A program made the position numbers and the translations under genes. Shown here piece by piece: positions 1-64,000 of a stretch of 64,000 bases of DNA. This stretch comes from Arctopsyche grandis (taxonomy: Eukaryota > Arthropoda > Insecta > Trichoptera > Hydropsychidae), in contig NC_135358.1 in NCBI RefSeq assembly GCF_051622035.1, positions 14,880,001 through 14,944,000 of the forward strand, given 5' to 3'. A model generated the notes under the pieces. That model did not search any database. It worked only from the letters and a program-made list of their open reading frames with translations, and was not told the DNA's origin. Numbering within the stretch: the first letter of the stretch is position 1; each line of letters starts with the position of its first letter.

Positions 1-46
1 ATCGTTCAAATATCGAGAGATTGTTTAGGTGGGTTGGTAGTAGTGG

Positions 47-171
47 CTGTCAGTACAAGTGTCGAGTGTCGAGTGTCGACTGTCGACTGTCGACTGTCGA
101 GTGCAGCGTGTGTGTGCGCAGGTGTAGGTGTAGGTGAGGTGTAGGTGTACTTCTGCGCGTGTCGTGAAGGC
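47..171 (+). promoter_or_regulatory. Probable promoter/5'UTR of the ZNF106-like gene
   Basis: A TCAGT arthropod initiator-like motif lies near 49-53, followed by short tandem GTCGA(C/G)TGTCGA repeats (58-101) and GGTGTAG repeats (120-148). It is more GC-rich than the surroundings and ends at the chosen ATG. Placement of the start site is inference. Confidence 0.35.
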
Positions 172-3100
172 ATGGGGCCGCAACGGCGGCGGGCTCCCGA
201 GGTGGGGGCTCCGCCATGGGGGCCCGCAGGCCGAGCAGGAGGAGTCCCCCACAGGCCGGTGCGCCCCCACCATCAGCTGCCCAGAGGACCTCGACACCCT
301 AATATCCCCCAACACCACATCAACATTTCACACCAACATCAGCATCAGCATCAGCATCAGCATCAACACCAGCATCAGCATCAGCACCAACACCAGCAAC
401 AGCATCCGCAACAGAGACTTCGACCGCCCAGGTTCCATACCTTAGTTCTCTTTCATTGTCTATTTACCGCACTTTTTACTTTCGGCAGACGTTAGTCGAA
501 TTCGATGCCAGATGTCTCATTTATGTTAGGCGTATTTTACAGTAACATCGTATTGTTTTCATTTTTGAAATTCGCCTCTGACTATCTGGCTATCACTCGT
601 CGATTCATTGAGCATTTTTTTTTAATATATACATTATTTCGTAAGAAAATGAAAAAATCTGTCGAGTCAACAGAAATTTTTGAGACAACGTAATTTTTGA
701 TATTCGAAACTCCATGAATCTTTTTTTTGTAAAAAGGTAAAAGCAAAATTGTATGACCTTTGATATTAAACTAAAGTATTATTATTTATCTTCATGATAT
801 TGTTTTTATAACGCGAAAAAAAAATTACGAGGTAAAGAAAAACAGTATTTTAAAGCTTTTTTTTCAATTTTTTTCGATAATAGTTTTAGCTTCTGATTAT
901 AATTTGTACCAAGCATTTATCTGGAAAGTCTGATCTCATACATATATCGATTCCTTGGTATTAATGAGATAGTTTATAATATTATAATTTTTTCAGCTCT
1001 TTGCAATAGTCAAATCTAATTGCTATTTAATATCTATATGTTTTTCAGAATATATTAAGATTTAAAAGGCATCATTTCTCAGAGTGAAAAATAAGCTAAA
1101 GTTTATGTTGCTACAAAAAACTTAAGTGCTAATTTCCTTTTTTTATGACTAGATAATGAGGGATTATATTTTTATGTTCATATTTAGTATATATATATAT
1201 ACATATGTTTTTAATATAATACTTAAATGACAACAAAAGAGGTACCCAAAGTACAAAAAGAACCTATTTGTTTGCAAAAAGAAAATGTTCGATTATCCGA
1301 ATAAATTTGTTAATTTAAGTACAGTATGTATCTATGTATCTTTATAAGTTGTTCCCTAATTAATAAGATAATTTATTTTGATTTACAGGCCTAATTTGCA
1401 ATGGAGTACAAATGATATGCAACAATTTGCCGCACATGCGTCTCTATGGCAACATCCCGCTGTCCCTTCGAACATAAACAATAGTAATTATCGGATGAGT
1501 GTTCCTTCTCAACATTACCCACATCCCAGATTGAATTGGAATCCAAGTAATCAACTTCAAAGGAATCCAGCTGCATCTACATGGAACTATCGCTGTCGTC
1601 CTCTTTTGCCGCTACCTCACCATTCGCCTTCCTTCAGTAATGTGAAGACTGATCCCGTAGTGGAAAAAGCTAGTGACGCTAATAAACCTTTTGACAAAAC
1701 TTTGTGCGATGCTATTGATACAGTTAAGAGAAAATTGAGGGAGCGCAAGTTGAGCGAAACTCATAGAGAAAAACTCACTCTTGTAGCGGAGTCTCAATCG
1801 GAGGAATCTTCCGTGAAAATGCCTGAAAAGAAGCGGATTGAACATGCTAAATTTTCACCCAAAACTCTAGCCCCTAAGAAGGTCGAAAAAAAAGAAGAAA
1901 AAGTAAAAACTCCAAATTCTTCCGGCGTTGGAAAACCTGAATATCGTAAAAAATCTCAAGTGTTGCGAAGAAAAATATTGCAGCAATTATTTAAGTTAAA
2001 TAATAATAATCTTAGACAAGTTTTAAGTCAGCCAGAGTCTTCAGCCAAATATAACTTTGCACTATCTAGTTTAATAAAAGATACCCGAAATATGCTCAGT
2101 AAAGAGTTGAGAAATGTGGCTGAGAAATCTTTGAAATTTCACAATATTTCCGCAAATACTGAACAAGGTGAAAAAATTGTGCAAGATGCATTCTTAGGAC
2201 ACCTGGGAACGATGTTGGATACTAATGCTTCTGTAGAATTGTTCAATATGGATCCTCAAATCATAAACGAGCTCAGCAAGGTTTTGCAAGAGGATTTGAT
2301 GGGATGTATGAACGAGGAAGTATCAGTAAAAAATTTAGCTGATGTAATGCACGAATCTATAATGGAAGAACCAATTGATGATAGTCATTCTTCAAAACCT
2401 TATAATTCAAATAGGATACACGACAGAATGAATTGCAATTATTCTTCAGCCAGTGACTCGAATAGTGATAGTGTTATGCAAGGATTTAGTAATCCTGTAT
2501 ATTTTACGAAATTAAAATGTGAAAAATTTGATTCTGGATATCATGATCCATATCACGACCAAGTTGCAATTCCTACAGAAAACTTAAAAACTACCGAACC
2601 ATGTGAACAGATCGACTATTCTGAACTCAGTTCTAATTCATTTGTAAATAAAAGTCTAGAATATCAAAAATTTTTGGAATCTCTGACAGAAAGTAATGAT
2701 CATGAATCGGCAACAGCTGAAGTAAAGGATTCTACTGTGGTCAAGAAATTTAAAGATTCTTGTAACCCTCCAACCAGTGAACAGAATAATGACACTTCTA
2801 GGGAACAGATTTTAAGAAACTTTGATATTGCTACCAACAAATATGAGACGACATTTAATAATAACATGGAAACTTCTAAAAAACTTAAGCAGATTAAGCC
2901 CAATTTACCAAAAGAATTACTCAAATCTAATAATGTAAATATTGATCAAGTTAAGGAATGTGATTTAGGTTTAAAGCTCTTAGGTAATGTGAAAAAGGAA
3001 GTGGTATCTCCAGATAGCAAATCTGATAACCGAATTGATTCCTCACAAAAAAATCATAATATAAAAATAATTTCGACAAATGATTTGTATAGTACTTTTC

Positions 3101-6100
3101 AAAGTAATGACACAAACCCATTTTGTTTAGAGCATTTATTTAATGGAAACGTATTATCAAACACATCTCAAAGTTGTGACGTTATAAACAATGATAAAGT
3201 AAACGAACCCCCTGCTAATATTTTACCAATTAAAAGGCATTCAATTGATAAATCTGATAGAAAAAGTAAAGAATCGAGAAAAAAAAATAAAAGGAGAAGA
3301 TCAAGACAACGTAAGTCAAAAAGTAATAACGAGGAAAATTCATCAATATATGATGACACAGTGCCAAATAATTTAATTATACAGAATAATTTTCCCTCAA
3401 ATTCTAATGAAAATCCTGAATTGCGATCACCACTCCCTTCAACTGAAAATTTGAAAATATCCAACAACAATGAATCCACAGTGAATCCAAAATCAAATGA
3501 ATCTCCGGTGAATCCAAAGTCAAATGAATCCACTGTAAATCCAAAATCAAATGAATCTACGGTGAATCCAAAATCAAATGAATCCACGGTGAATCCAAAA
3601 TCAAATGAATTCACGGTGAATCCAAAATCAAATGAATTCACAGTGAATCCAAAATCAAATGAATTAATAGAATCGATACACAAAAGTGATGGTAAATCTG
3701 ATAAGATTTCTCTTGTTGATATTTCGAAATTATTAGTCAAGAAAGAAAAAAAGCCACAAGATAAGTCGAAGGAAAAACATTGTTTGATTAGAGATCAAGA
3801 TGTTTCTACAAAGAAAGTATTTACCAAGTGCCAAGGAACTCAATATTACGATTTTGGAAAGGTTAGTGCATCTTCGCAAGTGTATGCTTCATTAATATTT
3901 TCAAAATCTAAAGGCACCCAATCAACCAAAATGAATTGTAAAGATAATTTTTGTCAAACGTTGAAATGTATTGAAGGTCTGAATGAAATGAAAGAAATAA
4001 TCGAAACATCGGACAAAGATTGTCAAACTACCGAAATGTTGAGCATTTCAGTCTCTGAAAAACCTGATAAAAAAATAATGGTCAATAAAGAAGTTCAAGT
4101 AACAATGACTTCGGCGAAGGAGGGCATTAATAAAGAGCAAACTTTAAAACAAAGTGATGTACTAAATAGAATGAAAGAGATTGATAGCAACATTCAATTA
4201 TTGGTCCAGGAAAAATTGGATTTGTATAAAATGTTTGAATCGAACACATGTACTAGTGATAACAAGAAGTATAAATTAAAAATAAAATCAGGATTTGTCT
4301 CGAATGTACCAGAGTCTCCACAGCCACCGAAAAACATAGTTAAAAAATCAAAAATTAAAAATTGTGTTTCATTTAGCAGTGAGAAGTCATGTATATTAAA
4401 AGGCAGTGGCGATGCAATTCATTCTTCAAACAATAGGATAAAATCTCGTAAAAACCTTTTGGAAAAAAATAGAATTAATGAATCACTGTCAGGAGATAAA
4501 AATGATTCAAATAGATTAAAAAAGCAGAACAGTAATAGTGATCCTAAATCGAGTGATTCTAGTATACCCTCATATAGAATGCGTAAAAGAATTCGAGCCA
4601 ATGCTGTAAAAGAGAATAAAATGACTCATCGCAAAGACAAGACGATTCAAGGGTCAGACCATTCTAAATCAATTACTGCCATACCTAATAATTCTAAAAT
4701 TAATCAGGATTTAGAAAACGTTGAAATGTGCCATAATCCAACCAATGTGGTTGAAAATAGTAATTTTGCAGAGAATTCACCTTATTCAAACGTCATCTCT
4801 GAAGAAGTAATAGATAATTGTTTAGATTTACAAAACGACAATAAAAATGCTAATAACAAATTACAAAACAAAATAGTCTGTAAAAGAAAAGCAAGAAGCA
4901 TACCAAAATCAGCTAGCTCTTCTTCAAAGAAGTCATGCAATTTAGTTAGAAAAAAGACACCGTTATCGGCTTTGATGGCGGAATTAGAAAAATGTGGCGA
5001 CGATACAGACCTGGATTTTATGGATACTTCGGTAGTAAAAAGTGAATTAATAGCAAACGATGAAAATTTAGATTCTGGTAAAGTTCCACCTTCTAATTTA
5101 AAGAAAAAGTATAATTTACGGAATTGTACAGTAAATTTGGAACCAGTCAATGTTTCTAGTGGCTCTTCAAACAATTATTGTAGTCCGGATGGAAGCATTG
5201 AACACAATAAAGAAATTTTATCCCAAGGATACAGCGATGAAGATTACAATATTTGCCTGGACGACATAAATAGTGTCGAATTTGAAAGCTTGACGGATCC
5301 TGATATTCCAAGTATGCTGGAAAACATTGGAGGTAATGAAACAATGACCCTAATGGACAACTGGGATTCGAAGTTGTTCGATAGTGTCACATTGTCTGAT
5401 AGTGTTAACGTTTTTGATGAATCATTAACGAATGAGAAAGCAGATCTTAATTTGGACATTGATCATTTGCATTCAGCTGACACATGCATTGAAAAAGACG
5501 TTGAATTTATTGAAAATATAGATCAAATGGTATACAATTCGAATACAAACATTTCTCTAACCGACCATTCTGATTCAATTATTGCAATAGAGGTAAGATT
5601 TTTTTTAAATTAACTGACTTTCGTCAAGTGATATTTTTGAAACATATATGTACATGTATGATATTTACTTTCATTGCAGTGCGTTGGGGACAAATTTCTT
5701 GCTGCTTCAAAAGATGGAAATGTTTATTATTATTGTGCAATCCGTGGAATTCTTCTGTCTAAAATGGAATGCTCGAATTTAGCTATAACTAGTCTATGCA
5801 TAAGGTCAAACTTGGTTTACACAGGATCATTGGACTCGAATTTGAAATGCTTTAATTTCCTTGTAATTAATTTGTTAATTGATGTATTTGAAAATATAAA
5901 GGTTTTTATAGAATTAACACATTTCTTTTCTTCTTATTTAGACCGGGATGGTATTACAAAGTGGAATAAATGTCGGGAGTCCCATTCAGAGTATGTGCTT
6001 TGAATGGGATATAATTTATGTCGGAACTAGAACTGGATTCGTTATTCAATTTAATGTTAAAGTAAATATTTTAATATATTCCATATTGTATACGTAATCA

Positions 6101-6679
6101 TGGTTAACAATATATAATAGTCGATTTTTCCTCTTAATTTTTAGACTAACTCTTTGATTGCTGATGGAGCTATCAAGTTTTCAGATCAAGCAATATTAGC
6201 ATTGAATGCCATTAAAGAGGGTCCAAGGAAAGTTCTACTGATAGCTTCTAGATCCCAAGATGTCACAGTAAATGATGCCGTTACTGGGTTACTTTTAAGA
6301 ACGTTCCATGGGCCAAATACTACAGTATACAGTATACTATTTCACTCTGGAAAAGTATTTTGCGGAACGAGTGGTTATGACATTCAAGTGTTTGATTTTG
6401 CGGTATGCTTAATTTTTTTTAGTATTATATTCCATTCACATTCGATATTCATCGTTGATTGATTTTAGGCCGGAGACTTAATTAGATTGCAAAGCGGCGG
6501 TATTGGTGCTGTGTGCCTTAAGATATACAAAGGACTGCTTTTTGCTGGTTGTTATGATGGTATCATTTATGTATTTAAACCAAATGAAGAAAAGCCTTTC
6601 GCTCGTATTCGTGGTCCTGGAAATATGCTATTAGCAATAGCAATCATTAATGATAAGGTACATATATTGTAAATATATG

Positions 6680-6741
<62 letters not shown>

Positions 6742-7113
6742 TATACATATATTGGTTCGATGATTATTCCGCAAAAAGCGAAATCGCTCACGTCTGGGAC
6801 ATCTGGCACCCAAAAACTCCATCAATCGAAAGTCATACGAAATATTATTCTAAAGAGAACTCGAGTGCTAGATATTTCGTATTCCCGATTTTTGTGGCAT
6901 CGATTGTCGTGTGCGCGATCTTTATTTGCGCAATAATCCGTTTACCATATACATATGTATATTAATGCATTTGATTTAGTTGATGAATTTTCATATTTTT
7001 TACACGTTTTTGTGTTTCGTGTGTTTTAGATAATTGGGGGATGTGAAGATAAATCTCTCTCGATTTGGAGTATTCCAGATATAGTTACGAATGAAATGTC
7101 TCACTGTAAATAG
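172..7113 (+). CDS. ZNF106-like protein: long disordered region plus C-terminal WD40 propeller
   Basis: Seven exons join in frame into 1765 aa: 172-431, 1389-5592, 5680-5862, 5942-6061, 6145-6402, 6469-6657, 7030-7113 (TAG). Exon 1 starts at ATG 172, is Arg/Gly/Pro-rich and ends in a His-Gln run; its phase-2 donor (AG|GTTCCA) is weak but joins exon 2 in frame. Exon 2 is a 4.2-kb exon of low-complexity Ser/Asn/Lys-rich protein with no recognisable fold, several basic clusters and a 9-residue tandem repeat. The last five exons encode about 280 residues of WD40-like strands (for example LAASKDGNVYYY, VFCGTSGYDIQVFDF, LFAGCYDGIIYVFKP, IIGGCEDKSLSIWSI). A long disordered protein with a C-terminal propeller recalls vertebrate ZNF106, a nuclear RNA-binding and splicing-associated factor, but I see no C2H2 finger here. 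The family call is inference. The WD40 reading and exon chain are well supported. Confidence 0.72.
322..414 (+). repeat. CAT/CAG triplet-type repeat coding a His-Gln run
   Basis: Alternating CAT/CAC and CAG/CAA codons give about eleven HQ pairs and a short Q stretch near the end of exon 1 of the ZNF106-like gene. The tract is expected to vary in length between individuals. Confidence 0.8.
432..1388 (+). other. Intron 1 of the ZNF106-like gene
   Basis: This AT-rich intron runs between the weak donor at 432 and the acceptor ATTTACAG ending at 1388. I see no gene, RNA or clear transposon inside it; the open frames here are short and low-complexity. Confidence 0.6.
3469..3657 (+). repeat. 27-bp coding minisatellite (7 units, 9 aa each)
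   Basis: Seven head-to-tail 27-bp units encode variants of NESTVNPKS (NESPVNPKS, NEFTVNPKS). Units differ by a few substitutions, and the array preserves frame within the large exon of the ZNF106-like gene. Confidence 0.92.
6683..6737. repeat. (AT)n microsatellite in intron
   Basis: A pure (TA)n tract with neighbouring CATATA variants lies in the last intron of the ZNF106-like gene. Confidence 0.9.
6760..6950. mobile_element. Dispersed repeat, half of a foldback family
   Basis: The segment shares long similarity with one arm of the foldback element at 47.1-47.4 kb and with 59.73-59.87 kb: an ATTCCGC block, an ACATCTGGCAC block, an ACTCGAGTGC block and a final CCATTTACCAT-like block occur in the same order. 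It sits in the last intron of the ZNF106-like gene. It is a non-coding repeat of unknown class. Confidence 0.55.
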
Positions 7114-7193
7114 ATTTTATAATATCGTTTTATAATGAATTGTAAATATGTATGTACATATTTGACATGGATTGTACATTATTTAAATTGTAA

Positions 7194-7199
7194 AATAAA
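7194..7199 (+). terminator. Poly(A) signal AATAAA of the ZNF106-like gene
   Basis: A canonical AATAAA lies about 80 bases after the TAG stop at 7113. Confidence 0.7.
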
Positions 7200-7269
7200 T
7201 GTATTTACGCAAGTTGATTATATTAATTGTCTTTTTCTTACTGGGTTCAAATACATTATATATACATAT

Positions 7270-7489
7270 ATTTAATATATAATTTCGAAAGAGATTTTGT
7301 ATGTATGTATGTGTGTATATAAGTATTGGTTCGTAGAATCCGTGAATATTTTCTTATATAACGCTGAATATTTAATTTTTCCGATTCAAATAAAATGAAT
7401 AAAAAAGCAAATGAATGTTTACTACTACATTAGCCATGTTTAAGCGATTTATATGACAAATACCGAGCGAAGTCAGATAAAACCATTAG
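7270..7489 (+). mobile_element. Diverged non-autonomous Helitron
   Basis: It aligns end to end with the better copy at 8883-9099: the same TTAATATATAATTTCG-type 5' start, a TATG tract, a CATGTTTAAGC block and a 3' ACCGAGCGAAG hairpin. Its ends are mutated (TT for TC; TTAG for CTAG). Confidence 0.6.
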
Positions 7490-8041
7490 TATATAATATA
7501 CATATGTGATGTTTTTTTTTAGGTTAATACCTAACGTGATTGTATATTTTTACATTTTTATTAATGCTCATGCAGTAAAATTCTGCATAAAATAGTTTTT
7601 TTTAGTAATCGCCCTAGTTTATAGGTGTGCTGGCCACTTGGATTTGAAAAGTAAGTGCTAAGGCATAAAATGTTCATTGAACGAACAGGAGCACCATTGT
7701 GGGCTCACAAGGTTTCCCGTAAACTTAAAAAAGTTCAAATTGTCAACTGCTATAGACGAGACCAATAATTTCTATTATATTTACATTCTCGATATTTGTG
7801 AATCACATATCGCATTCAATCCTATTTTTTTAAAAGCTTTTATTTAGCTTGACATTCACATTTGTTTTCTTTCCAGAACCCATATTCTAGCCTATTTGCG
7901 TAAAATAAAAATAGTTTTTCGTCCATCTGATCTATATCATTGTTTAGTAATGTGATGGTTATTGAGAAATTCAGCGTTCAACCATAATCTCGTTGTGTGT
8001 CGTGATCTATTTTGGTTTTGTTCGGTGTTGAGCGGCGCTCG

Positions 8042-8121
8042 TTTCAGTTCCCTGGGGTTCACAATCCGGGATACGATTCCGCGATAATCACGTGTATAAT
8101 TTAGCCGATGGGTGGTCAAAA
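8042..8121 (+). promoter_or_regulatory. Probable start region and 5'UTR of alpha-2/delta copy A
   Basis: A TCAGTT initiator-like motif at about 8044 sits in a GC-richer block just upstream of the signal-peptide ATG at 8122. No TATA box is obvious. The start-site placement is inference. Confidence 0.35.
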
Positions 8122-11100
8122 ATGTCCATCTTCGGTCTGGACGGCCGTACAAGCGTGACAGGACTTTTCGTCCTAGCTATACTGCTGATCGTCACCACAC
8201 CAGAGACGAAATGTTCCCGCGAAGGAGAAATGTCAGGCTATTTTAGTATACGCTCACTTACCTATCCAACGTGCTTTTATCTGTCATTGATTATATCCAC
8301 GTTTCAACAACGTTTTCAATGTCTTGTGTCTTTTTTGTGTGTACAGAATAGGCCACTGGGCTGAAACTTTCGGCGATGAGTTGTGGGATCTCGGACAGCG
8401 CATTACAAAATCACCAGAATTGAAAAAGGTATTACATATAATACATATGCACATATGATATGTGCTAATAGTTCTGTCGATTAATTTTTTAATTGTGAAA
8501 CTTTTTCGTTAAATTTTCATAATGTAAACATAAGTTTTACGTGTTCCAAATATGTGTAGAAACACAATCGTGTTGAATTGAATTATATCAAAGTATTTAA
8601 ACTGAATTCATACAAATCAACTACGTAAATATGTATTAGGTTTCCTATGTTACATGTGTCTATATCCAAGATATAAGTGTCTAGAAGAAAACTCAAAGAA
8701 GACAAGAAATTCATCAATGGCATCTTTTAAACATATTACTACCATTTGTTTTTTTTTCATGAAATTTTTGATTTTCTTTTTTCATTCGCTAGGATGTAAT
8801 CATAATTTAAGCAATAACTAAGTTTGAAATAAGTTTCGCGATAAACATTAAAAACAACAATTTTTGTTAAAATGTTACATTATCTAATATATAATTTCGA
8901 AAAAGACTTTGTAAGTATGTATGTAATGTTGGTTGGTAACATCGAAATAAAATCGAAATTTCTATGACGACGATTCGATATATATATTTTTCGATTCAAA
9001 TAAATTTAATAAAACAACAAATGAATATTTACTATTAGATTCGCCATGTTTAAGCTGTTTATATTGCAAATACTGAGCGAAGCCGGGTAAAACAACTAGT
9101 TGTCTATAAATATATGTAAATATGTCATGATTTACAAATGGTATAAAATAACAAATCCTAAACTTGAGTTTACTATAAATATATGAAAATCATCATATAT
9201 ATACATATATAATATCGCTATTCTTTATGTGTGTCTGTGTATCTGCGATAACGCTCGTCATATACACATATAATAAGGCTATTCTGTGTGTCTGCGATAA
9301 CGTTCGGCGTACTACAATAATCGTTTCGATTCGACATACATATGTACGTTACAGCTAACACACTGCCAACAAAATGTACGAATATAATAACGACAAAAAA
9401 AAAACAACTTCTATATATACTGTTTGCTACCAATGTTTCCTGTAGGCAAATTAGTCTCTGAGCATTTAGCGCAATCTATTGAAAATTTATTTAATTAATT
9501 AATTTTTCTATTGGTGTTTTATATTGTTTATATGTATCTTTATATCTAAAATCATAAATAAAAATATTACACTAAAATTACATACATAGTTACATACATT
9601 CGCTAAGAAAATAAACACGGAACACATCTGAGATATGCGTGCTGCCAAGTAAAACAATGAATAATTCGTTATACACACAATTGTAAATTTTACTCCTTTA
9701 GTATTAAATTAAAAAATTTACGCATTGCTAACAGTGGTGCTTTGGGTTTGTATGCATAGAAGTAGAATGCATAAGAAGGGTCGCTATTGAAAAATTAATA
9801 GATGGCTTCATAAGTGAAATTGAGTATATTATTTTTTGGATACAAATGAAACATTCTATAGCAAGGAACAAATAGTGTTTTCGACATTAACCGATATCCA
9901 TAATTTTGCAGAGGTACAATAGCTTGAATGTGCGTGTGGAAGCCAAAAATGGAACAGAATTATTGCGTTCTGCCGTGGAAACTGTCGGAAGAATGTTAAC
10001 CAGAAAGATGGAAGCAATCAGAGTAAGCCGTCATCAACATCTGTGAATCGTTATCTGTCAAAAGTTACTAGAACTATATTGAAGTTTTTTTTTCCAGTGC
10101 ATAATGCGAGAAGCTGAAGACATTTCATTGCAGTATGAATTCAACGAAACGGATTCAAATTTTACGTACTATTCCGCTAAATTTTCATCAGTGGATGATG
10201 TACCGATAACGAAAATCCCTTCTAATAGAAGAAAAGACATCAAATTGTACAGAAATTTCTCAATGAATGCGGATACTCATTTTTACAACATATCCGTCAA
10301 TACGAGTTTCAGCACTGTGCACGTGCCAACCAACGTTTACGACAAAGGCACGAGCTTCAGAGTTTTTTTTTTATTTTTATTTTCGATATGACTCATGAGA
10401 TTAAAATTTATTCAGTTTTTTCTGTTACAGGTCTCGAGGTTCAAAAGACTATATTGTGGTCTGAGACGCTCGACGACGTCTTTGCTCAGAATTACAAAGC
10501 TGATCCAGCTTTGTCCTGGCAATACTTTTGTAGCTCAACTGGTGTGATGCGACAATACCCTGGCATAGGTTGGAAAGAGAAGGATAAAGATGATGTAGAC
10601 CAATTCGATTGTCGGACTAGGTCTTGGTTCATTGAAGCCGCCACATGTTCCAAAGATGTCGTTATCATATTCGATAATTCTGGTTCCATGGCCGGATACA
10701 AAAATTTCGTAGCCAGAGTCACGGTCAAAATGATCTTGGATACGTTCTCCAACAATGATTTTGTCAACATTTTCAGTTTTTCTAATGATTCTAATGAAGT
10801 AGTCCCCTGCTTTAGGGATACATTAGTTCAGGCCACGCCTGAAAACATTCGCACGTTCAACGAAGCACTTACTAAATTGAAACCGGATGGTTATGCCAAC
10901 TTCACCTATGCTTACATGAAGGCTTTTGAACTTTTAGCAAATGTACCCAAATTTTCATTAATTCATGTATTTTACAACGATTAAGCTTGTGAATATGAAT
11001 GTACGTTTAACATTTTAGTATAGGATTATTCGAGATTGTGATAAGTCTAAGGGCTGCAATCAGGTCATCATGTTGGTAACTGATGGAGTGCCAGGAAATT

Positions 11101-14100
11101 TAACTAATTTATTCGAAATATATAATTGGCCTGAAAATGGCACAATACCAGTCAGAATATTTACGTATTTGATTGGAAAGGAAGTAACCAACGTCAGAGA
11201 AATACAATGGATGGCTTGTCTGAACAGAGGTATTCTATTTTTTTTTTTTACTATAGTTAGTCGACAACACGGTTATTGTACATAAATACGTGTCATATTA
11301 TTGTAGGCTATTATGTTCACATACAATCATTGGATGAAGTACAAGAAAAAGTTTTGAAATATATCAATGTCATAGCAAGACCTATGGTATTGCAAGAAGT
11401 GGATCATCCAGTAACTTGGACTCATATTTACACTGATATAACTGTAAAGTTTTTATCTTTATTGATAGATATTAAAAAAAAATGTTTGTATTAAGTTATT
11501 ATATTTTTATAGCCTAGCGAAAAATCTAGTAGAGGTAGAACCAAATATAGATTAATGACTTCGGCTGCCATACCTATTTATGATCTAAAAATGAATAGAA
11601 ATAACGTTACGCGTATGGCAAATCTGCTTGGTGTAGCTGGGACAGATGTACCCATTGAAGAGATAGATCGATTGACTTTGCCATACAAAGTATATAATAT
11701 TTTTTTAACTATTGTTTAAAAGAAATAGCCTACTTAAAGAAAAGCAAAAATTTATGTCTCTTATTTTTTAGTTGGGAGTAAATGGATATTCGTTCATAGT
11801 GAGCAATAACGGTTATCTGCTTTTACATCCGGAATTGAGACCTGTTGTAAGTATGGTACTTTTATATAGTATAATATAAGAGTGTATATGTGTATATTTC
11901 GTCATAAAATATGAGCATTTTAGTACAAAGGTATAAGAAAAGAGAACTACAACAGTGTTGACATTGTTGAAGTTGAAACTATAGACGAGGGCGACGAGTG
12001 GAGACATTTGGGTGAAAATATATCTTACTTAAGGGAGGCTTTAGTTGGTGAGGAAGAAGGCTCTGTAGTGAACCAAACTGTAAAGATAATGTATGATAAG
12101 ATGAGAAGAATACAACTTGAACGTCAAGATTATTATTTCGCGCCATTGCCCAAGACGCCATTCTTCTTAGGTATTGTGCTACCACACGATTATGGCAACA
12201 CTTGGATCAAAGTGGGTGACGAGATTAGAAGAAACCAACACTTGGGGCTTAAAATTGAAGATTTTTTCCAGGGCGATAATTGGAAAGTTCATCCGAAATG
12301 GTATCTTAAAATTTCGTACATAATTTTTGATTTTATTAAAATTATAAATATGAATTGATTTCGTTGATTATAGGGTATATTGTAAGTATCATTATTTAGA
12401 AGGGCACGAATTTAACACTCCCGAAGAAGAGCTTTTGCATTTTTTGAAGAAAATGGGAAACCGTAATTGGAAATGGTCAGAACAATATGAATTTGAAGCT
12501 GAGGTGGACTTTGATGAAGATAATGAACCAGATCGTAAGATTTATTTAAATTGAAATTACTACATCAATAGTTGACACAAAATGAAATATTTGAAAATAT
12601 TTTTCGATTATAGTAAATTGTGGCAGGAAAACTCTTGACGATGACGATTATTTCTGCAATAAAGAATTGGTTCAATTGTTGGTATTTGACGCCAAGGCAA
12701 CAGATCCCCTATATAAGACTTGGGAGTTTAAGGACAAAGATGAAGAGACACTCTTCCTCAGATATAATGCTTCACTTAGATTTGCTGCCACCATGAGCGG
12801 GCTGACAAGATGGCAGTTTGTTTTTGGCGAGGATATAAATAGTACTGCGTCGTAAGTTACGCATACACTTGTCGTAAACTATCATCACTTTCAATGAATC
12901 AAATCTAGTTAATTTATTTTCAGGGAGTTCGGCGACCATTTTAAGGAAGCCATTGATGAAACATGGTATAAAAGTGCAATTTTCCAACATCAGATCGAAC
13001 CGGAGTCCTTCGTATTTTCCGTACCGTTTGATACCGAAGGAAAAGAAGATATTCTGGTTACAGCTAGCCATGCTGTTTTCCCCCGCGATGGTGGTAATCA
13101 AGCTCCAGTGGGAGTTTTGGGCTACCAATTTTCTCATCGACTTTTATATGAACGTTTCCTGAATATTACGACCCATACCGATAAGGCAACTTTCACCTCT
13201 ATATCAAATAAAAATGCTGAATTCCAAAAAAATTCTTTTAGATAATTAATTTATTGTATTTCAGTCATGTGGTTCAGACGATTGGACGTGTTACGTACTC
13301 GACAGTTCTGGATATGTTCTAATATCAGAAGAATATAATGATACTGGCGAATTCTTTGGTACAATTGATAGTGCTATAATGCAGGGAATGATTGATTCAG
13401 AAATATACCAACGTATTCTTGCTTATGACTTGCAAGGAGTTTGTTTCAAATCCGTACTAATCCGCAGTGATAGTAGTGTTTTATTGACAGTAAGTTCTAA
13501 TTTTACGTTTACACTAAATGAAAGATGACATCCGTTTGTATTTCGCGTTTATTCTTTTGTTGTAAATGTACCATTAGAGTTTGAATATACATATTTGTAT
13601 CCTTACGTTGTTCGGATACTTACATTTATTATTATTTGTTTAGCCATTCCGATACCTAGGATTAGCTTTAAAATGGTTTGGAGCTCAATTGGCATGGCTG
13701 ATGATGCAAACACAATTGTCTCTTCTTTGGGAAGAATCGAAGGTCTATTCTTCAGTTTTTGAAGACGACGGTAAATTGCCTACCTCTTCAAGATTAAATC
13801 TGATAAATTAAAATCTAATTGTTATCTTTTGTTAGAATACGATTACGATGACAGCGCGGATGGAGACTATATGGCTGGAGACAAACGTGAAGATATGCCT
13901 ACTGTTACCCAAAAACCACGAAAAATTCGCAAAGGTCAGGATGAAGAAGAAGAGGAATACTATAGCAGACCTCCAAAGATGCAATACGACAAGTCATCGT
14001 ATCCTTGTGATCGCTTGGCGAATTTGTTCATTCTGCAACAGCAGCGCTTTATCAGTGGAGACGGATTCATGGCTTTTGGTGCAACGAATTCTACCAGGTT

Positions 14101-15405
14101 TGGACACAATCTTAGTTAAAAATGTTGTATAATGTCTCGATCACCGATTGTTGATTGCGATTGACAATTGTTTTTTGTATCTAGGCCTTATTATGTAAAA
14201 CGAATTCCGCATAGCAACCTGTTGATGGTTATAGTTGACAACTTGTATGAAGAAAGTGATCCTGATAATAAAATGTCAGCTGGAGCATATCCGATACCAC
14301 CGTTTGGAGAAGATGCTGCTCCTTGTTATAAATTAGATTTGGCTAGATTAAAGAGACGTCCACTTGAAGGATGTTATACTGAACATGAATTGGTTAGTAC
14401 TCTAGTAGTATGTACTTCGACATAATACATTCGTAGAATTTGTGACACGGAACTTTATTGAACAATTTGTTCCTTTTTATTACGTTCTAACTAGCATGGT
14501 TGTATATCTTATACATACATACATGTATACAAAGTGTCACTCAAAGAAGTATAGAATGCTGTATGCTCGGAATATAAAGGAGAGATAGAAAACGGAATAC
14601 GTGGGTGAGAGTATGACAAGGGTAGTTAATATACATATGTACATAGTGGAGCGAGTGAGGAGATTGAAATGGCAATGTTCGAGTAGTATGGAGTCGAACC
14701 GTACCGTTCGCCTCCATGCTATAAAAAAGTGGATTTTTTTTTTTGATTTTTAAATGCTTTTTATTATTAATAAATTCTGTTCACAATACATCTTATATCT
14801 ATTTTAATAGCTACTGATCTACTGATCATTTTCTATTTTACAATTTTATTTTATTTGGTTAGTAATCATAGTATTATATTATTCTAATGTTAATGTACAG
14901 CATAATCGAAAAAAGTGCTCAAAAACCTATTTACAATTCTGAAAAGTGGATGAAATTTGAAAAATATATGGGGTGCGATGGATGAGAGTTGCTCAAAACA
15001 GAGACGAATTAAACAGGCCTTCATCCAACAGTTGGTGGTGAATGGTTGTAAATGATGATGGTGATGATATACAGAGTATATAAGATATACAATTGTGCCT
15101 GTTGATATACAGAGATGGTATTAGAAAAATGAATACTTTTGATAATTTGTCATGTCATGATTTTTTTTGGAATTTCATTCATTACATTACATCCTTTTTC
15201 CATTTAATGATAATTTCGGTATAATAGTATAAAATACATGTTATAAAAACATATTTATGTATATAAATTTATATGCATATTCCATTTTATTATATTTCAG
15301 GAGGCAGAAGTGGCTATGTGTGGTAAATCAAACTTGATAAAAATATCAGGATATATGGTGTTGTTATGTTGGTTGATTCTAAAATTTAAATATTTTATAA
15401 TTTGA
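8122..15405 (+). CDS. Voltage-gated calcium channel alpha-2/delta subunit, copy A
   Basis: Eighteen exons give 1209 aa: 8122-8231, 8347-8428, 9912-10022, 10098-10347, 10431-10942, 11019-11229, 11307-11443, 11513-11689, 11772-11846, 11924-12300, 12374-12534, 12614-12851, 12924-13185, 13265-13489, 13644-13770, 13836-14097, 14185-14392, 15301-15405. All junctions keep frame; two need GC donors (after 10347 and 13185). The first ~31 residues are a signal peptide. A VWA_N region ([10 protein letters not shown]) precedes a VWA domain with an intact MIDAS, DNSGSM from residue 266. Cache-type stretches follow ([27 protein letters not shown]), with a cysteine-rich delta region and a C-terminal hydrophobic tail suited to a membrane or GPI anchor. 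The family binds pore-forming Cav subunits on the extracellular side and promotes channel trafficking and presynaptic function. It lies head to tail with copy B. The family is certain; orthology to a named fly gene is not. Confidence 0.93.
8883..9099 (+). mobile_element. Non-autonomous Helitron, near-intact
   Basis: The element starts TC and ends CTAG and lies exactly between a host A (8882) and T (9100), as Helitrons do. A hairpin (TACTGAGCGAAGCCGGGTA) stands about 8 bases before the 3' end. It is 217 bp with no coding capacity, in intron 2 of alpha-2/delta copy A. Confidence 0.82.
14400..14741. other. Last intron of copy A, 5' part
   Basis: The intron 14393-15300 begins with AT-rich DNA and a moderately GC-rich stretch at 14560-14720 that has no good open frame and no repeat match that I can find in this window. 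Confidence 0.4.
14742..14941 (-). mobile_element. Half copy of a long-TIR foldback MITE
   Basis: From a TTGATTTTTAAATGC end, the segment matches the reverse complement of the right two-thirds of the element at 20386-20731, including the GCTACTGATC and AAACCTATTTA blocks. Only one arm is present. Confidence 0.65.
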
Positions 15406-15637
15406 TTGCATTATATATAAACAACTATGCATTTTTTTTGCAATTATTTTGTTAAATTTATACTATTACATGTATGTATGTATTATTGTATGTATGTATT
15501 AGAATTTTTTTATATATATAATATGATATATTTTATTTTATGTGATTGTTAAGTGTTATCTATATTTATATGAAAATGCATATAAAGCAATATTATTAAT
15601 TTTAAGCAGCATGTGATCCTTGCGGAAAGACAGTCGC

Positions 15638-15649
15638 AAATAAAATAAA
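15638..15649 (+). terminator. Poly(A) signal of alpha-2/delta copy A
   Basis: Overlapping AATAAA motifs (CAAATAAAATAAAA) lie about 235 bases after the TGA at 15405. Confidence 0.6.
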
Positions 15650-15750
15650 ATCTGTGGTGTTTTCTTTTTTTTTTTACCAATCCCAGCGCTTTAATTGTAT
15701 TATTTGTGTATAAATATGTGAATTCGTTCTTGAACTTACACAGTAAATAC

Positions 15751-16138
15751 GGGTCTACGTGACGAGACAGAATGTTAAATTACAGAAAACACAAATATCG
15801 GAAGGCAAAGATCGAAAATCGAAAGATCTTAAGTCGAAAGATAAAAAAAGGGTGCATGGTAAACGGTACATACTCACTTAATTTGTGCGAGCAGGGTACA
15901 ACAGGAACAAGAGGAACAGGCTTTTCCTCCCGTATTCTGCGCGCGCACATTAATACGGGAGGAAAAGCCTGTTCCTCTTGTTCCTGTTGTATCCTGCTCG
16001 CGCAAATTAAGTGAGTATGTACCGTTTACCATGCACCCTTTTATTTATCTTTCGACTTAAGATCTTTCGATTTTCGATCTTTGCCTTCCGATATTTGCGT
16101 TTTCTGTAATTTAACATTCTGGCTCGTCACGGAGACCG
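15751..16138. mobile_element. Mutator-like palindromic transposon, intact copy
   Basis: The element is almost wholly two inverted arms of about 180 bp around a short spacer near 15.94 kb (GCGCGCGCACATT). It begins GGGTCTACGTGACGAG and ends CTCGTCACGGAGACCG, and is flanked on both sides by the exact 9-bp direct repeat AGTAAATAC (15742-15750 and 16139-16147). Long inverted repeats with a 9-bp target duplication are the Mutator-like hallmark. There is no transposase, so it must be mobilised in trans. It lies just downstream of alpha-2/delta copy A. Confidence 0.85.
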
Positions 16139-16173
16139 AGTAAATACATACTTCCTATGTAAAACCTCAAACA

Positions 16174-16807
16174 CAGTGGCGTAGCTACCGCACCCGCAGA
16201 CCCCGCAATGCGGGGGGGCGCCACGAAGCGCGCCTTTTTCACTGATTTTTTAATTTGTTCCGTTTTTTTTTGAAATAACTTTTTTAAAAACTTCTCTTAT
16301 TTTTCAACCTATTTGTACTATATGTATGTATGTACATACATTATTATACATATTTTGAATTCATCCTCATTTTATAATTGTTCTATGCTAATATGGCTAA
16401 AAGACTGTCGTCTTTTTCCATATTTTGAACGTCAATGCCACTTCAACCTATTTGCTGAGAATTCTCTTATTCTTGTATATATTTTTTCAGTGTGTAAACA
16501 ATAAAAAAAAATTATATGATTAAAACCAATAAAATTTATAAATTTTTCGCTGTCACCATTAACAGGTGGGAAGTTTTTAAGGAAAATTCACCATCAGTTA
16601 CTTTAAACAGATTGTGCACTGCTTGCTGGTCGTCCAGATTAAACTATGAATGCACTTCGATATATATGTAGATACGTAAAAAAGGTATAAATTATTAATT
16701 TGGAAAGTTATTTTGCTGTAAGTAAATAATATTCATATATGGGGGGGGGGGGGGGGGGGCGCCTTAAAATATTTTACGGGTCACCAGGAATTCACGCTAC
16801 GTCACTG
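16174..16807. mobile_element. hAT-like non-autonomous element
   Basis: The ends are CAGTGGCGTAGC and, inverted, GCTACGTCACTG. The flanking 8-mers CTCAAACA and CTCATACA differ at one base, fitting an 8-bp hAT target duplication. The interior is non-coding, with a G run at 16741-16759. Confidence 0.7.
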
Positions 16808-17127
16808 CTCATACATATCATGAATACAAAACGTGGTTTTACAAAATGGATATTTTTAAAATTCACGTTTTGCATCTTTTCGGACATTTCATGAAAGAAT
16901 AGTGGTCAGCAGGGTATCAATTCTGGGATAAATAAACAGAATGCCGATAATATTTTAACACATGGTTTTTAAATATATTTATCACTACTATTGATTAATC
17001 TCTTAGTATTTAACAAAATCACTCATCTGAGAGGTCATTAGGGCTATCAAATATTCGAATATATTCAAATATCGAATAGTAAACTTTAAATTATTAAAAT
17101 TTAAAGAAAATCCTAATCCTGTACATT

Positions 17128-17905
17128 AGTGGTGTAGTGCTAAATTTTGAGGTGCCGGTACGCTCGATTTTGCACAATTTTTTTTTGCAAAATTTTTTGT
17201 ACAAAAATACATGCATTTTTACATAATTAATTTCGACTCTACTTAAATGACTCTAAAGGTCAAAAACGCTACATGCCGGAAGCCTCTTCTTTGTCAGTAA
17301 TTTTAAATATGATTTAAAAATATTGTTCGGTAAGGACCACGAGAAGGTGGAAGCCCAACACCTTACCGGGAAAGGAAGCAAATGGAAAGCGAAGTTAATT
17401 TAGAAGCTGGAATGGTATTAAAAATTAGTAAGCATAACGATACTACAAATAAAAAACAAAGTTAGAAACATGCAATTCATTATTACTTTAATTTTACAAA
17501 TAATAGTGACAAACTCAGAAAACTATAATAACTAAAGAGCGGACCCAGAGCACGCCGTTCATTGTTCAATTGTTGTAAATGCATTGTTAAAGGTTCGCCG
17601 AACCTTTTTTTTTTGGACTCTAGCTTTATAAATAGAGTCAAACCGCCCCGATTCCTGGAAAAAGCACGGTCTCTATCCGCGCTCTAATAATAACTTCCAG
17701 AATTCATCTTCATTGACATCGTTTTAATTTGTCAACTTTCACATTTTTTTCTATTTGAGAGCACCCTTATATACCGAATTCTTTTTTTTATACGCACCCA
17801 TTACTCCTTAAATTATTGCGTAACTTTTCGTGACCATACAAAAAAAAATCAGACCCTTTTTTTGCATTATGCAAGAAATGCATCAAAGGTATCCTCAAAG
17901 CAAAG
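17128..17905 (+). mobile_element. Truncated copy of the ~1-kb hAT-like element
   Basis: It matches the reverse complement of 48296-49328 in several blocks: the AGTGGTGTAGTGC end, the ATGCCGGAAG coding-like block, and the block around TTGCATTATGCAAG. A different sequence (about 17510-17690) interrupts it, and the right end is lost. Confidence 0.65.
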
Positions 17906-18085
17906 TTCTTCTTTTTTTTTGGTATATTTAGTGTATATTTTTTATTTCTTATAGTTTTGGTTTTTGTTGTATATATTTTTTGTTATTATAATATGTATGT
18001 ATGTATAATTCATAAGTTCCTTGGGTCCATCGGCTATTCCGCCTCTTCGAAGTATTTATAATAAATAAATAATTTGAAATTAAAG

Positions 18086-18450
18086 CAGGGCTATGGAGTC
18101 GTAAAAAATCAACCGAATCCGACTCCTTTTTATTATTTTCTTCATTAGAGGATGTGTAAAACCCCCCCTAAAACCGGCACTGCTTCCAGAGTTAATAAGC
18201 ATTGCAATCCTGTGAAAATTTTTCGGAAAACGTTCATGGTGGTAGTGCGCGTATGTTAAAATGACGAAATGACACATTCAGTGTCGTCAGAATGAAAAAA
18301 TGTCATTCAAAATGCTCTCAGACATTCTAGAAAGTCCTATTACTCCTGTTAGGTTCTGAAAATATCCTAGAATCATCTAAAAAGCTAATAAACTATCTAG
18401 AGATGTTTTATAACCAAGAAAAAAGATAATTTTCGGCGAGTAATCTTCTG
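18086..18450. other. Intergenic stretch with transposon debris
   Basis: A CAGGGCTATGGAGTCG motif at 18086 resembles a hAT terminus, but I find no partner end. The rest is AT-rich with no gene signal. Confidence 0.3.
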
Positions 18451-18457
18451 GAGAATA

Positions 18458-18771
18458 TTGTTGCGTGGACGTTAAGTGGGGGCTTCCAAAATCGGAGAGA
18501 AAGACGCAGGAATATTGTAGTAGTGGTTTATTGGTCTGCTCTCGTTGGCGTTCCAGGTCGGAATGGTTTCCAGACCGAGAGCACCCCATATTTATACCCG
18601 TTGGGCACAATACACATACATACATACACATGTAAACTATTGGTCGATGAGTGGGGCGATCCCATTGGCTTATTCATTCGGCGAGGACATTTTGGCGCGA
18701 ACGAGAGATCAGGTGATTAGCGCTCGTAAGCCATCGGTCCACTAGTGCCACCCACCTAATCTCTACGTTAC
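18458..18771 (+). mobile_element. Solo-LTR-like element
   Basis: The segment runs from TGTTGCGTGG to ACGTTACA, the same termini as the segment at 24036-24501. It has a TATA-like TATTTATACC about 130 bp in and is GC-richer than its flanks. TG...CA ends and an internal TATA fit a solo LTR. No target duplication is convincing. Confidence 0.55.
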
Positions 18772-19005
18772 ACTATTCTCGGAATATCCGAGAATATTCT
18801 CTCGAGAGAATTCTCGACTAACAAAACTAGGTACAACACTAGTAATAGAATATGTACATACATACATATATAGAAATTTAGTGCAAACAAAACTGCATTA
18901 ATAACTCAATGTATCCATTGTTCTCCAAGGACGCTATATGCGATACGATATTTATTTACAAGCAGAATCTATTCCTCCGGTAGTGTAGGTACATACATAC
19001 ATACA

Positions 19006-19680
19006 CAGTGGCGGACTGGCCATACAAGCGAACATGCCCGATGGCATGTGGGCCCCACTATCTGTTAGAAAATATGTGCCCTCAGTAAAATTAAATAAAT
19101 TTTTAACTATTTCGGTGTAAAAATGTACTCAGTTTGATGGTCGATTTTTGGGAAAAAATTTTCTTTTCTCGCGCTTTCTTCGCTTTTTACATAATATTTT
19201 TTTAAAAATAAGCTTATTTTTTTCATATTTTAAAACTCAATAAGGTGTATGCAAAGAATATTTTCCATTTTTATTCCGATATAAACAAGATTTATTGAAA
19301 ATTTTTCAATTTGACCAATTTTTGCCTGCCCCTCCCAAGAAAAAGCTGAAATGACGTCCCCGATTGTTTTTTACCGAAAGTAAAAGCCGCTTTTATGCCG
19401 CATTCTTTTATGATGCATTCTATTTACCTAGGACAAGTATTAAAACGAAATATACAATGTAATTTATGGATCTAATTTGCTTTTGCCATTTTTCTTGTAC
19501 CTAAATTTGTTAATTCACATTTTTTAAAATTGTATTTATTTTTTGCCCTTGATTTTTAGCGTGATGGAAATAAGAAAATTTTGTTATATGGGTGGGGGGG
19601 GGGGGGACAAATTATTTTAACCCTGGTTGGGCCCCCTTTGACTCCTGGCATGTACTGATTTCAGTCCCAGTCCGCCACTG
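19006..19680. mobile_element. hAT-like non-autonomous element (CAGTGGCGGACTGG ends)
   Basis: Perfect terminal inverted repeats, CAGTGGCGGACTGG and CCAGTCCGCCACTG, are flanked by TACATACA on both sides. That is an 8-bp duplication, though it lies in a TACA repeat and so could be fortuitous. The interior is AT-rich and non-coding. Confidence 0.75.
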
Positions 19681-19744
19681 TACATACATACATACGTATG
19701 TACCTTTGTAGAATATTTATATCAATGATCAAGTAAAAGGAATT

Positions 19745-20069
19745 GCTCAGGTGCGGTGGAATGAATGGAAGAGACAAGAACGAACTGCAGTGACGTGCTT
19801 CAAGAGCGAATCTCTGGGATATAATGAGCAGAGAGCAGGCGGCGATATCGATTGGCAATGGGGGTGTCGGGGGTCGGCGCGTGCGCGGGGGCTCTTGTTT
19901 GGAGGTGGTGAGGGGTTGGGGTCGGGGGCGGCGGCACCGGGGGCTCAGCCATGTGCGGGCAGGCGCGATGCCTGGCCGCGTGTTGCCTTGCAGCCCTGGT
20001 GGCCCTCACCGGAGTGCCGGCGCCCCTCGCGCTCACCAACGCCCAAGAGGAGACCATCAAGTTTGGACT
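19745..20069 (+). promoter_or_regulatory. CpG/GC-rich island at the 5' end of alpha-2/delta copy B
   Basis: A strongly GC-rich block (for example GGGGGCGGCGGCACCGGGGG) surrounds the signal-peptide exon in an otherwise AT-rich region. It probably contains the transcription start and 5'UTR, but I see no single convincing initiator. Confidence 0.4.
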
Positions 20070-23000
20070 GTGAGTATTTCTATGCAACTTGCACCTTGCA
20101 CCTTGCACCTTACATCTTGCACTCCACATACATACATACATACGTATATACTTTGCACTTTTCCCGCATTCTACCATCTACGTCTACGGTATCAATGCCA
20201 TGCGCACTCGAATGCACTCCTATACGAGTATCACCACAATGAAATTATACATTCTAGACGATATTCTTAAGCTGCTTTATGTCAACGTCGCCAATTATAC
20301 TCTTATAGGGAATCAATCGAGCTGAATTATCACATATACATAATTAGCGTATTGAGTTCGAGAGTGATCGTGTACATGTGCATATTTGATTTTAAATGCT
20401 TTTTATTGTGTAAATTATGCTCACAATAACTAGTATATTCTAATAGCTACTGATCCAGTAGCTCTCAGGATAGTATATGCTTTACACTATTTTTTGTTAG
20501 TATTTATGTATAATATGGCACTATTTTATTTTAATGTTATAAATAGGTTTTTGAGCTCTTTTTCCTATTATGCTTTAGATTAACATTAGAATAATATAAT
20601 ACTGTGATTACTAACCAAATTAAATTAAAATTGTAAAATAGAAAATGATCAGTTGATCAGTAGCTATTAAAATAGATATAAGATGTATTGTGAACATAAT
20701 TTCGTAATAATAAAAAGCATTTAAAAATCAAAAAAATTTTAATGTTAGTGTGGGAATACAGCATGATAGAAAAAAAGCTGAAAAGCATACATATGTGTGC
20801 AGTATTGAAATGCTTAAATTCCTCCAAGGGCTCGATTGAAATCTTCAGATTCAGAAATAGAAGGATTTTATAAAAAAATCATAAAATTTTAAAGATGATA
20901 TATGTCAAATTTAAAAAAAAAAAGTGATATACATACATACATTCGTCTGTTAGTTTCTATGCAAATTAAATTGATGCGTTCATATGCCAGCTACGTTTAA
21001 TTATGCATTTTAATTCAATTTAAATAATATATTTAGTATAGGATAGTTATTTAAAAAGATGACATCATATTTAAACAATTAAATGGTAGGTTTTCAATAT
21101 TGTCTGGTATTAGGTTTACATATGTAGTTTGAGGTGAAATAAGATTTTCAATATGTTTCGATATTAGATTAGATAATTCGTTCAATTTTTTATATTATAA
21201 TTGTAAACAATAGCTATTGACTGCACAGTGTGACCCTTTGCAGATCTGCCTAGACATTCAGCATTTTAATATTTTATTAAAAACCATTTAAATATCAACG
21301 TTTTATATTGTTGAATATCTATGTATAATTTTACGCACTGTTAACAAAATTGTATTTAGTTGTGTCATAAGTCCGTCACACTTGATCAAACTTGTGTCTC
21401 GTGATATGCAACGTGCGTTTGTGACTTTCAGATTGGATTAATTATAGGCTAATCGAAAATTTAATATATATTTTTTTAATTGAATTATACTCGGAAATAT
21501 ATTTCATTAAAAATGTACCAAAAATATAATCACTTTTGTAGAAATATCGTTTTTGAAACAATGTAAGCGATTGCCTAGGCAGATCAGCGAACGGCCACAA
21601 TGCGCTCTGTTTAATATCTATTCATACGTATATAAATAGGTTAGAGGTGAATTATGATAGGAATTCGAGTGGATAACATAATATCGTGCCATTAGAATAA
21701 CAAAATAATCTGTAGAAATTTCACATGAAAATATTGGTTTCGATGTAATCATAAATGAAAACACAAAAAGGTCAATAAAATAAAGCGCTGTTAGTTCATT
21801 TCAACAACATATGAACTTCTTGTAGTATTTTCCAGATAGTTCCTATTCCTAATACTAATCAATCTGTCAATTTTTAATTATAATTAATTTGCGTGTGTAC
21901 ACGCAATCTTGCGAGAAATTGGTGAGAATAATCTTTGTCATACTTTCAGTGTACATTCGTGGGCTGAAAAACTTGGTGTTGAGCTATGGCATTTTGGCGA
22001 TTATATCACTCGAAGAAAGGAAGTGCAAAGCGTAAGTATATCATCATCAACATTTACATCCATTCACCATTCATTACTGGACGAACGCGTCTTTAAGATC
22101 CTTTCATTCGTCTCTGTTTGCTCAACTCTCGTTCACCTCACATTTGTCTACCCATCTTTCTTCCGGTCATCCTTTCACCCTTTCACATTCTCTCAGGTAC
22201 CAATCTAGCACTTCTTTTGTCCACCTTTCATCCATTCTTATTTCTAATTGCTATATCAATCTCTTCATTATCCACCATATCCATTAACTACCCTTGTCAT
22301 ACTTATTACCCACAAATTCCGTTTCCTATCTTTCCTCGTTATGCCGCGCATACAGCGTTTCGTTGTGCATTGGACTTTGTGTTACATCTTGGCATTCAAT
22401 ATCCAATGTACATTAAATATATGTATCATTAAATACAGTCCTTTATAATAATGAAATTTATCTACGATTTATTAATGTTATTATCAAGCTCGCTCACGGT
22501 AACTTCAGTGACGTACATACACATGTGAAGATGTAAAAAATAAAAAGATATATGTGGGCGTGAACAGCTGTGATTTCAAGTACACGCAGCATTATACGTA
22601 CACGAAGCTCTTTACCTAAATACATACATATTTTATTTATTTATTATTTTTACAAGTAGACCCCACTGCGCCTTCCTAGACATTTAATTACAAACATTGC
22701 AGCATTTTTACTACATAAATCACTGTATTTCGAGAGGTCGAATAACCCGTAATTAACAATTAATCAATCCATTGAGACATCTATAGATTTAGATTTGTAT
22801 ATAGATTTTTACATATTGTGCATAAATCAAATTCAAATATTTGTGACAGTGAGTAGGATGATTTTTATTACATACCTTCTTTACTTTTCACTTACGATTA
22901 CAATTCAGGAAAAAGTTTGCCTCTTATCCGATCGTTTTCATACTTTGCCATATTGCTCATTTTGGTCATCAATATAAGTAAATGGATCCTCCGCCTTTAC

Positions 23001-23348
23001 GATGGTGCAAAAATATCGTGTAAGACGCGTTTGATATCTGCCCGGCGAGATAGTCGTTGACGTTTATCCATCGTTTGTTTATTAGTTTTAAACATAGATG
23101 GCGGTAGTAAAATAAAATTATTGTTTTTATTCAAAATAATAATTTTATATAAAAATTATTGCCAGTTTGAGGAACCGTTTCAAGAATGAAAATCAGATAA
23201 ATTGGCAAACTCTGATAAGAAACGATCGACTTGGAGTCACAAATATCCAAGTCAGCAAATAACCAGCAGTATTAAAGATAAGCACGGGATCAAACTCCGT
23301 AATCTCTCGGTGCTAAACATAAACGCAACCACCTAGCCATATTGCTGG

Positions 23349-23430
<82 letters not shown>

Positions 23431-26400
23431 TATGTATATGCTCATATGTACGTCTCAATTAAAGAAAAAAACCCAAGTTACTGTGAATAAGCTTTACGCT
23501 GAGACTGAATGTAAAGAATATTCTGAATGTACACCCAAACATGCATAAATTTATGGAATTTTTGATGTGTATTATCTTACTGCAAAGACTAATTATTATA
23601 ATTTATTTATTTATTTAGAGTTTCAAGACAGCACAGATAGAAATACGCGATGGTGACAAACTGGTGGATGAAATGGCGTCGAACATTAGGAATATGATGG
23701 AAATGAAGGTGAGCGCCGTGAAGCGCATCATGGATGCTGCTGAAAACATGGCAATGTCTCATCAAAACGAGCCAGTGCCCGAGGACTTTGTGTACTACAA
23801 CAGTAAACAAATACACGAGCCGTGGGTACCAGGTGAGCCTACTCCGGAGCCAGAGTTCCTCGCCGAGGATGAACCGGCACCACCGGTGATTAGAGAAGTC
23901 GTCCTTACTCCAAATCCTCACTTCAATGATAAACCGGTCAACACGAGCTTCAGCAGCGTGCACATACCGACGAACGTGTACGACCGCTGTAAGTTTCACT
24001 TTTACTATGTTTTATACTACATTATTATATTATATTGTTGCGTAGGGGTGGGTCGAGGATCCAAGTAAAAGGCCAAAGTCGTTTCACAGCATTTATTGGT
24101 GATTAAGGAGATACACGCACCGCCAGTGCTCCGTCCAGAATGCCTTGATATCGCCTAAGTACCTCCTTATAAAGGACAGGTCGCTCAGGGCATCTTCCTC
24201 GACACGTTTGTTTACCTATTATTATAGTCACGTACCAGATATGTGGTCTCACGCTCTCGCGCAGTCAGTTCTGAGAATTCTAACGGGAAGTGGCTAGGTG
24301 CCGGTACCGACCGCTAAGTCCATCCATTGTTTAGCCGACTTGCACTTAGTCTGGAGATAATCCTCGAAACCAATTATAACGGTCGCACAGTGTCAGGGAT
24401 ACGCCGTCTCACGCTCGTCTGGATTCTGGGAAATAGCGGGGATGACACTCGGCCAAATCCGATTGCACTTAACCGGGGGCTCCTTTTATGCATACGTTAC
24501 AATATTATACTAGTTGTTTTACTCGGCTTCGCTCCGTATTTGTAATATAAACAGCGTAAACATGGCGAATCTAATAGTAAATATTCATTTGTTTTTTATT
24601 AAAATTATTTGGATCGAAAAAATATAATATTCAACCAATTGAATTATCGTCATAGAAACTTGTGTCTCTGTGTGTGTCCCAACGCTAGCTGAACATAATA
24701 ATGAATCGATAAAAAGCCTAAACTTTGTATAAATCCATTCGGAATCCGAACCCGCGTACCCTCGCGCGAACACAAATATCCTCTTATAGGTATATCTGAG
24801 TTCAGAGAGTTAGCGACGAAGCTAACGTCGAATTTTCAATTGGCCTTTTTTTTAAACATTAATTGAAATTTTTTCCTTCTCGCCATATAAAAATATGTAC
24901 GTAATAATAATTTTATTTAGCGAGGTTTTGAACCATTTTTTTTCTTTTCATATTAAACAATTAAATATATATTTTTTAATTAAAATTAATTATATTTTAA
25001 CGATATTTGAAAAATAAAATGAAATTGAGAGATGGCGGATCGAACACGAGCCGCTCTGTTGCTCGACTGCGACCACTACACCACGGGGACGTGACAATTG
25101 GTTCAATTCCAAAAGGTTGAACGACACAACATACCCGACAATTAGTACACTGACAAAATGTACCCGCGACAAAATCTTCACGCGACAAAATGATCACACG
25201 ACAAAATGTCCACGGAAATAACGTTCAAGCGACAAAATGTTCAAAAGTCCTAAATTTTCCTATTTTAATGGAAAAACTAACTTTTTATTGTATTATATAT
25301 ATCTATCGTGGATATATAGGGCTTCTCAACCGTATCCAAAATTTTCTTAATTTCAAATAAATAATTTACTTTTTATCGTATACATCGCGGATGTTATTAA
25401 ATTAGTATAAATGACAGGTGCTCTCAACCGTATCCAACATATTCTTATTTAAATTTAAAAATTACATTTTAAGCGTAATTACTGCAGATGTCATTGAACT
25501 AGTTTAAATGTCAGGGGTTCTCAACAGTATCCAATATTTACTTATTTAAATTGAAAAAAATAATTTTTAAGAGTATGAACTGCGGATGACATTGAATTAA
25601 TTTATATGTCAGGGCTTCTCAACCGTCTCCAAAATTTTCTTAATTTCAAATGAAAAATTTATTTTTTATCATATACATACATCCCGGATGTCATTGAATT
25701 AGTTTAAATGTCAGGGGTTCTCAATCGTATCCAATATTTTCTTATTTAAATTTAAATTTTCTCCTGGTATTCTAAAATTTGTTTTTTCGAAATCTTCATA
25801 CTGTTCCACGGTCTGTAATATATATGTATATATATGAATGATGTTTTCCTCAAAATTATCAATTATGAATTTCTAATTTCTATGAAAGATCAAAATAAAT
25901 GTGTATAAACTCTCTTAGGTAATAGGCGTATATTTCTTTGAACAACAAAAAAAGGTACAGCACTTTCTTTCTTGCGAGGTTTCTTTGAGATTTAGTAATG
26001 GACGAAGACCAGGTCATAAACCAATGAAATATTATTGAAAGTATGTAGTTTCAATGACCTACCCAACTTCAGGTATAGAAAACATATCTATCGCAAAACC
26101 TTGTACTTGACAAATTTGTAAAACAAACAAACTTAAACAAACTTGTACTTGTACTTGAAAAATTACTATCGCAAAACCTTGTACTTGACAACAACAAAAA
26201 GTAGTCGTAAACCCAAATGATTTAAGGCAAAATGCATGGGAATTTCCGGAATATAATTGAATTTTCTTTGAAGGAAAGTCCTTTAAATATTGAGGGCACA
26301 TACCTTTTTTATTATGGGTTTAAAATGTTTGTGATATGCTGTTTGTGATTTTTAAGCTAAAACAGATGCGTAAAAACAACTTTGAAATATGAAAATATTT

Positions 26401-29400
26401 CAACGTTGTGCGCACCCCAGAGCGAATCTCAGCAGTTCTTAATATTTTTTCCCGATTCCACAATTATAGTTTTTCTGCGAGGTTACACATTATTTTTTTA
26501 ATAATATATTCTTGATAGTAGCTTATTTAAAACAATTGTGCCATTTTACGGCTGTGATATATAATACAAATTGTATTATTTGTAATATTTGTAATAATAA
26601 TATATAATAATGATCTAATGAATGTTCATAATCTTTGTAACTCGATTTAATTTATAAAAAACAATTTTTTTGCGCAATATAATATATATTTTTTACTTTT
26701 TTTTTTAACTTAAAAAAAATCTTAATTTTCTAAAACCGGTGAAAGCCGGCCAACCGGCTTTTTATTTGTAAAAAAACCGAAAACCGGCTTTTCCTTTCAG
26801 GTGGATTTTTGGAACCCCTAATTTAAACATACAGTGGTAGCGTGTATGTTTAGCACCAAGTGATCAGTGGGTTCCATCCGCTATACTGATTAGATTTGGG
26901 GTTATTTGTGACTACAAATCTATCGTTTCTTATCAGAGTTTTCCAATTTTATCTGATCATTGATCAAACTGCTGAAAAACAACATGAAGTACCCATATAA
27001 ATTATATAATTTCTTTAGGTATGCATGTACATACGTAATAAATGTATTTATATGTAAAAAATATATGAATACAGGATGATTTCAAATGACTGAAGTAAGA
27101 TTGTATTGAAAAAAAATTCATCAATGCATTGTAAGATCGCTCTAAAAAATTGCTCTGAAAATTTTCAGCACCCGAAGTCATACAAGCTATAAAGTGGTCT
27201 GAAAATCTGGATTCAATCTTCATAAATAACTATCGTGTTGATCCATCGTTATCATGGCAATTTTTTGGAAGTTCAACGGGATTTATGAGGCACTACCCAG
27301 GTATATACCAATGATTTTATTTGAATTAAAATTCAATTTTACAATTTTCTTTTATTCTTATAATTTTATTTTTGAAATTTTTTAGCAATGGAATGGAAGG
27401 CAGAACCAGTGGACTTGTTCGATTGTCGAACTAGAGCTTGGTATATAGAGGCAGCAACCAGTCCAAAGGATATGATTGTTTTGGTGGATAGTTCAGGATC
27501 TATGACCGGACAGAGGAGAGATATTGCCCGCCACGTTGTATCGACGATACTGGATACTTTGGGTAATAATGATTTCGTAAACATCTACACATTTAACGAC
27601 TCGGTTATGGAGATAGTGCCTTGCTTTGCTGATACATTGGTTCAGGTATATATTATATTTCTAAAAATGCAATATTTGAATTGGTTCACTAGTCACTGAA
27701 AGATGTATTCAAAAAATCATTCAATTCGCAATTTAATTATAATATAACATAATATTATTTATAATGTTATAATGTTATAAAAACGACTAAGGCTATACTT
27801 AAAATGAACTGTACTAACTTAAACTAATCCAGTTAAATATACATACATATATTTGTTCAACGTCTTTCAGTGCCTATTGATCCACCTTTGTATGTACATA
27901 CTTTCAGAATATATGTATATAATCAATAATTACGTTTACTGTTGTACAGGCAAATCTTGCTAATATCAGAGAATTGAAACTTGGTTTGGAGTCAATTGAG
28001 ACAACGGGAATAGCAAACTTTTCAGCAGCACTGACGAAGGCTTTTGAACTTTTGGAGATATATAGGGAAGAGGGAAGAGGTGCTTGCTGCAACCAAGCTA
28101 TCATGCTAGTGTCGGATGGAGTTCCATATAATTTTAAAGAAATATTCGAAATATACAATTGGAAAAACAGACCGATCATACCCGTCAGAGTTTTCACTTA
28201 CTTAATAGGTCGAGAGGTTGGATATTCCTAATAGTTTTGAAAATTTCATATTTCATTTGATATTAAAAAAATGAAATTATATATTTGAAATATAAAATGT
28301 AGGTTGCCGATGTCAGAGAAGTAAAATGGATGGCTTGCGCTAATCAGGGATACTATGTGCATCTTAGCACCTTAGCCGAAGTCCGTGAACAAGTTCTGCA
28401 ATATGTTCCTGTTATGGCACGACCTCTTGTACTGAGTGGTGATCTACATCCAGTCATTTGGACTCCTGTTTACGCCGAAATCACAGTTAGTGTTCCGGTC
28501 AATTTTTTTTTTTTTTTATCGTGAACTTAGTATAGTTAAAGTTAACATTTTATACAGGATCCCAAGATAATGGATTACCTATGGGAGAAGAAGGAACGAG
28601 AGGAGCAAAAAGAGCGCTTTTTAAGTCATCGAAGAGACAGTGCACTTTTTCTATCCCGAGTTGAACAAGAAAAGCGTATAGCCCACAAACAAAAAATGGT
28701 ACTAATATATTTTTACTATTCAAATTAGGAGTTTAAAAATAAGAAGTTGTATACTATATTTTTTTTTTAAATCTTTAGAAAGCAGATCAACATGGAGGAT
28801 TGAGAACATACCAACTTATGACTTCTGTATCCATGCCGGTGTTCGATCGAACTGAAAACGCTGTAAGTTTTCTGTTGTCACTATTTCTGCAATACATTTC
28901 TACATTAACTGTATTTAAAAATAAGATACGTATCAATTATAAGCATTTTTTGCTTAACAACAATGGTGGGTATATAAATGTAACATTTAAAATAAGTATT
29001 ATTATTTAAATATAAATATTTTATATAATAAGATCTTTTGATTATTAGCTACTATATTTTATAGATAACTTCAATTGTGAAAATAACAACGACGAAAGTA
29101 ATGCGTTTAAATTTTATGTGTCGTTGATTAGAGAGATTTAATAAACTAAAAATATATATATTGCTGCTAAAAAGATAATACACAGTTAATAGTTTTTTTA
29201 ATCTATTTTTGATCGTAGAAATCAATCTTGAAAATATTTAGCAAATAATCAAAAGCACTAATTATTATGTAAAACTTTCGAAAATAATTCAATGTTGTTC
29301 TAAACTCTTCAGAGGTGATTCTTCTATACATTCAATATGAGTATGTGCTAATTTTTTTATTGAATATAAATTGTTTTCGAAAATATGTAATTTAAAAAAA

Positions 29401-32400
29401 ATGAAATATCTGAAATTTAGAGTCATCTCTGAAAGAAAACAAATTGATTGATCAGCATCATTAATGGGAGGTGTTGTGTGTTGTACTTGTCCCTCAGAAC
29501 ATCACAGAGAATGTGCTCGTTAACGAAGCTTACTGGGTCACTGTGACCAGAGAGGTATATCACCGATTCAAATCTTCAGTAAAAAAATAACAGTATCAAA
29601 TTCGATTGGTTGCAGTTGACTTTGTTTTATTAATTTCCTTAAAAAAGTTATTTTTGTAAGCCCTCCTAGCAAGTGTGCATATTGTCCTGCTAGAGACAGA
29701 GCCAGTGTTGGAGTTTAGAGGAACTTAATTGGTTCCGTAGCGGCAGATTATAGAAGTCGTGGCAGCCTCCTAGAACTAAAGACATGTTTACATGTCTTGA
29801 ACTCACCTATAGTAAAATATTACCAAATTTATTTTTATCATCAGCCCATATAAGTAATCACGCTTGATTTTATATTCCAAACAAGTACACAGTATTATAA
29901 ATAAGTATTTCAGCAAATAATCTGGTGAGTAATTATTTAGATTACTCCCTGGAATATGTACTGTATAAGGAAACTTATCCGGGTTTTTTCTCGGTATGAG
30001 CTGCGTAAAAATAAAGATATTTTACCATGGGTTTTAAAATTATATTACGTAAAAATATTGAAAAATATTGGCTTGTAGTTTGTAGTTTATAGTCATTTAG
30101 TTTGCCACGATAAAAAAATGTTGTTTTTTACAAGTAGACCATTAGGGTTCTTTTAAAAGAAATAAAATTTTTTCAGGATCGCCAATTTATGAATTTATTA
30201 ATAGTGATTTTTATAAATGCGTATTGATTGATTCTTTTTATTAATTGTATGAATATGTATATCCTTAAATTGTACATGTGTTTATTATTTTAAATATGAA
30301 TATTAATTCAGTAGACAAATTTACGTATGTAATATTATAAATATTCATATTCAAAATTTATCGTGTTTCTTAATCGAATGATTTTCACAGTTGAAAAATG
30401 TAAAACATGTGATACTAATACCGTATTAATGTGAAAATATTTCATTTCACACATCACATGTATGTATGTATTTATGTAGGTATCGATTAAGATATACAAT
30501 ATAGTTTTACATATATAGATTAACAAATGTTTACTTAACTACTAAACAAATATATTCTTTTGAATGTCTTTTTTACTATTACTAATTAATCTACTGTATC
30601 TATCAAATTATATTAATGGATACGCAATGAGCACGCAGTGTTAGAATGAATGTAAATAGTATGAAAATAAATTAAATAAAAATAAAACGGATTTTTATGC
30701 ATCTAAATTTTGGTGCTTAACAGACGCTGTTATATTTAGATGAAAGTTTTTGAACTACATTAGTTAATTACAGTATATAATTTCGTTTGTTGCTATTTTA
30801 TTATCATAGGTCTATAAGTAGTTGATTCAAAAAATAATAATTGATTGAGTACAGGAGAGTTTGTTGTACATATACATATAATGTTTTCCAATGTAACAAA
30901 TTTAGAATAAAAAGTTGTGGAAAAACAAGGTAGATTATATAGAATTTTCACGATATTATTCAGTAATGTACAAATTTTACAATAAGATACTTTTGTAAAT
31001 AATAATATATACATAAACTATTTTTTAGTTCAAATGATTTTTATTAGTTGCTTTATATTGTACTTTAAGAATGTTATTAATGCGAATTTTGACGATATAC
31101 CTTCGTTATGAATTGTGTTTGTATTCAAATGTACGTATTATGGGAAGTAAAAAATATGACATTTTGATATCATAGTGGGTATAATTGGATCAAATGATAC
31201 GATCGACGTTTATTTTCTTAATTTTTATTTTATGTAGATCATCGATTCTGACAATTGTTCGTTTCATTTCTTGTAATCATTACAAAGCAGTTCACTAACA
31301 TGATTTTATGTATATGCAGACCCGTGTAGCCAATCTACTGGGTGTGGCCGGAACTGACGTACCGATTCAGGATATAGAAGCTCTCATGATGCCCCATCAG
31401 GTAATAATATACATACATATAAATATGATCTGGTTTATTTTTGTCAAATTACACATATATTTATCAATTAATGTGTTTATTGCATTTATGAATAGTTGGG
31501 AGTAAATGGTTACGCCTTCATTGTTACCAACAATGGGTACATCTTAATCCATCCAGACCTCAGACCAGTTGTAAGTTCATCAATTGTATATGCACATATG
31601 TATTTTTGTAAGCTAATTGATTTTAATTTAGTAAACAATGGGAGAAAATATATTGAAAAAAAATGTCAATGAAATAATAATAAAAAAAAATAATTTTAAT
31701 TTCAGTTTCAAGACATTTTAAAACCAAGCTATAATAGTGTGGATATGGTCGAAGTAGAACTAATAGACGACGAAAGAGGTCCAAGGGATTTTAACGAAGA
31801 ACTTATAAGTGTATGATACGATTTTTAGGGGTCTACCTCACGGGCCGGAATGTGAAATTACAGAAAACGCAAATATCGGAAGGCAAAGATCGAAAATCGA
31901 AATATCTTAAGTTGAAAGTTAAAAAAAAGGGTGCATGGTAAACGGTACATACTCACCTAATTTGCGCGAGCAGGATACAACAGGAACAAGAGAAACAGGC
32001 TTTTCCTCCCGTATTCTGCGCGCGCATATTAATACGGCATAATAATACCGTTTACCATGCACTCTTTTTTTTTGATCTTTCGACTTAAGATCTTTCGATT
32101 TTCGATCTTTGCCTTCCGATATTTGCGTTTTCGGTAATTTCACATTCCGGCTCGTCACGAAGACCGGATTTTTAGTCACACATGATTTTTCAAAATACAA
32201 TTTATTTATTTATTTCTATATTTGTTTTCAGTTCCGTGAAGAAATTCTGAGCCAAAGAAATGGCAGCAGACATATGCAAGTAAAATATCATTTTGATAAT
32301 ATGGTAATATTTTTGTATGATTTTTTAAATGTTTATTTTAAGAATTATATAACAAAAAATGAATTTAAATTAAAATTTATTTTAGAAAAGGGTGTTTCGT

Positions 32401-35400
32401 ATTAAGCGTCATTACTTTTGGACTGGCATTACCGGATCTCCATTTTCATTGGTGGTTGCTTTACCTGAACCCTATGGTTTGAAACGGTTGACTCTTAGAC
32501 CTGAAGATGACATTCATAGAAATCACGTGAAAGGAAATAATGTAACACACTATTTCCGTGATCATCGGTTGAGGATTCATCCTGATTGGTAAGAGTTTTT
32601 CTCTATACATTTTAAAATTATGACTAAATTTTACCAATATATAATTATAATCACAATCATTTTGAATTCTTACAAAATGCTTTTTTATAGGTTGTATTGC
32701 CGGCATCACGAATTAACATTCCCGTCTCCTGAACTAGAATTGTTATACTTTTTACAACGAATGGGTCAACCAAAATGGAAATGGCCTTTGAAACCACATC
32801 CTCCTGAGCACATGCATTGTAAGATTTTAAATTTATTAACTAAAAAGGGTAAAGACATGTATGTATGTATGTTTTGCTAATACATTACAAACATAAGACA
32901 ATATGGTTATGTTTCTAAGTTATAAAATAACATCAACGAAATATTAATTGTGTAGTATCTAGTATATTTGTGGCAGATATGAAATATAACGTATCGTTCA
33001 CATATATATGTATATTCTATTTATCGTCTGGTTTGTCTCAATTGTGAAAATGAACTTGTTCCACAGCAAACACAAGTTCTGGCAAATCGGAACCAAAAAC
33101 GGAGAGGGACTCTTATTTCTGTGAGTAGATGATATGTATATCAGTCTACTATATAGACAAATGTTTTGTGCTGTTAGTATAAAATGTATAGATTAGCTTT
33201 TGTATTAGCTTTTGCTGTGTTGTACTTACATATATCTAAAAAGTAGTTAATAAATTGTGGATGTGATGATTTTAACGCCAATCTTTGTTAAACCCTTGCA
33301 TGGGGCTTAATTATCATATTGGTATATATTATATACACATATGTTATGACCTGTTCTATATTTCAAACATTCGGCTAGCACATTGCGTGTTTTAAAACCA
33401 AATATTATCACATTAAAAATATAACAAAGGCAAAGTTGTCGAATGGTTGAATTAGAAAACTTCAACACATTTTTTTAAGAAGCAGATTTGTATTTTATTT
33501 TACACGGGTCATGGAAAACTGCACAATTCCTAAATGTGGACAATGTAAAACGATTTGTACATTAGATGGCACTTTTTTGATAATGGTTGCACTAATTTGC
33601 ATGGTTTTTCTATTGTGTATGTGAAATAATGTACTTTCGTAGAATGGTTCTATACTTCAAAAAGCACAATGGTGTAAACTGTTCAATATGTATGTATAAT
33701 TCGTACACTAATTTACATTCTGCACTTCATTGACTATTGAACATCATTCACAAATTATGAAGCCAATTATATATATTTTTACCAATATATGTTCTATAAG
33801 AGTATCAATCGTAATCCCAAACGGTCAAAATCTTGATAATTCGATAACCTATAAAAAATACTTTATTGCTTTGGTATCATGTTTAGTTTTGGAATTTTAT
33901 CATGTACATACATAGTTTTGAATGTTCGGGATTATGACCTATACCCATTTTTTAAATATAATAAAATATTTGTATAATAACACATGTATAATACATATAA
34001 TTTTGTATGTAACATGATAAATTTAAAATTTAAAAAATTTTATGTGTAAACAAATGTCGGTTTAATTTAAGATTTAATAATGAATATAAATATTCATTAT
34101 AATAACACACTTCGAAATGATTTTCATGATACCATTTTTCGTAGTTCAAAACGACAAATATATGCACATTTTAATATGTATTCCAACAAGATAAATAATT
34201 CGTTTTCAAATCAATATTCAAATCAAATCAAATTTTGCACGAAAAAATAACAAAATAAATATTGTATGTACATATGTAGTACATATACATAGAAGGCGTG
34301 AAGTAACTGTAAAATTATTTATTTTCAATCAAGATGATGGAATCAGATTTTTATATAAATTCAGGAGTCTGTTAATTTATGAATTGTAAATTAAACCATA
34401 AATATATTAATTAATTGTGAATTTGGATATATGTACAGTAATTTGTAAATCCTAACTCTTGTCTTATTTTCATAGAACAAAAATATAATGGATTTATAAA
34501 AGCTGATATACATATGTATATATTAAATGTTTGATTTTTCAGTACTCTTTCGTATTTGTATTGGAATTTGAATACATGAAGCGCATTTTATCATAAATTT
34601 TATTTAAAGTTTAAACAATCAATCTGTGCATTGATATTCAAGAAAATTGATGAAATCCAAATTTCGCGGAATCTTACAAATATAAAATTAAAAATAAGTT
34701 ATTTATATGTCTCACAAATTGACATATTGACAAATAAAATAATATTATATTATGGAAACAAATAAAAGTTTAAATTTTAACATTTAATGTATAGTTATAT
34801 TGTGAAATTTAAGCACTTTTTAAAGTAAAGTTTTATTTTCAATACAGGTGATCGTAACCTAATGCAAGCTGTGGTATTCGACGCTCGTGTCACAGATTGG
34901 TTTTCTCAAAATATTTCCAGTTCGAAGGAAGAAAGAGGGTAAGCTATGAATATTGCATTTTATAACATTAGAAAATTTGTATAATAAAGAAAATACATCA
35001 GTTGGATATCTACGATATACATACATTACCTAATTTCACATAGAATATATAAGATAAAGCATATAATTACCGTGTTGTAATTTTAACGAGTTATTATTGC
35101 ATTAGTCCTAGCCCCATAACTATGCTGATGGTTTTGTTACCGAGGTAAAGTAAATACTATTTTATAAATTTATATAAATTTGTGTATGTATACAAATAAG
35201 TTGCTGCATTATGTATTATTAAATATGCGGTAATATACATATCTTTATATATTATTTCCATATTTGTAAAATATACGCATAGTATGTAGCTTCTAATAAA
35301 TTCAAAATTCTAATTGCAAATGTAAGATATCTACCATAAATATGTCTATGTACTTGAAAATCGAAATCTTCAATTCATCTAAGAAAAAATAATATTTTTG

Positions 35401-38400
35401 AATAAAAAAAAAAAGATTTTTGATAGTAGATTCAATGATTTAAATTTAAATAGAATTTTTGTGATATAACATAAATATTATAAGTTACAAAGATGTGTGT
35501 ATTATGCTATTATACGTTGTACAATATTAAGTCTTTTATCAGATGTTAACTTTAACACCAAATTTGAATGTTTTATTTATTTATTTATTACATCGATTAT
35601 TGATGATAAATTATTCCAATATTTGTGTAAATAAGATATTACAATTAATCAAGTTTAGAGTAATAAGAAATATTTTGTAGCTATTCAATGGACAAGTGAG
35701 TATGTGTATGTTTGTATATTAATGTGATTATTTATATATTTCAGGAAATCATAATTATGGAAATTCGATGTCATGTCATGTTAATATCATGCTAATTTTC
35801 AAATTTAATTTTTTTAGGAAAGAATTCATTCAAAGATTTGGAATTACTGTGGCTTTTATGGCAACTCATAGTGGTCTTACAAGATGGCAATCATTCCCTC
35901 AAGTTTCATCAGATGATACAGAAAAAATTGACACGTGATTAAAATATTTTGATTAAATATTTTACAAATGTTGATTAAGTACACTTGTTTCTTTATTTTT
36001 CGTTTTTAATTTGATTCTAGGCCGGAATTTGGTGAAAAATATCCAAGAGCTATCGATGAAGTTTGGTACCGCCGCGCTGTTGAGCAACATTATTTCGAAC
36101 CTCAAAGCTTTGTGTATTCAGTAGATTTTAACGCCGGTGAAAAGGTAGTTGAAGGAAGTCCAGGACCACTAGTAACAGCTTCACATGCAGTTTTCCACTC
36201 TGTAGAACAGCATTCAGCTCCAGCTGCCGTCGTAGGATTTCAGTTTCATCACACAAGTCTGCATGCACTCTTCATAAACAATACGTCATCGGTATGCTAT
36301 ATTGTGATATGTACATATATCTTACTTTTTATTTAGTAATACTATTATTAATATTATGTTTTATTTTTAAAAGTGTGGAAAATTAATGCCTTGCCCAAAA
36401 ACTTGCAAATCTGATGAACTCGATTGCTATGTATTAGACGATAACGGATTTGTAATAGTAAGTGAAGCTCCAAAAGATGCAGGTCGATTCTTCGGAGAAG
36501 TAAAGCCATCAATTATGAAGCAGTTGGTGGATGAAAAAGTATATAAAAGTGTTCATATAACAGACTATCAAGCAGTTTGCTTTGAAGAAACCGATAGTTC
36601 GAATCCAGCTCCCAATCTTTTAACGGTTAGCATTTATTTTTTTAACATATATTATATACATAATGGTTACAACTAAATGTTTCGGTAGTTTATTTTACAT
36701 ATTTCTTTCAAATTGCTGTTTGAAACAGAGGTTGTTTTAAAGACTTTAATTATTCAACAGCCATTTGTGTATCTACGGAACGTTTTGGGATATATAATAA
36801 CATACCTTTTGTGGATTTGGCAGCACACGTCGATTCTGACATCACAAACCTATGGCTACTCGTATCCCAACGAAGATGGTAAGTTTAAATTGACTGAGCG
36901 TTTTTTCTGTGATGCTATGTACACTGTGGTTGACATGGCTTGTTCGTAGTGAGTATTATTGAACGAATATTGTTTGTTTGCAAGTCATATATGTTCGTAA
37001 CTAAAAGTTACTACCTCCACATATATAATTGACGGGAAAACGAACTCTCTTAACTTTTTAATATATTTAATTATACTGTCGTGAAGTTGGTGAACTTTAA
37101 ATATATTGATATTATTTAACATTAATCGATAAAAAGTCCAGAAATAGTCATTTTTAATAAATTCGGTCTTCATTGATTGGTCAGGTTTTTCAACCAAAAG
37201 TCCAAAATTTCGGTACGTGTGATTTATTCACACAAGTGAAGAAATATCAAAAGCTCTTTTATAATGCAAAAAGATTGTTCGAAACATAATTTAAATTGAA
37301 AAAAGCTAAATGCAATTAACATATAACATACATATGTATGTATGTATGTGACATGTGCATACATATATATGTGTCTACATGTATGAGAAAGAATCATACA
37401 AATTTTTCAAATCAACCCCACGTAATGCACACGTTTTAGAACTATGGTTTAGAGTTGATGCTACCCAATTTGATTTAGGTCTGTGGAATGCTTGTTTACT
37501 GTGTCCTTCTTAGCTTCGTCTATTAAATAAAATATATGCATATTTTAATTTTTATATACTATCCATTTATTGTGTTAATTATAAAATGAAACCCAATAAA
37601 GCTGACACAATATATAAAAAACACCCCCACCCCTATTTTTTCTATTATATTTTACCGAGAGTGAAGTAATAACACAGGTGCATACTCGTATTCATATACA
37701 TATACACGAAGTTTTATGATCGTGAGAAAATTCAACTTTGAGATTTTTACTTATTTGTACTAAGTATTGATCACTGATCTGTTTTCATAGTTTTAATTTT
37801 AAATGTATCTATAATTACATACATACATATCAGTGCCGTTCCGTGGAAATCTCTCTGTTTTTGTCGCACAGCCTTATTTACATATGTGTGCGCTAGCAGG
37901 ATACAGGAGGAAGGCTGCTCGACAAAAACAGAAAGATTTCCATGGCACGCCACTGATGTATATATAATTTTATCTCGACATTTTTTTTCAAAGGTTAATA
38001 TGATGGATTGTTTTATAAATGTATATATATATTATAGAAACTTAAATTTATCAATACTCATCCTCTTTCTTTGGCTTCCTAAGATATTACGAGTAACATA
38101 CTAAAAAAAAAGCCAATTAATTATTTTTATGTACTGTGTTATTGCATCATTTGCGGCAAAATATCTATTTATATGTGTAACATGAGCTATCTATTTCACT
38201 CTGAACTTAAAATTGTGCATGTTAAGTGGAGATATAATCAAACAAGTATTTTCGTCTACTTTCATATACCTAAGGTTTTCTCACATTTCCCGAAATTTCC
38301 AAATTATCATTCCGTTCATTATACACATGTTAAGAGTAATCACTTATTGAATGTATTTATTATCCAAAAAATGATTACTTTTAAAATTTTGTGTAGTTAT

Positions 38401-39164
38401 AATTTTGTGGACTTCCGACTGTATAGCAAAAAAAGTTCTTTTAAAACAAAACTCCCTATTTTGGTTTTTCAGAAGTTGTTTCACCCACTGGTAAGTCGAT
38501 TAAACGACTATCGTAGAAATGTGTGATATAAATATGTTGAAAACATAGTTTCCCATTTTATTTTACTTCATCTTATAAAACTTACATACATATTTTAGAA
38601 ATGCAACCTGTGTTATTGAATGCTTTGGATATTTTTAAATTGGTTTATCTGTTTGTAATGTATTGTAAAAATGCAATAAACAACTGAATTACAAATAAAG
38701 ATAATGAGTATTTTCAAATATAGTATTATATATTTTTTTTAAATGGTAATGATATATTTTATCTGTAATTAATTCTTTATAATAATTGCATTTTTTACAT
38801 ACATACATACTATATGTATATCTTTTGGCATGAAAAAAATACTCCTAAAATTGTTTTGGAAATTGCAGCAGCGAAGTATGATAATCATTTAAGTAAATGA
38901 GAAATTGTACAGACTAGAATGTACATATAATATAAGAAAATTGGAAAAATTATTGAAAAGTATGATAATTTTTCTCAAGCATTTTTGATCGTGGAATACT
39001 TTCATTTATATATTATAGTATGTACATATGTTGATAGGGCATTTACATATGTCATTGAATTTAAAACTACATATATTAATTAGCATTGCTATATTAATAT
39101 TTTTTGGCTCGTAGAAGAACATTATCCCCGATAATCATACATACATACACATAATTATATATTA

Positions 39165-39207
<43 letters not shown>

Positions 39208-42200
39208 AGCGTATGTACATATGTGTATATATGTATGTGTGTATGTATGTATGTACTAGCGCTTCCAATCCCGGAAGGTTACTTCAGCACCGGGATTGCG
39301 GTGCTGGGAATTTCCGATACCGAGATCTCGGTGCTAGCACCGGGATTTCAAATGTATAAGAAAAAAAGTTCAATTGCATGTTTTCATATTTCCAAAACGT
39401 TCAATTGCATTTTGCAAACTCTCCCGATGTTTCACGCAAAAAATACTCCCATATTGGCGTACTAATTTTGGGAGCTTGGCTACAATCTTTTAATTTTCCG
39501 TTCGCATCCATAAATTTCTAAGATTAATAAAACACATCCGAAAATGTAATTAAATAAAATAAAAAACATCGCAAAAACAAGAAAGAATCGTTGTCATAAC
39601 ATTTTTGACTTTTCTAAGAGGAAAAAATCCCACTTCCCGGAAAAAAAAAAAAAAAAAAAAAAAAAACTAAATATGAATTCCGGTTATGAATTTAGTGATT
39701 CATAGCCAGCAGCGTGGCTCGGTCGTTAAGCTTCTGCTTAACCCTGAGAGGCGCCGAGTTCGATCCCTTGAGCTGACCTTGATTGAAAAGAATTTTTCTG
39801 AGTATATCTGTAATGCTGCTGGTCAGACCAGGATTTGTGACTCCTGGTTGATCGTTTCCTATCAGAGTTTGCCAATTTTCTCTGATTTCATTGCTGAAAC
39901 GATTCCCGATTAAAAATTGGCTAAAAATCCTTCCTACCCACTATGTCACCACTATTTGAGTATGATTAATGTAAATATTACAATAAAAATGTATGTAAAA
40001 TTCATAGATGTCTCGTTAATTGTCGAGTTTAAGTCAGTGTCTCGTAATTTAGCGACTTATATAATAAAAAATGCTGTATTGTTTGTAATTTGGCCAGGAA
40101 GGCGCATTGGGGTTTACCTGTAATGCCTTCCTGGTATGAAATAAATAAATAAATAACCGGAATTCATATTTAGTGATTTTTTTTTCATCACATTGTTACA
40201 ACAATTATACTTCAATTTTTACGTGAAGAGCACACATGTTAAAGGGGTCGAAAAAATTGAACAAGAGTAAACTGCCATTTCCGGGAATGGATGCTTACTA
40301 ACTTTTATACATAACTTAGTATTAAACTTAAAACTCGAGATATAAAATTTCAGTTCAATAAATTAAAGGATTTCTTAGAAAAACAAAAAAAGCTTGATTC
40401 TCTAAATTAAAAGTACTACTTTCATACCATTTCGTGGAAACGGCAAGCTGGCATCGAAACGGGTGGAAGAAATGGGTGGCAAACAAATGGACTATGACTG
40501 TCATTGCTCATCCCACCATTGTTCATTATATAATGTTGTTTTATGTTTTTTTCCATATTATTTTTGTAAAAATAATATTTTTAAAGAAATTTCTGCCAGC
40601 ACCGTAATCCCGGTATTCAGACTAGTTTCAGCACCGGGATTCACGGTACCAGAAAACACCTGGATTGGAAGCCTTAGTATGTACATACATAGGGGAGAGT
40701 TGGTTAAATTGGATCAGTTTTAGAATTTAAAAAATTGTCAGGGATCGAAATGTTAAATTATTTTTTTCAAATATTAAATAAAAAAGATGTTATATAAATT
40801 CTACCATAAAACAAAGAAATTCGGCTAAAAAAAAGCTTAATAAGTATTGATAACAATTTATTCAACCAAATCAGTAAATTGGACTAAAATCTATTTTCGG
40901 AAAATCCTCAAATAAATGAATAATATGGCTGTAGAATAATTAAATACGTCAATTTGTTTTACCAGTGCTTAAAATGTCTCGAAATGTCAGCGAAATACAG
41001 AAATGTGAATCAACTTAGCAGACGGCCCAATTTACCCAACTATGCTTCTTATTTTAATATATACATAGGTTACTGACTTTTCATACATTTAAATGTCTGT
41101 TTATTTTTAAAAACTGAATTAGTTTTTAAAAATAAACAGTCATTTATATAATATTAATTTTGGGGAAAAATATATGTATGTTACTTATAATTAATAAACA
41201 TTAATTTAGTTGAAAAATACATATATAGGATATGCATAACCTTAGTCGATATTTAAGTACCTAGTTAAAATGTATCAATTTTGTCATTCTTTTTTGATCT
41301 ACTGAATTTAAGTTTATGTGGAGATATTAAATGTATAATAATTTATAATGGTAATAAATACATACATATACTGGTGAAACATAAAATACGCCTTTATGAA
41401 TACAAATATTATATACATACATATATATATACAGTACACTCTAGATTATCCGGGCTAATGCTGGGGAGGAGGGTCACGGATAATTGAAAAACACGGATAA
41501 TCCGAATCATCAAATTTTGACTTGGTTTCGAATATAATATCATATTTACAACACAAATTTTTGTTTCATAATTTTAATATTCATTATTTATTAAGAAAAA
41601 CGATCATAGTTTAGCAGATAAGTGGTCGTTAGTAGTTATGTAGTACTAGTGTTGTACCGTTTTATGACTAATGTAGCCACTGGTATCTTCTTCACTTGTA
41701 GTGTCACTTTCATTTTCTTCCTCTTGAGAAATAAAATAAACGGATATCTGCAGCATCCATGCGTTTAAAACCTGGATCACTTAAATCATGATTGAGCCAC
41801 TTTTCCTTATCCACGTTTTCAAGACATTTTGAATTTTCCAATAATCCACATATTTCAGATATATCATTTGCTTCATTCTCTTCAGAATCCACTAAATCTG
41901 TTTCCATGTCAGGAAGAATCTTTCTCCATGATCGAACAAGTGTTACTGGCTTTACTTTTGAGACTGTGATTTACTTTACCAAGATTGTGCTATTCCGCGT
42001 ATAGCAACCAATATTGTCATTTTTTTCCAGAAATTGATCGGGTTGTCTTCTTCTTCAACAAGAGTTTTCAGAAGACTTTGACAATAAAGGCGATTCATTG
42101 ATAATGTCACATTAGGGAGCAAAAATCTTGTACCCATAAGTCCATCGTTTGTTTTCAATATGCTTTCGTTCGGATGAGAAGGAGCATTATCTAATAACAA

Positions 42201-44030
42201 TACTGCTTTCTATGGCAAACTCTTATTTTTTAAAAAATCTTGCACCTCTGGAACCCATTTCTTTTTAAACCAATCTTCAAAAATCTCCCTGGCTATCCAT
42301 GTCCATTTCTGAATATAGTAATCGACGGGAAGAATTTTAAAAGCATTAAAAGATCAAGGCTTCTTTGCTTTCTCAATCATCAAAAGTTTCATTTCATGAG
42401 TTCCTGATGCGTTTCCGCAACATATGACAGTTATCCTTTCTTTGGACAATTTAACGCAATAGTAAAATACATTTAAAAAGGGAACGAAAAACATTTCTGT
42501 GTGACATAATTTGTTTCAAATAACACGCGTGTTTATGGTTGCAATCAATCAGTGCATCTCATAATCATATAAGAAAAAAGTTATATTAATTTAAAATAAT
42601 TAATATTTTTCAAGCACGGATAATCTACAAACAGGATAATCCGCGCCCGGATAATCGAGAGTATACTATATATTTAAATCAACAGAAAATTTGTCTTTAA
42701 ATATTTTATTAATGTGTCTGAATGTAAGACGCGAAATATTTTTTATTAGATTAATTTACACTTTCAAAATCAAATAGAATAAATCAGTGAATAGATAATT
42801 ATATGTAGTAAATTAATTTTTGATAAACGTTTAGTTGGAGCGCAATATATAATATTGTAATTTCTAATTGTACAAAATTATATTTTATTTCTATCAAAAA
42901 TAATATCAAGTTCTGTTATTTAATATTACAAGTTTTTACATATCTCAATATTTAGCAAAGCTTTAATTTCTTTTAATATTTGTTAAGTTTATAAAATATC
43001 ATATATTATATAATCACAGGTGAGTGATTTCGTTGAGCACCGCTTTCAGTTTGCACATCTTTACAATATTTGAAACTAATTTTCATTCTTGTGTGTCTAA
43101 AACTACAAAGTTATTGGTCATTATGTAAATTTTTTCTATTCATTATAGTAGCGAGATACGTTTGTGTATGACTAATCATTCACCATCGGAATAAACTTAA
43201 TATATAATGCCTATTTTTAGCAATATATTCAACTTACGACAGCGAAACGGAATCAATCAATGAAGGAGGAGGAATTTCGAAAATTCCTCCATCAAAAGCT
43301 AGAGAGAGGGAATTCGACAAGTCAGTTATGATTAATCGTACACGTCCAACACCATGTGATCAAGAGGTAGCTGTAACTTTGAATAATTATTAAAGATAGT
43401 TTATGTAAAAAATTACTACTGATAGAATTCAAATTTTAATTTATTTGTAGCTTTGGCTCTACCAATTGACACACACTGATGAAGAGCACTCTCCATATAA
43501 AAATCCTGCAAAAGGTTGTAAAAGGTTTGTATCGAAATGTTAAACATATTGCATAACAACTCATACATACATTTAATTCCTGAAACAATCAATAAATGTT
43601 ATATTTTCAGGCCTTATGTCGTGCAACCGATTCCATATAGTAATCTGGTTTTAATAGTAATAGACTCTCTATGTCCACAAGACGAATTAGCCCCGCAATT
43701 ACGATTGACTGCTTCATCTGTCATTCATAATTCTTCTCTGCCTTGTACTCGTGCGGCTCTCCCTCAACTTAAACGGAGACATCTTATACCGTGCATCAAT
43801 CACCATCCAAATGTAAGTTATACGAAATTTTCGACATAAATATGATGCATAAGAATAATAACTAAGTATGTTTAAATGTAACATTTTTATAGGAGAGTCA
43901 GATAGAGTTGTGTGGCGGAGGTGTACGCAATTCAGAAATCAGTATAGTATATGTACTGCTTGCCAGTTTAGTGACGCTGCTCAGCAGTATGATAATTAAT
44001 CCAGAAAAATCTATGGTTCAAACGAATTGA
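19951..44030 (+). CDS. Voltage-gated calcium channel alpha-2/delta subunit, copy B
   Basis: Twenty-six exons give 1273 aa: 19951-20069, 21950-22031, 23619-23988, 27169-27300, 27386-27645, 27950-28216, 28303-28485, 28558-28698, 28779-28862, 29498-29554, 31320-31400, 31496-31570, 31706-31810, 32232-32303, 32386-32588, 32691-32818, 33067-33120, 34848-34938, 35818-35934, 36021-36291, 36374-36625, 36761-36878, 43221-43366, 43451-43524, 43611-43812, 43893-44030. Residues 1-30 form an Ala/Leu/Cys-rich signal peptide. VWA_N (HIPTNVYDR) is followed by VWA with MIDAS DSSGSM from residue 269, Cache-type segments ([31 protein letters not shown]), the delta part and a C-terminal hydrophobic helix ([17 protein letters not shown]). 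Compared with copy A it has a Pro/Glu-rich insert before VWA and extra in-frame cassette exons. Role: extracellular auxiliary subunit of Cav channels. The first exon rests on signal-peptide character and matching splice phase. Confidence 0.92.
20386..20731. mobile_element. Foldback MITE with long terminal inverted repeats
   Basis: The arms start TTGATTTTAAATGC and, inverted, TTGATTTTTAAATGC, and remain similar for roughly 90 bp through the TAATAGCTACTGATC blocks. It is about 345 bp with no coding capacity, in intron 1 of alpha-2/delta copy B. A one-armed relative is at 14742-14941. Confidence 0.75.
22632..23345 (-). mobile_element. tRNA-derived SINE, reverse orientation, interrupted
   Basis: Read on the minus strand, a tRNA-like head near 23.29-23.34 kb (GGCTAGGTGGTTGCG, B-box-like GAGTTTGATCC) is followed by the family core TTATCAGAGTTTGCCAAT, and near 22.65 kb by a tail block matching the SINE at 39.7-40.15 kb (GGCGCAGTGGGGT, A/T-rich tail). 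About 270 bp of another repeat, shared with 51.1-51.29 kb, is inserted in the middle. Confidence 0.6.
22880..23110 (-). repeat. Dispersed repeat shared with 51.1-51.29 kb
   Basis: Its reverse complement matches 51100-51285 over blocks such as TTTACTTATATTGATGACC and AAAACGATCGGATAAGAGG. The class is unknown and no intact reading frame is present. Confidence 0.6.
23353..23427. repeat. (AT)n microsatellite
   Basis: A pure TA dinucleotide run of about 75 bp lies in intron 2 of alpha-2/delta copy B. Confidence 0.95.
24036..24501 (+). mobile_element. Solo-LTR-like element, best copy
   Basis: The element starts TGTTGCGTAG and ends ACGTTACA, with ATAT on both sides as a possible 4-bp target duplication. 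A TATAAAGG box lies about 130 bp in. It is GC-richer than the surrounding intron. It shares termini with 18458-18771 and most of its length with 57.42-57.77 kb. No internal retroelement genes are present. It abuts the Helitron end at 24510. Confidence 0.62.
24510..24660 (-). mobile_element. Helitron 3' end, reverse orientation
   Basis: The reverse complement ends in the family hairpin (CGGAGCGAAGCCGAGTAAAA) and CTAG before a host T (A at 24509 on this strand), with the CATGTTTACGC and ATTTACTATTAGATTCG blocks of the other copies. I cannot find the 5' end, so it is truncated or longer than its relatives. Confidence 0.6.
25030..25094 (-). repeat. tRNA-like SINE head or tRNA pseudogene
   Basis: On the minus strand there is an A-box-like GTGGTGTAGTGGTCG and a B-box-like GTGTTCGATCC at tRNA spacing. 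The acceptor arms do not pair, and a SINE-like AT-rich sequence follows, so it is not a functional tRNA gene. Confidence 0.5.
25262..25750 (+). repeat. Tandem repeat, about five ~105-bp units
   Basis: Diverged units each contain a TTCTCAACCGTATCCAA block, a TTTCTTATTTAAATT block and a GCGGATGTCATTGAATTAG block in the same order. It lies in intron 3 of alpha-2/delta copy B, right after repeated CGACAAAATG motifs (25150-25240). Confidence 0.8.
26826..26975 (+). mobile_element. tRNA-derived SINE fragment (head and core)
   Basis: A tRNA-like head (GGTAGCGTGTATGTTTAGCA; B-box-like GGGTTCCATCC) is followed by the family core TCGTTTCTTATCAGAGTTTT. The 3' part is missing. It shows the same order of parts as the SINEs at 22.6-23.3 and 39.7-40.16 kb. 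Confidence 0.6.
29555..31319 (+). other. Intron of copy B without recognised features
   Basis: AT-rich intronic DNA with short TATG tracts. I see no coding exon, RNA gene or clear element in it. Confidence 0.5.
31829..32166. mobile_element. Mutator-like palindromic transposon with exact 9-bp duplication
   Basis: It starts GGGTCTACCTCACGGGCC and ends CTCGTCACGAAGACCG, and is flanked by GATTTTTAG at 31820-31828 and 32167-32175. The arms match those of 15751-16138, but the centre is shortened and asymmetric. It sits in an intron of alpha-2/delta copy B, about 20 bp after the donor following exon 31706-31810. Confidence 0.85.
33121..34847 (+). other. Intron of copy B without recognised features
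   Basis: Very AT-rich with scattered ATGTATGTACATA tracts. I see no exon-like frame, RNA gene or element end. Confidence 0.45.
34939..35817 (+). other. Intron of copy B without recognised features
   Basis: AT-rich intronic sequence between two phase-2 junctions. Nothing beyond simple sequence is visible. Confidence 0.45.
37831..37955. mobile_element. Short palindromic hAT-like MITE
   Basis: Terminal inverted arms of about 36 bp start CAGTGCCGTTCCGTGGAAAT and, inverted, CAGTGGCGTGCCATGGAAAT, with near-matching flanks ATACATAT/ATGTATAT. The centre carries GCAGGATACAGGAGGAA, related to the core of the larger palindromic family. Confidence 0.7.
39167..39206. repeat. (GT)n microsatellite
   Basis: About 19 GT units, followed by GTATGTAT tracts, lie in the 6.3-kb intron of alpha-2/delta copy B. 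Confidence 0.93.
39255..40678. mobile_element. TIR element with palindromic ends, carrying a nested SINE
   Basis: The ends ACTAGCGCTTCCAATCC and (inverted) ACTAAGGCTTCCAATCC match at 15 of 17 bases. Sub-terminal GCACCGGGATT motifs repeat in both orientations at both ends. No transposase reading frame is visible. A poly(A) run (39641-39665) and a SINE lie inside. The superfamily is not assigned. Confidence 0.6.
39701..40156 (+). mobile_element. tRNA-derived SINE, full-length copy
   Basis: Pol III-type head: A-box-like TGGCTCGGTCG near 39715 and B-box GAGTTCGATCC at 39756-39766. It is followed by the family core CCTATCAGAGTTTGCCAAT and an (ATAA)n tail at 40139-40156. Imperfect direct repeats flank it (39680-39700 and 40157-40178, both starting CCGG and ending ATTTAGTGATT), as expected for LINE-driven insertion. 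It is 456 bp. Confidence 0.8.
40691..41044. mobile_element. Possible MITE (GGGGAGAGTTGGTTAAATTGG ends)
   Basis: The left end AGAGTTGGTTAAATTGG and the inverted right end CATAGTTGGGTAAATTGG are similar and enclose about 350 bp of AT-rich non-coding DNA. The terminal bases and target duplication are unclear. Confidence 0.45.
41433..42670 (-). mobile_element. Decayed Tigger/pogo (Tc1-mariner superfamily) transposon
   Basis: The ends CAGTACACTCTAGATTATCC and, inverted, AGTATACTCTCGATTATCC lie next to TA. Minus-strand translation shows a broken DDE transposase: a stretch ending at the catalytic-type motif LLDNAPSHP near 42.18-42.2 kb, preceded by two in-frame stops. A second fragment ([10 protein letters not shown]...) lies near 41.83 kb. 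It is about 1.24 kb long, well short of full-length Tigger elements, so it is deleted and non-functional. It is inserted in the 6.3-kb intron of alpha-2/delta copy B. Confidence 0.78.
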
Positions 44031-44099
44031 ACATTAAAATAAATTTCAGATCGTAATTTATTGCCAACAATGAATTCTGTATAAATTTTGTCATAAAAA

Positions 44100-44105
44100 A
44101 ATAAA
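44100..44105 (+). terminator. Poly(A) signal AATAAA of alpha-2/delta copy B
   Basis: A canonical AATAAA lies about 70 bases after the TGA at 44030. Further copies occur downstream, so alternative ends are possible. Confidence 0.65.
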
Positions 44106-44926
44106 GAAAGTCTTCTTTTATATGTACATCACAATCATATCTCTATTTTACACAGTTGTTTTTACATATCAAGCAAAATTGCAAGCAATAATATAATATA
44201 ATTATATTATTCGTAATATTATATTTAAAAAATACAAAGCTAAAAAACATTCATAAATTTCACAAATATTATTTGGCAATCAAAAATGAATATATAAATA
44301 TATGGTTATTTATATTATTTACTATAATAATCCGCTTGATCTTTTTGTATTATATTACAGTCGGTAAATCATAGATATAATGTAATAAAACACTACGTTG
44401 CCAATTGGGGTACACAGTATATAGTAAAATAATTAAAGATTGTATAACGCTTTAAAGTATGTAATTATGTAAATATACCCATATAATCTAAGTTTTTTCC
44501 AAATCTATATCTATTATATAAACATAATTTTATTACATATACATATGTATTATTATAAAAATGTGTTTATCATATATATAGTGTTATATTTCGACTGCTG
44601 CGAAAATCGTGTATGAATAAATCATAATTAAGTGAAATTTTATTATTATTAAAAAGATTTTAAAATTTATAGTCACTATTAATTACTGTTATATTTATTG
44701 TATAAAATATCTTTAACCAATGTCTATAAGCCATTGTTTAAATGAGATGTTTAAAAAATAATTACGAGATATTTATATTATTTGTACAGTTTGTGTGCCT
44801 TTCTATGTTAATAAATAAACATTCTTCAATGCCTATTTGTATTTTATTACGAATTTCAACTGGATTAATGCACGAAATACCATTTTCACTGGACGAAAAT
44901 ATACTATTATGAAGATTAATATACAT

Positions 44927-45295
44927 GGGTCTACCTCACGGGACCGAAAGTGAAAGGGTCGAAAAAGCAAATATCGGAAGGCAAATATCGAAAATCGAAA
45001 GATCAAAAAAAAAGGTGCATGGTAAACGGTACTATGTATATATAATATATATATATGTGGCATGCGGTGAAATTGTCTCTCTTTTGGTCATACAGCCTTG
45101 TTTAATGTGCGCGCGCAGGATACGGGAGGAAAAGCCTGTTTCTCTTGTTCTTGTTGTATCCTGCTCGCTCAAATTAAGTGAGGATGTACGACGGGGGGGA
45201 GAGAGACTTTTACCGCACGCCACTGATATATGTACTAACCGTTTTTCATATGTATACATGATAAACGAATATTTTCGACTTTTTCACGGTCACCC
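44927..45295. mobile_element. Mosaic palindromic element with nested hAT-like MITE
   Basis: The left end matches the Mutator-like family (GGGTCTACCTCACGGG...GGTGCATGGTAAACGGT). The interior at about 45055-45225 is a separate unit with GGCATGCGGTGAAA and ACCGCACGCCACTG ends. The right outer arm differs from the left one. 55173-55553 is the same composite in opposite orientation. Confidence 0.65.
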
Positions 45296-45557
45296 AAAAA
45301 AACCATACATTGAGGGTGTAAATATTATTCATTGGAATTATTTATGCTGTAAAAAAGATTTATTACTTACAGTCTAATGAGTAATTATCACTGACAGTTA
45401 CATATAATTGTCCGTATTAAAATTATTTAGTTTATTAAAATTCTACAATACTCACAATTTTCCAAATTTCGGTTTACCGGTCACTTTATAAGAGGAATCA
45501 CAGAAAGACCGGTTAGATAAGGTTTAATTAAAAAAAATGATATAATTTTCAGTAACA

Positions 45558-45563
45558 TTTATT
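45558..45563 (-). terminator. Poly(A) signal of the mitochondrial release factor gene
   Basis: TTTATT on the plus strand is AATAAA on the minus strand, about 40 bases beyond the stop codon at 45603-45605. Confidence 0.55.
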
Positions 45564-45602
45564 CAACATCAAAAATTACATTACAACTAAATCTATTTTT
45601 TA

Positions 45603-46943
45603 TCAAGAAGATTTATTTTCTTTTCGAAATGATTCAATAATTTCAAGTACACTTTGTCTATGATCAAAATGTTGCAATAAAATAATCATGGAATTAAGAG
45701 GTGGACCGCCTGCCAAAAAACCTTTTAGGTCATGAACTGTACCACCACTCCCACCAATTCGATGATCAGTTACTCTGTCTTGGTTGAAATTGTATGTTCG
45801 TATTTTTTCATTCCTAAATCCAGAACCAATCTAAGGAATATTAGAAGTAAAAATAGTTAACTAAAAAGAATATATGTACATAAAAAAAAATGTTTTCAAA
45901 AAGCAAATGTACATACTTGAGATTTTCGAGTTTCTTTTACTTTCTGGTCTTGTTCATTTTGTTTCTTTTGAAAAAGCAAAGCACGCAAACGAGCTAAAGC
46001 ATTTTTTTTATTTTTAAACTGTTCTCGTTCACTTTGACATTCAACTGATAATCCTGTCGGTATATGAGTTACTCTGACGCAACTATCAGTTGTATTTACA
46101 TGCTGTCCACCGGCACCGGAAGATCTTTTAGTTTCAATACGCAATTCGCAATCTGGTAATTGTATTTCTATCTAAAAAGAAAAATATATACATATCATTA
46201 GATTAATATGGTAGACCTACATATGTATGTGTTGTTAATTATTATTCGTAGATTACCTCTGACGGTTGAATTAATACTGCAACACTAACAGTACTGGTAT
46301 GAAGACGGCCAGATTTTTCTGTTTCAGGAACTCGTTGCACCCTATGTACACCAGCTTCTAAATTAAGAATTTCTAAAACTCCTTTTCCAGAGACAATCAT
46401 AGATGCGTGACGGACGCCTCCACCGTCGGCCACATCGATGTTTAGTAATTGTGTTGACCATCCACGACTTTCGGCATATCTTTGATACATTTCTAATAAT
46501 TCTTTAGTAAACAGCATTGCTTCCTGGCCTCCAACACTGGCATTGATTTCAAATATACACTCGGACATGCCATACGAAAACTCTTTGGGAAATAATGATT
46601 CTAATATTTTATCATCGGTCAATTTCAATGAAGTTTCATATTTGTTTCGTTCTTCTTTCGCCAATTCTTTCATGTCACCTTTGGTGTCTTCGCTTTCTAA
46701 GTCTTCTAAATTTTTCATGTTTTCTAGGAGTACCTCTCGCTCACTAATTGATTGAATTAGAGAACGGAAATGTACAGGGGCTTTGTTAAAACGATATTCA
46801 CTGCAAATGTTCTGTAAATATCGTTGAACAGCTGGGTCTGATATTTGAATCGCAGATTGATGGGCAAAATTAGAAAATCCATATTGCGATTTTAATAAAT
46901 AGTTTCTGAACTGATATAAAATCACCTTACGACGCCAAAACAT
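45603..46943 (-). CDS. mtRF1L: Mitochondrial peptide chain release factor 1-like (MTRF1L type)
   Basis: Three exons read on the minus strand, 46943-46257, 46171-45917 and 45830-45603, give 389 aa with all phase-0 junctions. The N-terminus ([17 protein letters not shown]) is basic and amphipathic, as for a mitochondrial presequence. A PCRF-type helical region is followed by the codon-recognition segment [16 protein letters not shown], where the PxT tripeptide is PET and there is no insertion, as in RF1/MTRF1L rather than MTRF1. The catalytic GAGGQ (GGQ at residues 250-252) follows, then a basic C-terminus. Known role of the family: recognises UAA/UAG on the mitochondrial ribosome and triggers peptidyl-tRNA hydrolysis. 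The length is normal and no lesions are seen. Confidence 0.93.
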
Positions 46944-46995
46944 ATTGAATAGATAAAAATATGTGACTGACCGAACACATAACCTTCTTTACTAT

Positions 46996-47013
46996 TTTTG
47001 ACAGCTGTCAAAA
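46996..47013 (-). promoter_or_regulatory. 18-bp perfect palindrome (E-box) upstream of the release factor gene
   Basis: TTTTGACAGCTGTCAAAA, centred on the E-box CAGCTG, lies 53-70 bases upstream of the ATG. This is the position of a core-promoter element; E-box palindromes of this kind occur at housekeeping promoters in insects. A transcription role is inference. Confidence 0.5.
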
Positions 47014-47136
47014 TTTTCTATCGAACATTCCATATACATAATTAGGGTTGCCATACGTCCCATATATACGGAGTTGTCACTGTATTTCACTATTTGTCCT
47101 GTTTTCTCCCTGTATTCTGTGTGAGATTTCGCACAT

Positions 47137-47405
47137 TGCGATCTTTGCTATAAAAATCGCGAATACGTATTATCTTGCAATTGAGTTCTCGTTAGTATGA
47201 TATTGCAAGATTATTCCGCACAAAACGTCTCGCACACGTTACTAAAATCTCGATCACGGAACATCTGGCACTCGAAAATTTCATCCATCGAGATTTACTC
47301 ACGTGAAATATCATACTAACGAGAGCTCGAGTGCCAGATAATACGTATTCGCGATTTTCGCATCACAGATTGTCGTTTGCGCGATCGCAATGTGCGAAAT
47401 AATCC
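47137..47405. mobile_element. Foldback element with ~75-bp inverted arms
   Basis: The left arm (CGCGAATACGTATTATCT ... GTTAGTATGATATT) is repeated inverted on the right (AATATCATACTAAC ... AGATAATACGTATTCGCG). The centre contains ATTCCGCACAAAACG. It is related to single-arm copies at 6.76-6.95 and 59.73-59.87 kb. Confidence 0.7.
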
Positions 47406-47409
47406 ATTT

Positions 47410-48140
47410 ACCATTTAAAAGATTATTTAGAGAAAAATAATACAAACCAACACTGCGAAGCAACTATAAAATTGAGTATGGTTGAAGTTTTTTGCAAATA
47501 CAAAGTATATTGATCAGGAGATATGTCTAATAAAGCTATTTGAATACTTACGTGCCATTCCAGTCCACAATGCAAATTTGGAGATAATATTTTCCCTAAT
47601 ATCAACTCAATGATCGGACGAAATTTGCTGACGAAAACAGTTTGTCAGTGGACATAATTGAAGCAATTTTGATTTGTCATTATGATTTTAAAATGACTTG
47701 CGCCTAATTTTATAATTATGTGAAAGAAGAAAATCATATAATTAAGAAAGTAAAATCAACTTGAAAATATGACTGGGCCAAAAAGGATTAGACTTTTTTT
47801 ATCACAGTAAATAAAACCACTACAGTAAATGAATCGCCCCGTATCAATACTTGGAAATTATGGCAACCCTACATATAATGGGCATTGCAAAGTTTATTGT
47901 TTATAAATTGTAGAAGGGGAATATATAAATGAAATTTATTTTTAATTATAGTATTCACTTAGAAATTTGATTAAAAGTATTCAGTAAGTACACGGAACTT
48001 TAAATCGGTTACTTAATCAGAGAAATCTAATAATAATAGAAATGGTTTTAGGCATCATATTGTTGTCAAGTGAGGAATGTCGACAGACCTTTACAAATAA
48101 TTTTAGCGTCAGTTGTATTTGATGCTTGGTGCTCGACTTT
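47410..48140. other. Intergenic, no recognised feature
   Basis: AT-rich DNA with short non-homologous open frames. Nothing I can support as a gene. Confidence 0.4.
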
Positions 48141-48149
48141 TCTTTTTTA

Positions 48150-48276
48150 TCTGTATTCTACGCGCGCACATTAATACGGGAGGAAAAGCCTGTTCCTCTT
48201 GTTCCTGTTGTATCCTACTCGCGCAAATTAAGTGAGTATGTACCGTTTACCATGCACCCTTTTTTATCTTTCGACT
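48150..48276. mobile_element. Fragment of the palindromic Mutator-like family
   Basis: It contains the central GCGCGCACATTAATACGGG block and half of one arm up to CATGCACCCTTTTTTATC, then stops abruptly just before the hAT-like element. Confidence 0.7.
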
Positions 48277-48295
48277 GAACCCTTTGTGGCCAAAC

Positions 48296-49328
48296 CAGGG
48301 TTGTAGAATAGCCTGTACGCGCCGGTATGGCGTCCCGCCACTATTTATCGGCACCGGTACGCGACCCGCCATAAAATTTTCAAAAATCAAAATAGTATAA
48401 TACTTTATTTTTTTCGAAAAGTTTTACCACTTTTGAAATATATTTTTCAACCAAACTAGATGAAAAAGAGCGATGCCGTGCATAAAAATGCTATCAAGTT
48501 CAAGGATACCACATGTGAGGCACCAGATGTGTCTTTAGCACATTTAAATATTGGTCCCCATTCATGGACACATTAACGAAATAAATGGGCTCCGAACCTT
48601 TTTTTTCGTTTATGACGGCTCAAACCATTGTCTAGGGTAGATGTTCAGTTGTACTATCGATACATGAGGGTAGGTAGGTACATAGTTCTCAAATGAATTA
48701 ACAAATAAACGCCTTTGTGTCATGAACTGAAGGATACATTCATCACTCGAAGATTGCTTTGAGGATTTCTTGCATAATGCAAAAAAAGGGTCGTATAAAA
48801 AAATAAAAATAAAAATAAAAAAAGAAATTAAGGAGTAATGGGTGCGTATAAAAAAAGCATTCGGTAGATATGTGAAAAATGTGAATGTTGGTAAATAAAA
48901 ACGATGTCAACGAAGATGAACTCTGGAAGTTACTTATTATAGTTTTCACTATTCTTTGTTAAATTAAAGTAATAATGAATTGCATGTTTCTAACTTTGTT
49001 ATTTATTTGTAGTATCGTTATGATTACTAATTTTTAATACCATTCCAGCTTCTAAATTAACTTCCTTTTTCCATTTGCTTCCTTTCCCGGTAAAGTGTTG
49101 GGCTTCCACCTTCTCACCGAACAATACTTTTAAATCATCTTTTAAGTAAGTACTGACAAAGAAGAGCCTTCCGGCATGTAGCGTTTTCGACCTTAGAGTC
49201 ATCTAAGTAGAGTCGAAATTAATTATGTAAAAATGCATGTATTGTAAAAATTGCACAAAAAAATTTCCAAAAAAGAATTGTGCAAAATCGAGCGTACCGG
49301 CACCTCAAAATTTAGCACTACACCACTG
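48296..49328. mobile_element. hAT-like element with a degraded reading frame
   Basis: The ends CAGGGTTGTAG and, inverted, CAGTGGTGTAG are flanked by GGCCAAAC and GGCTCAAC (6 of 8 match). It carries a minus-strand frame of 67 codons at 48999-49202 (RLFFVSTYLKDDLKVLFG...), whose relative exists in broken form at 17.2-17.45 kb. It is 1033 bp. I do not recognise the encoded protein. Confidence 0.65.
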
Positions 49329-49479
49329 GGCTCAACTTCTTTTTACATACCTCATTTATTTATTTTTTTCACTGGTAACGCTAAAATTGAAGTGGTGTCG
49401 AAATGGAACCACTGGGACACTAAGGAAAAATAATGAAATTGTGGTCATTCCACGGCACCACTGGGACACAAAGGCATCG

Positions 49480-49556
49480 AAGATCTTTCGATTTTCGATC
49501 TTTGCCTTCCGATATTTGCGTTTTCGGGCGTTTCACATTCGGGCTCGTGACGAAGA
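49480..49556. mobile_element. Terminal fragment of the palindromic Mutator-like family
   Basis: One arm end only: AGATCTTTCGATTTTCGATC through CTCGTGACGAAGACCTG. It lies directly before the minisatellite array. Confidence 0.7.
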
Positions 49557-49596
49557 CCTGTTGGGTTTTTGTCATATCGACAGTCGTGACAATACT

Positions 49597-50825
49597 TTTG
49601 GTTATTTCATATAGAAATTTTATATAGTAATTTCATACAGTAATTTTGTATAGTCATTTCATATAGTAACTTCGTGAAGTAATTTCATGTAGTAATTTCA
49701 TGTGGTAATTTTGTATAGTAATTCCATGTAGTAATTTGGTGTAGCAATTTTGTATAGTCATTTCATATAGTAATTTCGTGTAGTCATTTCATATAGTAAT
49801 TTCATGTAGTAATTTCGTGTAGTAATTTTATATAGTTATTTCATGTAGTAATTTTGTGTAATTATTTAATGTAGTAATTTCATATAGTAACTTCGTGTAG
49901 TATTTTCATGTAGTAATTTCATGTGGTAATTTTGTATAGTAATTCCATGTAGTAATTTCATGTAGTAATTTCGTATAGTAATTTCATGTAGTAATTTCGT
50001 GTAGTAATTTTGTATAGTAATTTCATGTAGTAATTTCATGTGGTAATTTTGTATAGTAATTTCATGTAGTAATTTCATATAGTAATTTTGTATAGTAATT
50101 CCTTCTTGGTTATTTCATATAGTAATTTTATATAGTAATTTCATACAGTAATTTTGTACAGTCATTTCATATAGTAACTTCGTGAAGTAATTTCATGTAG
50201 TAATTTCGTGTAGCAATTTTGTATAGTCATTTCATATAGTAATTTCGTGTAGTCATTTCATATAGTAATTTCATGTAGTAATTTCGTGTAGTAATTTTAT
50301 ATAGTTATTTCATGTAGTAATTTTGTGTAGTCATTTCATGTAGGAATTTCATATAGTAACTTCGTGTAGTAATTTCGTGTAGTAATTTCATGTGGTAATT
50401 TTGTATAGTAATTTCATGTAGTAATTTCATATAGTAATTTTGTATAGTAATTCCTTCTTGGTTATTTCATATAGTAATTTTATATAGTAATTTCATACAG
50501 TAATTTTGTATAGTCATTTCATATAGTAACTTCGTGAAGTAATTTCATGTAGTAATTTCATGTGGTAATTTTGTATAGTAATTCCTTCTTGGTTATTTCA
50601 TATAGTAATTTTATATAGTAATTTCATACAGTAATTTTGTATAGTCATTTCATGTAGTAATTTCTTGTAGTAATTTTGTATAGTAGTTTCATATGGTAAT
50701 TTCGTGTAGTAATTTCATGTAGTAATTTCGTGTAGTAATTTCGTGTGGTAATTTCATGTAGTAATTTCGTGTAGTAATTTCGTGTGGTAATTTCATGTAG
50801 TAATTTCATGTAGTAATTTCATAAT
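49597..50825. repeat. Large minisatellite: 13-bp unit, higher-order structure
   Basis: About 1.2 kb of units like GTAGTAATTTCAT with variants (TCGTG, TTGTA, TCATA). A marker unit containing CTTCTTGGTTATTTCAT recurs near 50102, 50453 and 50585, and a variant stands near 49597. Each marker is followed by the same series of variant units, so blocks of roughly 500, 350 and 130 bp have been duplicated as a whole. The apparent minus-strand frame with a 13-residue period is a by-product. Confidence 0.92.
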
Positions 50826-50989
50826 AGAATTATACATTTAATTTCATATAGTATTTGATTTACCGACAATTGTGTATACTCAACATTAAATATTTAGACT
50901 CATTGAATTATCCGCTCATGAATGTGTGTGCCGACTCACCGTTCAAAAGTTATGTTCGAAAAATATGAGTGAAAAAGAAAAAGTTGTAG

Positions 50990-51288
50990 GCGTGTAAGCA
51001 AATAAAATTTGACAACGCTATAGGACGGCGAACAACAAGACAACGCCAAAGCAATCGCAGTAGGCGAACAATGGGACCGAACATTTCGGGTGATTAACGT
51101 CAGGCAGTTCTTCGTGGGATAATTTTCAAACGTGTCTAATAAGATATTTTTTCACCATCGTAATGACGGATGATACCTTTACTTATATTGATGACCAAAA
51201 TGAGCAATATGGCAAAGTATGAAAACGATCGGATAAGAGGCAAAAATTTTCCTTAATAGTAATCGTAAGTGGAAGTAAAAAGAGTACA
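50990..51288 (+). repeat. Dispersed repeat shared with 22.88-23.11 kb
   Basis: It shares blocks such as TTTACTTATATTGATGACC and AACGATCGGATAAGAGG with the reverse complement of the repeat inside copy B intron 2. A Helitron follows at once. Confidence 0.55.
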
Positions 51289-51289
51289 A

Positions 51290-51806
51290 TCTAACATATA
51301 ATTTCGAAAGAGACTTTGTATATATGTACATATGTATCTGTATGTAACCTTCGTTGGTTGGTTCGTAGACAACATATTCGATTTTTTTTTTCGATTCTTA
51401 GGCGCCGATTCGATTTTTTTCAATTCGAAGTCCCCGGGTCAAAGTATTCGAAGTCCCCGGGGGTGAAGGCGCCGGGGGCGCAGGCACCAGGGGCGAAGGT
51501 TTCGGGGGTGGAGGCGCCGGGGATGAAGGCTAAGGGTGCACCGGGAGTGACGGCGCCGAGGGCGAAGGCGGGGCCGCCGGATTCTGGCACATAATTTCGA
51601 AATAGACTTGTATACATACATATATGTTGTTTTATTCGTGACAGTCAATTTAATAAAAAAAACAAATGAGTATTAAAATAAATTTATATAAAATAAAACT
51701 ATTCAAATAAATTCAATAAAATGTGTGTATTAGATTATTCATGTTTAAGCGTATTTTTAATATAAACATATTACAAATACCGAGCGAAGCCGGGTAAAAC
51801 CACTTG
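51290..51806 (+). mobile_element. Helitron with a captured GC-rich minisatellite
   Basis: The 5' end TCTAACATATAATTTCG is preceded by A. The 3' hairpin ACCGAGCGAAGCCGGGT is followed by CTTG and a host T. Between them, 51437-51590 is a GC-rich array of GGCGCCGGGGGCGAAGG-like units absent from the 217-bp relative at 8883-9099. Confidence 0.72.
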
Positions 51807-52230
51807 TATGTATATAAAAACTCGAAGGCGAAATACACTGAATAAGTCGAGAAAACAAGTGTCGAAAAATCTCAAATTAGTCGAATCGAGTAGGCCCGCG
51901 AGTGTTCACATGACGCTATAAAATTTTATTATTTGAATAATTCGCTTGACTAAAAAAGTTTTAGAACTATTGTATTTTGTGTAGATATTCAATTCCCAGT
52001 TGCAAGCATTTTGATGTTTCTCGGAAATTTAATTATTACTTATTTCTGATCAAATACACCTATACAACTGATTCTGAGTAATTTGATATAAAATGTTTGT
52101 CTAGATTAAAAATCTTGATTGGCACTTTATTTTTTAGTATAAATTTGATTGCAATTCAGAATTACCTTTAGTATAACTTCTAGCGTTACTTCTTTACTTC
52201 TTTACGCTACTTCTTTTTACAATTTTTAAT

Positions 52231-54499
52231 ATGAAACTGCTGCATTTGTGGATTTCAATTGCGTTGGTAAGTAAATGCAAAATAACACAAGTATAAAATA
52301 TGATTAAGTCTAAATGATTCAATCTGTGCTAGAGTTGATGCATAATAAGGGGAATTTCTATGTTAATTATTTTTATTTTTTACTATGTGATGTACGTATT
52401 TGATGTCCGCGTCGGTAACCGCAAATGCATATTCTACGTCACTAATTTGTTAGCAAAATGTAATGGTCGCAAAACTTTTTTTTTTCATAAACATTTCGTT
52501 ATAAGCCGTTCGATTAATTGTCATAAAATATCGATGACAAAAATCTGATTGGAGTACAAACACATTTTTGTATGCAGGGCTTTTTTCCCATGTAACGCGG
52601 TGGAACGGCGTTCCGGCACCTTTTTTCTCGGCATTTTTTACGCTTCAAACGAATATTCTATATAAAATAATTTGAATATAATTTTTTCTAATAAAAAAAC
52701 TTGACAAGAAGTGAGTTCTGGCACCTTTTTTTTTTCAAAAAGTAAGCCCTGAATGTATGTAAGTATGTACATATGTACATATCTATAATACATGCGTATA
52801 TTCTTCCAATATGATTTTCAACCGGTGTGGCACGACAATATGGATCAATATTTTTTAAATTTCACTATTATTAAACTTATTTCATTGATTACGTCATTGA
52901 TATTTCAAACAAGAATTATTTATGAACTCGTTTTTTAAATTCCCTTATATTACTGACATACTGAGGTACATACATATATTGAGAGCCTTGTTATTATTAA
53001 GTTGAAAATTATAGAAAAAAATAATAATAGGTAATTATGTTTATTTTTCTATGGCAACTGGTATTCTATCAATTGAATCATATTCATACTAATTTTCGAA
53101 TAAATGGCCTATCGCATAACGTATACTGATTGATTGATCATATCAAACAGATAGTATTGAATTAAAATTTGTATTGTAAATCGGTATATGTATGTCCACA
53201 TTTAAAAGCATGTTAAGAAAATGCGGACTTTTCACTTTATTTATAAATTAAAATTAAACAAGCAACTCTTATTTTCATTACATTAAGAACGTTTGAATAA
53301 GTTAGGAAAACATAATTTGTGTGTGCATGTATTTGTTTTAGTGATTGATAAGAACAGGAAAAATATAATACTGTTTGTTTCGACTGGGAATTTTATAAAC
53401 GCGGTCATAAAAACTGCATACAAATGTATGTACATATGTACGTATATACAATGACTTTATATTTACAATTGTTTAGTTAGTTGAAAAATCATAATATACA
53501 CCTACACACACACACGTATGTACATACATATACATATATATATGTATATATGTATACTTATTTGAAAAATGATATAAATGTAACATTATAATGTATGTAC
53601 ATACATAATAAGTATATCATTTTCTATCAATTTTAATCTTAAATAGGTATGTGCATATTTAGGATACATACATATAAAGTTACATTTCATAATATAATTA
53701 GTGCGATTGTCACATGATTAATTCTATGTATATATGTATGTACATACATATGTTAATATGAATCACGTGGAGAAATGACCACATTATTTCTCTATTTTTA
53801 TAATGTATTACGTTTTAATGTGGAAATATAATTATTAAATTACATTCATAGGCGTATGTCACATGATATTATATATTGAATCGATTTTTTAGATACTTTT
53901 TTGATTGCAAATTTTATTTAATTACTAAATAAATTTATGATAAGTATGTATGTACATATGTACATATGTACATATGTAGTATGTATCAAAAATGTTACGG
54001 AAAAAAATCAATGAAAATATCAAATATATAGTCATATAATTGTATATCTAAATTTACATATATTAATAATTTTATGTCACTAAGTAGGTATATTAGTTAA
54101 TATCGTTAAATATATTTTTATATAAATACCGTGTTCTTTTGTTATATGCATGCTATTTTTTCAAAGTAATATATCACCGTATATAAACAAGATACGACTT
54201 CTTGCAATAGAATTTATATTTGACGCATATTTCAGTAAATATACTTTTTAATTTGACTTGGTAAATATTGATATAATTATACATTTTTTTAGGCAATTTT
54301 ATATGTATCCTGCACTGAAGCTGATCTAGGGTGTGGAGTATGCAATAGTTTCGGTATGAAATGTGTGAGCAAGAATGCAGTTCTGTCTTGTAGCACAATT
54401 GGAACTCCTCAGCTGATAAGATGTCCAACAGGAACGTTTTGTGATATCAACAAACTTCCATTTTGCCATGCAACCTATACACCCATATGTCCTTTTTGA
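52231..54499 (+). CDS. Small secreted cysteine-rich protein, chitin-binding-like
   Basis: Two exons, 52231-52266 (12 codons) and 54293-54499, give an 80-aa protein. The first ~22 residues (MKLLHLWISIALAILYVSC) are a signal peptide split by the intron. The mature part has eight cysteines with spacing C-x2-C-x6-C-x8-C-x10-C-x5-C-x8-C-x7-C, similar to the N-terminal module of the neighbouring gene at 56.8 kb, with which it shares the 12-codon, phase-0 first exon. Chitin or cuticle/peritrophic-matrix binding is inferred from that neighbour; the domain itself is not canonical CBM14. It is probably extracellular. Confidence 0.75.
52575..52751. mobile_element. hAT-like MITE (CAGGGCTT ends)
   Basis: CAGGGCTTTTTTCCC and, inverted, CAGGGCTTACTTTTT enclose GGAACGGCGTTCCGGCACC. 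The flanking 8-mers TTTGTATG and AATGTATG match at 6 of 8. It lies in the intron of the small secreted gene; a second copy is at 60490-60649. Confidence 0.7.
52752..54292 (+). other. Intron of the small secreted gene, no further features
   Basis: AT-rich, with many palindromic TATGTACATA tracts at 53.4-53.8 and 53.9 kb. No exon or RNA gene is seen. Confidence 0.5.
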
Positions 54500-54527
54500 T
54501 TTTTTGAATTAATGTTTCACATAAAAA

Positions 54528-54533
54528 AATAAA
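54528..54533 (+). terminator. Poly(A) signal AATAAA
   Basis: It lies about 30 bases after the TGA of the small secreted gene. Confidence 0.65.
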
Positions 54534-55172
54534 TTGTTTTATTTTATATACATATTCAATAATGATTTAAACAAATATTATATACCTATCTTATATTTGA
54601 AATATATAATGTTAAATTGGTCTTTTAATTTTTTTATTTATTTGAAAAAAAATAAGTAATCACGATCAATATGATTTAAATTTTATGTGCAATAATTATT
54701 AAGTACTTGTGCAAAAGGTAAGTGATATCATTGTATGCATTAAATATGGGTGTTATTGAAATATCATTTCATCCAAATAATGTTGATTTAATCACAGTGC
54801 TATAAGCGTAAAAGAATATTAAATTAACAGAAAAACACGAATATAATATATCCTAACATATTTTTTTAATTAATCAAACATGATAAGATTGTTATCGTAT
54901 GCACATACATATGTATTTGTAAATAAGAACATTGCACAATGCGTTGATTTTAGAGGAAATAAAATAAGTTAATCCACGAATCTTATCTATTCACATTATT
55001 CTTGTCAATAACACAATTTCTGAAGTAGATATTTCATCGTACTTGAACTTTACCAATTATGCAATGTATGTACCATATGTAGTAAGTATCGACCAAAATA
55101 CTATATTTTATACTATTTATTCTACTACTTTTGGTAGTTGCTGCAGTGTCCGTTTGTAGACATGTTCCAGAT

Positions 55173-55553
55173 GGGTGACCGTCACCGCACCGAATGTTAA
55201 AAAGTCGAAAATGTTCGTTTACCATGCATACATATGAAAAACGGTTAGTATACATATCAGTGGCGTGCGGTAAAAGTCTTTCTCCCCCGTCGTACATCCT
55301 CACTTAATTTGCGCGAGCAGGATACAAGAGGAACAGGCTTTTCTTCCCGTATCCTGCGCGCGCACATTAAACAAGGCTGTATGACAAAAAGAGAGATAAT
55401 TTCACCGCATGCCACTCATATATATTATATATACAAAGTACCGTTTACCATGCACCCTTTGATCTTTCGACTTAAGATCTTTCGATTTTCGATCTTTGCC
55501 TTCCGATATTTGCTTTTTCAGGCTTTTCACTTTCGGTCTGGTGAGGTAGACCC
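55173..55553. mobile_element. Mosaic palindromic element, second copy
   Basis: The reverse orientation of the composite at 44927-45295. It ends GGTGAGGTAGACCC, and an inner unit at about 55258-55417 has CAGTGGCGTGCGG and CCGCATGCCACT ends. Sharing the same nested structure at two loci means the composite itself has transposed or been copied. Confidence 0.68.
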
Positions 55554-55559
55554 ATAAAT

Positions 55560-55896
55560 AGCAAATAGTAGACTAATCTAATAGTAAACATTTTATTAAA
55601 TTTATTTGAATACTCAATTGTTTTTTTTTTATTTAATTGACTGTCACGAACAAACAAACATATATATTAAGTGTCTTTCGAAATTATATGTATACCAAAA
55701 TCCGGCGCCTGCACCCTCTAGGGCTTCGCCCCCGGCGCGAAGGCGGCTTCGCCCCCGGCGCGAAGGCGGCTTCGCCCTCGGCGCCTTTGTTCCCAAGGAC
55801 TTCGAATTATTTGTTTGATGACGTCACGGATTTACGACCCAACGAACGAAGGTTACATACATACATACAAAGTCTCTTTTCAAATTATATATTAGA
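55560..55896 (-). mobile_element. Helitron copy, reverse orientation, 3' end lost
   Basis: On the minus strand it starts TCTAATATATAATTTG after A. It carries the same GC-rich GGCGCCGGGGGCGAAG-like units (55700-55790) as the 51.3-kb copy and the ACTATTAGATT block. The terminal hairpin is missing where it meets the palindromic element. Confidence 0.62.
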
Positions 55897-56813
55897 TTAA
55901 TCGTCGATATAATTTTTACGGTTAACGTTAAAAATTTTGGATGCTAAATTTTGTATTGCGTATATATATCTATGTATGTATGTATGTACATAAACATCAC
56001 ATCTACTTACTTCCTTACTCTGATTACTCTGAATAGACTTCGGCGTTGGCTTGGTGCTCTTTAAATAACAATATACTTTTCCATTAGTTAACGAAGCAAG
56101 AGAGCAAAAAAGCACGGTTGAAAATAGTATTAATCTATTTGTTTTTCATCCCAACGCCGATTTTTGGTCATGACAATCTCACAGAATGGTCATCAACGAT
56201 TGAAGGTAATTCCAAGGTACTAAATCGAACTGATCGTGTAAACGTAAACCGTCTTTGATGGCAAATTGGCTTTTGATTTTGAAACTCAGCTATAGTTAGT
56301 TATCGATTTATTTCGGCCCAATTCAAATCTTTAAAATGTAATAAAATTTATATTCAATATGTGACGAAGATTAACTAATTGAATTATGTTTTAACATGTC
56401 CAAAATATCATCCGATGTCAGCTGAGATTTTGTTAATAAACAGGAAAAGTGACACACGTGATACACTTGTGGGTGTGTGTGTTACGGTTTCCTGGTCACG
56501 CCATTCTCGCTTAACCGCAATCATCCACTAATATTATATTATATATTAAACGAGTCAATTAAAGAGATTAACGGATTTTCAAAAACTGATAAAATAATTT
56601 ACAAGTCGAAGCTAGAACTCAAGATTAAATTTGAATATCATTAATACCTACTACGCATGTATGTACATACAAATTTTTAAAAATCTTGGATTTTCATGGT
56701 CACAAATACTGCAGGCTTAGATTCCTTATCTCAATAATTCTTAAATACATAGTTGTGTTTGAAGACATGCATATAAAATGAAAAATAATTGGCGACAGTA
56801 TCAATCTTTCAAG

Positions 56814-58402
56814 ATGTTTCGTATAGGCATATTCGCAATTTTATCATTAGTAAAAAAACATTGACCACATAAAATCACTATATGTGCGTGTATTTATATT
56901 ATTACAATATTTACATTTTCATAAATATTTCAGTGCTGCATATGGAGAGTGACGGCTACTTGTAATATTTGCAGTCCAATAACTAATTTTCGATGTACAG
57001 CGTATAATAGATATCAATTTTGCGATGCTACCGGTACGTATTGTATTGTTTTATTTCATTTATTTATACATCACAATTAACAGTTTACTACTAATAATAA
57101 AATATATAGTGCCTGCATATGTATGTACTTGCAATCAATATTTTAAAAATTTAAAGGAACATATGTACATATATTGTATGTTTGTTTCACTATTTGCACA
57201 ATTCAGTATTCACACCAATTTAAATCATTCGCATTGATATTAGAATTATTATATTAATGTTGTCTTTCATCCAAAACAAAAATTGTCTGGGTTCGGTATG
57301 AATTAAAATAGTGTTACACTCGGGGCAGGATACAAGAGGAACAGCCTGTTCCTCTTGTATCCTGCTCGCGCACATTAAGTAAGGCTGTACGATAGAAAGA
57401 TATATAATTTTACCGCACGCCACCGGCGTAGAGGTAGGTTCAGGATAAAAATAAAAGGCCAAATTCGTTTCACTGAATTTATTCAACGATTCAAAAGGTC
57501 CACACGTAACTAACGCTCACTCCAGAATACTTGATCTACCATGAGTACCTCCTTATAAATCACAAGTTGCCCAACACAGCATCCCCGATCCGTTGGCGTG
57601 TCTATTGTCTAGGCACGTAGGTCTACCCATACTCACCCGGTTCTCTGAGAACCCGAGTGTATCCTTTGTTCGGGGACTTACTCAATCCCGTTAGCCTAAT
57701 CCGGGAGGTCTCTTTTGTGAGTGTCTCTATACACCCGATACTCTCTCCTATGTTCCCACGTTACATTAGTATAATATTTTCTTATTATATAGGTCCCGTA
57801 GGTGCCGTTTATACGTGTCCAGCAAACAGCTATTGTTCAACAGTAGGAGGTTCGATTTGTTCAAGTACAACATCCCTAACAATTCCTGAATGTAAATGTG
57901 GCGTATGTGGATTACTACCAACTGCTTCCATCTCAACCACAGCTTGCATTACAGATACTCAATTCGCAATTTGTTTCGGTATATACATGGGTTTCTAATA
58001 ATAATACATAGATATAACAATAACAGAAAATATACATGTATTTATATATATGCGTATCGAATTCTAAAAATTTCAGCAGGTGGCGACATCATTCCAGACA
58101 CTGGTTCCAATAATTGCCCAACAGGAATGGAGTGTGTAGAAGGAAGGGATGCGGCTAATCCTTGCGGTATTCCAACGGTACCCAGAGGCAACTCCTGTCC
58201 TGTTGGATCAGCTCCAGCTCCAGCTCCAGTCTGTTCAGCCACGGGAAGATTTCCAGTCGCAGGAACTATGTGTAAAAACTATAATTTGTGTACGACTCTT
58301 GTGAATGGAACTCTAACTTACTACACGTATACTTGCCCTGGAACGTCTACATTTAGCCCCGTATCTCAAACCTGCAGTACCACATACGTATGCCCTGTTT
58401 AA
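56814..58402 (+). CDS. Secreted peritrophin-like protein with C-terminal chitin-binding type-2 domain
   Basis: Four exons, 56814-56849, 56934-57033, 57793-57978 and 58077-58402, give 215 aa. Exon 1 encodes a 12-residue hydrophobic start (MFRIGIFAILSL), chosen because its phase-0 donor and length match the gene at 52.2 kb. Two Cys-rich modules of similar spacing follow (starting CNICSP and CGVCGL). After a Pro/Ala linker (APAPAP) comes a canonical CBM14 pattern, C-x12-C-x5-C-x14-C-x12-C-x5-C. The family binds chitin in peritrophic matrix or cuticle outside the cell. Exon 3 follows a transposon-filled 760-bp intron. Confidence 0.83.
57321..57424. mobile_element. Fragment of the hAT-like core repeat
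   Basis: A short inverted repeat (GGATACAAGAGGAACAG and CTGTTCCTCTTGTATCC) is followed by the CGCGCACATTAAG block and a CCGCACGCCAC end, as in the nested units at 45.1 and 55.3 kb. Confidence 0.6.
57425..57765 (+). mobile_element. Solo-LTR-like element, 5' end lost
   Basis: It matches 24036-24501 along its length (AAAAGGCCAAA, TACCTCCTTATAAA with a TATA box, final ACGTTACA). Its TGTTG start is replaced by the preceding hAT-like fragment. It occupies the second intron of the peritrophin-like gene and ends 27 bases before exon 3. Confidence 0.58.
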
Positions 58403-58431
58403 CTCGTATTATATAACAAAATTTACCTCAT

Positions 58432-58437
58432 AATAAA
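58432..58437 (+). terminator. Poly(A) signal AATAAA
   Basis: It lies about 30 bases after the TAA of the peritrophin-like gene. Confidence 0.65.
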
Positions 58438-58439
58438 AA

Positions 58440-59680
58440 ATATTTACCTTATTATACACATCGTATAAATTTTGTAAATAAGACGATGGTTTGATTCTTT
58501 TTCCACATATTGATTTTTTATATACCAACTTTTCATACGTAGTTTTTATATACCAAATTTTCATACATTGAATTTATAATGGACGTCACTCAAATTTAGG
58601 TAACAAGGCCTCTTGAAAAGATAAAGAAAGTTAAATAAAATTTTATTATTTAAATTGTTTAATTAAGTACCTGCTAAGAAATAAATACACAAAACTTGAA
58701 TTTGGTAGTAAATATTTGGTCACGTAATATTTTAAGAACTTAACAATAGTTGAAAGGTTTGTATGTGTGGAAGAGTCTACAAAGTTGTGGTATCCGAAAT
58801 TGCATCAATTACAATCTTCTAAATTTGGTATGTAATTATTATAGGGGTTAACCGTATATCGTATATAATAATAGCCTAATGCGTGCCCACCCACGTGTTG
58901 CGCGTGTGCTGTGTTTGAATGTTCGTCATGTACGTTGCATATAATAATAATATTTAAAATTAAATTCATTTTTTGGAAAAAAAAATTCTTACTTTTAATT
59001 TATTCTTTTGTTTATGTCGGCCGATCAAACGGAGTGCACAATTATGTGCACACAGGCCACTAGTAATTACATAATTCTGGTCTGGTGCATACTATTTCAA
59101 TGTATGTTTGTAGCAATTGTACTTAGAGGATGTTCACGCTAGGATGCAATGTGGAACCGAGAATCAACAGATTTGTACTTTGCACTGTAGGACAAATAGT
59201 CCAGTCAAATTAGGGATCAACCTCGGAATGAGAGATAATAAGCTGAATTTTCGTATATACCTTAATTTTGGCGTTCTAAAAGTTGTCTCAAAAGTCTCAT
59301 AAAATCTAGTGTATAAGTCGTAAGTTATTCAAGGTCAAAGGTCAAAAAAACAGTTTTTCACGATTATCTCAGTTTCTATTGCTCCAATGATGTTAACAAT
59401 TATTGTAAAAATTGTAGAACATAAAATTTGCGACAAATTTTATTTGAAACATTTTTTCATGCGCTCAACCGTTTTTGCGATAGAGGATTGCGGATTGGAG
59501 GTGCATTTAGGTACTTGTACATACATATGTAAGTACATAAAAGGTTTTTAGCTGTAATGATTTTTACAAAGCGAACATGTGTACATACATACTGCTAAAA
59601 TGTCTGAAACGAATTGATTGACATCGAGTTGCTAGTTATTGGATTAGGAAGTGGGATCACGACCAAACGTCTAACGATAC
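58440..59680. other. Intergenic, no recognised gene
   Basis: AT-rich. A stretch at 59.1-59.5 kb is less AT-biased but has only a short frame (59117-59302) that resembles nothing I know. Confidence 0.4.
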
Positions 59681-59729
59681 AATGTCTACGACAAAATGAT
59701 AACGTGACATAATGTCTACGGACAAAATG

Positions 59730-59875
59730 ATAATGATTTCACGCATTGAGAATCACACACGTGAATTATCACAGTAACAAGAATTCGAGTACTAGATATT
59801 CCGTAACCGCAATTTTCGTGGCAACGATTGTTGTCGGTGAGATAGCCATTTGCAAAATTGTCCATTTACCATGTA
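59730..59875. mobile_element. Single-arm copy of the foldback family
   Basis: It shares the ATTCGAGTACTAGATATTCC, ATTTTCGTGGCA and GTCCATTTACCAT blocks with 6.76-6.95 and 47.1-47.4 kb. It is preceded by repeated ACAAAATGATAA motifs. Confidence 0.5.
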
Positions 59876-59876
59876 A

Positions 59877-60201
59877 GCATACTAAGCAACAAAAAAATTG
59901 GCCGAGCGGAGACTAATCAAGTTTTACTAGGTTTGATCCACTAAATTCAAATATGATAATGATTTTTGTGGGCTTGCTATCAATTAAAAATCACAATCAA
60001 TAGAAAAAAATCAATACTAGATTTTGAGTTAAAGATCGAAAAAGTCAAAAAATTGCGCATTTTTTTAAGTGCTCATATATCATAAACGAGAGCAAGCCAA
60101 CAAAAATCAATATCATATTTGAACTCAGTGGGTCAAACTTGGAAAATATTGATTAGCTCCGTTCTGTAAACTCAAAAACGTTTTTGTTGCTCAGTGTAAT
60201 C
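59877..60201. mobile_element. Possible MITE with GAGCAACAAAAA ends
   Basis: The left end CTAAGCAACAAAAAAATT and the inverted right end CTGAGCAACAAAAACGTT enclose 300 bp with internal near-inverted stretches. No clear target duplication is seen. Confidence 0.45.
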
Positions 60202-60489
60202 GAATGGGTCGTAATTTGTGGTAATTGACTATTTGATTCAGCTGTTCCTTTATTTCGAATGAGGGGACTGGAGGTAATCTTTTGGCACATGTAGATGACT
60301 TGTGGCTTACGATCAAGGTCGCCCTCGTTCATTTTTTGTTGCTTCGGTCGTCAATTTGGGCTTTTCAAATTGTTAAAACGAAGGCGCTTTAAGGGTAAGG
60401 TGATCATTTTTTTATAAACCTCCTTTTTCAAATTGAAAACTAGGACATTTTATCAAAAAATATATTTTGTTTTTCTTAATATATACTTC

Positions 60490-60649
60490 CAGTGCTTTTT
60501 TCTCATGTAACGTGGAACGGCGTTTTTCTCAGCATTTTTTATGCTTCAAACGAATATTCTATATAATATAATTTGAATATAATTTTTTCTAATAAAAAAC
60601 TTGATAATTAGTGAGTTCCGGCAGCTTTTCTTTTCAAAAAACAGTCCTG
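60490..60649. mobile_element. hAT-like MITE, second CAGGGCTT-family copy
   Basis: It aligns with 52575-52751 throughout (ATGTAACG, GGAACGGCGTT, CGAATATTCTATATAA, TTGATAA...GTGAGTTC) with small deletions. Confidence 0.65.
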
Positions 60650-60841
60650 CATACTTCCCTTATTAAATACCAATATAAAGAATTAATTACCTTTAATGCT
60701 TTTATAAAATTCTATACAGAACTGGTTAAAAATATTCTTATCGATTAGCAGACATTTTTAAGTTTTAACATTCAATATTGCGTTTTACCACTGGACCACA
60801 TATTGTGCATCGAAGAAAAAAGTCCTTCGCCTTATGTGTAC

Positions 60842-61144
60842 GGGTCTACCTCACGGGCCGGAATGTGAAAATACCGAAAACGCAAATATCGGAAAGCAAC
60901 GGTCGAAAATCGAAAGATCTTAAGTCGAAAGATCAAAACAAAAGGGTGCATGGTAAACGGTTTTTCCTCCCGTTTTCTGCGCGCGCACATTAATACGGGA
61001 GGAAAAGCCTGTTCCTCTTGTTCCTGTTGTATCCTGCTCGCGCAAATTAAGTGAGTATCCCTTTTTTATCTTTCGATTTTCGATCTTTGCCTTCCGATAT
61101 ATGCGTTTTCGGTAATTTCACATTCCGGCCCGTCACGGAGACCG
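60842..61144. mobile_element. Mutator-like palindromic transposon, shortened left arm
   Basis: It starts GGGTCTACCTCACGGGCC and ends CCCGTCACGGAGACCG. The flanking 9-mers TATGTGTAC and GATGTATAC match at 7 of 9. The inner part of the left arm is deleted, so the palindrome is lopsided. Confidence 0.75.
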
Positions 61145-61369
61145 GATGTATACATATGTTCTTGGTAAACAAAGAAAATATTTGACTGATTTATCAATAT
61201 TTTCGTAAGAGACATCATTTTCACCGAAAGCTTTATATATTTAAATTCATTTACATATTAGACAAAAAGTGTACTGGTTTTATCTCACAATTTACCAGGA
61301 CAGATACTCAAAAAAACTGTACTGTAAGAATGGTCACCTTATTTAAGGGTCGTGTCGGGATTGAATTGT

Positions 61370-61879
61370 ACGCACGCACGCTAATTACCTACAAATTTGT
61401 AAAGTAAACATTGTTTACAGCGCATTTCCCGCATCGATAAGGAGACGTCAGGGAGACGCGTCATGGTCGACAAAGAGGCGGTTAGATCGTCAATGGAGCG
61501 GCGACGGTTGGCGGAGGCCGGCGCGCGAACGAGCCTCGCCACTGGTTGACGGGAGAACGGAGTCAGCTTTGGCGTCATCGTCACTCTTGGTACGTATCCG
61601 CCGATCCGCGCCTTTTTACAATCGGTGACGAAGCCGAAGAGTGGTCACGGGGATTGTCATTCCGATACCATCGCACCAACACATGTGCACACCACACACC
61701 GCACATCACACATGCCCACGCTCAGCGTAAAAATCGTACAGATTTTCCTTCCCCTCCCCCCGCCACCCTTCTCATACGATCGCTCCTGTCGTTGCCTCTC
61801 AGTATTGTCGCGTCTTTCTCCCGGTTCGGTTCCGCTCATTGGCTATTCAGTGGTCAGTCAGTCAGTCAGTCATCGTACG
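61370..61879 (+). promoter_or_regulatory. CpG-rich putative promoter of a gene beyond the window
   Basis: This block is far richer in G, C and CpG than its flanks (GGAGGCCGGCGCGCGAACG and similar). It has pyrimidine-rich runs and a (CAGT)n/TCAGT initiator-like cluster at 61848-61872, just before a possible start codon. No gene is seen on the minus side. Promoter status is inference. Confidence 0.42.
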
Positions 61880-61943
61880 ATGAAGCGTCTACTCCAGAAG
61901 CCGCCTCTCCTCAATCATCACCGACCACCGAACTTCAGTCAGT
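61880..61943 (+). CDS. Possible first coding exon of a gene continuing right
   Basis: ATG at 61880 opens 21 codons (MKRLLQKPPLLNHHRPPNF...) and runs into a strong donor, AGT|GTAAGTTT, at 61944. No following exon is recognisable before the window ends, so product and frame are unknown. It could equally be a non-coding first exon. Confidence 0.3.
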
Positions 61944-62364
61944 GTAAGTTTGAATGTCGTGTCGGTGCGACTCTGCTGTCACTCTCTTATGTTTCCTTCC
62001 CTGCCATTTCACAATCCACTCCCCCCCCCCCAACTCCCCCACTCATTTACCGTTATTTCCTCATGATTCATGTTCAACTTTTCGTCCTGACGGAGACAAT
62101 CCTTTCAATATCGCCGATTCACAATAATAATGCATATGATGAAATACTATTTGCTTTGTCCCAGACTTCACCCACTCTGCTATATATAATTTACGAATTT
62201 CAAATTATAAACGCATTTTTTAATTGACATTAAACTAGTTTCAATAAATATGATTTGAAAAAAATGATCGTTGGAAATAAATTTGGTAGCAAAATTTTTG
62301 GCTACCAAACTAAGCACATATATATATATATATATATACGTGTATTTTTTTTAGATACTTTTAA

Positions 62365-62808
62365 CCGTTTGCCCGCGGCCGTCTTCTATGGAAGCTTTGG
62401 GCGACAAGTCTGTAGCGCGGCTGTCTTCCATAGAATTTCTGGACTTTGCATGGGATTTTGAAGCTTATATGCGCCTATTTCAACTGTTTTAAAGTTCAAA
62501 ATTGGTTGAATATATTACTGAGTTGAATGCCATCTATTCAATTTGCTTAAAATGAATATATACCAGTCAAAAATTAGTTTTTTGTGGAACCATATTGAAA
62601 CCTCGTTTATGTGACGTCACGTCTTCATACAATTATGAAGAATGATTATTTGACAATTAATCCAAAACTACGAGATATATTATTGTTTAAAATAATACTT
62701 TGTGTTAATTAACATATCTGGTTACTTGAGTAAATATTAAAATCTGTATTTAAGGTTGAAAACTCGATTGCCAAATTCGCGAATTTATTCATTGCCGCGG
62801 GCAAAGGG
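62365..62808. mobile_element. piggyBac-like MITE
   Basis: The terminal repeats CCGTTTGCCCGCGGC and (inverted) CCCTTTGCCCGCGGC match at 14 of 15. The element is flanked by TTAA (62361-62364) and TTCA (62809-62812, one change from TTAA). TTAA duplication and CCY ends are piggyBac hallmarks. It is 444 bp and non-coding. Confidence 0.8.
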
Positions 62809-62812
62809 TTCA

Positions 62813-64000
62813 ACATGCGACAAATAAAAACGCAGCATCCCTAGGCCATATGGTGACCGGAAAAATGCACTCTAGATAGTTGCACCTTCAAATTTTCAAA
62901 GATACTCAAGGAGAACTAATGCAATAGAGTTCCACACAAACAGCATCAAGGGCTATTTGTATGTTATTCAAGGGTGCTAACCTTTTTTGTGGTTCTTTTT
63001 GAGCGCCTTTGATAATTAGGTCTTTCGAAACTGCGCCACTATTCGGTGCAATTTGTGCATTTTTCCGGGAACCGATCGGTAACGGCGAATCCTATATTTG
63101 AAGAAATGTAGGAGAAACTTGTCGGTTGCACATGGAAATGCATACACATGCAATCTCCTAAATATATGCATTCTGCACGTGCAAATACACCCGAATTCGG
63201 TTTGGGGAACACCCACTGTGTATGGTCACAGCAGGAAGCCAAGGACACGTGACGTCCCATACCACTCATATAGTACAGGAATAAAAATATTTGGTACTTA
63301 TTGGTTATATGGGCGCAACTGAGCATTCGGTATACACACTTATGTACACTAACATACAAATACACGTCAGTTATATGAATTCGGTATGCTCGCCGAGTAT
63401 CTGAGTAAATAATTTTCTATTATAATATGTGAAATTGCTTTATTTTCTGTCCTAACAGCTCAATATGTTAAAATATTTAGTCAAAATTTGTCTGTTCATT
63501 AAAAAGGTCACTGAACTAGTGGCGGAATAAGCAGTGGGTGGCTGCCAGGGGGCTAACAAGCTGGGGGGGAGGGGCCCCCCGAGTAACCCGTAGGTTGTAG
63601 TTTAGGAACATATAGTATTGTGCATTTGAGTTCATTTTGGGTGTGACTCATTTGAAAGATTTCAAGGTAGGCGCTTCTGCTCTCACTACATAATTGCAAA
63701 TATTCTATGGCCGTTCAATTATTATGCAAATTCTGGAATTCTTCTTGAATCCATTTTACAATAAATAGTACAATTGAATAAAATAAAAAATGTTTAATCA
63801 TAGTTGAACAAATATTATTGAATCAGTTTTGAATTAACCTTGCGTATTTAGATCGTTGAAACGAGAGCACGGTTGACATAAATAAATAGGATGGACGAAC
63901 GTGTTTGCTTATTCGGCAGATATTCAAAATCTTAAAAACTACATCTATTAGATTGGGTTTGATTAGGGTTATAGTTTTTCAGTCTGATATTTTATTTATC
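62813..64000. other. Right end of the window, no recognised gene
   Basis: AT-rich DNA with short frames only. A GTGGCGGAATAAGCAGTGGG segment and a G/C run near 63.52-63.6 kb resemble hAT-type ends without a partner. Confidence 0.35.

Follow-up and report, generated by a model that had tools for sequence, protein, structure and literature searches.

The window analysed here is a stretch of 64,000 nucleotides of Arctopsyche grandis (Trichoptera, Hydropsychidae), positions 14,880,001 to 14,944,000 of contig NC_135358.1 in assembly GCF_051622035.1. It contains three copies of a palindromic element family, together with asymmetric relatives and fragments (Table 1). The original prediction described the three copies as almost pure palindromes, two of them flanked by perfect 9-mers and the third by a 7/9 match, and placed further fragments near 48.15 and 49.48 kb. 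All three flank comparisons and both fragments were confirmed. The description as a near-pure palindrome holds only for the copy at 15751-16138, which measures 388 bp vs a consensus of 391 bp and has arms of 101 and 94 nt with 95-97% complementarity. The other two noted copies are shortened and carry the ends of a sister subfamily, S. In the copy at 31829-32166, which is internally shortened, arms of 99 nt (91%) are separated by 138 nt, and the copy at 60842-61144 has arms of 76 nt at 89%.

Table 1. Members, relatives and fragments of the palindrome family in the window.
Feature	Position	Strand	Remarks
Full G-type palindrome	15751..16138	+	TSD AGTAAATAC at 15742-15750 and 16139-16147
Shortened S-type palindrome	31829..32166	+	TSD GATTTTTAG at 31820-31828 and 32167-32175
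Separate hAT-like MITE akin to palindrome core	37831..37955	.	CAGTGCC...GCCACTG; bounds by eye
H-type copy, R-end with internal deletion	44927..45295	+	no matching TSD seen
Fragment: palindrome centre and part of right arm	48153..48276	+	
Fragment: right terminal 79 bp of palindrome	49480..49558	+	
H-type relative, unlike ends	55173..55553	-	L-end at 55553, R-end GGGTGACCGTCACC at 55173; no matching TSD seen
Presumed hAT-like MITE nested in H-type copy	55258..55418	.	CAGTGGC...GCCACTC; bounds by eye
Fragment of hAT-like MITE that supplied palindrome core	57325..57420	.	right bound by eye; BLAST-related stretch 57325-57392
Shortened S-type palindrome	60842..61144	+	TSD 7/9 (TATGTGTAC vs GATGTATAC)

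A BLAST comparison of the palindrome with the window found the palindrome core without its mirror half in the two composites at 44927-45295 and 55173-55553; the MITE nested in the latter is one that we take to be hAT-like. Several other structures lie nearby. Just 3′ of the copy at 15751-16138, an CAGTGGCGTAGC end, presumably hAT-like, and a G-run hairpin begin at 16176. Two further inverted-repeat structures, at 47122-47389 (86 nt, 79%) and 59913-60156 (97 nt, 75%), are unrelated to the palindrome family. An open frame of 1413 aa with several tandem SNE(S/F)TVNPK units occupies 1372-5613.

To estimate the size of the family, a 28-nt end pattern with free positions was counted in the 475.7-Mb genome. 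It matched exactly 3159 times in the forward and 3150 times in the reverse direction, 6309 times in all, and the reversed pattern, used as a control, gave 0 and 0 matches. The window was taken by the original prediction as a sign of high abundance. This is true of the genome, but the window itself is atypical, as it holds 8 exact end matches, about nine times the genome mean of ~0.85 per 64 kb (6309 in 475.67 Mb). When the genome was searched with the copy at 15751-16138, the best 40 of 2351 candidates, the window copy included, were all at least 96% identical and nearly full length.

The resulting consensus, G, is 391 bp long and self-complementary at 378 of 390 positions; ~20 nt at its centre are unmatched. 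The inverted arms are thus most of the element, as in foldback transposons, and the members share with MITEs a length below 600 bp, lack of coding capacity, high copy number, TIRs and TSDs. The TIRs exceed 100 bp in I (118 bp at 97.5%) and in S and G (~190 bp at 97%), two further forms and the consensus itself; the ends of a fourth form, H, match over ~30 bp by eye. Tandem-repeat arms of the classical FB type were not found, each arm holding just two 15-nt copies plus one 9-nt pair, and because tandem repeats are nearly absent from the arms we keep the family out of that class. The family is therefore a non-autonomous foldback MITE, a cut-and-paste DNA transposon dispersed in thousands of copies, which agrees with the earlier view of a family made almost wholly of arms with 9-bp duplications. 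A phage collection gave no match to it.

Two longer loci bounded by family ends and 9/9 TSDs were rejected as autonomous copies. One (L080, C1:1531855-1535956), with 4.0 kb between the ends, is a palindrome with two later inserts: a P-type element at the centre, within the CG-rich loop (1234-3851; TIR CATTGAAGTA, 8-bp GCGCGCGC, PF21789 with E 6e-21 in a 340-aa frame), and a second insert in the left arm, near TTAA. The other (L081, 1.2 kb) contains a ~1-kb insert that appears RT-like by eye.

For target-site duplications 91 loci were read, comprising 39 fetched G copies and the window copy, 20 S, 18 I and 13 H. Two ends could be parsed at 84 of these, the exceptions being L008 (G), three S and three H loci; one S parse with a wrong right end (L097) was counted as a miss, and one H copy at a locus edge was left unscored. 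A perfect 9/9 duplication flanks 43 of the 84 parsed copies (22/39 G, 11/17 S, 8/18 I and 2/10 H), and 13 more copies match at 8/9 (6 G, 2 S, 4 I and 1 H), while 27 of the 83 scored copies have 7/9 or worse. At random pairs of window positions, 9/9 matches arise at a frequency of 0.0002 and 8/9 matches at 0.0008. An extra G copy at L118 has AACTTTGAG on both sides. The 43 perfect target sites display a dyad-symmetric preference, ATAT|RN7Y|ATAT, and their composition departs most from the flanks at site 9 and in the 2 or 4 bases beside each border. In the copies read, the four dispersed forms are alike in the kind of 9-bp duplication and in target preference. Duplications of 8-10 bp, mostly 9, are the Mutator type.

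The four forms differ in how far they are palindromic. Form H (394 bp; consensus from 10 of 13 loci) has two different ends, the L-end GGGTCTACCTCACGGGACCG and the R-end GGGTGACCGTCACCGCACCGAATG. Among 1452 candidates for the R-end, the best 40 matched at 99-100%, plus one weak match. H carries a nested insert of 170 bp, GAGTGGCATGC...GCCACTG, with ATATATAT (8 bp) on both sides in AT-rich surroundings; in the H consensus the ends of the insert read GAGTGGC...GCCACTG. CAGTG-type ends together with an 8-bp duplication characterise hAT elements, and we tentatively read the insert as a hAT-like MITE. The palindrome core is half of such a hAT-like MITE. L114 (C1:10366100-10366836) has two R-end-like stretches in direct order with ~100 bp between them, which might be what is left of a tandem H.

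Form I (389 bp) is H with the right third swapped for an inverted copy of the H left arm. Its consensus matches H 1-274 at 97.8% and then inverted H 119-2 at 96.6%, and the two matches overlap by exactly 4 nt, GTAC, which is its own reverse complement. The same junction is seen at L059, a locus taken for its MULE domain, where H 114-274 is followed by GTAC and by inverted H 119-2. If a template switch made this junction, a form with both ends was to be expected, and I-type places were then searched for. Many of the best 40 of 1319 candidates have an inverted arm match adjoining. The 18 of these 40 that were read all have the L-end on both sides, which in part reflects their selection for an inverted neighbour, and measure 375-467 bp with one exception of 626 bp.

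Forms S and G consist of the right half of I and its inverted copy. S 189-389 agrees with I 191-389 at 94%, and S 1-120 matches I 1-119. The two halves of S are inverse to each other (96.9%), and where they join at the centre there is an overlap of 2 nt, as judged by eye. The arms thus lengthen from ~30 bp in H to 118 bp in I and ~190 bp in S and G, and the predicted hairpin energies are -160.1, -260.0, -346.7 and -345.8 kcal/mol for H, I, S and G, respectively. Both joins, at GTAC and over 2 nt, might overlap by chance.

We consider it likely that this foldback MITE is mobilised in trans by a Mutator-type transposase, and that the palindrome arose by two copy-back template switches, from H through I and S to G. 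H would have arisen when a hAT-like MITE entered a short element whose two ends, each ~30 bp, were unlike. A strand being synthesised across H would then have jumped from the GTAC at H271-274 to the one at H116-119 of the opposite strand and run back as far as the left end, with loss of the right end and gain of the 118-bp inverted arms of I. The right half of I may then have been copied back on itself, with the 2-nt join near the centre, replacing the rest of the left half and yielding S, nearly all of which is two ~190-bp arms. An exchange of sequence between the arms would finally have given G, which multiplied. As transposition presumably recognises the outer ends, which all forms keep, each product could spread.

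We infer the order of these steps from several features. Of the hAT-like MITE, H keeps the whole, the palindrome just an inner portion truncated at GTAC. At a single site in the core, I, S and G have T (GAGTATGTAC), against G in H (GAGGATGTAC) and in the H-type window copies. The mean distance of copies from their own consensus falls from 4.0% in H (n = 10) to 3.2% in the I left arm (n = 18), 2.8% in S (n = 15/17) and 1.3% in G (n = 39), a ranking that is weak evidence for the order because copies were chosen for their similarity, most of all those of G.

The same forms might be related in other ways. Form I, instead of being an ancestor, could have come from recombination of an H element with a palindrome, by ectopic crossover or conversion in the shared core. 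H, I and S/G do have long stretches in common, and the junction to the inverted arm is identical in I and S/G. A recombinant, however, should have one H-like and one S-like arm, whereas both I arms have CGCCCGAAAACGC after GTGAAA and GGGCCCGAAAGTG before it, which are absent from the H, S and G consensus sequences; in addition, 9-bp TSDs flank copies that belong to I alone. We therefore regard recombination as quite unlikely. Highly improbable is the reverse order, in which the palindrome came first and H and I followed as a hAT-like MITE was inserted and the symmetry decayed. In its favour, palindromes outnumber the other forms today and their arms are commonly eroded by deletion, as in the copies at 31829-32166 and 60842-61144. 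Yet the palindrome has only the inner MITE part whereas H has both MITE ends, so that the missing end would need restoring, and H has the 8-bp ATATATAT on both sides of its MITE, a sign that is AT-rich and weak by itself. The order from H to the palindrome remains our preferred reading.

The two arms have also changed together. The S and G consensus sequences differ in 14 columns, two of them in an A-run, which leaves 12 substituted sites. Eight of these are four pairs that changed complementarily on both arms (15/377, 19/373, 26/366 and 34/358). At sites 9 and 11 the G left arm now equals the right arm, and at 41 and 148 just one side has changed. The pattern comes from copy-back in either case, whether one arm served as template for the other after S or the whole palindrome was built again from an altered arm. 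Mutations of single copies hardly speak for conversion still going on: 39 G copies have 190 paired-site mutations with 5 doubly hit pairs, 3 of them complementary and two of those in L021, and 9 S copies have 0 doubly hit pairs among 69 paired-site mutations.

The suggestion that such palindromes can form hairpins agrees with prediction. The RNA fold of 15751-16138 has an energy of -328.8 kcal/mol vs -91.5 (sd 5.3) for shuffled sequences, none of 100 of which was as low. This very stable predicted hairpin, and arms that change together, would also suit a palindrome retained as a source of hairpin RNA, that is, a small-RNA gene, beyond its role as a transposon. Rfam has no match within the window, however, and the dispersed copies with TSDs already explain the family, which makes such retention highly improbable.

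The name Mutator-like, given to the family by the original prediction, fits the 9-bp duplications and the long TIRs; the autonomous MULE with matching ends that would go with it was not found at 40 of the 60 MULE-domain loci. The MULE domain PF10551 has 60 matches above the cut-off among 81 scored in the genome. Family ends surrounded the domain at none of the 40 loci read, 20 at ±1.5 kb and 20 at ±3 kb, a count in which long elements could be missed because the first 20 were read at ±1.5 kb only. A TSD/TIR scan of the MULE loci gave low-complexity or nested hits only and left the MULE ends undefined. As no MULE with matching ends was found at the 40 loci, the name rests on duplication length, long TIRs and analogy, and by these, with Tetris and FB4 as precedents, we place the family provisionally in the Mutator/MULE superfamily. 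Palindrome copies near MULE or IS1595 domains (L059, L069, L075, L118) were rejected as element ends, being neighbours only. Separately, L060 and L062-L066 belong to a MULE family of recent origin whose several copies are 97-99% alike over kilobases; beside the gene lies a tandem array of ~198-bp units.

Merlin transposons leave 8-9-bp duplications. A mobiliser of the Merlin/IS1595 type, or of the P type as in the foldback element Galileo, might therefore stand in place of a MULE. The genome has 41 IS1595-type matches, and Galileo is both foldback-shaped and P-type (PMC3573991). Against this, the 6 of 41 IS1595 loci that were read are members of another foldback family, which has the ends GGTAAAAGTCGG, and have no palindrome-family ends around them, and the P-type insert in L080 leaves 8 bp, vs 9. 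We think a non-MULE mobiliser unlikely and favour a Mutator-type transposase acting in trans. The IS1595 loci L115-L120 (~1155-1790 after orientation) form a second dispersed foldback-shaped family, with an IS1595-type transposase fragment in the spacer, arms of 157-214 nt at 84-93% and ends GGTAAAAGTCGGAATTCTCGACAGG.

More speculatively, palindromy itself may be what drives the series: copy-back synthesis may repeatedly convert ordinary DNA transposons to full hairpins in the A. grandis genome, G and S having come from H via I and the IS1595-related foldback family independently. Hairpin-templated repair might then keep the arms alike, and a palindromic form might transpose better or be less prone to decay, with the result that every form is displaced by a more palindromic one. 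We put this forward tentatively and hold it to be rather doubtful. The thousands of perfect 0.4-kb palindromes are in any case candidate sites of fragility and of dsRNA.

Several known systems resemble the family. Tm1, a Mutator/Phantom foldback family of root-knot nematodes, is a known case of foldback MULEs that make 9-bp duplications and include MITE-like members, and growth of TIRs from internal sequence has been reported for Galileo. Like the palindrome family, Tm1 has 9-bp duplications, MITE-like members below 0.5 kb, short non-inverted extreme ends and variable arm length; its authors cite gradual TIR expansion (PMC3169594). Its arms, however, are built of tandem repeats of ~14 bp, and one of its members encodes a transposase (PMC3169594), whereas the palindrome family has almost no tandem repeats, is nearly all arm and has no partner found. 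Tetris of Drosophila virilis likewise has 8-10-bp duplications and no autonomous copy, and was assigned to Mutator by duplication length, but its TIRs consist of tandem repeats and it has three complete copies (PMC4079207). Muta1 and other mosquito MULEs share 8-9-bp duplications, TIRs above 100 bp and hundreds of non-autonomous derivatives; unlike the palindrome family, they have a known and active transposase, subterminal tandem repeats and heterogeneous interiors (PMC5225508).

For the mechanism, the closest parallels are Galileo and FB4. In Galileo, too, internal sequence reappears inverted and lengthens the TIR, but the element belongs to the P superfamily and its extension is partial, short of a full palindrome, with no comparable step series in the part of the paper available (PMC3573991). 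FB4/Foldback of Drosophila is non-autonomous, has 9-10-bp duplications and is filed among MULEs by its authors, and their FoSTeST model of template switching with 2-nt microhomology followed by transposition resembles the steps proposed here (PMC8277862). FB4 captures host sequence between ~700-bp TIRs (PMC8277862), whereas in the palindrome family the switch would lie inside the element and make a second arm. Foldback synthesis at microhomology is documented in yeast (PMC11724301). Searches of the open-licence literature turned up no case in which a precursor, a one-switch form and a full palindrome occur together and all have duplications. The origin of foldback arms has so far been argued from comparison; going beyond the original prediction, the asymmetric relatives H and I bring precursor, one-switch form and full palindrome together in one genome and reveal the probable origin of the palindrome. 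With readable junctions and its own 9-bp duplications in each form, both this origin and the concerted change of the arms become directly testable.
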